Below, piece after piece: positions 1-44,315 of a DNA stretch of 44,315 nt. This DNA is from an uncultured Desulfosporosinus sp. Lineage in GTDB: Bacteria; Bacillota; Desulfitobacteriia; Desulfitobacteriales; Desulfitobacteriaceae. Location: the NCBI GenBank assembly GCA_927405585.1, contig CAKMJS010000092.1:1-44315 (forward strand), written 5' to 3'. The notes under the pieces were generated by a model. It did no database searches. It saw only the letters and a program-made list of their open reading frames with translations, and was not told where the DNA came from. The position numbers and the translations under genes are program-made. Every line of letters begins with the position of its first letter. Positions within the stretch are counted from its first letter, which is position 1.

Positions 1-1
1 T

Positions 2-2257
2 TTGCATGGCGATTGGCAGTTAAAGGAATCTGCCATAGACGAATTCATGAGGGAAGAATGGTTAGACAAACAAGTAGATCCAGCTCGAGCGGAGGAGCTG
101 ACCCGGCTTTTCGTCCGAAAGATACTAGCCGGTATTCCCAATCCCGCTGTAATCAAAGATCAACATAGTAATTTTGTCTACTGCAACTCGGCATTTTATC
201 AAACGTTTGGATTTTCAGAAGAGGATGTTATTGGCAGACAGATGCTTAGCACTATCGATCAGGAGTTAACCGATAGAATAATCGATCAGGATTCGGACCT
301 TCTAAATGGATTACCTGGGCTTGTTAAAGAGCTGAAAATTGACATAGGGTCAAGCGAAGATAGTTCCTTATTATTTAACAAGACGGTAATTCGAGATGGT
401 CAGAACGAAGCAATTGCGATCATAGAGGTAATGACCGATACTTCGATGCACCAGTACATCAATCAAACATTGCAGCGCTATCATCTGATCTTAAATTTTT
501 CTCGGGATGTCATCCTGCTAATCCGGCCTGATGATGGCCAGATATTAGAGTCGAATGTAATGGCATCTGAACTATACGGGTATTCACTGACCGAATTACG
601 AGCTATGTCAATTTATGATTTACGAGAGAGTGGTACAGTTAAACCTATTCATGAGCAAATGAATAAAGCTATTGGCAAGGGCAATCAATTTACCTCGATG
701 CATCGGAGTAAAGACGGAACCATTATTCCTGTGCTGATTCATTCAGGAGGAACAGAAATTGACGGGAAGTCAGTTTTGGTCAGCATTATCAGAGATATTC
801 GCGATTGGGTGAAGGTGTCGGATGATCTTAAGCGACACAACGATTACCTAACGATTCTCCACGAGACGACGCTGTCACTTATTAACCATCTCGACTTACA
901 AGATTTACTGACTAAGATTGTCGCAAGGGCAGCTGATCTCTTCAAGACGCCCCATGCATTTCTATTTTTGGTGGACGAAAACGGAGAACGAATGTCGATG
1001 AGGGTAGGCACCGGAATATGTGCAGCACATATAGGCATGGTGCGAATACCGAGTGAAGGCGTCGTGGGTATCGCTTGGCAGACCGGTCAACCTTTCTGTG
1101 TACAACAGTATAACATGTGGAATCAACATCTTGAGATACCTGGAGAAGAAGGTGAATATGCAGTTCTAGGGGTACCCCTTAAGTTAATGGAAAACGTTAT
1201 CGGGGTATTCGGGATTCTAGGCAGTGATAGCGCCCAGCAGTTTTCACCGGAAGATATCCAGCTGGTACAGGGCTTTATCGAGTTAGCGTCGTTGGCGATT
1301 AATAATGCTTCGCTTTATGATACTATCCAACACGACGTAACCCAACGCAAACAGATGGAGGAAGAACTGCTCAGAAACAATTCGGCCTTAACACAGGCCT
1401 TGGATGTACTTAAGAGCACTCAATCCAACTTGATTCAGCATGAGAAATTTGCCGGAATTGGGCAACTGGCTGCCGGTGTTGCTCATGAGATCAACAACCC
1501 TCTAGGTTTTGTCCTAAGTAACTTTGAAACCTTGCAAAAATATACAGGCCGTCTGTCGGACATGGTGAAGACTTACCGTGAATTGCATAAACAGGTACTG
1601 GAAGAGCAGATACCCAGTTTACAGGATCGTGCTCAACAAATTTTTGTTTTGGAGAAACAGAAAAAACTAGATTATGTTTTAGACGACCTAGAGCCTATTT
1701 TTGGAGAAACGGCAGAGGGTCTTAGTCGTGTCAGTAATATCGTTAAAGCCTTACGTCTCTTCTCACGCGTAGACCAGCAAGGTAATTATGAAGAGTATGA
1801 CATGAATGAAGGTATCCGAAACTCACTGACAGTTGCTCGAAATGAGATTAAATACGTCGCTGAAGTCACGGAAAACCTTACTAAATTACCCTCTATCAAG
1901 GCTATGAGCGGTCAGATTAACCAAGTGTTGCTCAATATCCTGATCAACGCCGCACACTCTATAAAAGCCAACGGTTCGCAAGTTCTCGGAATGATTACGG
2001 TTAGCACCTATGCGGATGACCGATTTGTCTATTGTTCGATTGCCGATAGTGGAATCGGTATACCGGAAAATATAAGGAATAACATTTTTGACCCCTTTTT
2101 CACAACAAAACCCATCGGACAAGGTACAGGCTTGGGTCTGAGTATTTCATACGACATTATTGTAAACAAACATCAAGGAGAAATCCTGCTCGAAAGCGAA
2201 GTGGGTAAAGGCAGTACCTTCATTATTAAACTGCCGGTCGACCGACTGGTAGTTTAA
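2..2257 (+). CDS. PAS-PAS-GAF sensor histidine kinase (5' end probably outside window)
   Basis: Soluble sensor kinase with no membrane segment in the visible part. Two PAS-like regions (about residues 40-150 and 160-270) are followed by a GAF domain (about 290-440) and a short coiled coil. A HisKA helix carries the phospho-acceptor His in GVAHEINNP (about residue 495). The HATPase domain has the N box (NILINAAHS), G1 box (DSGIGIP), F box (DPFFTT) and G2 box (GTGLGLS). The frame is open to the left edge and the first visible start codon (TTG) has no ribosome site, so the true start is probably upstream of the window. The next two genes are receiver proteins on the same strand, which fits a cytoplasmic phosphorelay. 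Family is certain; the signal is unknown. Confidence 0.9.
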   Translation: MHGDWQLKESAIDEFMREEWLDKQVDPARAEELTRLFVRKILAGIPNPAVIKDQHSNFVYCNSAFYQTFGFSEEDVIGRQMLSTIDQELTDRIIDQDSDLLNGLPGLVKELKIDIGSSEDSSLLFNKTVIRDGQNEAIAIIEVMTDTSMHQYINQTLQRYHLILNFSRDVILLIRPDDGQILESNVMASELYGYSLTELRAMSIYDLRESGTVKPIHEQMNKAIGKGNQFTSMHRSKDGTIIPVLIHSGGTEIDGKSVLVSIIRDIRDWVKVSDDLKRHNDYLTILHETTLSLINHLDLQDLLTKIVARAADLFKTPHAFLFLVDENGERMSMRVGTGICAAHIGMVRIPSEGVVGIAWQTGQPFCVQQYNMWNQHLEIPGEEGEYAVLGVPLKLMENVIGVFGILGSDSAQQFSPEDIQLVQGFIELASLAINNASLYDTIQHDVTQRKQMEEELLRNNSALTQALDVLKSTQSNLIQHEKFAGIGQLAAGVAHEINNPLGFVLSNFETLQKYTGRLSDMVKTYRELHKQVLEEQIPSLQDRAQQIFVLEKQKKLDYVLDDLEPIFGETAEGLSRVSNIVKALRLFSRVDQQGNYEEYDMNEGIRNSLTVARNEIKYVAEVTENLTKLPSIKAMSGQINQVLLNILINAAHSIKANGSQVLGMITVSTYADDRFVYCSIADSGIGIPENIRNNIFDPFFTTKPIGQGTGLGLSISYDIIVNKHQGEILLESEVGKGSTFIIKLPVDRLVV

Positions 2258-2311
2258 TGGGTTGTCAAAGGGGGCATGATCGGGTAATCTGTGATAAAGG
2301 AGTGCAGACTG

Positions 2312-3496
2312 ATGGGGCTACGGATTCTCTTTGTTGACGATGAATGTTCAATTTTAAAATCGCTGAAACGACTATTCTTTGACTCCGACTACGAGATTTT
2401 TACTGCTGAGAGTGGTGAAGGCGGCTTACAAATTCTCGCAGACTATCCTGTCGATGTCGTGATGTCGGATATGCGTATGCCGGGGATGGATGGACACCAG
2501 TTTCTAAAAACGGTTAAAGACCGTTACCCGAGTACGACTAGATTGATACTGAGCGGATATGCAGATGAGAAAGAAATTCTGAATAGCCTCATTGATGGTT
2601 CAAGCAACTTTTATATGTTAAAACCGTGGGATAGCAATGATCTTTTCGAAAAGATTGCCAAGGTGTATGAAGCAAGGAAGATTTTTGCTAATCCTGCCTT
2701 GTTGAACATCGCCAATGGCCTAGAAAATCTAGCGCTTATCATTGGCCTATATGAATCGGTCAGTCGGCTTATTGACCAAGATGCTGCAGCAAGTACGATC
2801 GCGAGGGTCATCGAAACCGATGGGGCTGTTACGGCGGCTGTTCTCCGGATTGTGAACTCGGCGTGTTATAATGTGAAGACGGGCTCAGTAGCGAAGGCAA
2901 TAACCTTTCTGGGGTTACCAGCCATCAAATCGATCATCTTATCGTGCAGCGTATCAAAATCTGTCAATATACGAGTGCCTCCTCTCAGTATCAAATGCTT
3001 GAACAATCACGCTACTCTTACCAACTATTACATGGCACAGATTTACGGAGAGTTGCTACACAAGCAATTGCCAGATAATCTTGGCACAGCAGGGCTGCTT
3101 CATGATTTAGGGTTTGTTTTGTGCCTTCATTATTTCCCGGATCGATATAAGCTCATACTAGAAGAGTACTTGAAACAGCCACACGAAAGTCTGGCAACCA
3201 TAGAAAAAGAATATGCGGGCTTCAGTCATGATGAATTAGGGGGTTATTTACTGAATTGGTGGGGTATCCCCTACCCAATTGCGGAATGTGCATTATTTCA
3301 TGATACGCCACTACATAGTGCGATCATTAATAAAGAGGCAGTGGCCTCAGTTCATATCGCCAGTCATTACGCTTGGAAATCGGTAGCTCCAAGTTTAGCA
3401 AGAAGTTTGGATGAGGGAGTTTTCCCAGTGCTAGGGATTAGACGGCCGGATTGCGAAAGGCTCTTCATCAAAGAAATAACTAACGCAGGTGATTGA
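2312..3496 (+). CDS. Response regulator with HDOD output domain
   Basis: An N-terminal receiver domain (about residues 1-125) has the acidic pair in FVDDE, the phospho-acceptor Asp in MSDMRMPGMDG and the Lys in KPWD. The rest is an HDOD domain (about 130-330), a catalytically uncertain relative of HD phosphohydrolases used in signalling; an HD dipeptide is visible in LLHDLGF. I chose ATG at 2312 over GTG at 2291 because AAGGAG lies just upstream of it and the protein then begins directly with the receiver strand (MGLRILFVDDE). It lies 54 bp after the kinase gene and overlaps or abuts the next receiver gene, so the three are probably one operon. The HDOD target cannot be told from the sequence. 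Confidence 0.88.
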   Translation: MGLRILFVDDECSILKSLKRLFFDSDYEIFTAESGEGGLQILADYPVDVVMSDMRMPGMDGHQFLKTVKDRYPSTTRLILSGYADEKEILNSLIDGSSNFYMLKPWDSNDLFEKIAKVYEARKIFANPALLNIANGLENLALIIGLYESVSRLIDQDAAASTIARVIETDGAVTAAVLRIVNSACYNVKTGSVAKAITFLGLPAIKSIILSCSVSKSVNIRVPPLSIKCLNNHATLTNYYMAQIYGELLHKQLPDNLGTAGLLHDLGFVLCLHYFPDRYKLILEEYLKQPHESLATIEKEYAGFSHDELGGYLLNWWGIPYPIAECALFHDTPLHSAIINKEAVASVHIASHYAWKSVAPSLARSLDEGVFPVLGIRRPDCERLFIKEITNAGD

Positions 3497-3497
3497 A

Positions 3498-4541
3498 TTG
3501 GCTAAAAACACAGTCCTTTTTGTGGATGATGAACTTAATATTCTTGCTTCAATCCGCCGAGCGACCATAGATGAAGACTTCACAGCTTTTTTTGCTAGCA
3601 GTGGAGGAGAGGCGCTGAAGATCTTCGAAGAGCGCGAAATCAGCGTCATCGTAACCGATATGCGGATGCCCGAAATGAACGGACTAACATTGCTTAAAAC
3701 TATTCGCGAGAAATATCCCAATACTGTCAGGATTGTTCTATCCGGTTACACTCAGCTATCCCAAGTCTTAGCGACGGTGAACCAAGGCGATATCTTTCAC
3801 TTCATCCCGAAACCTTGGAACATGGAAGAGGAACTGCTGACAACTGTACGCCGCGGGATTGAGCACTATAATCTTGCGGCTGAACGTGACAGACTACAGG
3901 CCGGACTTGCTCAAAAAAATCAAGCTTATCAGAGTATATTCCGGGCAATGGAACAGAAGCTGGCAAACGAGAAGAAGGATTTGGCTAGCTTAAGGCGCAT
4001 AAATCACTGGATAGGTGCATTTGGGCAAAAACACCTCGAAGCGGGTAGTGGGCATTCTAACGATATGACCGCGACCGTCAAAGGCTATTTCGATCTGTTC
4101 GGGGAATTGCAGCGCCTATACTTAGATATTCTGCCAACGGTAGTCGAAACCAAGTCAACGAAAACGATGCTTAGCGATGTAACCAAAGCAGGTCTAGGAC
4201 ACATGCAGATCCATATCAACAAAAAAAATTCAGATCTGGAGCTCTCGGGGTATCATGGATTTTTAATGATGATCTGCAGCGCGATTGTCTATCTATCTGG
4301 GGCTAATGCGAAGGAAAGTGCGTACTGCGTCATGACAGTCATTGCTGAGGATGCGGAGGCTGCGATCGTGGACCTTACTATTGGACTGCAATTAATTAAG
4401 CCTTCAGTAGATGAACAAATCAGGATAAAAATCGGATGCTCGCTTCTTAACGCAATGGGTGAAGCCTATGACATAAAAGTACTGCCCAAGCTAATTGGAG
4501 GAGACGTAGTGGCCGTCCAAGTGTTATGGAAGGCATTATAA
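3498..4541 (+). CDS. Response regulator with unrecognised C-terminal domain
   Basis: The receiver domain (about residues 1-125) has the acidic pair in FVDDE, the Asp in VTDMRMPEMNG, the switch Ser in VLSGYT and the Lys in KPWN. A helical linker (about 130-175) leads to a C-terminal half of about 170 residues that I cannot assign. Its layout (long helices, then alternating strands and a glycine-rich end) could be a degenerate kinase-like ATPase fold, but no N, G1 or G2 box is visible. TTG at 3498 has AGGTGA five bases upstream, so it is preferred to GTG at 3489, which would overlap the HDOD gene by 8 bp. Tight packing suggests translational coupling with the preceding gene. Confidence 0.82.
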   Translation: MAKNTVLFVDDELNILASIRRATIDEDFTAFFASSGGEALKIFEEREISVIVTDMRMPEMNGLTLLKTIREKYPNTVRIVLSGYTQLSQVLATVNQGDIFHFIPKPWNMEEELLTTVRRGIEHYNLAAERDRLQAGLAQKNQAYQSIFRAMEQKLANEKKDLASLRRINHWIGAFGQKHLEAGSGHSNDMTATVKGYFDLFGELQRLYLDILPTVVETKSTKTMLSDVTKAGLGHMQIHINKKNSDLELSGYHGFLMMICSAIVYLSGANAKESAYCVMTVIAEDAEAAIVDLTIGLQLIKPSVDEQIRIKIGCSLLNAMGEAYDIKVLPKLIGGDVVAVQVLWKAL

Positions 4542-4740
4542 GACGTGGGAAGAACAAAAAGCCGTGAGTCCACTTTGCAGACCTGTTTGTCAAAATGTTA
4601 TCGGAAAGTCCGAGATTGGGGTCGGAATGCACGGAAAACGTAGGCAGACATGCTTCCTTAAAAAGGAAAGTCATGATAAACTAATTGGGAATTGTCTTCT
4701 GGGACAAAGAAAAAATAGTTTTTTAGGAGGAGGATACATT

Positions 4741-4929
4741 ATGATTGCCGAAGTGAACCAAGAAGAGTGCATCGGGTGTGAATCATGCCCTGAATTCTGC
4801 CCGGAGGTGTTTAAGATGGGGGCTGACGGGTTAGCCATAGCTTATACAGACCCAGTTCCTCCTGAGTGTGAGGCAGCTGCCCAAGAGGCTGCCGAGGGCT
4901 GCCCAACACACTGTATCTCCATTAAATAG
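4741..4929 (+). CDS. Small [4Fe-4S] ferredoxin
   Basis: A 62-residue protein with the Cys cluster CIGCESCPEFCP (residues 10-21) and a C-terminal GCP motif, the pattern of short mono-cluster ferredoxins resembling Desulfovibrio africanus ferredoxin I. It would carry low-potential electrons in the cytoplasm. The start ATG is fixed by a strong TTAGGAGGAGG site; an upstream in-frame extension to 4564 has no comparable site and no ferredoxin-like content. It is a single-gene unit: 199 bp separate it from the regulator genes and a rho-independent terminator follows. An extra Cys (GCPTHC) near the C-terminus is slightly unusual. Its redox partner is unknown. Confidence 0.9.
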   Translation: MIAEVNQEECIGCESCPEFCPEVFKMGADGLAIAYTDPVPPECEAAAQEAAEGCPTHCISIK

Positions 4930-4996
4930 TGGTGGATTGACAGATAAAAAAGACTATTCGGCTGAATGTTTCCCATTGGTCTTCTAAGGACAGTAT

Positions 4997-5021
4997 CGCC
5001 TGAATTTTCGGGCGTTTTTTT
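4997..5021 (+). terminator. Rho-independent terminator after the ferredoxin gene
   Basis: A 7-bp stem (CGCCTGA with TCGGGCG, one G-T pair) has a 4-base loop and is followed by seven T residues. It separates the ferredoxin from the CoA-transferase genes. Confidence 0.85.
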
Positions 5022-5057
5022 ATACCACTGTAGGCACTGTTAAAACAATGTTGTGTT

Positions 5058-5073
5058 GGCATAGTAATTGCAT
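5058..5073 (+). promoter_or_regulatory. Sigma-54 (-24/-12) promoter for atoDA
   Basis: TGGCATAGTAATTGCA has the invariant GG and GC separated by exactly ten bases, close to the TGGCAC-N5-TTGCA consensus. It lies about 50 bp before atoD. The nearby sigma-54 activator AtoC is the likely regulator, by analogy with the E. coli ato genes. No matching enhancer pair was seen just upstream. Confidence 0.75.
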
Positions 5074-5122
5074 CTTATGCATAGAGACAAGACGGAGGGC
5101 TAAGGGAGGTTGAAATAACAAT

Positions 5123-5797
5123 ATGACCAAAGTAATAGGTGTTGAAGACGCGATCCGTAAGATTGAGAATGGAATGACTATCATGGTCGGAGGGTTTATT
5201 GGGTGTGGAGCTCCAGGTCAATTGCTGGAAGAGGTCTATGGAAAGGAAGTCAAGGATCTTACCCTGATCGCTAATGATACAGGTATCCTCGGAGATGCAT
5301 TGTCTCAACTCATCGTGCATCGCTGCGTTAGTAAGCTCATTGCAACCCACATAGGTACGAACAAAGAAACCGGAAGGCAAATGTCAGCCGGTGAGCTGGA
5401 AGTTAATTTAGTACCCCAAGGGACGTTAGTCGAGCAGATTCGGGCAGCAGGTGCGGGATTAGGAGGAATTTTGACTCCCACTGGGATTGGGACGATCGTG
5501 GAGGAAGGAAAGCAGAAGCTGGTCATCAATGGTACAGAGTATCTTCTCGAACTCCCTATTCGTGCTAATGTAGCCTTATTAAATGCCTACAAAGCAGATA
5601 AAGCAGGAAATCTTGTCTATCGTCGTGCCGCTCGCAATTTTAATCCAGTTATGGCAATGGCCGCAGACCTTGTAATTGCTCAAGTGGATCATATCGTGGA
5701 AGTTGGAGATATCGACCCGGATGAAGTGATGACCCCTGGAATATTCGTAGATTATTTGGTGCAGAAACAGCCGCGGGGGGTGACAAACCTTGGATAA
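5123..5797 (+). CDS. atoD: Acetate/butyrate-acetoacetate CoA-transferase subunit A
   Basis: Family I CoA-transferase alpha subunit of 224 residues, the usual length for AtoD/CtfA/ScoA. The N-terminal glycine-rich CoA-binding strand (MVGGFIGCGAPGQL, about residues 20-34) and the later GTEYLLELP and GNLVYRRAARNFNP segments are typical. With AtoA it moves CoA between an acyl-CoA and a free acid (acetoacetate, butyrate or acetate) in the cytoplasm. The start ATG follows GGGAGG. The gene overlaps atoA by 8 bp if atoA uses TTG 5790, so the subunits are probably translationally coupled. A sigma-54 promoter lies upstream, and the AtoSC-type regulators and AtoE permease nearby point to short-chain fatty acid use. 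The exact substrate cannot be fixed from sequence. Confidence 0.9.
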   Translation: MTKVIGVEDAIRKIENGMTIMVGGFIGCGAPGQLLEEVYGKEVKDLTLIANDTGILGDALSQLIVHRCVSKLIATHIGTNKETGRQMSAGELEVNLVPQGTLVEQIRAAGAGLGGILTPTGIGTIVEEGKQKLVINGTEYLLELPIRANVALLNAYKADKAGNLVYRRAARNFNPVMAMAADLVIAQVDHIVEVGDIDPDEVMTPGIFVDYLVQKQPRGVTNLG

Positions 5798-6431
5798 GGA
5801 AGCAAGAATGGATTGGCTGGTTAAACGAGTGGCTCAAGAATTCAAATCTGGAGATGTCGTCAATTTAGGGATAGGAATCCCAACAAAGGTTGCTAACGCC
5901 CTCCCGGAAGGGATAGAAATTATCCTTCAGTCTGAAAACGGTTATATGGGTGTTGGTCCAGCACCGGAAGCAGGAAATGAAGACCCGGACACGGTGAATG
6001 CTGGTGGGCAATATGCGACCATCTTACCGGGTGGTTGCTGCTTTGATAGCGCTACATCCTTCGCTATCATTCGAGGAGGTCATGTGGATGCTACCGTGTT
6101 AGGAGCACTGCAGGTTGATGAAGAAGGAAATTTAGCTAGCTGGATGATTCCAGGCAAGATGGTGCCTGGGATGGGTGGAGCAATGGACCTGGTCGTCGGT
6201 GCGCGACGCGTGATTGTAGCCATGGAGCATGCTACCAAAAATGGTGGCCTGAAAATTCTAAAGAAGTGCGACTTACCGTTGACAGCTGCAAAACAGGTTA
6301 ATCTGATTGTCACGGAGATGGGGGTTATCGAAGTGACCTCCAAGGGTTTGGTGCTTAAAGAAATCGCGCCGGGCTTAACTTTTGAGGAAGTACAAGCCTG
6401 TACAGAGCCAATACTGTACTTACCGGAATAA
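5790..6431 (+). CDS. atoA: Acetate/butyrate-acetoacetate CoA-transferase subunit B
   Basis: Family I CoA-transferase beta subunit of 213 residues. The catalytic Glu that forms the CoA thioester is in QSENG (residue 49 from the TTG start). NLGIGIPTKVA, GGHVDATVLGALQVDEEGN and PGKMVPGMGGAMDLV are hallmark segments of AtoA/CtfB. Two starts are possible. TTG 5790 gives an N-terminus of family length and an 8-bp overlap with atoD; ATG 5808 has AAGGA upstream and would give 207 residues. No thiolase gene follows, unlike E. coli atoDAEB. A perfect hairpin after the stop ends transcription. Confidence 0.9.
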   Translation: MDKEARMDWLVKRVAQEFKSGDVVNLGIGIPTKVANALPEGIEIILQSENGYMGVGPAPEAGNEDPDTVNAGGQYATILPGGCCFDSATSFAIIRGGHVDATVLGALQVDEEGNLASWMIPGKMVPGMGGAMDLVVGARRVIVAMEHATKNGGLKILKKCDLPLTAAKQVNLIVTEMGVIEVTSKGLVLKEIAPGLTFEEVQACTEPILYLPE

Positions 6432-6454
6432 GTTTTAGTTTGATCGTTAGTTGA

Positions 6455-6490
6455 CCGATTTAGCCGATTTAGCTTGATTTATCCGATTTA
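6455..6490. repeat. Degenerate 9-bp tandem repeat, CCGATTTA units
   Basis: Three exact CCGATTTA units and one variant (CTTGATTTA) follow one another with a period of about nine bases between the atoA stop and its terminator. There is no obvious role; slippage is a simple explanation. Confidence 0.6.
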
Positions 6491-6502
6491 ACCGAGTTCA
6501 AT

Positions 6503-6540
6503 AAAAACTCCGTAACACATTGACGTGCTGCGGAGTTTTT
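6503..6540. terminator. Bidirectional terminator between atoA and atoE
   Basis: Ten-base perfect arms (AAAAACTCCG with CGGAGTTTTT) enclose an 18-base loop. The A-run on one side and T-run on the other let it serve both convergent genes. Confidence 0.88.
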
Positions 6541-6598
6541 GGTTTAAGTGATGATGATTGTGATTGTGATTAGAGCTGGGGCTGGGGCCTCAATCTCT

Positions 6599-7960
6599 TT
6601 AGATTAACCGAAAAATCAACAACCCAGCGCTAAAGACCACGCCTGACCAAATGAGGGCCATTACGCAATAACCCATAATATCTCGGACGTTGAGTTTGGC
6701 AATAGCGAGCAGAGGTAAAGCCCAAAACGGCTGGATCATGTTGGTCCATTGGTCGCCATAAGCTATACTCATCGCGACAGTAGCAGGATCAACACCAAGT
6801 TTTATCGCAGCAGGAATGTTAATTGGTCCTTGAACAATCCACTGGCCTCCACCGGACGGGACAAATATATTAATTATTCCGCCAGCTAGGAACGTAAATA
6901 AAGGGAAGGTAATCTCGTTGGAAAACGAAACAAAACCATTGGCTATGATGGCTGCCAAGCCGGATGTTACCATGATTCCTTGAATTCCTCCATAGAGAGG
7001 GAACTGCAACGCGATGCCTCCGGCACCTTTGATCGCTTCATTGACAGCACGGACATAATTAATGGGTCTAAGATGGAGTATCACGCCAAGAATTAAGAAA
7101 ATGAAGATGACGATATTCAGATTAAGGTCAAAGCCTTTCATAGCAAAATGACGGACCAGATAAATCACACCGCCAAGGGCAAAGAGCATATTGACGATGA
7201 TCGAGTTTTCTAGCCGGCTCGCAAAAGTTGGGCCTGTCGATGCGAGTTGAAGTTCTGTGGTGGCTGCCAATTGGGCTTTGGCCTCCTCGGCAGCCACGAG
7301 TTCAAGATCAAGCGAAATAATTTCGTCCTGTTTCTTAGATTTAGCTATTAAGTAGAAAAGTACAGGCATTGTAAGAATGACAAACCAAGTGATGACTAAA
7401 TTTTCGACTGAGAAAACTGTGCGCGACATCGGTATGATCCCAGTCAGTTTTTCAACGATGTGTCCTTTAGTAGCCACAGCTAATGGTATGGAACCGGAAA
7501 TTCCTCCGTGCCAAACGACAAAGCCGGCATACCCTCCGGCTACAAGCAAGGGGTAATCGCTCCCCTTAACCTTTTTGCCAAGTTCTCTGGCCAGCAAAGC
7601 AGCCACGACCAAGCCAAAACCCCAACTCACGAAGTTGGCCATCCCGGCGACGAGAACGACTAAGAACGCCGCACCTGCTCCGGTCTTAGGAATGGAGGCA
7701 ACGGATGATAAAATCTTCTTAATCGGAGGACTGGAAGCTAACGAATGTCCTGTAACTAGGATCAGGATCATCTGCATAGCAAAGGTCAGAATACCCCAGA
7801 TCCCATCACCCCACATTCCAATCAACTCCAACGGACCTTTGCCAGTTACGAGCAAAGCAAGAAGATAGGCTATAAAAGTAAGGACAATTGCAAACAAATA
7901 AGCATCCGGTAAGTACCTCTGAACAAGATTAACAAAAAACTTCGACATTCTATTTAACAT
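6599..7960 (-). CDS. atoE: Short-chain fatty acid transporter, AtoE family
   Basis: A 453-residue polytopic membrane protein with about 10-12 hydrophobic segments, matching the length and features of the AtoE family. It has an N-terminal FVNLVQRYLPDAYLFA segment, the conserved VPSGGGQWIVQGP loop (about residue 370) and a QWTNMIQPFWALPLL segment near the end. It would import short-chain fatty acids such as butyrate or acetoacetate for activation by AtoDA. The start ATG is 7 bases after AGGAGG. It is transcribed convergently to atoDA, from a sigma-54 promoter at 8081-8096 with a candidate AtoC enhancer 120-160 bp upstream. A hydrophilic Ala/Glu-rich loop (about residues 225-250) is cytoplasmic or external; I cannot tell which. 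Confidence 0.9.
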   Translation of the reverse strand: MLNRMSKFFVNLVQRYLPDAYLFAIVLTFIAYLLALLVTGKGPLELIGMWGDGIWGILTFAMQMILILVTGHSLASSPPIKKILSSVASIPKTGAGAAFLVVLVAGMANFVSWGFGLVVAALLARELGKKVKGSDYPLLVAGGYAGFVVWHGGISGSIPLAVATKGHIVEKLTGIIPMSRTVFSVENLVITWFVILTMPVLFYLIAKSKKQDEIISLDLELVAAEEAKAQLAATTELQLASTGPTFASRLENSIIVNMLFALGGVIYLVRHFAMKGFDLNLNIVIFIFLILGVILHLRPINYVRAVNEAIKGAGGIALQFPLYGGIQGIMVTSGLAAIIANGFVSFSNEITFPLFTFLAGGIINIFVPSGGGQWIVQGPINIPAAIKLGVDPATVAMSIAYGDQWTNMIQPFWALPLLAIAKLNVRDIMGYCVMALIWSGVVFSAGLLIFRLI

Positions 7961-8080
7961 TGAACAACCTCCTTTTTTCTGTTTTGTTAGGCTTTTTTCT
8001 ATAAATTTAAACCCGCTTCACTATCCACCTCCTGACTAATAGTCAATATATTGGGAATATTCAGCCCATGCTATCTTATA

Positions 8081-8096
8081 TGCAAGACTTATTCCA
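8081..8096 (-). promoter_or_regulatory. Sigma-54 (-24/-12) promoter for atoE
   Basis: On the minus strand the sequence reads TGGAATAAGTCTTGCA, with GG and GC ten bases apart and a full TTGCA -12 element; the -24 half is weaker than consensus. Transcription would start near 8070, giving a leader of about 110 bases. The divergent neighbour is the sigma-54 activator gene atoC. Confidence 0.7.
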
Positions 8097-8212
8097 TTAA
8101 TCATCTCTGAGACTCGGTTGAGCATAATTAGCCATACAATCGTTGAGTTTCGCACTTCACCAGTGACAGAGGGAAACTATACTATGCTTTCGGAGTGGAC
8201 AAAATAATACAA

Positions 8213-8253
8213 GTGTGAACAATTTTGCACCTGTGCTGCGCAATTTCATGCAC
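8213..8253. promoter_or_regulatory. Candidate enhancer pair (UAS) for AtoC
   Basis: Two related imperfect palindromes, GTG-N5-CAATTT-N1-GCAC (8213-8230) and GTG-N5-CAATTT-N3-GCAC (8233-8253), have centres about 21-22 bp apart, two helical turns. They lie 117-157 bp upstream of the atoE -24 element, the normal position for a sigma-54 activator site. Assignment to AtoC is inference. The rest of the 449-bp gap holds nothing else that I recognise. Confidence 0.5.
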
Positions 8254-8380
8254 TAAACTGGATACAAAAGTATATAAAATTGAAACTGTCTCTTTGTTAA
8301 TGGGCAATTTTGAGGCGGGAAGTTATAAAACATAAAGCAATCCCCAGTGAAATTGCAGGTATTTTAACGTCGATATGAGC

Positions 8381-8413
8381 AAAAAAATAGACAGCCAATG
8401 CATTGCTGTCTAT
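8381..8413 (-). terminator. Terminator overlapping the atoC stop codon
   Basis: Nine-base arms (8387-8395 and 8405-8413, ATAGACAGC on plus) are followed on the minus strand by seven T residues. The stem begins inside the atoC stop codon. Confidence 0.85.
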
Positions 8414-9798
8414 AATCCGTGTTCCTGAATCTTATAAATTAAACCACGTCGGGAGATTTGTAATAGCCTGGCGGCATGAGCCCGATTTTCATGGGTTAAT
8501 TTGAGTGCTTCAGCGATATGCTTTTTTTCTGTTTCTGCTAAGGCCTCTCGTAGTGGAGTAAAGGATGTACATTCTGCGGCATTCAACGTAGCGGGCTTCC
8601 CGACATCTTCCTTGCTGATCTCAAAGGGAAGATGCTCCGCTAAAATGATTTTGGAATTACTCATGATCAAAGCATGTTCAATAGCATTTTCCAATTCACG
8701 CACATTGCCTGGCCAGGAATAACGGTTTAAAACGGTATATACCTCTGGAATAAAAACGACACCTTGTCTTCCTATCTCGGAAGCATAACGAGAAAGCAGA
8801 TAATCGGCGAGGAGGGATATATCGTCCTCCCTCTCACGTAAGGGGGGGAGATGGATCGAGACTACATTTAAGCGATAGTATAAATCTGAACGAAAGCGTT
8901 TCTCCTCAACTTCTTTCGGCAAATCCCGGTTTGTGGCGGCAATGATGCGGACGTCTGTTTTAAACGTTTTTATTCCACCGACCCGTTCAAATTCCCGTTC
9001 CTGTAAAACTCGTAAGAGTTTGACTTCGAGAGAAGGGCCAAGTTCAGCTATCTCATCGAGAAATAGTGTGCCTCCTTCTGCCAGTTCAAACTTACCTGGC
9101 CGCTGTGTAATGGCCCCAGTAAAAGCACCTCGTTCATGACCAAATAATTCGCTTTCCAGCAGACCCTCCGGAATTGCTCCGCAGTTGACCTGGATGAAGG
9201 GTTTTTGCCAGCGATCGCTATTATAATGGATTGTCCTCGCTACCATCCCTTTGCCCGTACCACTTTCTCCTGTCAGTAAAACTGTGGCCTTGGAGGCAGC
9301 AACTCTACCGATGCTTTTATACACATCGTGCATCTTGGGGCTTCTGCCGATTAACTGACCCGGCCCGCCCGTTACCCGACTCAAGGTACGCACTTGTTCG
9401 GTTAAGTATTCAAGATCTTTAGTGAGTCTTCTAATATGGATCGCTCGTTCAACTAGAATCTTGACTTCATTAAGGTTAAAGGGTTTGGTTAAGTAGTCGA
9501 ACGCGCCCCGTTTCATGGCTTCAACGGTGATTTCGGCACTGCCAAAGGCTGTCATCAAGATTACCGGTAAATCAGGAAATAATGTATGTATTTCGCGGAA
9601 AGCGATAAGCCCATCCATTTTAGGCATGCGCACATCCAAAATGACGACATCATATTCGACTTCCTGTACTTGCTTGACTGCCGCTAAGCCGTCATTCACT
9701 GTATCGACAAGATAGCCTGCCTTAGTAAGTGCTGTTCGCAGGACTAGACGAAGGCTTTCTTCGTCATCCCCGACTAAAATTCTTGATGGTCCGGACAT
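8410..9798 (-). CDS. atoC: AtoC-like sigma-54-dependent response regulator
   Basis: A 462-residue NtrC-family regulator. The receiver domain (about residues 1-120) has the acidic pair in VGDDEE, the phospho-acceptor Asp in ILDVRMPKMDG, the Thr in LMTAFGS and the Lys in LTKPFN. The AAA+ domain (about 145-380) has Walker A GESGTGKG, the sigma-54 contact loop GAFTGA and Walker B GTLFLDE. A Fis-type helix-turn-helix ends the protein (NRAHAARLLQISRRGLIYKI). ATG 9798 is fixed by GGAGGTGAAAGA directly upstream, leaving 22 bp to the kinase gene. It probably activates the sigma-54 promoters before atoE and atoD. The name follows context and family; many NtrC-type paralogues look alike, so the symbol is less certain than the family. 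Confidence 0.88.
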   Translation of the reverse strand: MSGPSRILVGDDEESLRLVLRTALTKAGYLVDTVNDGLAAVKQVQEVEYDVVILDVRMPKMDGLIAFREIHTLFPDLPVILMTAFGSAEITVEAMKRGAFDYLTKPFNLNEVKILVERAIHIRRLTKDLEYLTEQVRTLSRVTGGPGQLIGRSPKMHDVYKSIGRVAASKATVLLTGESGTGKGMVARTIHYNSDRWQKPFIQVNCGAIPEGLLESELFGHERGAFTGAITQRPGKFELAEGGTLFLDEIAELGPSLEVKLLRVLQEREFERVGGIKTFKTDVRIIAATNRDLPKEVEEKRFRSDLYYRLNVVSIHLPPLREREDDISLLADYLLSRYASEIGRQGVVFIPEVYTVLNRYSWPGNVRELENAIEHALIMSNSKIILAEHLPFEISKEDVGKPATLNAAECTSFTPLREALAETEKKHIAEALKLTHENRAHAARLLQISRRGLIYKIQEHGL

Positions 9799-9820
9799 TC
9801 TTTCACCTCCCAACACCGTA

Positions 9821-11665
9821 TTAACTAGGTAATAAGGTGTCTTCCTCATTTCCATAGGGTAGAAAGACATAAAAGGTGCTGCCTTCGCCCACTTTACTCT
9901 CTACCCAAATATGTCCGTGATGAATTTCTATGATTTTAGAACTTACAGCCAATCCAAGGCCAGTGCCTCGATCCTTCGTTGTGAAAAATGGATCGAAAAT
10001 CCGAGGTAGGTTTTCCGACAGGATTCCGGTTCCAGTATCTTGGATGTTTATCTTCACACCCTCCGAAGTTGATTCAGAGGATACGATGACTTTTCCAATT
10101 TGATTCAGTTTGTTGGGAAGAGCCTGAACAGCGTTCAAAAGCAGGTTAACCAACACTTGTTTGATATGTTCACTATCTACATAAACCCAACTCACTGAGG
10201 GGTCTAGATCTTTCTGTAATAACACGGAATTTTTTTTCATGATCGGCGCCAATAACGTAAGGGTTTCCTGTAACAGTTCATTAGGATTAACCATTGTCAC
10301 ATTGTTTTTTGAGGGCTTGGCAAAGTATAGAAGGTCTTCCACAATGGAATTAAGGCGATTTATCTCTTTGATAATCACATCTCCGAAAACTCGGGAAGAA
10401 TTATCGGGGGGTAATTCATCTAAGATTAATTGAACGCTTCCGGAGATCGCGGCAAGTGGATTTCGAATTTCATGAGCGACACCGGCTGCCAATTCTCCGA
10501 CGGCCGCCAAATGAGAAATTTTGCTGACCCGTTCTTCAAGCTTTTTGCGTTCTGTCAGATCTTTAAATACGACCACTGCACCCAAAATATCCTTTCCATT
10601 CTGCAAGGGGGACGTGCTTACACTGATGAGGACAGTAGCCCCATCGGGACAGGACAGCTCTACTTGGTAGCCAATAAAGGTTTTGCCGTTATTTAAGGTT
10701 TCAAGTAAAGGGTCACTAAATGAAGCGTTCTGCTCAAAAAAACTAATTAATTTCCCACCAAGGGAATCGTTGGATAATCCGGTGATTGTGAAGGCTGCAT
10801 CATTAAGGGCAGTAATCCTGCCTTCAACATCGACGGTAATTATACCATCAGCCATACTTTGCATGATGATTTCGGTATGGGAACGGGTATTCAGGATACT
10901 TTCGGCCATTTTGTTAATAGCTAGAGTAATTTCACCAAATTCGGCGGCAGTTTCTGGCAACCGATAAGCTAAGTCATCACGAAGTCTTCTAAGACCCGTG
11001 ATAATACCTTGAATGGAATTGGAAATCTGATTGGCGAGAGGTAAAGCGATACCCAACCCTACGGTTAAGGCGATACCCAAAGCGAGATACATTACAGTGG
11101 TCATGGTCCGGATTTGTTTCCAGATACTCACGGTCAGTTCATTAGCCCAAGTATAACCAATCACTTGGCTGTCACGGATCAGGGGAACCATTGCATTCAG
11201 AATATTCCCCCGTACCATCGCTCCTGTGACAGCTAAGGAGGTCCCCTTAGCCATGACCTCCCGGCCCCTATGTTCGGGCCCGATACTCTGGCCGATGGTA
11301 TAGCTGTACTCGTGACTCGGACCATAGGTGATAATTGCATCCAGTTCTTTAGAGTAGTAGCCAGCACCTACCCCAGGATTAGCCAGAACTATTTCGTCCG
11401 TTACTTTTGCCAACCGGATGTTAAGTAGATGAATTTGTTCCTCACGGCTGAAACTCTGCTCCTCTGGTCTAAGGAGGACATCAAAATCTTGAGACAGAGA
11501 ATTATCCAAGGCCTGGGCAATACCAAAGAGCTTAGACTCCTTTTCAAGCATTAAGGCCTTTTCAGCTTGGTTAATGAGGAAATAACTACTCCCTATAAGA
11601 GGAAGCGTTACGGCTAGAGCCAAAATAATCATTAATTTTATGCGCAAATTCAGTTTAATAATCAT
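9821..11665 (-). CDS. atoS: AtoS-like membrane sensor histidine kinase
   Basis: A 614-residue kinase. TM1 (about residues 10-32), an extracellular sensor region of about 155 residues with a cache-like layout, and TM2 (about 190-212) are followed by HAMP (about 213-265), PAS (about 270-380), HisKA with His in GVAHEIRNP (about residue 398) and HATPase with DTGTGI, DPFFTTK and GTGLGLAV. It would sense a short-chain acid or related signal and phosphorylate the adjacent AtoC. The start ATG follows GAGG. The gene pair and its setting beside atoDA and atoE match the E. coli atoSC arrangement, which is the basis for the name. Confidence 0.87.
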   Translation of the reverse strand: MIIKLNLRIKLMIILALAVTLPLIGSSYFLINQAEKALMLEKESKLFGIAQALDNSLSQDFDVLLRPEEQSFSREEQIHLLNIRLAKVTDEIVLANPGVGAGYYSKELDAIITYGPSHEYSYTIGQSIGPEHRGREVMAKGTSLAVTGAMVRGNILNAMVPLIRDSQVIGYTWANELTVSIWKQIRTMTTVMYLALGIALTVGLGIALPLANQISNSIQGIITGLRRLRDDLAYRLPETAAEFGEITLAINKMAESILNTRSHTEIIMQSMADGIITVDVEGRITALNDAAFTITGLSNDSLGGKLISFFEQNASFSDPLLETLNNGKTFIGYQVELSCPDGATVLISVSTSPLQNGKDILGAVVVFKDLTERKKLEERVSKISHLAAVGELAAGVAHEIRNPLAAISGSVQLILDELPPDNSSRVFGDVIIKEINRLNSIVEDLLYFAKPSKNNVTMVNPNELLQETLTLLAPIMKKNSVLLQKDLDPSVSWVYVDSEHIKQVLVNLLLNAVQALPNKLNQIGKVIVSSESTSEGVKINIQDTGTGILSENLPRIFDPFFTTKDRGTGLGLAVSSKIIEIHHGHIWVESKVGEGSTFYVFLPYGNEEDTLLPS

Positions 11666-11792
11666 AATACCTCGTTGTTTAAAGAATTTTCAAAATAATA
11701 GTATTCTTTATGCAGATTGACATTTCCTCCTTTTACCGATATATACGAAACTTCTTTGATGTTGTGGGTTCTGCGCAACGTAATTATTCACT

Positions 11793-11834
11793 CACATCAG
11801 AGGTACTAGTTTGCAAACTGGTGCCTCTGATGTG
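11793..11834. repeat. 42-bp loopless palindrome
   Basis: Two contiguous 21-base arms (11793-11813 and 11814-11834) are complementary except for two G-T type mismatches. It lies between the divergent atoS and nitroreductase genes. It lacks a T-run of normal length, so it could be a cruciform, an operator or a relic of an element rather than a terminator. The rest of 11666-12013 holds one degenerate hairpin repeat (11952-11986). Confidence 0.75.
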
Positions 11835-11951
11835 CATTTTAGTAAGGTGGCTAAACTTAGGCTACATAAATTATAGTTAGTGATAAATATTGGCAGGGTT
11901 TAACAAAACGATGCAGAATGATTCAAGGGTGAACTGCTACAGAGTACGAAG

Positions 11952-11986
11952 CCACTCCCACTTGTAGAAGTGAAGTTCCATGATTG
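11952..11986. repeat. Degenerate hairpin repeat, copy 1 (IS200/IS605-end-like)
   Basis: This CCACTCCCACTT-loop-AAGTG hairpin is followed by CCATGATTGG. Similar blocks occur at 21170-21206 and 23117-23150. Foldback plus a conserved tail recalls subterminal hairpins of IS200/IS605 elements. No transposase gene is present in the window. Confidence 0.45.
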
Positions 11987-12013
11987 GATCAATAACGGGA
12001 GGCGACTAGTCAA

Positions 12014-12928
12014 ATGGCTATACCCACTTCAAGGACCAATGAATCAGCGGAAATAATAATCGATGAGAATCGGTGCATAGGTTGTGGTTTATGCATCGAA
12101 GTATGCAAGGGTTTTAACCTCACGCTAGAAAACGAAAAAGTGATCACTATGGACTCAACTTATGGTTGTATAGGATGTGGACATTGCATGGCGATTTGTC
12201 CTCAAGAAGCGATTGAAATTAGAGGTCGATGTCTGACCTCAGAAGATTTATTGACTTTGGCCGCACCTCAAGACAACGCCTCGTACGAGGGAATGCTTAA
12301 CCTCTTGCTTCACCGCCGAAGTATTCGCGAGTTCAAAGAGATACCAGTAGAGAATGAGGTGCTCAAAAAAGTCATCGAAGCTGCCAAAACAGCTCCGATG
12401 GGTTTACCACCTTCCGATGTCAACGTACTGGTTTTTGATACTCAAGCAAAGGTGCGCCTGTTTGCAGAGGACTTTTGCGACTATCTAGCAGGAATAAGAT
12501 GGCTTGTTTCCGGATGGTTCTTGACACTTATGCGTCCATTCTGGAGTAAGACGAACGATGAGCTCTTTAGAGGATTTGTGCGACCGACAATTGACTTGTA
12601 CCTCGACAATATGAAAGAAGGCATGAACCTAGTAAATTACGATGCTCCTGTAGCATTATACTTCTATGGGTCTCCTTATGCCGATCCTGCAGACCCGATT
12701 ATTGCTGCTACCTATGCCATGATCGCTGCCGAGTCGCTTGGATTGGGGACCTGCATGCTTGGCTCAGTCCATCCGTTAATACAATACGGAAAAGGTGCTA
12801 AAAAATTAAGGCAGAAGTATGGTATCCGCTACAAAAGTCGAGAAGGGCTATTTGTGATTATGGGCTATCCCAAGGTGGAGTATCGAAAAGGGATTCGCAG
12901 AACCTTCGCTGCTATTGATAGTGCGTGA
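12014..12928 (+). CDS. Nitroreductase with N-terminal 2[4Fe-4S] ferredoxin domain
   Basis: A 304-residue fusion. Residues about 15-70 hold two cluster motifs, CIGCGLCIEVC and CIGCGHCMAIC. Residues about 95-290 form an FMN-binding nitroreductase domain beginning HRRSIREFKEIPV with a typical AAKTAPMGLPPSDVN segment. Such proteins pass electrons from ferredoxin-type clusters to FMN to reduce nitro, quinone or other small substrates in the cytoplasm; the substrate is unknown. The start ATG follows GGGAGGCG at nine bases. It is a single gene with no partner in the same direction close by, and no clear terminator follows. Confidence 0.88.
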   Translation: MAIPTSRTNESAEIIIDENRCIGCGLCIEVCKGFNLTLENEKVITMDSTYGCIGCGHCMAICPQEAIEIRGRCLTSEDLLTLAAPQDNASYEGMLNLLLHRRSIREFKEIPVENEVLKKVIEAAKTAPMGLPPSDVNVLVFDTQAKVRLFAEDFCDYLAGIRWLVSGWFLTLMRPFWSKTNDELFRGFVRPTIDLYLDNMKEGMNLVNYDAPVALYFYGSPYADPADPIIAATYAMIAAESLGLGTCMLGSVHPLIQYGKGAKKLRQKYGIRYKSREGLFVIMGYPKVEYRKGIRRTFAAIDSA

Positions 12929-13036
12929 AAACATGGTTAAAATATGGTGAGAACATTGAAGGGGAAAGCGATAGCAACTAGATTTTTATAGAGAATTATG
13001 GTATTTTAAGAGAAGAATTCATATAATAATTTGCGA

Positions 13037-13248
13037 GTAGTATTTAGTAGCCTGGTTTTGAGTAGGTCAATGCAAGTAGTAGTAACCGTAGGGTATAACA
13101 GTCGGGTAGAAGAAACAGTAAGGTAGAAATAACAGAAGGGTGTTTAGTAGGATAGTAGTTGCTGTAGGGTACTGGTTTATTCCGTAGAATTCTGGGTTAA
13201 ACAGTAGGGACAGGTTTTAAACATTGTAGGACAGTTTTAGGATGGTAG
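13037..13248 (+). repeat. GTAG-rich intergenic segment
   Basis: Fifteen GTAG tetranucleotides occur in 212 bp, mostly within GTAGGG, GTAGGA or GTAGAA contexts, at irregular spacing of 8-24 bp (about 20 bp toward the right). About one would be expected by chance. No reading frame of note is present in 12929-13375. The segment precedes the TRAP operon and may lie in its leader, but no function can be assigned. Confidence 0.6.
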
Positions 13249-13319
13249 GAAATAAGGATGTGGTTAACACCTCGTATCCGTTTCTTTGTGACGGGTTGGG
13301 GCAACTGCACAATTTTTCG

Positions 13320-13353
13320 AACTCCTATTTGGGGTTTTTTTATTTCCCCAATA
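13320..13353 (+). promoter_or_regulatory. Possible attenuator before the TRAP operon
   Basis: A 6-bp stem (AACTCC with GGGGTT, one G-T pair) plus seven T residues forms a weak terminator 20 bases before the dctP ribosome site. The same GGGG can instead pair with CCCC at 13346-13349 to form a competing hairpin. Mutually exclusive structures suggest regulated read-through, but this is by eye only. Confidence 0.4.
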
Positions 13354-13375
13354 TTATCAAAAAGGAGAGATGATT

Positions 13376-14467
13376 GTGAAAAAAGGGTTATGTAAGTCAA
13401 TTAAGTTAAAGTTATTTGCGAGAGGGATTTTACTTGGGTTATTGGCACTGAATTTAGTTTTTGTGACGGGATGCGGTCAGACAACGTCTGCCCCAGAAGC
13501 ATCGTCTGGCACGAAGGCGCAAACCGTCGAGCTGAAATTAGCTCATTTCTTTCCGGCGACACACCCGGCTGAGAAAGCGCTAATTCAGCCTTGGGCCAAG
13601 GCAATCGAGACGGCAACTCAAGGCAGAGTAAAGATTACCAGCTACCCAGGACAGACACTATTGCAGGCGGACGCGGTTTATGATGGGGTGGTCAATGGAA
13701 TAGCTGATCTAGGTCTTTCTTGTTTTTCTTATACCCGAGGCAGTTTCCCGGTGTTGGAGGTTTTTGAACTGCCGGGTATCAAGTACTCTAATTCCAAGGC
13801 TGCTAGTCAAGTTGCCTGGGAAGGGATCAAACAATTAAATCCCAAGGAGGTTCAGGATACAAAGATGATGATGGTCTTTGCAACAGGCCCTGGGGATTTA
13901 TATACCAAAGCACCTGTGCGTACTCTCAAAGATTTAAAAGGCTTAGAAATCAGAGCAACCGGTCTTAGTGCTAAAAGTCTTACAGCTTTAGGAGCCACCC
14001 CAGTTGCTATGGCCCAATCGGAAGCTTACGAATCCTTATCGAAGGGGGTTGTCAAGGGGAATTTAGGTCCAGTTGAAGTGCTACAGGGGTGGAAACAGGC
14101 AGAAGTCACTAAATATCTGACTTTGACGCCTTTCTTATACAATAATTTATTTTATATAACTATGAACTCTAAAAAATGGGACTCCTTAGATCCTAACGAT
14201 CAGAAAGCGATCGAAGCGGTAAATCAGAAGTTCTTCGAAGACGTTGCGATGGGTTTATGGGATCAACAAAATGAGTCCGCTTTAAAGTATGCAGTCTCTG
14301 AAAAAGGAATGGAGGTCATTACCCTTTCTCAAGCAGAACAGGATCAATGGATTAGTTTAATTAAGCCAATTCAGGACGATTATGTCGCCCAAATGAAGCA
14401 AAAGGGACAGCAGGGAGAAGAAATCTTAGCTAAGGTGAAAAGTCTTGCTGATCAATATAACAAATAG
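13376..14467 (+). CDS. dctP: TRAP transporter substrate-binding lipoprotein DctP
   Basis: A 363-residue solute receptor. The N-terminus has a basic region, a hydrophobic stretch and the lipobox FVTGC (Cys about residue 33), so it is anchored to the outer face of the membrane. The mature part shows the DctP fold (ELKLAHFFPATHPAEKA, then the IRATG strand with the conserved Arg near residue 190 that usually binds the substrate carboxylate). GTG 13376 is preferred to ATG 13370 because AAGGAG is eight bases before it and only two before the ATG. It is the first gene of a DctPQM operon. The substrate is an organic acid, but which one is not shown. Confidence 0.9.
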   Translation: MKKGLCKSIKLKLFARGILLGLLALNLVFVTGCGQTTSAPEASSGTKAQTVELKLAHFFPATHPAEKALIQPWAKAIETATQGRVKITSYPGQTLLQADAVYDGVVNGIADLGLSCFSYTRGSFPVLEVFELPGIKYSNSKAASQVAWEGIKQLNPKEVQDTKMMMVFATGPGDLYTKAPVRTLKDLKGLEIRATGLSAKSLTALGATPVAMAQSEAYESLSKGVVKGNLGPVEVLQGWKQAEVTKYLTLTPFLYNNLFYITMNSKKWDSLDPNDQKAIEAVNQKFFEDVAMGLWDQQNESALKYAVSEKGMEVITLSQAEQDQWISLIKPIQDDYVAQMKQKGQQGEEILAKVKSLADQYNK

Positions 14468-14496
14468 TATCACTAAATCCTGAGGGGGACCTGGAA

Positions 14497-15009
14497 TTGA
14501 AGCAATTAAATGATGTAGTAAAACGAGTAAGCAGTAGCATGGACAAATTGGCGGGACTATGTATTTTTGCCGTGATGCTGTTGATTGTTGCTAATATTAT
14601 TTTACGGACGGTTTTTAATCAACCTATTTTAGGAACGTATGAGCTGGTCGGCTTCTTAACAGCCATGGGAGTGGCCTTGGCCCTAGCGCACTGTGCTTTT
14701 CAGGAGGGTCATATCGCCGTTGGTATTATTATGGAGCGTTTTCCACAGAAAATACGAGCCTTGATGGCTGTGTTAGTGAATTTCACTTCGTTAATTTTAT
14801 GGGCAGCGGCTGTCTGGTCTCTTGGAAAATTCGGTCATGCGATGAAGATGAAAGGGCTTGTCTCACCCTCTGCAGAAATTCCTGTTTACCCCTTTATTTA
14901 TTTGGTAGCTTTTGGCTTGATGGGGCTTTGTTTGGTGCTAGTGCTTAAGCTGCTTGTTTCTTGCAGGGAGGTTCTTGGGAACGATAAGGCTAAGAAGGTG
15001 GCAGGATGA
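14497..15009 (+). CDS. dctQ: TRAP transporter small membrane subunit DctQ
   Basis: A 170-residue protein with four predicted transmembrane helices, the usual DctQ form, with the conserved early segment NIILRTVFNQPILGTYEL (about residues 30-48). It joins DctM in the Na+-coupled uptake complex fed by DctP. The start is TTG, seven bases after GAGGGGGA; no ATG fits better. The end overlaps the dctM start by 4 bp (ATGA), so translation is coupled. Good hydrophobic pattern and position make the call secure although the family is poorly conserved. Confidence 0.88.
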   Translation: MKQLNDVVKRVSSSMDKLAGLCIFAVMLLIVANIILRTVFNQPILGTYELVGFLTAMGVALALAHCAFQEGHIAVGIIMERFPQKIRALMAVLVNFTSLILWAAAVWSLGKFGHAMKMKGLVSPSAEIPVYPFIYLVAFGLMGLCLVLVLKLLVSCREVLGNDKAKKVAG

Positions 15010-16319
15010 GTCTATTTTTAGTTGGGCTAATAGGGATTGCTTGTTTCTTTGGCTTGGTAATGGTCCGTATGCCAATCGCCTATGCCATGGCAATGGTGGG
15101 GTTGGTTGGATTCAGCTACCTTACTTCAGTCCCGGCGTCTTTAGACATGGTAGCCAAAGAACTATATAATACCTTTACTTCTTACTCCTTAAGTGTGATT
15201 GCGATGTTTGTTTGGATGGGGTTTTTGGCTTATTACTCAGGTATTGGCACGAGTCTCTATGGATTTGCTTATAAAATGGTTGGACATTTGCCGGGTGGTC
15301 TGGCAATTGCTACCCAAGGGGCCTGTGCCGTTTTCGGAGCGATTTGCGGCTCGAATACCGCGACTGCGGCGACCATGGCAGCCATCGCACTGCCTGAGAT
15401 GGATAAATATAAGTACGACCGGTCACTATCCACAGCCAGTATTGCGGCAGGGGGCGTTTTAGGGGTCATGATCCCCCCCAGTGTTATTTTTATCTTGTAT
15501 GGTACGGCCACAGAACAGTCGGTAGGAACTCTTTTTATGGCAGGGATTCTACCAGGAATTCTATTGATGCTCTTAAATATGGGCGTGATTTACTTGTTGA
15601 CTTCGCGTAACCCGAGCTTAGGCCCAGCTGGTAGTAAGGCAAGTTGGCAAGAGAGAATTCGTGCACTTCGGGGAGGGCTGGGGGAAGCCCTAGCAGTCTT
15701 TATTCTTTCAGTAGGTGGCCTTTTTGCCGGTTGGTTTACGCCTACTGAGGCGGGTGCTGTAGGGGCAGGTGGCATCCTATTGGTCAGTCTATTAGAGAGG
15801 CGACTGAGTTGGGTGAAACTGAAAAAGTCGTTAGTTGATACGACTCGAACGACTGCTATGATTATGCTCATGCTGGCTGGAGCTGTCATTTTTGGACGGT
15901 TTATGGCGGTAAGCAGGGTGCCCTTTGAACTGGCCAATTGGGTCGGATCGCTGCCACTGCCACCCTTTGCCATTATGGGTATGATTCTCTTTATCTACCT
16001 CATACTCGGCTGCTTTATTGATGCATTAGCCTTGATTTTATTGACCATTCCGATATTTTTCCCTGTGGTTGTTGATACCTTAGGATATGATCCAATTTGG
16101 TTTGGGGTTGTTGTAGTTTTAGTTGTCGCCATGGGGGTGATTACCCCTCCGGTAGGGATGAATGTCTATATTATTAAAGGAGTTGCCCCAGATATCCCAT
16201 TAGAAACCATCTTTAAAGGGGTATGGCCATTTCTAGGCTCCATCATACTCTGTTTAATTTTGCTTATGATTTTCCCTGGAATTGCGACCTTTTTACCAGA
16301 GCTGCTGCAGGGAAAGTAG
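15006..16319 (+). CDS. dctM: TRAP transporter large membrane subunit DctM
   Basis: A 437-residue protein with about 11-12 transmembrane segments, typical for DctM. Signature regions are GAICGSNTATAATMAAIALPEM (about residues 113-134), GVLGVMIPPSVIFILYG and GWFTPTEAGAVGA. It is the Na+-coupled permease of the TRAP system. ATG overlaps the dctQ stop (ATGA). Its last 56 bp overlap the 3' end of the convergent DUF4130 gene, so no intergenic terminator is available; termination must occur inside the other gene or by another route. Confidence 0.92.
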   Translation: MSLFLVGLIGIACFFGLVMVRMPIAYAMAMVGLVGFSYLTSVPASLDMVAKELYNTFTSYSLSVIAMFVWMGFLAYYSGIGTSLYGFAYKMVGHLPGGLAIATQGACAVFGAICGSNTATAATMAAIALPEMDKYKYDRSLSTASIAAGGVLGVMIPPSVIFILYGTATEQSVGTLFMAGILPGILLMLLNMGVIYLLTSRNPSLGPAGSKASWQERIRALRGGLGEALAVFILSVGGLFAGWFTPTEAGAVGAGGILLVSLLERRLSWVKLKKSLVDTTRTTAMIMLMLAGAVIFGRFMAVSRVPFELANWVGSLPLPPFAIMGMILFIYLILGCFIDALALILLTIPIFFPVVVDTLGYDPIWFGVVVVLVVAMGVITPPVGMNVYIIKGVAPDIPLETIFKGVWPFLGSIILCLILLMIFPGIATFLPELLQGK

Positions 16320-17079
16320 GAATCGTGGGGGTAGTTGCAAATTCGGTGAGTTGACCCCAATATCGTTTCGGCATCAGATTCATTCGACAGCGTGGATTAG
16401 TTCGACCTTCGATGGCAATAGTATTATAGAATTGCTTCCATAACTGACGGTACTCAACTTCAGTACGGTCAACGTCTGGCAAGGTTAACTCGTCCACAAA
16501 TATCAACTCCGCTTTTTGGGATTGATAGATTAAGGCCATACTATGAGTTTTATCATAAATCATAAACTCTTCGTTCTGGAATCGGTTGCAAAAATGCTGT
16601 GATAGAAGGGGCAAGACAAAGTTTTTGGGTTCGATCACCGCTACGAGTACCTCTCCATAAACGGAAAAACGGACAAAGCCCTTATACTTATGGCTTTCTG
16701 AGGTTAAGTGGCGGACTGCTTTTAGGAGCGTATGAACCGTATCGTCCGTGAGCATCGTCATAACCTTGTTTCCAACCTTAAAGCCTAAACGCAGGAAGTG
16801 ATAGATTAACAATTCTTTGTGCGGAACACAGGTTAAAAAACCGAGCTTAACTAACTCCTGTGCTTGGCAAGAAATCTTCAATGGAATTGAGTTAAAAACT
16901 CGTTCTGCCTTATGTTCGTCTGTCTCAATCCATTTCGCCGTATCAAAAAGGCTTTGCGGTACTCCGGGGTGACGGATGACGATGGGAATCTCCCTAAGCT
17001 CGTAGCTTTCAAAAACGCAACACATCAGACCTTCAAAACTACCATCATAAGCATAAACTAGATCGGCACTGTCAGGCAT
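16264..17079 (-). CDS. TIGR03915/DUF4130 putative DNA repair protein
   Basis: A 271-residue protein opening with LVYAYDGSFEGLMCCVFESY, the hallmark of the TIGR03915 family, and with the later KYKGFVRFS, HFCNRFQNEEFMIYD and LWKQFYNTIAIEGRTNPRCRMNLMPKRYW segments. The family is known to occur beside, or fused to, uracil-DNA glycosylase domains and next to the TIGR03916 radical SAM protein, as here. Its biochemical role has not been established to my knowledge. It overlaps the radical SAM gene by 22 bp, so the pair is one transcript under the LexA-type promoter at 18460-18489. The C-terminal 18 codons lie antisense inside dctM and look non-conserved, so the natural stop may once have been earlier. 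Confidence 0.87.
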   Translation of the reverse strand: MPDSADLVYAYDGSFEGLMCCVFESYELREIPIVIRHPGVPQSLFDTAKWIETDEHKAERVFNSIPLKISCQAQELVKLGFLTCVPHKELLIYHFLRLGFKVGNKVMTMLTDDTVHTLLKAVRHLTSESHKYKGFVRFSVYGEVLVAVIEPKNFVLPLLSQHFCNRFQNEEFMIYDKTHSMALIYQSQKAELIFVDELTLPDVDRTEVEYRQLWKQFYNTIAIEGRTNPRCRMNLMPKRYWGQLTEFATTPTIPTFPAAALVKRSQFQGKS

Positions 17080-18386
17080 TGCTGCACATCCTTTCTCGTA
17101 ATGAAAGGCTCGTTAAACAGCGACAGCTGTTCTGGATAAGGTGACGGGAGTTTGTATTGATCGGCCATAAGTGCCCTAATGGCTCCATCGGACGTTATGT
17201 TTAAACCCTGCATGATTTTACCCTTACAAGTGATAAAATACTGAGCGCGTTTCAGGACGATACCCATTTTTTTGAGTCCGGAAAAATCAATTTGGCCGCT
17301 TCTTCTTGCGGTAAGAATTCGCTGGGCACTGGTCACGCCAATACCCGGAACTCTTAAAAGCATCTCATAGGGTGCTTTATTAATCTCTAGAGGAAACTGC
17401 TCTAAATGGTTGAGTGCCCAATTGCATTTGGGATCCACCTGTAAATTGAAATTAGGATTTTGTTCATCAAGCAGTTCTTTGGCTTCAAAGCCGTAAAACC
17501 GTAAAAGCCAGTCGGCCTGATACAGCCGATGCTCTCGTAAGAGAGGTGGTTTGATATCGATCGAAGGGAGCAGTGAATGCTCAGCCACCGGCATATAGGC
17601 CGAGAAGAAGACTCTTTTGAGATGGTATTTTCGATAAAGACCTTCGGTTAGGGTCAATATCGTATGGTCTGTGTCAGGAGTGGCCCCCACAATAAGCTGT
17701 GTACTTTGTCCGGCGGGTACGAATTTCGAAGCATGACGATACTGTGCAAGGTCGGTACTGTGTTCCTGGATCTGAGTACTAATCAGTCCCATGGGACGTA
17801 GGATGGACTCCTTCGTCTTATCGGGGGCTAAGAGCTTTAGACTCTCCTGAGACGGTAGCTCAATGTTAATACTCATGCGATCGGCCAAAAGTCCTAAGCG
17901 GGTAATCAGCTCACTCTCTGCTCCTGGTATTGCCTTGACATGGATGTATCCGCTAAAGTGGTAAACGTTGCGCAATAACTCAAGTGCCTTTATCATTTGT
18001 TCTGTGGTATTGTTTGGGTTTTTAATGACTCCGGAACTAAGGAATAAACCCTCTATGTAGTTGCGTCGATAGAAGTTGATCGTTAGTTCTGCAAGCTCTA
18101 TAGGCGTAAATCCAACTCTTGTGATATCATTTGATACACGATTGATACAGTACTTGCAATCATAGACGCAGACATTCGTCATCAACACTTTTAGTAACGA
18201 TATGCATCGCCCATCTGCCGAAAAGCTATGACAAATCCCCGCCTTTGCTGCACTACCGATACTGCCTGGCTTGCCACTTCGTTCAACCCCGCTCGAGGTG
18301 CAAGCCACATCATATTTAGCCGAGTCTGACAAAATCGTCAATTTATCAAAAATGTCAATCTTCCAACACCCCAAACTTTCATCCAA
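17058..18386 (-). CDS. TIGR03916 putative DNA repair/modification radical SAM protein
   Basis: A 442-residue radical SAM enzyme with the cluster motif CVYDCKYC (about residues 73-80) binding [4Fe-4S]-SAM. It also shows IDIFDKLTILSDSAKYD near the N-terminus and a helix-hairpin-helix DNA-binding motif late in the chain (RVPGIGVTSAQRILTARRSG, about residue 347). These match the TIGR03916 family linked to uracil-DNA glycosylase. The start is probably TTG 18386, although TTG 18374 is also possible; neither has a strong ribosome site. A near-consensus promoter with a Gram-positive LexA box in its spacer lies about 75-100 bp upstream, so SOS control is likely. The reaction is unknown. Confidence 0.88.
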   Translation of the reverse strand: MDESLGCWKIDIFDKLTILSDSAKYDVACTSSGVERSGKPGSIGSAAKAGICHSFSADGRCISLLKVLMTNVCVYDCKYCINRVSNDITRVGFTPIELAELTINFYRRNYIEGLFLSSGVIKNPNNTTEQMIKALELLRNVYHFSGYIHVKAIPGAESELITRLGLLADRMSINIELPSQESLKLLAPDKTKESILRPMGLISTQIQEHSTDLAQYRHASKFVPAGQSTQLIVGATPDTDHTILTLTEGLYRKYHLKRVFFSAYMPVAEHSLLPSIDIKPPLLREHRLYQADWLLRFYGFEAKELLDEQNPNFNLQVDPKCNWALNHLEQFPLEINKAPYEMLLRVPGIGVTSAQRILTARRSGQIDFSGLKKMGIVLKRAQYFITCKGKIMQGLNITSDGAIRALMADQYKLPSPYPEQLSLFNEPFITRKDVQQCLTVPI

Positions 18387-18459
18387 TCCTGAGACTATCC
18401 CACCGTAGTCTCGAACTTCATCTGTTTGTGGACGAGTTCAAAGAACGTTTACATATCAT

Positions 18460-18489
18460 ACTATAATATGAAACATATGTTCCTGTCAA
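18460..18489 (-). promoter_or_regulatory. SOS-type promoter with LexA (DinR) box
   Basis: On the minus strand, -35 TTGACA (18489-18484) and -10 TATAGT (18465-18460) are 18 bp apart. The spacer holds GGAACATATGTTTC (18483-18470), which matches the Bacillus-type LexA box CGAACRNRYGTTYC except at its first base. LexA bound there would block RNA polymerase. Confidence 0.75.
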
Positions 18490-18602
18490 AGGGGGAAATA
18501 CCAAACGTTTGTAAGACATGTGCTCGAGCGGGAGGGCAAGGTGAGTGACACACAACGAGGGGAAAGCGTTGAGGGATAGCAAACGAGAGGAGAATCGTCG
18601 AC

Positions 18603-19475
18603 TTGGCTAGAGTATTAGTGACTGGAATCACAGGAAATGTCGGAACCTATGTCTATGAAGATTTATTGGCAAGGCATCAAAAGGTTAAAGGGGCTGTTTC
18701 CTCCGTCCTCAAGGCAAAAAGAAAGTATAACTATGCCGAGTTAGTTGACTTTGATTTTTTGGACAAAAACACGTTTGAAAAGGCCTTAGATGAGGTTGAC
18801 AGAGTTTTTTTAATGAGACCGCCACAGATCGGAAATCCGGAAGAGTTGTATCCTTTTATTGAAGCAATGAAAGAGAAAAATGTGAAATTGTGTGTGTTCT
18901 TATCATTAATGGGTATCGAGAAAAATCCCATTCCGCCTCACTATAAAATCGAAAAGTACATCGAGAAGATGGGTCTGCCTTATTGTCACATTCGACCGGG
19001 CTTTTTTATGCAAAATTTATCTGGCGTTCATGCCGAGGAGATTAAAGAAAGCCAGAAGATCTTGATCCCGGCGGGGAGGAGTAAGTGTAGTTTCATTGAT
19101 GCTAAAGATATCGGACAGGTAATCGCCAAGGTGCTGTCGGACTATGCAATGTATCAGAATACCACGTTCACAGTTACGGGAAGAGAGGCCTTGGACTATT
19201 ATCAAGTCGCGGATATTCTTTCGGAGGTTTTAAATAAGAAGGTAACATATGCTAAACCCTCCTGGATTCGCTTCAGAAGGCAGATGATTAATGAACGTAA
19301 GTTGGACAAAAAACTGGTCAACGTCATGGTGATGCTGTATTTTATGACACGCTTAGGTACCGCCAGTGCGATACATTCTGATTTTGAGAAGATTATGGGT
19401 TATAAGCCTAGAACGCTCAAGCAATTCGCAGAGGAGAACAAGCTTGCCTGGATGGCAGAACCTTTGGTCGACTGA
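18603..19475 (+). CDS. NmrA-like NAD(P)-binding oxidoreductase
   Basis: A 290-residue atypical short-chain dehydrogenase. The N-terminal nucleotide-binding motif is VLVTGITGNVGTYV (residues 4-17). VDFDFLDKNTFEKAL, RVFLMRPPQI and CHIRPGFFMQN match the NmrA/quinone-reductase-2-like group, which bind NAD(P) and act as reductases or redox sensors. The start is TTG after AGAGGAG. It is divergent from the radical SAM gene and may share the 18387-18602 promoter region. No substrate is evident; it looks like a single-gene unit ended by the palindrome at 19523-19560. Confidence 0.8.
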   Translation: MARVLVTGITGNVGTYVYEDLLARHQKVKGAVSSVLKAKRKYNYAELVDFDFLDKNTFEKALDEVDRVFLMRPPQIGNPEELYPFIEAMKEKNVKLCVFLSLMGIEKNPIPPHYKIEKYIEKMGLPYCHIRPGFFMQNLSGVHAEEIKESQKILIPAGRSKCSFIDAKDIGQVIAKVLSDYAMYQNTTFTVTGREALDYYQVADILSEVLNKKVTYAKPSWIRFRRQMINERKLDKKLVNVMVMLYFMTRLGTASAIHSDFEKIMGYKPRTLKQFAEENKLAWMAEPLVD

Positions 19476-19522
19476 ATCTCTGGAGATATTCTGTGATAAA
19501 AAGGTGATTGGAACATTAGTTA

Positions 19523-19560
19523 TACCTCTATAAACCCGCACGTGCGGGGTTATAGAGGTA
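19523..19560. terminator. 38-bp loopless palindrome, probable terminator
   Basis: Two contiguous 19-base arms (19523-19541 and 19542-19560) pair with a single mismatch around a GCACGTGC centre. It lies 47 bp after the NmrA-like gene. A short T-rich run (CATTTTTC) follows about 14 bases later, so termination is plausible but not certain. Confidence 0.6.
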
Positions 19561-19731
19561 GGCGCTTGTCTCATTTTTCTTACAATGGAATATATTACTT
19601 ATAAGAGATTTAGTATTTATTATCGAGCTAGGGAGGATATATGATTCCTTTGGAGAATATGTCTGAATATAAGTTACAGAGATAAGGACGTCTGTCGACG
19701 GATTATTAAAGAAAGTGGGGAAAGTATATTG

Positions 19732-21078
19732 ATGAAAAAGAGATTATTATCCATATTGATTTCAGTGACTATGTTAGCCTTCACTACTAGCGCTTATGCT
19801 TCCACCACGAATAGACTAGCAGGGGCGACCCGCTACGATACTGCAGTCGACATTGCTCAGGACGGTTGGTATCAATCCGATTTCGCAATTTTGGCTTATG
19901 GTGAAAACTACCCCGACGCCCTAAGTGCTGCGCCGCTTGCTAAGAAATATAATGCTCCAATACTCTTGACAAGTACCAATAATTTACCAAGTGTAACAAA
20001 GCAAAGCCTGGCAAACTTGAAGGTTAAGACGGTATTTATTATAGGTGGAACAGGAGTCATACCAACTTCAATTGATGATGAATTAGTTTTGATGGGGATA
20101 ACACCGACTCGTATTGCAGGGCTGGACAGGTATGAAACATCCATTAAGATTGCCGAACGATTAAGTTCACCCTCAGAATTAATCGTAACGACAGGAGAAG
20201 ATTATCCGGATGCCTTATCAATAGCTCCCATTGCAGGCGCAAAACAGATTCCGATTATTTTAGTACCCAAAGGTTCTTTACCGCAAGCCGTAAAGAGTTA
20301 TATTGCGGCTCAAGGGATAAATAAAACTTATATCGTCGGCGATGCCAGTATTATTGAAGATAGTGTATATAACCAATTCCCTAATCCTGAACGAATAGTT
20401 GGAGCTGACAAATATCAACGGAATGTAGCGATAAACAAGAAATTTGAAAGTTATTTCACTGAAAATAGCCTTTGCTTAGCTAATGGAGAAGGATTTGCAG
20501 ATGCGCTGACTGGAGCAGCCTATGCTACGAAAATTAACGCACCCATACTTCTTGTTAAAAGCATTTCACCACAGGATACCAAGAATTATTATCGACAACG
20601 AATAAAAAGTGCAAATACAATGTATGTGTTTGGTGGAGCAGGCGTTGTTCCTGATAGCCTTATTCAAGATTTATTAATTGACACACCGATACCGCCCCCA
20701 ATACCGGTTTCTCGATCAGTCAGTACTAAACTTGTCGAGAATGCCCTAAGCTTACAGGGCGTTCCTTACGTCTTTGGAGGAACTAGTCGCAGCGGATTTG
20801 ATTGCTCAGGTTATGTCCAATACGTATTTAAGGGTTCAGGCATATCCTTACCAAGAACTTCTCAGTCTCAATTCAAGGTAGGGACCTCTGTAAGTCGAGA
20901 TCAAATTCAATCCGGTGATTTAGTATTCTTTACAACGTATACATCGGGTGCATCGCATGTGGGCATTTCTATTGGCGGAGGAAAGTTTGTTCATGCGTCG
21001 AATAGTGGCGTTCGCATTACGAATCTCAGTGACAGCTATTATGTTAGTCGATACTATGGTGCTCGCCGCGTACTCTAG
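19732..21078 (+). CDS. Secreted CWB2-repeat protein with NlpC/P60 peptidase domain
   Basis: A 448-residue exported protein. A signal peptide (residues 1-24, ending AYA) is followed by three cell-wall-binding type 2 repeats (about 27-115, 120-210 and 215-315, each with an RLAG/RIAG/RIVG...RY or KYQ opening and GENYPDALS-like core) that attach it to wall polymers. The C-terminal NlpC/P60 domain (about 330-448) keeps the catalytic Cys in FDCSGY and His in ASHVGI and FVHAS. It likely cuts peptidoglycan stem peptides. ATG 19732 with GGGGAAAG upstream is preferred over TTG 19729. It is a single gene with its own terminator. Confidence 0.9.
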   Translation: MKKRLLSILISVTMLAFTTSAYASTTNRLAGATRYDTAVDIAQDGWYQSDFAILAYGENYPDALSAAPLAKKYNAPILLTSTNNLPSVTKQSLANLKVKTVFIIGGTGVIPTSIDDELVLMGITPTRIAGLDRYETSIKIAERLSSPSELIVTTGEDYPDALSIAPIAGAKQIPIILVPKGSLPQAVKSYIAAQGINKTYIVGDASIIEDSVYNQFPNPERIVGADKYQRNVAINKKFESYFTENSLCLANGEGFADALTGAAYATKINAPILLVKSISPQDTKNYYRQRIKSANTMYVFGGAGVVPDSLIQDLLIDTPIPPPIPVSRSVSTKLVENALSLQGVPYVFGGTSRSGFDCSGYVQYVFKGSGISLPRTSQSQFKVGTSVSRDQIQSGDLVFFTTYTSGASHVGISIGGGKFVHASNSGVRITNLSDSYYVSRYYGARRVL

Positions 21079-21112
21079 AAGGTTTCAAGGACTCTTCCTT
21101 TATAGATAAGTA

Positions 21113-21206
21113 ACTCGTTCAACTAAAGTTGAACATCGAGATTTCTAGGGCGAAGCGAAGTACGAGGTACCACTCTCACTTGAGAAGTGGGAGTCTCATG
21201 ATTCGG
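21113..21206. mobile_element. Possible mini-element, copy 2 of the hairpin repeat
   Basis: The stretch begins ACTCGTTCAAC, has a first hairpin GTTCAAC-TAAA-GTTGAAC (21117-21134), and ends with a 10-bp hairpin ACTCTCACTT-GAG-AAGTGGGAGT (21172-21194) followed by CTCATGATTCGG. The two-hairpin plan is like the ends of IS200/IS605 elements or palindrome-associated mini-elements. No coding capacity is present. Confidence 0.45.
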
Positions 21207-21211
21207 GATGA

Positions 21212-21250
21212 ACAAGGTGTTTCGCGTTAGCGCGGAGCGCCTTGTTTTGT
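21212..21250 (+). terminator. Terminator after the CWB2-NlpC/P60 gene
   Basis: Fifteen-base arms (21212-21226 and 21231-21245, some G-T pairs) have a TTAG loop and a TTTTGTT tail. The stretch 21251-21449 after it holds only an 11-codon frame that I do not call as a gene. Confidence 0.8.
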
Positions 21251-21449
21251 TATACCACAATAGTAAGTGGAGGAATTGTCTTCTTAATTAAGATTGGAAT
21301 TGGAGGGATAGGTAATGTCAAGTGAATTATTTGATCAAGTGACTGGGTGAAGAGTGAGTATTAAAGAATAACTATGGAAAGAATTAACTATGGAAAGAAT
21401 ATTTTTGATTAGAAGTCTTTTACTTATTAAGTGTTAGAAAGGAGAGAGT

Positions 21450-22766
21450 ATGCGTAAGAGTGGAAAAACCCCGTTATTTAGAGCGAGAAGACTGGAAAAG
21501 GCCTTAAATAGTGGAGAGATATTTTTAAAGCTTGAAGGAGCTAATCCATCAGGGCATATTTATGACCGTATTGCCGAGGTTATCATAAAAGATGCTGTTG
21601 CTAATGGTTTTGAACAAATTTTGGTCGATGGGTCTGAATCCTACATACATTCAGTTATGTTCTTTGCTAAGATGACCCAACTCGAGGTCAAGGTGCCATT
21701 ATTCAAGCAAGAAAAATGGAAACTTGGGCATTTAACCGGTGCCAATTTATTGGATTTGAGGGATAAAAAAGACACATTTTCACGCCTACAATTAAGAGAA
21801 ATTGCAGAAAAAGACAATATGTACTTGACGTGCGAATGGGATATAAACTCTATGATCAGTCATCTCGTCTTAGAGGAAATGACGAAAGAGTGTTTAGATC
21901 GTATGAAGTTTGAAGTGGATACCATAACGGTTCAATTAGGATATGGCTACGCACTCTCAAGCATTTATAGTGGCTTAATCAAGAGTTGGATCAAGGAAGA
22001 ATTGACTCAGTTACCTCAAATATTGTGTAATTCTAGCCCATTAGGTCAAGATATGCATCATCAAACTGTTAAGGAGACGCAGACCGGCGAAATGGAAAGC
22101 CACGATAAACGTGCTGAACTCGCTAATAATATTATGAAAATTATTTTGGAGACTCGCGTTGAAACGATTGACATTGAAGAAGCAGATCTCAAGCAGGCAG
22201 CTAGTATGTTGCGTGAATTTGAGCATGTTATCGTTTCCCGAGCAGAAGCCTATTCAATGGCAGTGTTCATCAAGAAATCTCAGCAAGGACTGCTGAAAAG
22301 CGGGAAGCATTTAATCATTTTGAACGATGCACGAAGTGCCGTAGAAGTGAGTGAAATTACAAGTTTTAAAGAGAAAAGCAAAGAGGACTTTGTTTCTATG
22401 ATTGGAACTTGGTTAGCACCGTATAATGATTCAGTAGGTGAGACATTAGATGCCATTGAAAAAGCGATGAAAGAAGGGTTTTTGTTAATAGCTAAGCGAA
22501 ATGGAGAAGAACAAGGGATTTGTATCATTGTAAATATGGGCTTTGAACGGTTTATCCCCACATATCATCTAGCGTATATTGGTGTTAAGACCGGTAATCA
22601 AGGTCGTGGTGTAGCTTCAGAATTGATAAAACGTGCGATTGAAGTGACAGAGGGTAATCTATCCCTTCATGTAGATCTAGATAATAAACGCGCGAAAAAG
22701 CTTTACAGTAAGATGGGATTTAAACACACCTATGATCGTATGCTCTTTAAAGGTACAATCGAATAA
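21450..22766 (+). CDS. PLP-fold (threonine synthase-like) / GNAT acetyltransferase fusion lacking the PLP lysine
   Basis: A 438-residue two-domain protein. Residues about 1-310 resemble beta-family PLP enzymes of the threonine/cysteine synthase group (TPLFRARRLEKAL, then LKLEGANPSGHIYDR at 27-40). In active relatives that last motif is GSFKDR, with Lys forming the Schiff base; here Tyr39 stands at that place and no Lys occurs from 33 to 45. The C-terminal 110 residues are a GNAT domain with the acetyl-CoA loop GNQGRGVA and the LDNKRAKKLYSKMGF end. The start ATG follows AAAGGAGAG. The N-terminal half may bind a ligand without PLP chemistry. Function unknown. Confidence 0.82.
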   Translation: MRKSGKTPLFRARRLEKALNSGEIFLKLEGANPSGHIYDRIAEVIIKDAVANGFEQILVDGSESYIHSVMFFAKMTQLEVKVPLFKQEKWKLGHLTGANLLDLRDKKDTFSRLQLREIAEKDNMYLTCEWDINSMISHLVLEEMTKECLDRMKFEVDTITVQLGYGYALSSIYSGLIKSWIKEELTQLPQILCNSSPLGQDMHHQTVKETQTGEMESHDKRAELANNIMKIILETRVETIDIEEADLKQAASMLREFEHVIVSRAEAYSMAVFIKKSQQGLLKSGKHLIILNDARSAVEVSEITSFKEKSKEDFVSMIGTWLAPYNDSVGETLDAIEKAMKEGFLLIAKRNGEEQGICIIVNMGFERFIPTYHLAYIGVKTGNQGRGVASELIKRAIEVTEGNLSLHVDLDNKRAKKLYSKMGFKHTYDRMLFKGTIE

Positions 22767-22879
22767 AGCGTAAGTTGCCTGGAGCGTCATTTTCAGTGGC
22801 GAGGCTGGAAAAAGAAGAAGGTTTGAACACGAAAGGGTAGCGCTCAGAAATTTTTGATGGCCGAAATTCTTAAGACGGA

Positions 22880-22918
22880 GGGGGAATAAGCTTAAGTGAA
22901 GCATATACCCCCCTTTTT
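22880..22918 (+). terminator. Terminator after the PLP/GNAT fusion gene
   Basis: A GGGGG/CCCCC outer stem and GCTT/AAGC inner stem are separated by an unpaired A/T region and followed by five T residues. Confidence 0.75.
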
Positions 22919-22944
22919 ATTGTACTAAAGTGGTTTGATCTTCA

Positions 22945-23150
22945 GTTGAACGAGTTCACTTCCTGTAAAAGACTTATTACTCGTTCAACAAACATGAAGC
23001 TGAAAGCGTTTATTGACATATTTAGAATTCATGGAAGGAATAACGTTAATTGTCGGCGAAAAAGAGAGATATGGGTCAGTGAATACGTTCGACTAATCAT
23101 GAACATTTGAGGGTAACCACTCACTTCTAGAAATTCGAGTCAACGATTGG
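22945..23150. mobile_element. Possible element remnant, copy 3 of the hairpin repeat
   Basis: ACTCGTTCAAC occurs at 22979-22989 and inverted at 22945-22955. A degenerate hairpin block CCACTCACTTCTAGAA...GATTGG ends the region (23117-23150). The same 11-mer and a related hairpin bound the stretch at 21113-21206. The rest of the 433-bp gap holds no gene that I can see. Confidence 0.4.
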
Positions 23151-23199
23151 ATAAATGGATTGGGCGAGGATTGACTCAGGGCAAAAGGAGGTCGTTTTC

Positions 23200-25776
23200 A
23201 TGAAAAACTCGAGACAAAAATATTTATATTTTTTGGTTCTGGGTTTGGTGTTTCTGCTTTTTCATACGACCCAAGTCCTGGCTGTAGCCACCTCGGAAAT
23301 TAAAACGATTAACGTGGTGATGGATGACAACTATCCTCCATACTCATTTCGAGATAGTCAGGGTGATTTGCAAGGAATCACGCATGATCAGTGGAAGCTT
23401 TTTGAGCAAAAAACAGGGATAACTGTGAATATAACCGGGATGACTTGGAATAAAGCCTATGAGAGTATGACACATGGCGAGTTTGATGTCATAGATACGA
23501 TATCCTATCGTGAAGAGCGAGCTAAGATTTTTGATTATACAGAGCCCTATGCGACCATCGATGTCCCAATATATTTCCATAAGAATATTGCAGGAATTAC
23601 GGATGTCAAATCCTTAAAGGGGTTTACAGTGGCAGCGAAAAAAGGGGACAGCAGTATCGATGTTCTTAAAGACAATGGGGTTACCAACATTCAAGAGTAT
23701 GATACGGCCGAAACTGTCGTTCAAGCAGCCAAGGATCATAAACTCGTCGTCTTTGTGATGGGAAAACCTCCAGCCCAATACTACCTTTATAAGATGGAGA
23801 TTCAAGATGAATTTAATTATACGAGTACGTCTCTATATACCAGTCAATTCTTCAGAGCTGTTGAAAAAGGGAATACGGAGCTTCTGACCACCATTAACGA
23901 TGGATTTGCGAAGATTTCTGAAGGTGAATATCAGGTCATTGATCAAAAATGGTTTGGCTCAAAGAGTATACCCCTCCATGAACATCCCTTATTCAGGAGG
24001 ATGGTTATCATTGGAGGCGCAGTCTTTCTGTTGGCATTGTTGCTATTCATCTGGAACAGAACCCTTCAGAAAATGGTCAACCAGAAAACCGGTGAGTTGA
24101 CAAAGGCTCTTAGAACTACAAAAATTGTTGAAGAAGAAATTAGACTATTAAATACTGAACTCGAACTTCGAGTAGTCGAACGGACAGCGCAGTTGGAGGA
24201 TATAAATAGTGAGCTTGAAGAAAGCAATGCGATGCTCGAGGAAGAGATTGTCAAACGTGAAAAGGTTGAAGAGGAAATCAATCGATTTAATGAGGCCTTA
24301 GAAGATAAGATTAAATTGCGAACGTGTCAGTTAGATGACCTCAATACCGTATTAGAGGAACAGAACGCTTTATTACGTGAGTCACAGAGAGTGGCGCGTT
24401 TGGGGAGTTATGTAACGGATCTTAAAACAAGAGAATGGAAGTGTACAGCAGAGCTTCATGAGATTTGTGGTATTGATGAAACCTACCCTCACACCAAGGA
24501 AGGTTGGCTGAGGATTGCACATCCGGATTGGAGAGACCAACTATCCAAATATTTTAGGCACGTGACAAAGACGGAGAAGCGCTTCGATTTTGAATATAAA
24601 ATCCTCAGAATTAATGATGGAGAGGAACGTTGGTTACATGAACTTGGGAAAATTGAGTTCGACCACCAAGACCATGCCGTTCGCTTGATTGGCATAATTC
24701 AGGATATCACCGATCGAAAGCGTGCTGAGGAGAAAATAATTTATTTAAGCTTTCATGACCAATTGACGGGTCTTTACAATCGGCGCTTTTTCGATGAAGA
24801 GTTAACACGACTCGATGTCGAAAGAAATTATCCCTTGACTCTGGTAATGGGCGATGTCAATGGCCTTAAGCTGGTTAATGATTCCTTTGGTCATGCGGTT
24901 GGAGATGAACTTCTAAAAAGCGTTGCCGAAGTGTTACGTAAAGGCTGCCGAAGAGATGATATTATTGCCCGACTTGGAGGGGATGAATTTGTCATTCTGT
25001 TGGCTAACACAGATACGGCTGAAACGGAGCAAATTCTCAAACGAATTAATGCGTTAGCTTTACAGGAAAAAGTGGGTTCGCTTGAATTATCGATTTCTTT
25101 TGGCTATGAAACAAAGCGTCATGTAGCAAAGGATATTCGAGATCTTTTTAAAAAAGCCGAAGATAGTATGTACAAGAAAAAACTCTTCGAAGGCCCAAGT
25201 ATGCGTGGAAAAACCATCAATACGATTATTAGAACTCTTCACGAAAAGAACAGTCGGGAAGAACAGCACTCTTATCGCGTATCAGAACTTTGTCATAGGA
25301 TGGGGGAGGCACTTGGTCTACCGGAGGGAGAAATTCAGGAGCTAAAAAGTGTTGGCTTACTTCATGATATCGGCAAAATAGCGATTGACGAAAAAATACT
25401 CAATAAGCCAGGAAAATTGACACTGGATGAGTGGGAAGAAATCAAACGTCACCCGGAAATCGGCTATCGTATTCTGAGTACGGCCACCGATATGGGAGAA
25501 ATGGCGGAATACGTGTTGGCCCATCATGAAAGATGGGATGGCTTAGGCTATCCGAAGGGCTTAAAGGGAGAGAGCCTACCCCTTCAACCTAGGATTATAG
25601 CCATTGCTGATGCCTATGATGCCATGACGAGCTCCAGAAGCTATCGAGGAGCTTTGTCTCATGAAATGGCTATTAAGGAACTCCGGAAAAATGCCGGGAC
25701 TCAATTTGATCCGGAGCTGGTTAAGTTGTTTATTGACAAGGTGCTACAAACAAAAACTGTTGCGCAAAGGGAGTAA
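23200..25776 (+). CDS. Periplasmic-binding-domain sensor GGDEF/HD-GYP c-di-GMP protein
   Basis: An 858-residue protein. A signal peptide (about residues 1-28), an extracellular amino-acid-binding (SBP_bac_3) domain (about 40-270; VVMDDNYPPYSF...EFDVIDTISYREERAKIFDYTEPY), a TM helix (about 277-297), a coiled coil (about 305-400), a PAS domain (about 405-515), GGDEF (about 530-690) and HD-GYP (about 700-850) follow in order. The GGDEF site is intact (RLGGDEF) with an RxxD inhibition site five residues before it (RRDD). The HD-GYP domain keeps LLHDIGK and HHERWDGLGYPKG. It could therefore both make and degrade c-di-GMP in response to an external small molecule. ATG 23200 is fixed by AAAGGAGGT. 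Confidence 0.92.
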   Translation: MKNSRQKYLYFLVLGLVFLLFHTTQVLAVATSEIKTINVVMDDNYPPYSFRDSQGDLQGITHDQWKLFEQKTGITVNITGMTWNKAYESMTHGEFDVIDTISYREERAKIFDYTEPYATIDVPIYFHKNIAGITDVKSLKGFTVAAKKGDSSIDVLKDNGVTNIQEYDTAETVVQAAKDHKLVVFVMGKPPAQYYLYKMEIQDEFNYTSTSLYTSQFFRAVEKGNTELLTTINDGFAKISEGEYQVIDQKWFGSKSIPLHEHPLFRRMVIIGGAVFLLALLLFIWNRTLQKMVNQKTGELTKALRTTKIVEEEIRLLNTELELRVVERTAQLEDINSELEESNAMLEEEIVKREKVEEEINRFNEALEDKIKLRTCQLDDLNTVLEEQNALLRESQRVARLGSYVTDLKTREWKCTAELHEICGIDETYPHTKEGWLRIAHPDWRDQLSKYFRHVTKTEKRFDFEYKILRINDGEERWLHELGKIEFDHQDHAVRLIGIIQDITDRKRAEEKIIYLSFHDQLTGLYNRRFFDEELTRLDVERNYPLTLVMGDVNGLKLVNDSFGHAVGDELLKSVAEVLRKGCRRDDIIARLGGDEFVILLANTDTAETEQILKRINALALQEKVGSLELSISFGYETKRHVAKDIRDLFKKAEDSMYKKKLFEGPSMRGKTINTIIRTLHEKNSREEQHSYRVSELCHRMGEALGLPEGEIQELKSVGLLHDIGKIAIDEKILNKPGKLTLDEWEEIKRHPEIGYRILSTATDMGEMAEYVLAHHERWDGLGYPKGLKGESLPLQPRIIAIADAYDAMTSSRSYRGALSHEMAIKELRKNAGTQFDPELVKLFIDKVLQTKTVAQRE

Positions 25777-25839
25777 GCAATGATTACTATTCCCCATATA
25801 ATAGAAACAAATATTTATGTGAGGGGAGGGGATAGCAGT

Positions 25840-26064
25840 ATGCAGGATATTTTCAGTATTCTGACTGAACGGAGGATACAGGAAGCTATAGCTAGAGGTG
25901 ATTGCAAAAATCTTCCTGGGGCAGGGAAACCTCTAAAAATTGAGGGTTATTACTTTTTACCTCAAAAGCTCAGAGCAGCATGCACTGTCCTAAAAAATTC
26001 AGGCTATCTGGATCAAACCAGCAAAGTTGACGATTATGCTCCGTCTTCCCCTACACTCAAGTAA
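25840..26064 (+). CDS. Short DUF1992 (DnaJ-homologue subfamily C28-like) protein
   Basis: A 74-residue protein with the DUF1992 core: IFSILTERRIQEAIARGDCKNLPGAGKPL (residues 4-32), then LRAACTVLKNSGYL. Family members are usually over 100 residues and continue with a charged helical tail after the ...NAGYLP segment; here the sequence ends in a short unrelated tail, so it may be truncated. ATG 25840 follows GGGAGGGG and is preferred to ATG 25780. It lies 63 bp after the c-di-GMP gene. Role unknown. Confidence 0.75.
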   Translation: MQDIFSILTERRIQEAIARGDCKNLPGAGKPLKIEGYYFLPQKLRAACTVLKNSGYLDQTSKVDDYAPSSPTLK

Positions 26065-26111
26065 ACAAGAGAAAGGACTATCGAAATGAGGTAGTCCTTC
26101 GCTTGTTTATT
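26063..26111 (+). terminator. Terminator after the DUF1992 gene
   Basis: An inner stem AAGGACTA/TAGTCCTT and outer stem AAACAAG/CTTGTTT enclose an 11-base loop. The structure begins within the stop codon region. The following 26112-26307 shows no gene. Confidence 0.75.
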
Positions 26112-26307
26112 TGCATAGTATTCAATACCTTCCAGCGATTTACCAAATTCTGATGCTGCCACTCGGCACTTAAGTATGATCCTTATCAATTAGCCGAAAA
26201 AGTTTGGTTAGAAATGATAAAAAGATGAAGGTAAGGATGACTAACGTATCGAATTGCTTCTCAAGCCAAAAAGGGATAGGATGCTAGATTGAAAGGGGAG
26301 CTTAGAT

Positions 26308-28188
26308 ATGCAGGATGGATCCGTAAATGAACCTACTATTGCAGTATTAAGCTATCACGCTTTATCTTCGTTGATCAACCAACTTCAATATAAAGCACCT
26401 CATCCGGTCCGTATTCTTGTTATTGACTGTATGTTAAAAGATGTCCTGGAAAAGGCAAAAGATATGGAAAAAGACGGGAAAGTTGATGTTTTCCTTTCTG
26501 CGGGAGGAACCGCTAAACTTCTCTCAGGCAAGTTATCGAACCCTTTAGTAGAAATTAAAGTAACTGGCTTCGACATTCTAGCGGCACTTAAAGAGGCCAA
26601 ATTATATTCAGATATCGTAGCTCTTATTTCGTATGAAAGCAAAATTCCTAATCTAGAAAACCTATCTGGATTGCTGAATATTACAATTAAGCAATATACT
26701 TATCAACATATTACTGATATTGAAGAGATCCTAAACCAACTTCAATACGAAGGTGTGAAAGTTGTCATTGGGGGAAGCTTTCTCCAAGAAGTAATTAGCA
26801 ACAAAGAAATCAAAGGAATCAAGGGAATCTTTATTTACTCATCAGACGGCGTGACTCGGGCCCTGGATACTGCGGTCCAAATTGCTTTTTCTAAGAAAGT
26901 TGAGGCTAGAAAAGCGGAGGAATTACGGGCAATTTTAGCCTTTTCGTATGAAGGTATCATAGCTGTTGACAGGAACGGGCTCATCACGGTCATTAACTCA
27001 AGTGCCGAAAAAATGATTGGTACATCTCAATACAAAGTCCTAGGTCAATCTATTACTAATATTTTTCCCTCTGCGAAGCTTACTAAAGTTATTCAAAGTC
27101 GCATACCAGAGCTCAACCAGATTGAGTCAGTAGGAAATAGCCAAATTGTTATTAACCGTATACCAATCTTGGTAAATACTGAGGTAATGGGAGCTGTGGC
27201 AACGTTTCAAAATATTGGAATCATCCAAGAAGCTGAGGAAAACATTCGCAAAAGTTTATATAAGAAAGGTTTTGTGGCTAAAACATTTATTAAAGATATT
27301 ATTGGTACCAGTGACCAGATACAAAAAGCTAAACGTGAGGCTTTTCTCTATGCGAAAAACCCCTCCTCGGTTTTAATCACGGGTGAGTCTGGAACTGGGA
27401 AGGAACTTTTTGCCCAAGGTATTCATAATGCTGGTTTACGTTTTCGCCATCCTTTTGTCACTATAAACTGTGCAGCCATTCCTGATAACTTATTGGAGAG
27501 CGAGCTTTTTGGGTACGAAGAAGGTGCTTTCACGGGAGCTAAAAAGGGTGGAAAACCCGGATTATTTGAACTTGCACATGAGGGAACCGTATTTTTAGAC
27601 GAAATTGGGGAATTGTCCATGTCATTACAATCTCGTCTGTTACGGGTCTTAGAAGAACATGAGGTTCTACGTATTGGAGGAGACCATATTCGTTCAGTAA
27701 ACATCCAGGTTATATCCGCTACAAATAAAGATCTGTGGGAAATGACCTTAAAAGGTGACTTTCGAAAGGATTTGTATTATAGGCTAAACGTCTTAGAACT
27801 TCGTCTTCCACCTCTTCGAGTTCGCAAAACAGACATTCCTTTACTCGTGAAAAAGTTTCTTTTGGAAAAGTGTCATGATCTTACAGAAATAGATATTGAA
27901 GCGATTTCTCAACAAACAGTATTTAAAGACTATAACTGGCCGGGTAATATCCGGGAGCTAAGAAATATTATCGAACGATTCGCGGCGCTCTATAGAGAAG
28001 AGGAGTATGAGCAGTTACTTTTATCATTATTCGAACGCCTTACACCTTCTGCGCGATGTTCGAGTGAACAAGAAGAACTTAACCATGTTATAAATAGCGT
28101 CCAAGGTAACAAAACAGAGGCGGCAAAAAAACTTGGTATTAGTCGAACGACGCTCTGGAGAAAAATGAAAGGATACGATACTATCTAG
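26308..28188 (+). CDS. prpR: PrpR-like sigma-54-dependent activator (PrpR_N-PAS-AAA-Fis)
   Basis: A 626-residue one-component regulator with no receiver domain. Residues about 10-195 match the PrpR_N sensor domain (DVFLSAGGTAKLL, then VKVVIGGSF). A PAS domain lies at about 205-310. The AAA+ domain (about 330-560) has Walker A GESGTGKE, the sigma-54 contact loop GAFTGA and Walker B GTVFLDE, and the protein ends with a Fis-type helix-turn-helix (NKTEAAKKLGISRTTLWRKM). Family members sense propionate intermediates such as 2-methylcitrate, or related ligands. The next gene cluster is the methylmalonyl-CoA pathway with a strong sigma-54 promoter, so it very likely controls that. The ATG lies 8 bases after AAAGGGGAG. 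Confidence 0.9.
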   Translation: MQDGSVNEPTIAVLSYHALSSLINQLQYKAPHPVRILVIDCMLKDVLEKAKDMEKDGKVDVFLSAGGTAKLLSGKLSNPLVEIKVTGFDILAALKEAKLYSDIVALISYESKIPNLENLSGLLNITIKQYTYQHITDIEEILNQLQYEGVKVVIGGSFLQEVISNKEIKGIKGIFIYSSDGVTRALDTAVQIAFSKKVEARKAEELRAILAFSYEGIIAVDRNGLITVINSSAEKMIGTSQYKVLGQSITNIFPSAKLTKVIQSRIPELNQIESVGNSQIVINRIPILVNTEVMGAVATFQNIGIIQEAEENIRKSLYKKGFVAKTFIKDIIGTSDQIQKAKREAFLYAKNPSSVLITGESGTGKELFAQGIHNAGLRFRHPFVTINCAAIPDNLLESELFGYEEGAFTGAKKGGKPGLFELAHEGTVFLDEIGELSMSLQSRLLRVLEEHEVLRIGGDHIRSVNIQVISATNKDLWEMTLKGDFRKDLYYRLNVLELRLPPLRVRKTDIPLLVKKFLLEKCHDLTEIDIEAISQQTVFKDYNWPGNIRELRNIIERFAALYREEEYEQLLLSLFERLTPSARCSSEQEELNHVINSVQGNKTEAAKKLGISRTTLWRKMKGYDTI

Positions 28189-28228
28189 TTCTACAGGCGG
28201 GATGGTGAGTGAAACACCTGGAATACAC

Positions 28229-28274
28229 GAAACGCTTGAAACGACCTGCAACGCCATTGTAACGATATGTTTCG
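28229..28274. promoter_or_regulatory. Helically phased GNAACG array, candidate PrpR enhancer
   Basis: GAAACG (28229), GAAACG (28238), GCAACG (28248), GTAACG (28259) and GTTTCG (28269) recur every 9-11 bp, placing them on one face of the helix. GAAACA at 28211 may extend the array. It lies 75-120 bp upstream of the sigma-54 promoter, the normal enhancer position. Confidence 0.5.
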
Positions 28275-28297
28275 ATGAGACAAATTAAGACTAACAC

Positions 28298-28336
28298 AAA
28301 AAGAGGCGGAATGTGGCTATTCCGCCTCTTTTTTGT
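28298..28336 (+). terminator. Terminator after the prpR-like gene
   Basis: Fifteen-base perfect arms (28298-28312 and 28319-28333) have a 6-base loop and T-rich tail; this is one of the clearest hairpins in the window. It insulates the operon from the regulator gene. Confidence 0.92.
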
Positions 28337-28348
28337 CATGCCAAAAAT

Positions 28349-28364
28349 TGGCATGAATCTTGCA
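28349..28364 (+). promoter_or_regulatory. Sigma-54 (-24/-12) promoter of the methylmalonyl-CoA operon
   Basis: TGGCATGAATCTTGCA is a near-perfect match to the sigma-54 consensus (TGGCAC, N5, TTGCA), with GG and GC ten bases apart. A PrpR-type activator gene lies immediately upstream. Confidence 0.87.
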
Positions 28365-28414
28365 ATATATAGAAATCAGATAATTGTGAATAGATAGAGA
28401 AAGGAGCTTTTGGC

Positions 28415-28579
28415 TTGAAAATTTACGAATACATGGCGAAAGAGATTCTTCAACGTAATGGAATTCCTGTCCCAATGTGGGCGGTTTCAGTCAAAAGAAT
28501 GGGGCATGCTGGAGCAATTATTGAACGAGGTAATGGGACCTTTGAGAGTAAAGTTGAAGCATTAACTGCTGCGTTGTAA
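28415..28579 (+). pseudogene. sucC-sucD deletion scar (54-codon fusion remnant)
   Basis: The TTG-started frame (AAAGGAG upstream) encodes 54 residues. The first 20 (MKIYEYMAKEILQRNGIPVP) match the start of succinyl-CoA synthetase beta chain SucC. Residues about 27-53 (KRMGHAGAIIERGNGTFESK, then VEALTAA) match the C-terminal part of the alpha chain SucD, where KRMGHAGAI is a hallmark. The middle of both genes is missing, as if one internal deletion joined them. It is the first frame after the sigma-54 promoter, so an ancestral sucCD probably headed this operon. Whether the residual peptide is made or useful is unknown. Confidence 0.75.
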
Positions 28580-28583
28580 GAGT

Positions 28584-28609
28584 GGCTAACCTGCCATGGG
28601 AGGTTGGCC
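28584..28609 (+). other. Intercistronic hairpin before the mutase gene
   Basis: Nine-base arms GGCTAACCT and AGGTTGGCC (one G-T pair) flank an 8-base loop, with no T-run. It may be an mRNA processing or stabilising hairpin, or part of the deleted sucD 3' region. Confidence 0.45.
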
Positions 28610-28651
28610 CTCTCGTCAAGCAAGCATTAGCACAGGGGAGTGAGAAAATCT

Positions 28652-30316
28652 ATGGATAAAGGTAAGGAATTAGAAAAAATTACCCAAGCAAGAGCTCTTT
28701 GGGAGAGTAAAAAGAAGCCTTCTGAATTAACTAATAAACGGGTGTCAACCGTAGAGTCCGAGATCGACTTTCAGCCGCTTTATGCACCAGATAGTCTAGA
28801 TATGGACTATTTAAGAGATTTGAGCTTTCCGGGAGAATTTCCGTATACTCGTGGTGTTCAACCGGACATGTACCGGGGTAGGTTCTGGACAATGCGTCAA
28901 TATGCCGGCTTTGGAAGCGCGCAAGAAACTAACACCAGATTTCTCTATCTTCTGAAACAAGGGCAGACGGGCTTGAGCGTTGCCTTCGATCTGGTGACCC
29001 AAATTGGTTATAACTCTGACGACCCTCTGGCCCAAGGAGAAGTGGGTAAAGTTGGCGTTGCAATCGATTCCTTGGCTGACATGGAAGCACTCTTCAAGGA
29101 TATCCCACTAGATAAGGTTAGCACATCTATGACGATTAATGCTCCCGCTGCCATACTGCTGGCAATGTATATTGTGGTTGCCGAAAAGCAGGGTATAGAA
29201 CCCTCCAAGTTATCAGGAACCATTCAAAATGACATTTTAAAGGAATATATGGCCAGAGGAACCTATATTTTCCCTCCGGTACCCTCAATGCGTCTCATCA
29301 CGGATACCTTTAAATATTGTGCCGTGCATCTTCCGAACTGGAACACGATTAGTATCAGTGGCTATCATATTCGCGAAGCCGGCTCGAATGCGGTTCAAGA
29401 GGTGGCTTTTACCCTGGCGGACGGAATTGCCTATGTACAAGCTGCCCTAGACGTTGGATTAGAAATTGATCATTTTGCACCCCGTCTCTCCTTTTTCTTC
29501 AATGCCCACTCCAACTTTTTTGAAGAAATCGCCAAGTTTAGAGCTGCTCGTAGAGTGTGGGCTCAGATTATGAAAAACAGGTTTAAGGCTCAGAATCCCA
29601 AATCACTAATGCTGCGTTTTCATACTCAGACTGCAGGGTGCACCTTGACGGCCCAACAACCCGAGGTGAATATCATGCGGGTGGCCTTTCAGGCACTGAG
29701 TGCTGTACTTGGAGGCACCCAATCCTTGCATACAAATGCTTGGGATGAGGCACTCGCGCTGCCAAGCGAAGAATCGGCACTTCTCGCTTTACGAACCCAA
29801 CAGACCATTGCCTACGAAACTGGCGTCACGGATACGGTGGATCCCTTGGGCGGTTCTTATGCCGTAGAAAAATTGACGGAGGACCTAGAAAAGGCCGTCT
29901 GGGACTATATTGATCAGATTGATGAATTAGGAGGCGCCGTCCGGGCCATCGAACTTGGTTTTCAACAACGGGAAATCCAGGCGAGTGCCTATCGTTATCA
30001 AATGGAGATCGAGCATCAACAACGAATTATTGTTGGCATTAATAAATTTCAGATAAAGCAAGATCCACCGCAAGGATTACTGAGGATAAATCCTCAAGTT
30101 GAGCAAGAGCAAAAGAAAAAATTAGCTGCAGTCTATCGGAAAAGAAATCAAGCTGTGGTGGAAAAGAGTCTAATTGAGTTAGAGAAAGCAGCACAGAGTA
30201 CGGAAAACTTAATGCCCTATCTTCTGGATTGTGTCCGGGAGTACACCACATTGGGTGAAATCTGCGATGTATTACGAAAAGTATTTGGAGAATACAGGCA
30301 AGAGAACACCTTTTAG
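28652..30316 (+). CDS. mcmA1: Methylmalonyl-CoA mutase, large (catalytic) subunit
   Basis: A 554-residue catalytic barrel subunit, with the B12 domain on a separate gene (next). Conserved parts include [43 protein letters not shown] and [10 protein letters not shown]. The Tyr in RQYAGF and the Arg in PSMR, which select methylmalonyl-CoA, are both present, whereas isobutyryl-CoA mutases have Phe and Gln there. The His in GYHIREAG contacts B12. It interconverts (R)-methylmalonyl-CoA and succinyl-CoA in the cytoplasm. ATG 28652 with GGGGAG upstream is preferred over GTG 28640. It is the first intact gene of the sigma-54 operon. Confidence 0.93.
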
Positions 30317-30331
30317 ATAGGAGGAGTAGTC

Positions 30332-30748
30332 ATGGAAAAAGGACAACGCATACGGGTATTAATCGGCAAGGTCGGTTTGGATGGTCACGATCGCGGGGCT
30401 AAGGTTATTGCTCAGGCGCTGCGCGATGCTGGTATGGAAGTTATTTATACCGGGTTACGACAAACACCGGAACAAATCGTTGAGGCAGCGATTCAAGAGG
30501 ATGTACAAATCATTGGAATCAGCATCTTATCCGGTGCCCACAGTTATCTGCTTCCGAGAATTATCGAACTCCTAGCTAGAGAGGGAGCGCAAGATATCTT
30601 GGTGATTGCCGGAGGGGTTATTCCTGAAGATGACAAAACGTCACTAAAAGAAGCGGGTGTAGCCGAAATTTTCGGAACTGGAACCTCCACGGTAGATATA
30701 ATCGATTTTATCAAACAAAGGAATTTCGAAGAGTCTACCTTTGGTTAA
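30332..30748 (+). CDS. mcmA2: Methylmalonyl-CoA mutase, small B12-binding subunit
   Basis: A 138-residue cobalamin-binding domain with the DxHxxG motif ([10 protein letters not shown], residues 16-25; His19 is the cobalt ligand), the SxL motif in ISILSGAH and the GG motif in VIAGGVIP. It forms the base-off/His-on B12 site of the mutase. Its length fits the stand-alone small subunit seen in anaerobes and archaea. It begins 15 bp after the large subunit, with TAGGAGGAG upstream. Confidence 0.94.
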
Positions 30749-30777
30749 AGAGACTTTGAGAGGAGAGTTTATAAACT

Positions 30778-31185
30778 ATGGGCATTCAATTACAACTTGA
30801 TCATCTAGGGATCGCCGTCGCAAACTTAGACGAGGCCATAGGGGTCTATGAAGCGTTAGGGCTAAGGTGTAGCCATATAGAAACGGTCCAAGAACAAAAT
30901 GTTAGGACCGCGACCTTACCTTTAGGCGACACTAATCTGGAACTATTAGAGCCTACAGTAGCCGACAGTTCCATCGGGAAATTTCTCGCCACCCGAGGGG
31001 GCGGCCTACATCATATTGCACTTCAGGTCGAGAACATTGAAGAAAAATTACTAGAATTAAAAACTTTAGGATTTCGTTTAATCGATGAGACGCCTAGAAT
31101 CGGTCTAGGGGGTAGCCGTATCGCGTTTATACATCCCAAAAGTACTTTCAATACACTCATAGAACTCGTACAACGCGGCAGTTAA
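30778..31185 (+). CDS. mce: Methylmalonyl-CoA epimerase
   Basis: A 135-residue VOC-fold metalloenzyme with two beta-alpha-beta units. Expected metal ligands are His9 (QLDHLGIAV), a His in GGGLHHIAL and the Glu in LIELVQ near the end. It converts (R)- to (S)-methylmalonyl-CoA, linking the mutase to the decarboxylase whose genes follow. Size and operon position are as usual. AGGAGAG lies upstream of the ATG. Confidence 0.93.
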   Translation: MGIQLQLDHLGIAVANLDEAIGVYEALGLRCSHIETVQEQNVRTATLPLGDTNLELLEPTVADSSIGKFLATRGGGLHHIALQVENIEEKLLELKTLGFRLIDETPRIGLGGSRIAFIHPKSTFNTLIELVQRGS

Positions 31186-31204
31186 GCTAAAGGAGATGGA
31201 AACC

Positions 31205-32752
31205 TTGGATATCTACGATAAACTTAGGGAACTAACAGCCCTCCAGGAGGCAACAAAACTAGGGGGCGGGATTCAGCGTATCACTAGGCAACATGAAAAT
31301 GGCAAAATGACTGCTCGGGAGCGTATTGATGTACTCCTTGACGAAGATAGTTTTGTTGAGACGGATACGTTTATTAAAGGAGAAATGACCGATTTTACAA
31401 AAGCTGATGTTGTCAATCTTGGGGAAGGTGTCGTTACGGGCTATGGTACAATTCATGGACGTCTTGTATATTTGTTTTCCCAAGACTTTACTGTTTTCGG
31501 CGGAGCGTTAGGGGAGCTACATTCTCGGAAAATTTGCAAAATAATGGACCTCGCTCTAAAGAACGGAGCTCCAGTGATCGGGCTTAATGACTCGGGCGGC
31601 GCGCGTATCCAAGAGGGTGTTAGCGCCCTATCCGCTTACGGGGACATATTTTATCGGAATACCTTAGCCTCTGGGGTTATTCCGCAAATCTCGGTGATCA
31701 TGGGGCCTTGTGCCGGCGGCGCTGTTTATTCTCCAGCGATTACCGATTTTATCTTTATGGTTGATAAGACCAGCCAAATGTTTATTACGGGTCCCCAAGT
31801 CATTAAGTCAGTGACAGGGGAGGAAGTGACCACCGAGGAATTAGGAGGGGCGATGGCCCATAATCAGACGAGCGGCGTAGCTCAGTTCCTTGGCGAATCG
31901 GAAACAGAAACCTTGGCAATGGTAAGACATTTATTAACCTTCTTGCCTCAAAACAACCTTGATAAGCCTCCTGTGTTTGAGGACGCGCCACCTGAAATAG
32001 AAGAGAACGAACTGTTGCACGTGGTACCGATCGAACCCAATAAACAATACGATGTCCGGAATGTCCTCAATCTTCTTGTCGACGATGGTGACTTCTTTGA
32101 AGTGCATCAACATTTTGCTCGAAATATCGTAACCTGTTTTGCTCGTTTCGAGGGAATGTCTGTCGGAATTATTGCGAATCAGCCTGCCTATCTGGCTGGG
32201 TGCCTGGACATTAATGCATCGGATAAACTATCCCGTTTTGTACGTTTTTGTGATTGCTTTAATATACCCCTGGTAACGTTCGTCGATGTTCCTGGCTTTA
32301 TGCCTGGAGTTGATCAAGAACACAACGGAATTATCCGTCATGGCGCTAAAATCCTGTACGCATATTCAGAGGCCACTGTCCCTAAAATCACGATTATTCT
32401 TCGTAAGGCTTACGGTGGGGCTTACGTCGCTATGTGTAGTCGTTCATTAGGTGCAGATGTTGCGGTAGCCTGGCCGACGGCAGAAATCGCAGTTATGGGA
32501 CCGGACGGTGCCGCCAATATTATCTTCCGTGATGAAATTATGAAGTCCGAAGACCCTAAGTCTACCATGAAACAAAGAACCGAAGAATATCGAGAAAAAT
32601 TTGCAAACCCTTATATTGCTAGTGCTAAGGGTTTGATCGACAATGTTATTGACCCGCGTGATACTCGAAAAACAATCATTCAAAGTCTAAAAATGCTGAG
32701 CTCCAAGCGAGAATCGCATCCACAAAATAAGCATGGCAATATTCCCTTTTAG
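31205..32752 (+). CDS. mmdA: Methylmalonyl-CoA decarboxylase alpha (carboxyltransferase) subunit
   Basis: A 515-residue carboxyltransferase of the propionyl-CoA carboxylase beta / MmdA family. The two oxyanion-hole regions are visible: LNDSGGARIQEGV with GPCAGGAVYSPA in the N-half, and DVPGFMPGVDQEHNGIIRHGAK with RKAYGGAYVAM in the C-half. With MmdB, MmdC and MmdD it decarboxylates (S)-methylmalonyl-CoA to propionyl-CoA via biotin while pumping Na+. TTG 31205 is preferred: AGGAG is nine bases before it, whereas ATG 31196 sits directly on that site. The following mmdD, mmdC and mmdB genes favour decarboxylase over carboxylase. Confidence 0.92.
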   Translation: MDIYDKLRELTALQEATKLGGGIQRITRQHENGKMTARERIDVLLDEDSFVETDTFIKGEMTDFTKADVVNLGEGVVTGYGTIHGRLVYLFSQDFTVFGGALGELHSRKICKIMDLALKNGAPVIGLNDSGGARIQEGVSALSAYGDIFYRNTLASGVIPQISVIMGPCAGGAVYSPAITDFIFMVDKTSQMFITGPQVIKSVTGEEVTTEELGGAMAHNQTSGVAQFLGESETETLAMVRHLLTFLPQNNLDKPPVFEDAPPEIEENELLHVVPIEPNKQYDVRNVLNLLVDDGDFFEVHQHFARNIVTCFARFEGMSVGIIANQPAYLAGCLDINASDKLSRFVRFCDCFNIPLVTFVDVPGFMPGVDQEHNGIIRHGAKILYAYSEATVPKITIILRKAYGGAYVAMCSRSLGADVAVAWPTAEIAVMGPDGAANIIFRDEIMKSEDPKSTMKQRTEEYREKFANPYIASAKGLIDNVIDPRDTRKTIIQSLKMLSSKRESHPQNKHGNIPF

Positions 32753-32796
32753 TGGGTGGGTGTCATAGCTTTATTGAAACAATTGGAGGAGGAAGA

Positions 32797-33090
32797 ATGA
32801 CAATTGCAGACAAACTGCTTCTGGGTATAGACACTACAATAAGTGGAATGGGGATTGTGTTTATCGTCCTTATTGTCTTATGGGCGGTTATCGTAGCACA
32901 ATCAAAGTTGATAAGCTTTTTCACTGAGCGATTTAAAAAACCTGAAAAAAACGACAATTTAGTCAGTGTAGACAAAGTTGTAGCAGGAACAATTGATGAT
33001 GAGACGCGGGCCATCATTATGGCAGTTGTCAGCCATTACGAGGGTATTCCGTTAAGTAGGCTAGAATTTAAGTCAATTAAGGCGCTATAG
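32797..33090 (+). CDS. mmdD: Na+-pump decarboxylase delta/gamma subunit (MmdD/OadG)
   Basis: A 97-residue protein with one N-terminal transmembrane helix (about residues 13-36, TTISGMGIVFIVLIVLWAVI), a polar linker and a C-terminal helix, typical of OadG/MmdD. It stabilises the membrane decarboxylase complex and links MmdA to it. ATG 32797 is fixed by GGAGGAGG; a frame from GTG 32752 overlapping the mmdA stop is less likely. Confidence 0.87.
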   Translation: MTIADKLLLGIDTTISGMGIVFIVLIVLWAVIVAQSKLISFFTERFKKPEKNDNLVSVDKVVAGTIDDETRAIIMAVVSHYEGIPLSRLEFKSIKAL

Positions 33091-33121
33091 ATATACTGCA
33101 ATACTATGGAGGGTGTAAATA

Positions 33122-33502
33122 ATGAAATATAAAGTAACAATCAACGGCAAGATATTTGAAGTAGAGGTAGAAAAGGCAGTTGAATCGAAAGATTGGGCTA
33201 GGAGCGCTAGTAAGCAGGTCATGCAAGCGTCGATAAATCCAGTTAAGAAATACAAGGATGCATCCTCATCCTCTTCTGAAGCAACCAGTGCAGAAGAAAC
33301 GATAATGTCGCCCATGCCGGGAACAATTACAAGTATCAAAGTAACTGAGGGACAAAAGGTTGAAAAAGGTCAAGTTTTATGTATTCTGGAAGCTATGAAA
33401 ATGGAAAATGAAATTATGGCTCCTCGTGATGCCGTTATCTCTAAAATTATGGTCACCATTGGTACATCTGTTAAAGCGGGAGATAGGCTATTTTTACTCT
33501 AA
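33122..33502 (+). CDS. mmdC: Biotin carboxyl carrier protein of the decarboxylase
   Basis: A 126-residue protein. An N-terminal beta segment (residues 1-16) and a Ser/Ala-rich flexible linker (about 46-60) lead to the biotinyl domain (about 61-126) with biotin attachment Lys93 in EAMKMENE. MSPMPGTI and the closing GTSVKAGDRLFLL are also typical. It shuttles CO2 from MmdA to MmdB. GGAGGGTG lies upstream of the ATG. Confidence 0.93.
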   Translation: MKYKVTINGKIFEVEVEKAVESKDWARSASKQVMQASINPVKKYKDASSSSSEATSAEETIMSPMPGTITSIKVTEGQKVEKGQVLCILEAMKMENEIMAPRDAVISKIMVTIGTSVKAGDRLFLL

Positions 33503-33526
33503 TGGTCAAGAAGAGGAGGTGTTAAG

Positions 33527-34678
33527 ATGGCATTTTTAAAGAAATACACAGAAGCAATCACTGAAGTTTGGTTAACCTCCGGATTCACAGCAATCTCCTT
33601 AGGGAACGTTGTAATGGTCGGTATTTCCTTTGTTCTGATTTACCTTGCCATAAAGAAAAAATTTGAGCCATTACTGCTTCTTCCGATCGCTTTTGGTATG
33701 TTTCTAGTAAACCTTCCACTTTCAGGGCTTATGAATGCTCCGCAGGGTGAAGTAGCAGGAGGGCTATTGTATTATTTGTTTCAGGGGGTACAGTTGGAAA
33801 TTTTCCCACCCCTCATTTTCTTAGGCGTTGGGGCCATGACTGATTTTGGGCCGTTGATTGCAAGGCCTTCCAGCTTATTGCTTGGTGCAGGTGCGCAATT
33901 CGGGGTGTATTTTGCCTTTATTTGTGCTCTATTGCTTGGCTTCACTCCTCAAGAAGCAGCAGCCATTGGAATTATCGGAGGAGCTGACGGTCCTACATCA
34001 ATATTTCTGGCGTCCAAGTTGGCACCCCATTTGATTGGGCCGATAGCAGTTGCGGCCTATTCATATATGGCCTTAGTACCACTTATTCAACCTCCAATCA
34101 TGAAGTTAATGACCACAAAAGAGGAAAGAATGATAAAAATGGACCAGCTGAGACAAGTTTCAAAGCTCGAGAGAATTATGTTTGCGTTGACTGTAACAAT
34201 CATCGTAGTACTACTTCTTCCTCCGATTGCATCGCTGGTCGGGATGTTGATGCTTGGCAATATTTTTAAGGAGAGCGGGGTCGTCGAGAGACTTTCTAAG
34301 ACCGCTCAGAATGAGCTAATAAATATTGTAACAATTTTTCTCGGTCTTACCGTGGGTGCAACTGCCAATGCAGATGTTTTCTTAAAGCCAGAAACGCTCA
34401 AACTGATAGCGCTAGGTCTGATTGCCTTTGCATTTAGCACTTTTGGCGGCTTACTGATTGCGAAAATAATGTGTAGGGTGACGGGCGGGAAAATAAATCC
34501 CCTGATTGGTTCTGCAGGAGTTTCTGCTGTGCCTATGGCTGCAAGAGTCAGCCAGGTGGTTGGTCAAAAGGAAAATCCTTCAAATTTCCTGCTTATGCAT
34601 GCCATGGGTCCTAATGTCGCAGGAGTTATTGGGACTGCCTGTGCAGCTGGTGTGCTTTTGACTCTTTTTGGTCATTAG
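33527..34678 (+). CDS. mmdB: Na+-translocating decarboxylase beta subunit
   Basis: A 383-residue polytopic membrane protein of the OadB/MmdB/GcdB family. FLGVGAMTDFGPLIA (about residues 98-112) and GIIGGADGPTSIFLASKLAPHL (about 148-169) contain the Asp residues used for Na+ transport and carboxybiotin decarboxylation; NPLIGSAGVSAVPMAARV and HAMGPNVAGVIG are also conserved. It couples decarboxylation to Na+ export, giving the cell a sodium gradient. AGGAGGTG precedes the ATG. Confidence 0.94.
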   Translation: MAFLKKYTEAITEVWLTSGFTAISLGNVVMVGISFVLIYLAIKKKFEPLLLLPIAFGMFLVNLPLSGLMNAPQGEVAGGLLYYLFQGVQLEIFPPLIFLGVGAMTDFGPLIARPSSLLLGAGAQFGVYFAFICALLLGFTPQEAAAIGIIGGADGPTSIFLASKLAPHLIGPIAVAAYSYMALVPLIQPPIMKLMTTKEERMIKMDQLRQVSKLERIMFALTVTIIVVLLLPPIASLVGMLMLGNIFKESGVVERLSKTAQNELINIVTIFLGLTVGATANADVFLKPETLKLIALGLIAFAFSTFGGLLIAKIMCRVTGGKINPLIGSAGVSAVPMAARVSQVVGQKENPSNFLLMHAMGPNVAGVIGTACAAGVLLTLFGH

Positions 34679-34757
34679 AACTAGTTTAGGTGAGAGTTAC
34701 CTATCTTACAATTCTGCAAGATCAGATATTTTAACTGTTGATATGGGGGGGAGAGTC

Positions 34758-35180
34758 ATGCGAAGCGATTTTCGCTTTTTCCACCGGTTAAGGGTTCGGT
34801 ATTCGGAAGTTGATTGGCAAGGAATTGTATTTAATGCGCACTACCTAACCTATCTGGATGTTGCCATAACAGAATATTTCCGAAAGATTGGTCTTGATTA
34901 TATGCAACTTGTTCAAGAAGGCAAAATGGATATGGCTCTAGTCAAAACTACCCTGGAGTTCAAAAGCTCAGCGATGTTCGATGAAGAGTTAGAAATCGGG
35001 ACGCGCATTTTCCACATAGGAAATACAAGTTATAGTGTAGAGTTTGAGATTTATAAAACTGGTTCAGAGGATTTAGTACTTAGAGCCCAAACCATCTATG
35101 TAAACTACAACTCTGTAAAACGCAAAGCTGAACAAGTGCCGGTATTCTTCCGATCTTCGGTCCAAACCTTTGAACAATAA
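34758..35180 (+). CDS. Acyl-CoA thioesterase, YbgC/4HBT hot-dog family
   Basis: A 140-residue single hot-dog domain. The catalytic Asp region is VRYSEVDWQGIVFNAHYLTYLDVA (about residues 10-33), matching the DxxGxVxxxxY pattern of 4-hydroxybenzoyl-CoA thioesterase-like enzymes. It hydrolyses a small acyl-CoA in the cytoplasm. ATG 34758 follows GGGGGAG; longer frames from 34668 would overlap mmdB and have weaker sites. It closes the propionate operon, so it may release propionate or prevent CoA trapping; this is inference. A strong terminator follows. Confidence 0.85.
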   Translation: MRSDFRFFHRLRVRYSEVDWQGIVFNAHYLTYLDVAITEYFRKIGLDYMQLVQEGKMDMALVKTTLEFKSSAMFDEELEIGTRIFHIGNTSYSVEFEIYKTGSEDLVLRAQTIYVNYNSVKRKAEQVPVFFRSSVQTFEQ

Positions 35181-35223
35181 ATTCAAACCAATAACTACAT
35201 TTGTAATTAGAAGGTTTATATTG

Positions 35224-35260
35224 AAAAAAGGTATCAGTTTTGATAACTGGTACCTTTTTT
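35224..35260. terminator. Bidirectional terminator after the thioesterase gene
   Basis: Sixteen-base arms AAAAAAGGTATCAGTT and AACTGGTACCTTTTTT (one G-T pair) have a 5-base loop. It ends the propionate operon and can also serve the convergent parA-like gene. Confidence 0.9.
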
Positions 35261-35336
35261 CGATAATTCCAAGCTGAAAGACTTTGCGAAAAATTCTAGT
35301 TCAGCTGATAGTAGGCAAATATGGCGAACTTGAAGC

Positions 35337-36152
35337 TCAAGCTATGGCCAGTACCTCTTTTACAAAAGAAAGGTACTCTGGTGCTTTTTTAATGTCCGGC
35401 TCACCGATGGTTTGAGCTAATCCATGCCGTATAGCTCGTTTGATCACAGTGTCAAACACCTTGATGTCAGGGGTCTCGGCGAATTCTTTCCGTAGTTCTT
35501 GAAGCTTCACATGATGAAGGTTGGTGTGGTCTTGGACCATCGTAGGCAATATCCCTAAAATGTTTAGCTTAGAACCTTCTCCTTGTTCCTGTATCCCTTT
35601 GATGAGCACAATTGTCTCGTAGATGCCATCAATAGAAAGACCCTCTGGAAGGACAGGGATGATAATATCAGTAGAAGCTAACAGTGAATTCATCGTTTGC
35701 ATATCATTGCTTGGAGAAGTGTCGATTAAGATGTAATCGTACTGAGTATTAATCTGAGCAATTGCTTTTCTCAAAAGGTATTTGGGGGCTGGGAATAGCT
35801 TGGCATTAAGGTGAGCCATGACTTTTGTACTGAGATTAGCAAGAGAATTGTTGGATAGGTACAAATCCACGCCAAATGCATGCTGCTTGATGTCTCTCAT
35901 TTTCGCTTCACCAATTAATACATCATAAATAGTTTTGGTTAAGTTCGTTTTTTTGATTCCAAACGATAAGGCAATGTGTCCTTGAGCATCCATGTCGATG
36001 ATTGCTGTCTTATAGCCAAGACTCACTAACCCAACAGCCATGTTTGTGACAGTTGCTGTCTTGCCAACCCCACCTTTTTGCGAGGCAATAGCTATGATTC
36101 GTGCAGATTTAACAGTATTAGGACTATTAGTAAATTTCGAATGTCTAGCCAT
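35337..36152 (-). CDS. Orphan ParA/Soj-family ATPase
   Basis: A 271-residue ATPase with the deviant Walker A motif KGGVGKT (residues 26-32), Walker A' in AIIDMDAQGH and Walker B in YDYILIDTSPS. The family moves DNA or protein cargo by ATP-driven patterning. No parB or parS-like gene or site is seen next to it, so it may be a non-chromosomal ParA relic, a mobile-element gene or a cargo-positioning ATPase. ATG 36152 has AAAGGGG upstream; a longer frame to 36254 adds a non-ParA-like N-terminus. The gene stands alone. Confidence 0.87.
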   Translation of the reverse strand: MARHSKFTNSPNTVKSARIIAIASQKGGVGKTATVTNMAVGLVSLGYKTAIIDMDAQGHIALSFGIKKTNLTKTIYDVLIGEAKMRDIKQHAFGVDLYLSNNSLANLSTKVMAHLNAKLFPAPKYLLRKAIAQINTQYDYILIDTSPSNDMQTMNSLLASTDIIIPVLPEGLSIDGIYETIVLIKGIQEQGEGSKLNILGILPTMVQDHTNLHHVKLQELRKEFAETPDIKVFDTVIKRAIRHGLAQTIGEPDIKKAPEYLSFVKEVLAIA

Positions 36153-36246
36153 GTGACACAACCCCTTTATTAAATATGTATTGTTACCATATATTAACAT
36201 ATTTTGCAAAAGGAGTATATACTCCAGTTGAATTACATAGAGCAGA

Positions 36247-36405
36247 TTATTCAACTTTAATATCTATAGTATAGACGGCATTGTAGCCGTACCCTTTTCT
36301 ATTCCACATGGCATTAAATGGTTGGGCCCAAAAGAACCCTGGCTCTCGATTTGTTTGAAAAGTCGAATTCAGAATAATATCTTTAATTTCCATATTATAC
36401 GACAT
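36247..36405 (-). CDS. Possible 52-residue protein or gene remnant upstream of parA
   Basis: A short frame (ATG 36405, or ATG 36393 for 48 residues) ends in an aromatic, structured-looking sequence (FFWAQPFNAMWNRKGYGYNA, then VYTIDIKVE). No ribosome site is evident. The composition looks like the end of a real protein rather than random sequence, so it may be a fragment of a lost gene. The rest of 36153-36496 is AT-rich and otherwise empty. Confidence 0.3.
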   Translation of the reverse strand: MSYNMEIKDIILNSTFQTNREPGFFWAQPFNAMWNRKGYGYNAVYTIDIKVE

Positions 36406-36496
36406 ATAAATCGTAAAATTTATGATATTATGAAGAAAATAAAATAGTTATACAAATGATGGTAGTAAAATTTTAGTAAAGAAAGAAGGCCATTGT

Positions 36497-38962
36497 ATGA
36501 AGGTGAGAAATAAAATAACTTTCATCATAATAGCTATAACATTTGCTTTTGTTTTCTTAAGTAACATGGTCTTTTCGGAATTTTTTTCAAACTACCTCGA
36601 AAATCAGGAGGAAGTTCAAATTAATTCGATTAGTAAAAGTGCGGAATCCTTTCTGAATGAAAAGAAGACGAAGTATCAAGGGACCGTTTATGATTATAGT
36701 AAATGGGATGATTCGTATGATTTTATTAATGACAAAGATACGCAGGAGTACATCGATAGTAATTTAATTGAGGACACTTTCTCAAATCTTGAAGTTAACT
36801 TTATTCTTTTTGTTGATGACTATAATTCGATTCGGTATAAACAATATTATAATGATACAGAGAATCAATTCACACAATTTCCGCAGACCCTTGATGAAAA
36901 TATGGAAAGATTTATAGGGACTTCTAAGTCAGAAGCTGAGTCGTCTAAGATCTTAAAATTCGGGGATCAATTCTATTTTATTGCGACATCCGAAATAACC
37001 GATTCAATGAAAGTAAGAAAATCGGGTAGAATGCTAATTGGCAGGCTTATTGATCAAACTATGATTGATAAGTTAAATGAAATTACAGATAGCAATATTA
37101 TTTTCACAACAATAGCTAATGATAGCAGTGATTCAGAACCTTCTTTGGAGGAGAGTGAAAGTGTTTCATTGCACCAAGTCATGCTCGTTAAGGGGAAGGA
37201 CATAATGCAAGCGGACTTTATAATCTCAAACACTGTCTACGAAGGGTCTTCAATACGGATGACCATAACCAAGACAAGAGATTTATTCATAGGCGGGATG
37301 AATCAAATCAATAATTTTATGCTTCTTTATACTACTATTATGGTGGCGATTCTGTTCCTTATTTTCTACCTATTAGGAAGATACATCTCGCGACCCTTTA
37401 TGAAATTGACGAATGAAGTGATAGGTTTAGACTTATCCAAAAATAATATTGAAAAATTAAAAGTCAATGGAAAAGATGAATTTTCATTACTAAGAAATTC
37501 CGTCAACACCATGCTCAGACGAATTGAGACAGAACAATATAAGGTAAGGGAAAATGAAGAAAAATTACAGGCCACATTAACCTCTGTAGGTGATGGAGTA
37601 ATAGCTGTTAATAAGAATGGTATCGTTGAATTTATGAATCCGGTTGCCCAGTGGTTAACTGGCTGGAGCCAAGAAGAAGGCTATGGGAAGTCCTTTGAAA
37701 CGGTATTTGAAATTATTAATGAATACTCACGAGAGACGGTAGAAAGTCCTGTCCAGAAAGTGTTTGAAACCGAAGAAACGATTGAGCTAGCCAATCACAC
37801 AATTTTGATATCAAAAGATGGATCGGAAAGAGCTATTGAGGATACAGCTGCACCCATTAAGGACTCGTTGGGTAAGGTTATTGGCGTTGTGTTGGTATTT
37901 AGGGATTTCAGTGAGAAGAAAGAAAAACGCAAGGAAATCGAGTATTTAAGTTACCACGATCAGTTGACAGGTTTATATAATCGAAGATTCTTTGAAGAAG
38001 AATTGAAACGGTTAGATACAAAAAGGAATTTGCCGCTGTCCTTTGTATTTTCTGATGTTAATGGTCTAAAAACTTTCAATGATGCCTTTGGTCATCAATA
38101 TGGCGATCAACTTATTCGGCAGGTAGCAGAAGTGTTTAAAATGGAATGCCGTGCGGATGATATCATATCAAGGACTGGCGGAGACGAATTCGTAATATTA
38201 CTCCCTAAAACTGAAGCGGTTTTCGTACAGGAGTTGGTTAAGCGGATAAACGAAAAAGTTGAACAGAAAAAGATAATGGATATTAATATATCTGTTTCAT
38301 TTGGATGGGATACGAAAATTAGAGAAAACCAGTCGGCCTTAAATGTTTTAAAAAATGCAGAAGATCACATGTATCATAAGAAAATCTTAGATAGTTCCAG
38401 CAAACGAAGCGAGATTATTAAATCAATCCTCAACACAATACATTCCAAAAGCTTTTGGGAAGGTGCTCATTCCAAAAGAGTCAGTAGTCTTTGTGAAGAG
38501 ATCGGGAGAGCCTACAACTTAAATGATGATGAGCTTAAAGAACTAAGGCTTGCAGGAGAATTACACGATATCGGAAAGATCGCCATTAATGAAGGGATAT
38601 TGAACAAATCAAGCAAATTATCTGAGGAGGAATGGGCGCAAATACAGCACCATCCCGAAACAGGGTATCGATTGTTAGGCACTTCGAGCGAGTATCACAA
38701 TACTGCAGAATATGTCCTCGCTCACCATGAGAGGTGGGATGGGTCGGGTTACCCAAAAGGATTACAAGGTGAGGCGATTCACTGGAAAGCAAGGATCATA
38801 GCCCTTGCTGACGCCTACGATGCCATGACCTGTGAGCGACCTTACCGGAACGCCTTAAGTGAAGAGCAGGCCACTGAGGAGATCAAGAAAAACGCGGGTA
38901 CACAATTTGATCCAGATATGGCTAGGGTATTCGTAGAAAAGATCCTTAGATCTGCGTGGTGA
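36497..38962 (+). CDS. CHASE4-HAMP-PAS-GGDEF-HD-GYP c-di-GMP protein
   Basis: An 821-residue membrane sensor. TM1 (about residues 8-28), an extracellular CHASE4-like domain (about 40-255, with DYSKWDDSYDFI), TM2 (about 272-295), HAMP (about 296-345), PAS (about 355-470), GGDEF (about 485-640) and HD-GYP (about 650-815) follow. The catalytic RTGGDEF is intact with an RxxD inhibition site (RADD) before it, and the HD-GYP part keeps ELHDIGK and HHERWDGSGYPKG. Its catalytic half is very similar in plan to the 23200-25776 protein but the sensor differs, so they are likely paralogues with swapped inputs. AAGAAGG precedes the ATG. Confidence 0.92.
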   Translation: MKVRNKITFIIIAITFAFVFLSNMVFSEFFSNYLENQEEVQINSISKSAESFLNEKKTKYQGTVYDYSKWDDSYDFINDKDTQEYIDSNLIEDTFSNLEVNFILFVDDYNSIRYKQYYNDTENQFTQFPQTLDENMERFIGTSKSEAESSKILKFGDQFYFIATSEITDSMKVRKSGRMLIGRLIDQTMIDKLNEITDSNIIFTTIANDSSDSEPSLEESESVSLHQVMLVKGKDIMQADFIISNTVYEGSSIRMTITKTRDLFIGGMNQINNFMLLYTTIMVAILFLIFYLLGRYISRPFMKLTNEVIGLDLSKNNIEKLKVNGKDEFSLLRNSVNTMLRRIETEQYKVRENEEKLQATLTSVGDGVIAVNKNGIVEFMNPVAQWLTGWSQEEGYGKSFETVFEIINEYSRETVESPVQKVFETEETIELANHTILISKDGSERAIEDTAAPIKDSLGKVIGVVLVFRDFSEKKEKRKEIEYLSYHDQLTGLYNRRFFEEELKRLDTKRNLPLSFVFSDVNGLKTFNDAFGHQYGDQLIRQVAEVFKMECRADDIISRTGGDEFVILLPKTEAVFVQELVKRINEKVEQKKIMDINISVSFGWDTKIRENQSALNVLKNAEDHMYHKKILDSSSKRSEIIKSILNTIHSKSFWEGAHSKRVSSLCEEIGRAYNLNDDELKELRLAGELHDIGKIAINEGILNKSSKLSEEEWAQIQHHPETGYRLLGTSSEYHNTAEYVLAHHERWDGSGYPKGLQGEAIHWKARIIALADAYDAMTCERPYRNALSEEQATEEIKKNAGTQFDPDMARVFVEKILRSAW

Positions 38963-38972
38963 TGAGAAGGAT

Positions 38973-39015
38973 AAGGGCAGTCAAGACCATTAGAAGGGGC
39001 TGACTGCCTTTGTTA
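38973..39015 (+). terminator. Terminator after the CHASE4-GGDEF-HD-GYP gene
   Basis: Eleven-base arms AAGGGCAGTCA and TGACTGCCTTT (one G-T pair) have a 17-base loop and a TTTGTTAT tail. Confidence 0.75.
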
Positions 39016-39113
39016 TATCCTTACTTAGAGGTATTGGTTAGTTATGTGTAGAATACCGAATTATGAAATAGAGTACAAAGGCTCTTGCTTTAACTAAGGA
39101 GGAGGTAACAAAA

Positions 39114-39935
39114 ATGATAAGCAAACTTATGACTATGCCTGACGCAGTCCGATTAGTGCTAAACGGGCAAATGCTAGCGGTCGGTGGCAATGCTTTACAT
39201 CGAACCCCTGCTGCATTCTGTCAGGAATTAGCGATGTTGAAACGAACCCATCTCAAAGGGGTGGGTGCTGCGCCTGGTTTTGCGATGGACGTTCTCTGCG
39301 CAGCGGAAAGTATGAATGAAGTATACTTTGGTTTCTTTGGCTTCGAAAATGAGTATGGCTTGGCTCCAGGCATGAGAAAAGGAATACAATCAGGAAAAAT
39401 CAAAGCCATAGAGGGTTCGTGAACGGCAATTATTAATGCTCTCCGTGCGGGAGCGTATGGGATTCCGTTCATGGGCGTAGGAGGTATGTGGGGGAGTGAT
39501 TTAATCGCTCAGCGCCCTGAATTCTTTCAAATCATGAAGAGTCCGTTCTCGGATGAAGAGGTTGTAACAGTAAAGGCTTTGCAGCCTGATTGGGCGATTA
39601 TCCATGTTCAAGAAGCAGATCAGTACGGTAATGCCCGGATCATAGGCTCGGATTTCCAGGATATCTTACTTAGCCGCGCAGCAAAGAAAACTATTATTAC
39701 CACTGAAAAACTGATTGAGACTGAAAGCTTTAGGCAAGAACCAAAACTAACCTCCATTCCCTATTTCTTGGTCGAAGCGGTCGTCTTAGCACCGGAAGGA
39801 GCTAAGCCAGGTATTTGTTACCCTACCTACAATAGTGTGGATGCTTCGGGAATGGCTGCGTATGGTCAAGCAATCAAAGAAGGTAAGTTGGACGATTACC
39901 TAGCACGCGTGACGGGATGGGAGGGTGTAAAATGA
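39114..39935 (+). CDS. GctA-type CoA-transferase alpha subunit with in-frame TGA (candidate selenoprotein)
   Basis: Read through TGA at 39420-39422, this is one 273-residue chain of the glutaconate CoA-transferase alpha family. Before the TGA are MTMPDAVRLVLNGQMLAVGG and GMRKGIQSGKIKAIEGS; directly after it, with no shift, are TAIINALRAGAYGIPF, then WAIIHVQEADQYGNARIIG and VVLAPEGAKPG. Without gaps it aligns with the known Acidaminococcus GctA segment EDYSQDVIYMMWHAAALGLPF, the TGA falling at the Gln. A SECIS-like hairpin follows at 39436-39456. The downstream beta gene overlaps by ATGA, so the coupling has been kept. A recent nonsense mutation, or restart near 39471, is the alternative. The start ATG follows AAGGAGGAGG. 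Acyl substrate unknown. Confidence 0.78.
39436..39456 (+). promoter_or_regulatory. Candidate bacterial SECIS hairpin
   Basis: Eight base pairs (A39436-T39456, T-G, then GCTCTC with GGGAGC) close a 5-base loop CGTGC. The loop starts 21 bases after the TGA and has G at its second position, which fits the general bacterial SECIS rules (loop 16-37 nt from TGA, G among its first two bases). Folding was done by eye. Confidence 0.55.
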
Positions 39936-40660
39936 ATTATGGACCAGCCGAAATAATGGTTACTGCTCTTGCTCGAGAAATTATGAGTAGAGATATTGTC
40001 TTCCACGGTCTAGCTTCGCCAGTACCCATGACTGCCATGAAGCTGGCAAAAGCCTTGGGCATAGAGTTTACATTCATCAATATTGCGGGTGGAGTCGATC
40101 CCAACTGGGGGAACCCTGCAGTCATAGGGTCTACACTTTCTTCAAACTTGTATGAGGGCGGAGTGGCAGACTATGGTTTGGATGAAATTTTTGATCTGGC
40201 TTGTACAGGCCGAGTAGATATTTCAATGTTGAGCTTGGTGCAAATAAGCCCGAGGGGCGAGATAAATATGTCCTTTGTAGGAGGGGAATACGATAAGCCA
40301 AAGGTGAGATTGCCTGGAGGTGCAGGGAGTGCTACTTTAACACCCGTGACTAAGAAAACCTTGATTTGGAAGACGAAGCAGGATATTAAGTCATTCGTTC
40401 CGGAAGTGGCTTTTTGCACGGCTAAAGCTGATCCTTTCAAACAATTTAAAGTGATCACTAATTTATGTACGTTCGTCATGGAAAACGGGCTGTTAGTTCT
40501 TGAAAGCATTCACCCCTACTCTAATTTGGCTGAAGTGCAAGCTAATACAGGCTGGGAAATTACTCAGACGGATTTACCCTTAACTTTGGCGCCAAGCGAA
40601 GAAGAACTGGCTCTGATCGAAAAAGTTGATCCCAATCGAATTCGATATATTGAATTTTAA
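39932..40660 (+). CDS. GctB-type CoA-transferase beta subunit
   Basis: A 242-residue beta subunit of the glutaconate CoA-transferase (IpdB/GctB) family: [31 protein letters not shown] at the start, later [16 protein letters not shown] and [13 protein letters not shown]. It pairs with the upstream alpha subunit to transfer CoA between organic acids. The ATG is inside the alpha stop (ATGA) and follows GGGAGGG. The 3' end overlaps, antisense, the open tail of a broken ABC transporter gene, marking a probable junction. The substrate may be a dicarboxylate or short acid; not determinable. Confidence 0.87.
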
Positions 40661-40828
40661 CACGAGTAGGCCGGTTAACATTTTAATGGTAGTGGTTTTA
40701 CCTGAACCATTCGGTCCTAGAAAGCCGAAGATTTCTCCACTCTTTACTTCAAGGTTAAGACCTTTGACCACAGAAACCGGTCCATACCGTTTTGTTAATT
40801 GATGGGTCTTAATTAAGACTTGTTCCAT
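40580..40828 (-). pseudogene. ABC transporter ATP-binding protein, 5' fragment
   Basis: From ATG 40828 (GGGAGGGGAG upstream) the frame encodes a good ABC N-terminus: [20 protein letters not shown], then the Walker A motif [10 protein letters not shown] and IKMLTGLL. Homology stops near 40664, after about 55 codons, and the frame runs 27 more codons antisense into the CoA-transferase beta gene. Q-loop, signature and Walker B are all missing, so the gene is dead. The break point coincides with the end of the CoA-transferase operon, suggesting that block arrived by recombination. Confidence 0.82.
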
Positions 40829-40937
40829 TGATACTCCCCTCCCTGTCACAGTTTATCCCTAATTCTTTACAATGACAAGTCATGTAAAATCCAAAGAATT
40901 GGCTTCCATAGAACACTTGAGAGTTTTTTGTAGTACA

Positions 40938-40978
40938 TAAAAATGCCGGACTGACTTATTAAAAGTCTGTCCGGCATT
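40938..40978 (-). terminator. Terminator of the tandem-rhodanese gene
   Basis: Ten-base arms AATGCCGGAC (40942-40951) and GTCCGGCATT (40969-40978) have a 17-base loop; on the minus strand a TTTTTATG tail follows. Confidence 0.82.
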
Positions 40979-41011
40979 GATCAATTTAGTTAGATCTATA
41001 AATTGAATTCC

Positions 41012-41986
41012 TTATTTAACGATTGCATCGGGATAGGTTGCACTCCAACCCTTTTTGTTATCACCCTCTTTGCCAAACCCGAAGGCTAGGCTGCGGGTTT
41101 TTACACCCATCATATTTAACAGAGAATCCACGTGACCAGCAGTTTGGCCGGTATAGCAGTAGACAACAACGGTTTTGCCTTTACCTTTTTCTTTAATCAT
41201 GTCAAGGTTAGTTGAAACATCCGGACCATAAGGAACATTTATCGCTCCTTGAATATGTCCTTTGGCAAAGTCTTCGGCTTTGCGTAAATCGACAATAAAG
41301 TAGTCAAGGTCAGCTGTTTTTTTGTCTAAGGCTTCTTTAAGAATTTGTTGCGTAATTTGATAGATGTCAGCTGGCAAATTAGTGAAGAAATCTTTAAAGG
41401 CTTGGTCGAGGACTTTGTTTGGACTAGGCACAGCAGGTGCATCCGGCATAGGAGTGGCATCTGTGACCATAGGATATTTTTTGGCCATCCAGCCTTGAAG
41501 GAAACCATCTTTGCCCATACCGAATTGAAGTGAAATTGCTTTGACTCCTGCAATATTGAGAGCAGAAACGGTTTGACCGGCTGTTTGACCGGAGTAGCAA
41601 GTGACAACGAAGGTTTTTCCTTGGGCTGCAGCGCGAATCTTGTCTAGATTGTTAGCAAGCTCCGGACCGAAGGGAACGTTGACGGCACCTTTGATGTGTC
41701 CTTTGGCATAATCGTCGGCTTTTCGGATATCAAGCACGAAATAGGCGTCAGGGGTTGCTTCAAGTTCACTTTTAAGCTTGTCATTAAGAATAGCAGCAGC
41801 GGGAGCCTTCATATAGGTAGCAACCGCATCTTGGATCAACTTAGCGGAATCAACGGGAGCTTCAACCGGTGCAACCACTGGAGCTGGCGGAGGAGCTGCG
41901 ACAGGCACCGCTTGACCACAACCAGTAACAATAAGACCGGTAATTACGAGTGAGGACAAGAATAGAGATAGTTTTCTTGTTAGCAT
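41012..41986 (-). CDS. Tandem rhodanese lipoprotein
   Basis: A 324-residue exported lipoprotein: signal peptide with lipobox IVTGC (Cys23), an Ala/Pro-rich linker (about 26-46), rhodanese domain 1 (about 60-175, active-site Cys130 in TCYSGQTAG) and domain 2 (about 200-322, Cys277 in YCYTGQTAG). Both catalytic cysteines and the DIRKADDYAKGHIKGAVNVP / DLRKAEDFAKGHIQGAINVP motifs are present, so both repeats look active. It would carry sulfane sulfur on the outer membrane face. AAAGGAT lies upstream. It is divergent from another rhodanese lipoprotein and near a PsrA/PhsA-like oxidoreductase, so a role in polysulfide or thiosulfate handling is likely but inferred. Confidence 0.9.
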   Translation of the reverse strand: MLTRKLSLFLSSLVITGLIVTGCGQAVPVAAPPPAPVVAPVEAPVDSAKLIQDAVATYMKAPAAAILNDKLKSELEATPDAYFVLDIRKADDYAKGHIKGAVNVPFGPELANNLDKIRAAAQGKTFVVTCYSGQTAGQTVSALNIAGVKAISLQFGMGKDGFLQGWMAKKYPMVTDATPMPDAPAVPSPNKVLDQAFKDFFTNLPADIYQITQQILKEALDKKTADLDYFIVDLRKAEDFAKGHIQGAINVPYGPDVSTNLDMIKEKGKGKTVVVYCYTGQTAGHVDSLLNMMGVKTRSLAFGFGKEGDNKKGWSATYPDAIVK

Positions 41987-42306
41987 TCATAAACATCCTT
42001 TCAAACTTTCATTTTTCTTGCTCCAAATAAATAGAGTAAGAATTTATAGGATTAGCATATGTGAATAAGACTTTATTCACAATGGGGGAAGCTATTGCGA
42101 TTTTGAATGTGCTTATAATAACAAGCAATAGGTAAACTGAAGGAGAAAAAGTACAGATTGACGAAGGATAACCTATCAGCGTCTCAGTTGCAGTTGTGCT
42201 TGTGAAGCAATGCATTAGATAAATAGTGCGATTGGAGGCTTGACGCTGATTGCAGAATATTCTTTTTGTTCATGTATGAATTAATTTACTAAGGAGGGCG
42301 AAAAAT
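41987..42306. other. Divergent intergenic region between the rhodanese genes
   Basis: 320 bp that must hold both promoters. The only structure I see is a 9-base inverted repeat ATCAGCGTC (42175-42183) / GACGCTGAT (42242-42250), 58 bp apart. No sigma-54 site was found. Confidence 0.4.
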
Positions 42307-42900
42307 TTGAAAGCTAAGTCGATGTCAAGACGATCCATGGGTTTGACATTAATCTATCTATTAGTACTAGGGTTTGGCATGACTTTTTTATCTGGCTGTG
42401 GCACACCGGTAGGGGCTGGCGAGAAAGGACAGGATCCCCCGGTGATTAACAGTAGTCAGAATACCCCACCCGCCCAAGCCGCGCTTCCGGATACTGCCAA
42501 CATATCGGTGGATGATTTGGACGCTGCCTTAACGGCCAATCAAGGGTGGCAGTTAGTTGATATTCGGGAAGCGAGAGAGTATGCCACTGGGCATATCAAG
42601 ATGGCGCTGAACAGACCTTTGGGTACACTGGAAAACAACCTTACCCAGATTAGTAAGGACAAGGAGATTGTCTTAATCGATCTTAACGGTACTCGTGCTC
42701 AGGCCGCATGGCAGGTTCTAGTCGAGAAAGGCTATGACCCAACTAAAGTCAAAGTCTTAACTGGGGGCATGTTGCAGTGGAGAGGAATCGTTAGCTCAGC
42801 TGGTAGCGCTGGAAGCGGTGATACTAATAGCGCTGTCAGTGCTGATACCCCGAAAACCGAGGCCAAGCCTGAAGTCCAGGAAATGGTCGGCGGTTGTTAG
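42307..42900 (+). CDS. Single-domain rhodanese lipoprotein with Asp replacing the catalytic Cys
   Basis: A 197-residue lipoprotein: lipobox LSGC (Cys31), a Pro/Ala-rich linker and a rhodanese domain (about 64-162) with LVDIREAREYATGHIKMALN and the closing LTGGMLQWRG. The active-site loop that normally reads YCxxGxRS is LIDLNGTRA, with Asp125 at the Cys position, so sulfur transfer by the usual route is not possible. The chain ends in Cys197 after a Ser/Ala-rich tail. The start is TTG, eight bases after AAGGAGGG. It lies 52 bp before the oxidoreductase gene and is probably co-transcribed. It may bind sulfide species or act as a scaffold. Confidence 0.87.
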   Translation: MKAKSMSRRSMGLTLIYLLVLGFGMTFLSGCGTPVGAGEKGQDPPVINSSQNTPPAQAALPDTANISVDDLDAALTANQGWQLVDIREAREYATGHIKMALNRPLGTLENNLTQISKDKEIVLIDLNGTRAQAAWQVLVEKGYDPTKVKVLTGGMLQWRGIVSSAGSAGSGDTNSAVSADTPKTEAKPEVQEMVGGC

Positions 42901-42952
42901 GATTGATCTTACGTTTTGTGCCTTGAGTGCAGCGAAAGGAATGGTTATAAAT

Positions 42953-44315
42953 ATGAAACGAAGAAATTTTTTAAAGGGCATTCTTTATGGGACGGGGGGT
43001 ACTATAGCAGTCGTGGGTGGGTTTGGTACCTTTAATAAGCTGAACCCTCTCAAAGCTGAGGCTACCGGTGAGGCAGCTGAAACGGTTGTTTTCTCTTCCT
43101 GTGAAATGTGTAGGAACCAATGCCCAATCTCCGTTAAAGTCAAAGACGGTAAAGTCTTTAAGATTGACGGTCATCCCAGTGATGAGGCTTTCGGTGGCGT
43201 AATCTGTGCGAGAGGAAATGCTGGCCCGTCACTGCTTTATGATCCCCAACGGATTAAGAAACCGATGATTCGTACCGGCGAACGGGGTGAAGGCAAATTC
43301 AAAGAAGTAAGTTGGGACGAAGCATACACTTATATATCCGATAAACTATATAACGTAAAGGATCAATACGGCGGAGAAGCGATCGCCTTAGCGAGCCGTA
43401 AAGGCCCCCATGATTGGTTTTTCCGAACGATTGGTAAGGCTCTGGGTACGCCTAATGTGTTTTCACATGAGGCAACCTGTCCTATGACTCGTTCCGTAGC
43501 TTTAGACACGACCTTTGGAAATGAAGCGATACAAGCTGATTACGCCAATACCAAATATCTTATCTCCATTGGTCGAAACTGGTTTGAAGGAATTCATGTC
43601 GCTCAGACGACTGCTGTTTCCAAAGCGCTCAGCAATGGGGCTAAACTTGTAGTCCTCGATCCGCGTTTTAGCGTAACGGCCTCAAAAGGAGAATGGCTTC
43701 CGATCAAAGCCACGACGGATTTGGCCTTTGTGATGACCATGGCCAATATCATGATTCAGGAAAAACTCTATGATGCGCCGTTTATCTCCCAATATACGGA
43801 GGGCTTCGAGCAATGGGCAGACGAGGTTAAGGATAAAACCCCGGAGTGGGCAGAGCAGGAGACTGGCATTTCCAAAGACAAAATCCTTCAGATCACCAGA
43901 GAGTTTGCAGCTGCAGCACCTAAGGCGATCTTAGACTTTGGCTGGCGAACGGCTTATACACCGAATGACTATCAACTACGTCGTGCGATTCTGATCGTAA
44001 ATATGATGATTGGAAACTTAGAAGTTCCGGGGGGTTACTATAGAACCAAACCGGCCAATTTCTTAAAAGATTTCCCGGATCAAGCCGCTTACGCTAAAGG
44101 CTTAGGGGGTATAGCTCAACCGGGTTTCCCCAGGCCAACTAGGAGACGAATTGATGGCACAGGCGTTAAAGGCACACCAGGTCAAATCATTCCTGCTTAT
44201 GATGGGGCGGTCGGGCAAATAGTTGAGAGCATCCTAACTGAAGATCCCTACCCGATCAAAGCCTGGCTTATTCATCGCTTTAATCCCTATATATCGATGT
44301 CTGAAAGTGCGAGGA
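42953..44315 (+). CDS. Tat-exported molybdopterin oxidoreductase, PsrA/PhsA-like (3' end outside window)
   Basis: The first 454 residues of a complex iron-sulfur molybdoenzyme catalytic subunit. A Tat signal (KRRNFLKG, residues 2-9) directs the folded enzyme outside. One [4Fe-4S] site follows (Cys50, Cys53, Cys57, Cys85), then molybdopterin-binding regions. Cys176 in HEATCPMTR is at the expected molybdenum-ligand position, so a Cys rather than Sec or Ser enzyme. These features fit the polysulfide, thiosulfate, tetrathionate or related reductase branch; the substrate cannot be fixed. ATG 42953 has AAAGGA 12 bases upstream, and an in-frame ATG lies at 42941. Partner subunits would lie beyond the window. 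The upstream rhodanese genes favour a sulfur substrate. Confidence 0.9.
   Translation, partial: MKRRNFLKGILYGTGGTIAVVGGFGTFNKLNPLKAEATGEAAETVVFSSCEMCRNQCPISVKVKDGKVFKIDGHPSDEAFGGVICARGNAGPSLLYDPQRIKKPMIRTGERGEGKFKEVSWDEAYTYISDKLYNVKDQYGGEAIALASRKGPHDWFFRTIGKALGTPNVFSHEATCPMTRSVALDTTFGNEAIQADYANTKYLISIGRNWFEGIHVAQTTAVSKALSNGAKLVVLDPRFSVTASKGEWLPIKATTDLAFVMTMANIMIQEKLYDAPFISQYTEGFEQWADEVKDKTPEWAEQETGISKDKILQITREFAAAAPKAILDFGWRTAYTPNDYQLRRAILIVNMMIGNLEVPGGYYRTKPANFLKDFPDQAAYAKGLGGIAQPGFPRPTRRRIDGTGVKGTPGQIIPAYDGAVGQIVESILTEDPYPIKAWLIHRFNPYISMSESAR

Follow-up and report, generated by a model that had tools for sequence, protein, structure and literature searches.

A broken sucCD gene pair at the head of a propionate operon and, 11 kb downstream, a CoA-transferase-fold gene pair with a conserved in-frame UGA codon occur together in a 44,315-nt stretch of DNA from an uncultured Desulfosporosinus sp. 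(contig CAKMJS010000092.1), the whole of which we call the window; features lie on its plus strand unless stated otherwise. We consider it very likely that one account covers both: the sucCD pseudogene is recent and is tolerated by virtue of a paralogue, and the downstream gene pair, unrelated to it, encodes an enzyme like IpdAB and AibAB in which UGA codon 103 specifies a catalytic selenocysteine (Sec). Judged by its sequence, region 28415-28659 is a recently formed sucCD pseudogene without succinyl-CoA synthetase function. It represents ordinary gene decay under redundancy.

A 54-residue frame with a TTG start (28415-28579) joins SucC residues 1-24 (28415-28487, by homology and DNA alignment), across a deletion junction at 28487-28493, to a C-terminal part of SucD that begins KRMGHAGAI and continues in the same frame (28493-28573, by tblastn). 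The first-pass annotation had described this 54-codon frame as a SucC-SucD fusion, and tblastn with the intact paralogues of the same genome finds homology to both genes. SucC matches 28400-28555 with E 4e-7, and SucD matches 28493-28573 plus, in a different frame, 28582-28644, with E 6e-11; at these E-values the similarity of the two halves is not due to chance. The Pfam ATP-grasp_2 N-terminus is found weakly in the frame (E 0.0059, under the gathering score). DNA alignment to six relatives shows the remnant parts to be collinear with both ends of intact sucCD, with about 1.77 kb gone between them. Aligned to the genome G019, positions 28206-28487 fall at the left and 28492-28672 at the right end of an interval of 2.2 kb. 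By eye, the alignment shows no long repeats flanking the deletion. A second lesion, missed in the first-pass annotation, is a 1-nt deletion after GCTGC (at about 28574), which creates the TAA at 28577-28579 and leaves the rest of the SucD tail in another frame, reaching 28659. The larger deletion would have fused sucC codons 1-24 in frame to the last part of sucD, and the further 1-nt deletion would truncate that fusion. What remains has neither the complete SucC ATP-grasp domain nor the SucD CoA-binding and phospho-His domains of a succinyl-CoA synthetase; it has syntenic homology to both genes together with disabling lesions, as a sucCD pseudogene should. At 54 codons, the frame is too short for selection to be shown or excluded.

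The signals in front of the remnant are those that the first-pass annotation had listed as kept, and all are present: the TTG start, the ribosome-binding site of the former sucC (AAAGGAG, 28400-28406), and a sigma-54 promoter. The latter is a -24/-12 type site, TTGGCATGAATCTTGCA, at 28348-28364, an exact fit to the pattern. The match by itself is weak evidence, because the pattern with at most one mismatch has three matches in the window against 0.98 expected; relatives carry a sigma-54-type site at the equivalent position. Upstream lies a PrpR-like sigma-54 activator gene (26308-28188; Pfam PrpR_N, Sigma54_activat and HTH_8), orthologous in seven relatives. An inverted repeat with a T run 3' of prpR (28303-28335) resembles a terminator and is present in relatives; it was recognized by eye, the terminator scan having listed none. 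The first intact gene of the operon is now that for the methylmalonyl-CoA mutase large subunit (28652-30316; Pfam MM_CoA_mutase, E 1.5e-227), whose ATG follows the stop of the 54-residue frame by 72 nt, and the PrpR/sigma-54 promoter presumably drives the mutase operon directly since the loss of sucCD. Elsewhere in the window there is a second exact sigma-54-type site at 5056-5072 and a second sigma-54 activator-like gene at 8425-9354 on the minus strand. The prpR of one relative, G001 (L045:12695-12988), matches as two pieces in different frames, which suggests a frameshift.

The operon varies at other places. Its epimerase (30778-31185) is 83% identical to those of G019 and G009 and 49% identical to those of G011, G001 and G012 (loci L042, L045 and L046), a case of gene replacement in an operon that is conserved in other respects. 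Beyond mmdA the operon has at least two forms, with a Na+-pump decarboxylase beta gene in the window, G011 and G001, and a biotin-carboxylase-like gene in G019 (L043:3576-5449). In the window the operon ends, directly 3' of the decarboxylase beta gene, with a gene for a YbgC/FadM-type acyl-CoA thioesterase (34743-35180), unmatched at 1e-5 in the orthologous loci read, of which L044 and L046 stop short of that place. This thioesterase is a possible other route for disposal of acyl-CoA, succinyl-CoA included.

A search with the mutase covered the genome itself, 23 relatives from the genus and 16 other genomes. Eight genus genomes, the source genome included, encode a mutase of at least 83% identity and have prpR in front of it. 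In six of them (G011, G019, G009, G001, G012 and G008) a full-length sucC and a full-length sucD separate prpR from the mutase gene, and two loci of another family, in G024 and G026, likewise have full-length sucCD immediately before the mutase gene; the locus lacks sucCD in the window and in G003. The proposal that an internal sucCD deletion stands at the head of the PrpR-methylmalonyl-CoA mutase operon, made from the window by itself, is thus borne out by comparison of the locus. Against G011, the remnant differs at 13 of 72 bases in its sucC part and 5 of 81 in its sucD part, and the intact mutase gene is 87.1% identical at the DNA level. Because the remnant has diverged about as far as a working gene beside it, the loss must be recent. 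The loss of sucCD in G003 is by a different and cleaner deletion, leaving an interval of 217 bp (L047:7137-7353) with no match to sucC or sucD between promoter and mutase gene; the sigma-54-type site is kept and the mutase comes first. G003 and G008 are sisters (support 100/100), and G008 still has sucCD, so the losses in the window and in G003 are two independent events. A single loss common to both is ruled out on the same ground.

These comparisons bear on two other explanations of the remnant. The 54-residue frame could have been retained for a function, either that of its product, a micropeptide, or that of its translation, a leader through which ribosomes are coupled to the mutase gene, and retention of promoter, ribosome site and start codon, with few amino-acid changes, would suit such a role. 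The time for decay has been short, however, the frameshift inside SucD ends the frame 72 nt ahead of the mutase ATG, and G003 has no sucC or sucD match anywhere from promoter to mutase gene; we regard a retained function of this kind as very improbable. The deletion could also be an artefact of assembly, the genome being a draft in 181 contigs. An artefact would not account for the second lesion in the remnant, for the failure to find another orthologous-type SucD in 4.48 Mb, or for another genus member without sucCD at the locus, and there is little chance that misassembly is the explanation.

The pseudogene does not mean that the organism has lost succinyl-CoA synthetase, as the first-pass annotation had supposed. 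Contig C5 of its genome carries an intact sucC-sucD pair (L003:3448-5471), and further, more distant sucCD-like pairs lie on C161 and C4; given the intact paralogue, the enzyme was not lost. The C5 pair has as neighbors what we take, from their ORFs, to be lysine-aminomutase-like and 2-oxoacid-oxidoreductase-like genes. Loss of the operon copy was probably tolerated thanks to the paralogous sucCD elsewhere in the genome.

The companion suggestion was that the CoA-transferase encoded at 39114-40660 took over succinate activation after loss of the synthetase. The broken state of this operon's sucCD and the presence of a CoA-transferase-fold gene pair 11 kb downstream speak for it. Across the eight genomes, however, presence of the gene does not follow sucCD loss. 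A close homolog of the CoA-transferase occurs in the window, where sucCD is lost, and in G019, where it is intact, and none was found in G003, which has lost sucCD, or in G011, G009, G001, G012 and G008, whose best matches are at about 30% identity or absent. With the gene in one of six intact and one of two deleted genomes, there is no sign of replacement; the absences from G012 and G009 count for little, as those genomes are 67% and 79% complete. G004 has a close homolog of the CoA-transferase and no match in the mutase search (genome 79% complete). The intact sucCD paralogue and the fold of the protein itself, with an alpha subunit nearest to IpdA, AibA and GctA and a beta subunit with Ile at the nucleophile column of AibB, also oppose the idea; with this Ile and the in-frame TGA in alpha, the pair does not look like a typical CoA-transferase. 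The paralogue, together with the absence of co-occurrence, leads us to reject synthetase loss followed by CoA-transferase takeover, and succession of the CoA-transferase to this role on any terms strikes us as highly unlikely. One argument that this organism activates succinate without ATP thereby falls away. The CoA-transferase-fold genes would then be unrelated to the loss of sucCD.

These genes have a history of their own. The alpha subunit is encoded at 39114-39935, provided that codon 103, a TGA at 39420-39422, is read as Sec; under the standard code translation would end at 39422, the next ATG being at 39471. Among 29 genus genomes, 21 have an alpha match. Five of these, the source genome included, are at 59-100% identity and all five have the TGA; the next-best genus matches, at about 31% identity, have no stop. 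A search of 398 genomes of the phylum found 59 with an alpha match at 1e-30 or better, and the 12 best, again including the source genome, all have the TGA, as do the more distant matches in G026, G406 and G274. In G263 and G215 a second stop besides the TGA marks the protein end. In the class of G346 (63 genomes), the TGA is found in 14 of 15 matches, the fifteenth beginning at residue 128, past the site; seven of the 14 genomes are also in the 398-genome phylum set. The class of G078 (four genomes) has two with the gene, both already known, and yielded nothing new. Seven further contig loci show TGA in six and TGC in one, from a Desulfovibrio metagenome-assembled genome; three of the six TGA genomes had already been counted.

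Over 31 aligned rows, the codon at this column is TGA in 25, TGT in three, TGC in one, GAG in one and AAT in one. Removal of three duplicates leaves 28 rows, with TGA in 22 and Cys codons in four (G168, G340, G407 and L123); the homologs with Glu and Asn are from G070 and G387. The Cys-encoding L123 and the Sec-encoding L126 are sisters with support of 100/99, and the TGA homologs include one from the Desulfovibrionaceae. In an alignment (A2) of 23 rows, from which the five most distant ones (the Glu and Asn rows among them) were omitted, the column is U or C throughout. From the TGA to the next ATG, 28 codons differ over five pairwise comparisons, which are not independent of one another, and every one of these changes is synonymous.

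A hairpin of SECIS type follows the TGA. The stretch GCTCTC-CGTGC-GGGAGC (39438-39454) starts 15 nt after the TGA, with its apical loop 21 nt after it, and forms six base pairs around a loop that is CGUGC or CGUGG. All six pairs form in 19 of 19 non-redundant TGA rows of the main family, so that 114 of 114 cells are paired; shuffles average 104.1, and none of 20000 does as well. In six rows without TGA only 15 of 36 cells are paired. The pairs covary at third codon positions (T-A/C-G/G-C and C-G/G-C/T-G/G-T). Fold energies of the region are near z = -1 in many TGA rows and by themselves do not discriminate; in G070, the row with Glu, the fold reaches -11.4 kcal/mol, in a different register. 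The TGA homologs in G026, G406 and G274 have hairpins in a different register as well. Two of these, G406 and G274 (L172 and L174), stand apart as a distant group in which the column reads DHTU; they may represent a second Sec lineage.

The machinery for Sec insertion is encoded in the source genome, with SelB scoring 375 bits against a cut-off of 242, and tRNA-Sec 66.1 bits against a gathering score of 47. Over 27 genomes the tRNA-Sec score is at least 64.9 in 26 and 49.3 in G070. Control genomes also give tRNA-Sec hits, in 14 of 14 cases and over the cut-off in five, so only high scores count. A conserved UGA, Cys homologs, a SECIS-like hairpin, SelB and tRNA-Sec are all found here, as in a bacterial selenoprotein. 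The conserved UGA of the alpha gene very probably encodes an active-site selenocysteine, UGA103 being read through the SECIS hairpin with SelB and tRNA-Sec. The TGA could instead be an ordinary stop, in a pseudogene or between two adjoining genes, as the end of the standard-code frame at 39422 and the ATG at 39471 would allow. That reading is hardly credible for a codon that 22 of 28 non-redundant homologs, one of them in the Desulfovibrionaceae, share at this position and that Cys codons replace in four, with a covarying hairpin retained in register in TGA rows and only synonymous changes up to the next ATG.

Domain and structure searches place both subunits in the class I (GctAB-type) CoA-transferase fold. 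PF01144 (CoA_trans) is found in alpha and beta and in 23 of 23 alpha rows. An AlphaFold2 model of alpha with Cys at position 103 (mean pLDDT 93, pTM 0.91) has as its best structural matches IpdA (Z 34), AibA (33) and GctA (32), and in it residue 103 begins a helix that follows a strand. In the HMMER alignment, residue 103 falls on a position of IpdA occupied by Glu in 6co6 and by Ala in 6coj; since the title of 6coj names IpdAB E105A, the Sec103 column is that of IpdA Glu105. IpdAB is a steroid-ring CoA hydrolase. The window's alpha subunit does not have the Glu105 of an IpdAB-type hydrolase, the TGA (Sec) standing at the aligned position. The beta subunit (39932-40660), whose closest solved relative is AibB, has Ile51 where AibB has Cys, in a column that varies among AibB entries (Cys, Val, Ala, Ser or Asn). 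We take it to be the transferase Glu site as well, the alignment here being to AibB; by this column beta has Ile51 in place of the GctAB-type catalytic Glu. The other beta rows, read by eye, have Ile or Leu where the motif is readable, those of G406 and G274 not being assignable.

With a selenolate at the position of IpdA Glu105 and a beta subunit without the usual nucleophile, Sec is most likely the catalytic residue. From the alignment of residue 103, the alpha folds and the beta Ile, we infer IpdAB/AibAB-like action on acyl-CoA with catalytic Sec, which would stand instead of the glutamyl-CoA chemistry of CoA-transferases. As a more specific proposal, put forward tentatively and with chances a little short of even, these proteins may be a selenoenzyme family of anaerobic Firmicutes and Desulfovibrionaceae in which a selenolate replaces IpdA Glu105 or the beta Glu/Cys, for nucleophilic, non-redox acyl or carbon-carbon chemistry. 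A rather unlikely alternative is that the protein is a genuine CoA-transferase whose Sec is accessory, redox-protective or regulatory, and not catalytic. The CoA_trans Pfam match and the fold family agree with this, and CoA-disulfide-reductase-like and Hdr-like neighbors in other genomes suggest thiol redox; against an accessory residue speak a Sec column aligned to IpdA Glu105, U or C in 23 of 23 aligned rows (distant Glu and Asn rows left out), and a beta column without Glu.

In other genomes the Sec gene pair occurs near HdrA/B/C-like genes and a CBS-PAS sigma-54 regulator (L157, L160, L162, L163, L164 and L165); these loci often also have a CoA-transferase pair without Sec, together with an MFS carrier. 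A CoA-disulfide-reductase-like gene lies near the pair in G104, G254, G367, L123 and L126. Neighbor proteins were profile-scanned in two genomes, G078 and G367. The neighbors elsewhere fit several chemistries. Around the window's copy the recurrent ones (Hdr-like cluster, Sec-free pair, MFS carrier and CoA-disulfide-reductase-like gene) are absent, so no substrate can be named. A plasmid origin of the 38-42 kb region was considered and set aside, there being no near match among plasmid records.

Within the literature covered, the Sec gene looks like an undescribed selenoprotein family. In the parts consulted of mostly open literature (PMC13188914, PMC12013277, PMC9312934, PMC2398784, PMC1088965, PMC3582634 and PMC5113046), no description of a CoA-transferase-fold selenoprotein was found; Table 1 of PMC13188914 (2026) gives 119 prokaryotic selenoprotein families or subfamilies, none with this fold, and the nine new deep-Sep families include none either. 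NCBIfam has no model scoring over its cut-off for the alpha subunit. Because the standard code splits the alpha gene at the TGA, automatic annotation may well truncate or miss the protein. Should Sec103 prove real, the selenoproteins would gain a family that lies outside the usual redox folds, and one could ask directly, with this enzyme, whether Sec is able to act as the catalytic residue in acyl-CoA chemistry.

Both parts of the window can be set against known systems. The sucCD genes in the propionate operons of relatives have the same order (prpR-sucC-sucD-mutase), start codon, promoter and gene ends as the window, which differs in lacking about 1.77 kb and in the frameshift of the rest. 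Like the bacterial selenoproteins listed in Table 1 of PMC13188914, the alpha subunit combines an in-frame UGA with Cys homologs, a downstream hairpin, SelB and tRNA-Sec. GctAB glutaconate CoA-transferase (1poi) is the best PDB sequence relative of alpha (E 4e-31), and the AlphaFold2 alpha model also matches 1poi, but GctA has Gln at the Sec column. In the AibA/AibB decarboxylase (5mzw-5n03), AibB is the nearest solved relative of beta (E 4e-27 for 5mzw), but AibB has Cys where the window's beta has Ile, and AibA has Gly where its alpha has Sec. IpdAB (6co6, 6co9, 6coj and 6con) shares the alpha fold, with Z 34 and an rmsd of 2.0 over 268 residues, and at about 25% identity its Glu105 corresponds to Sec103 of the window's alpha subunit, or to Cys in homologs.
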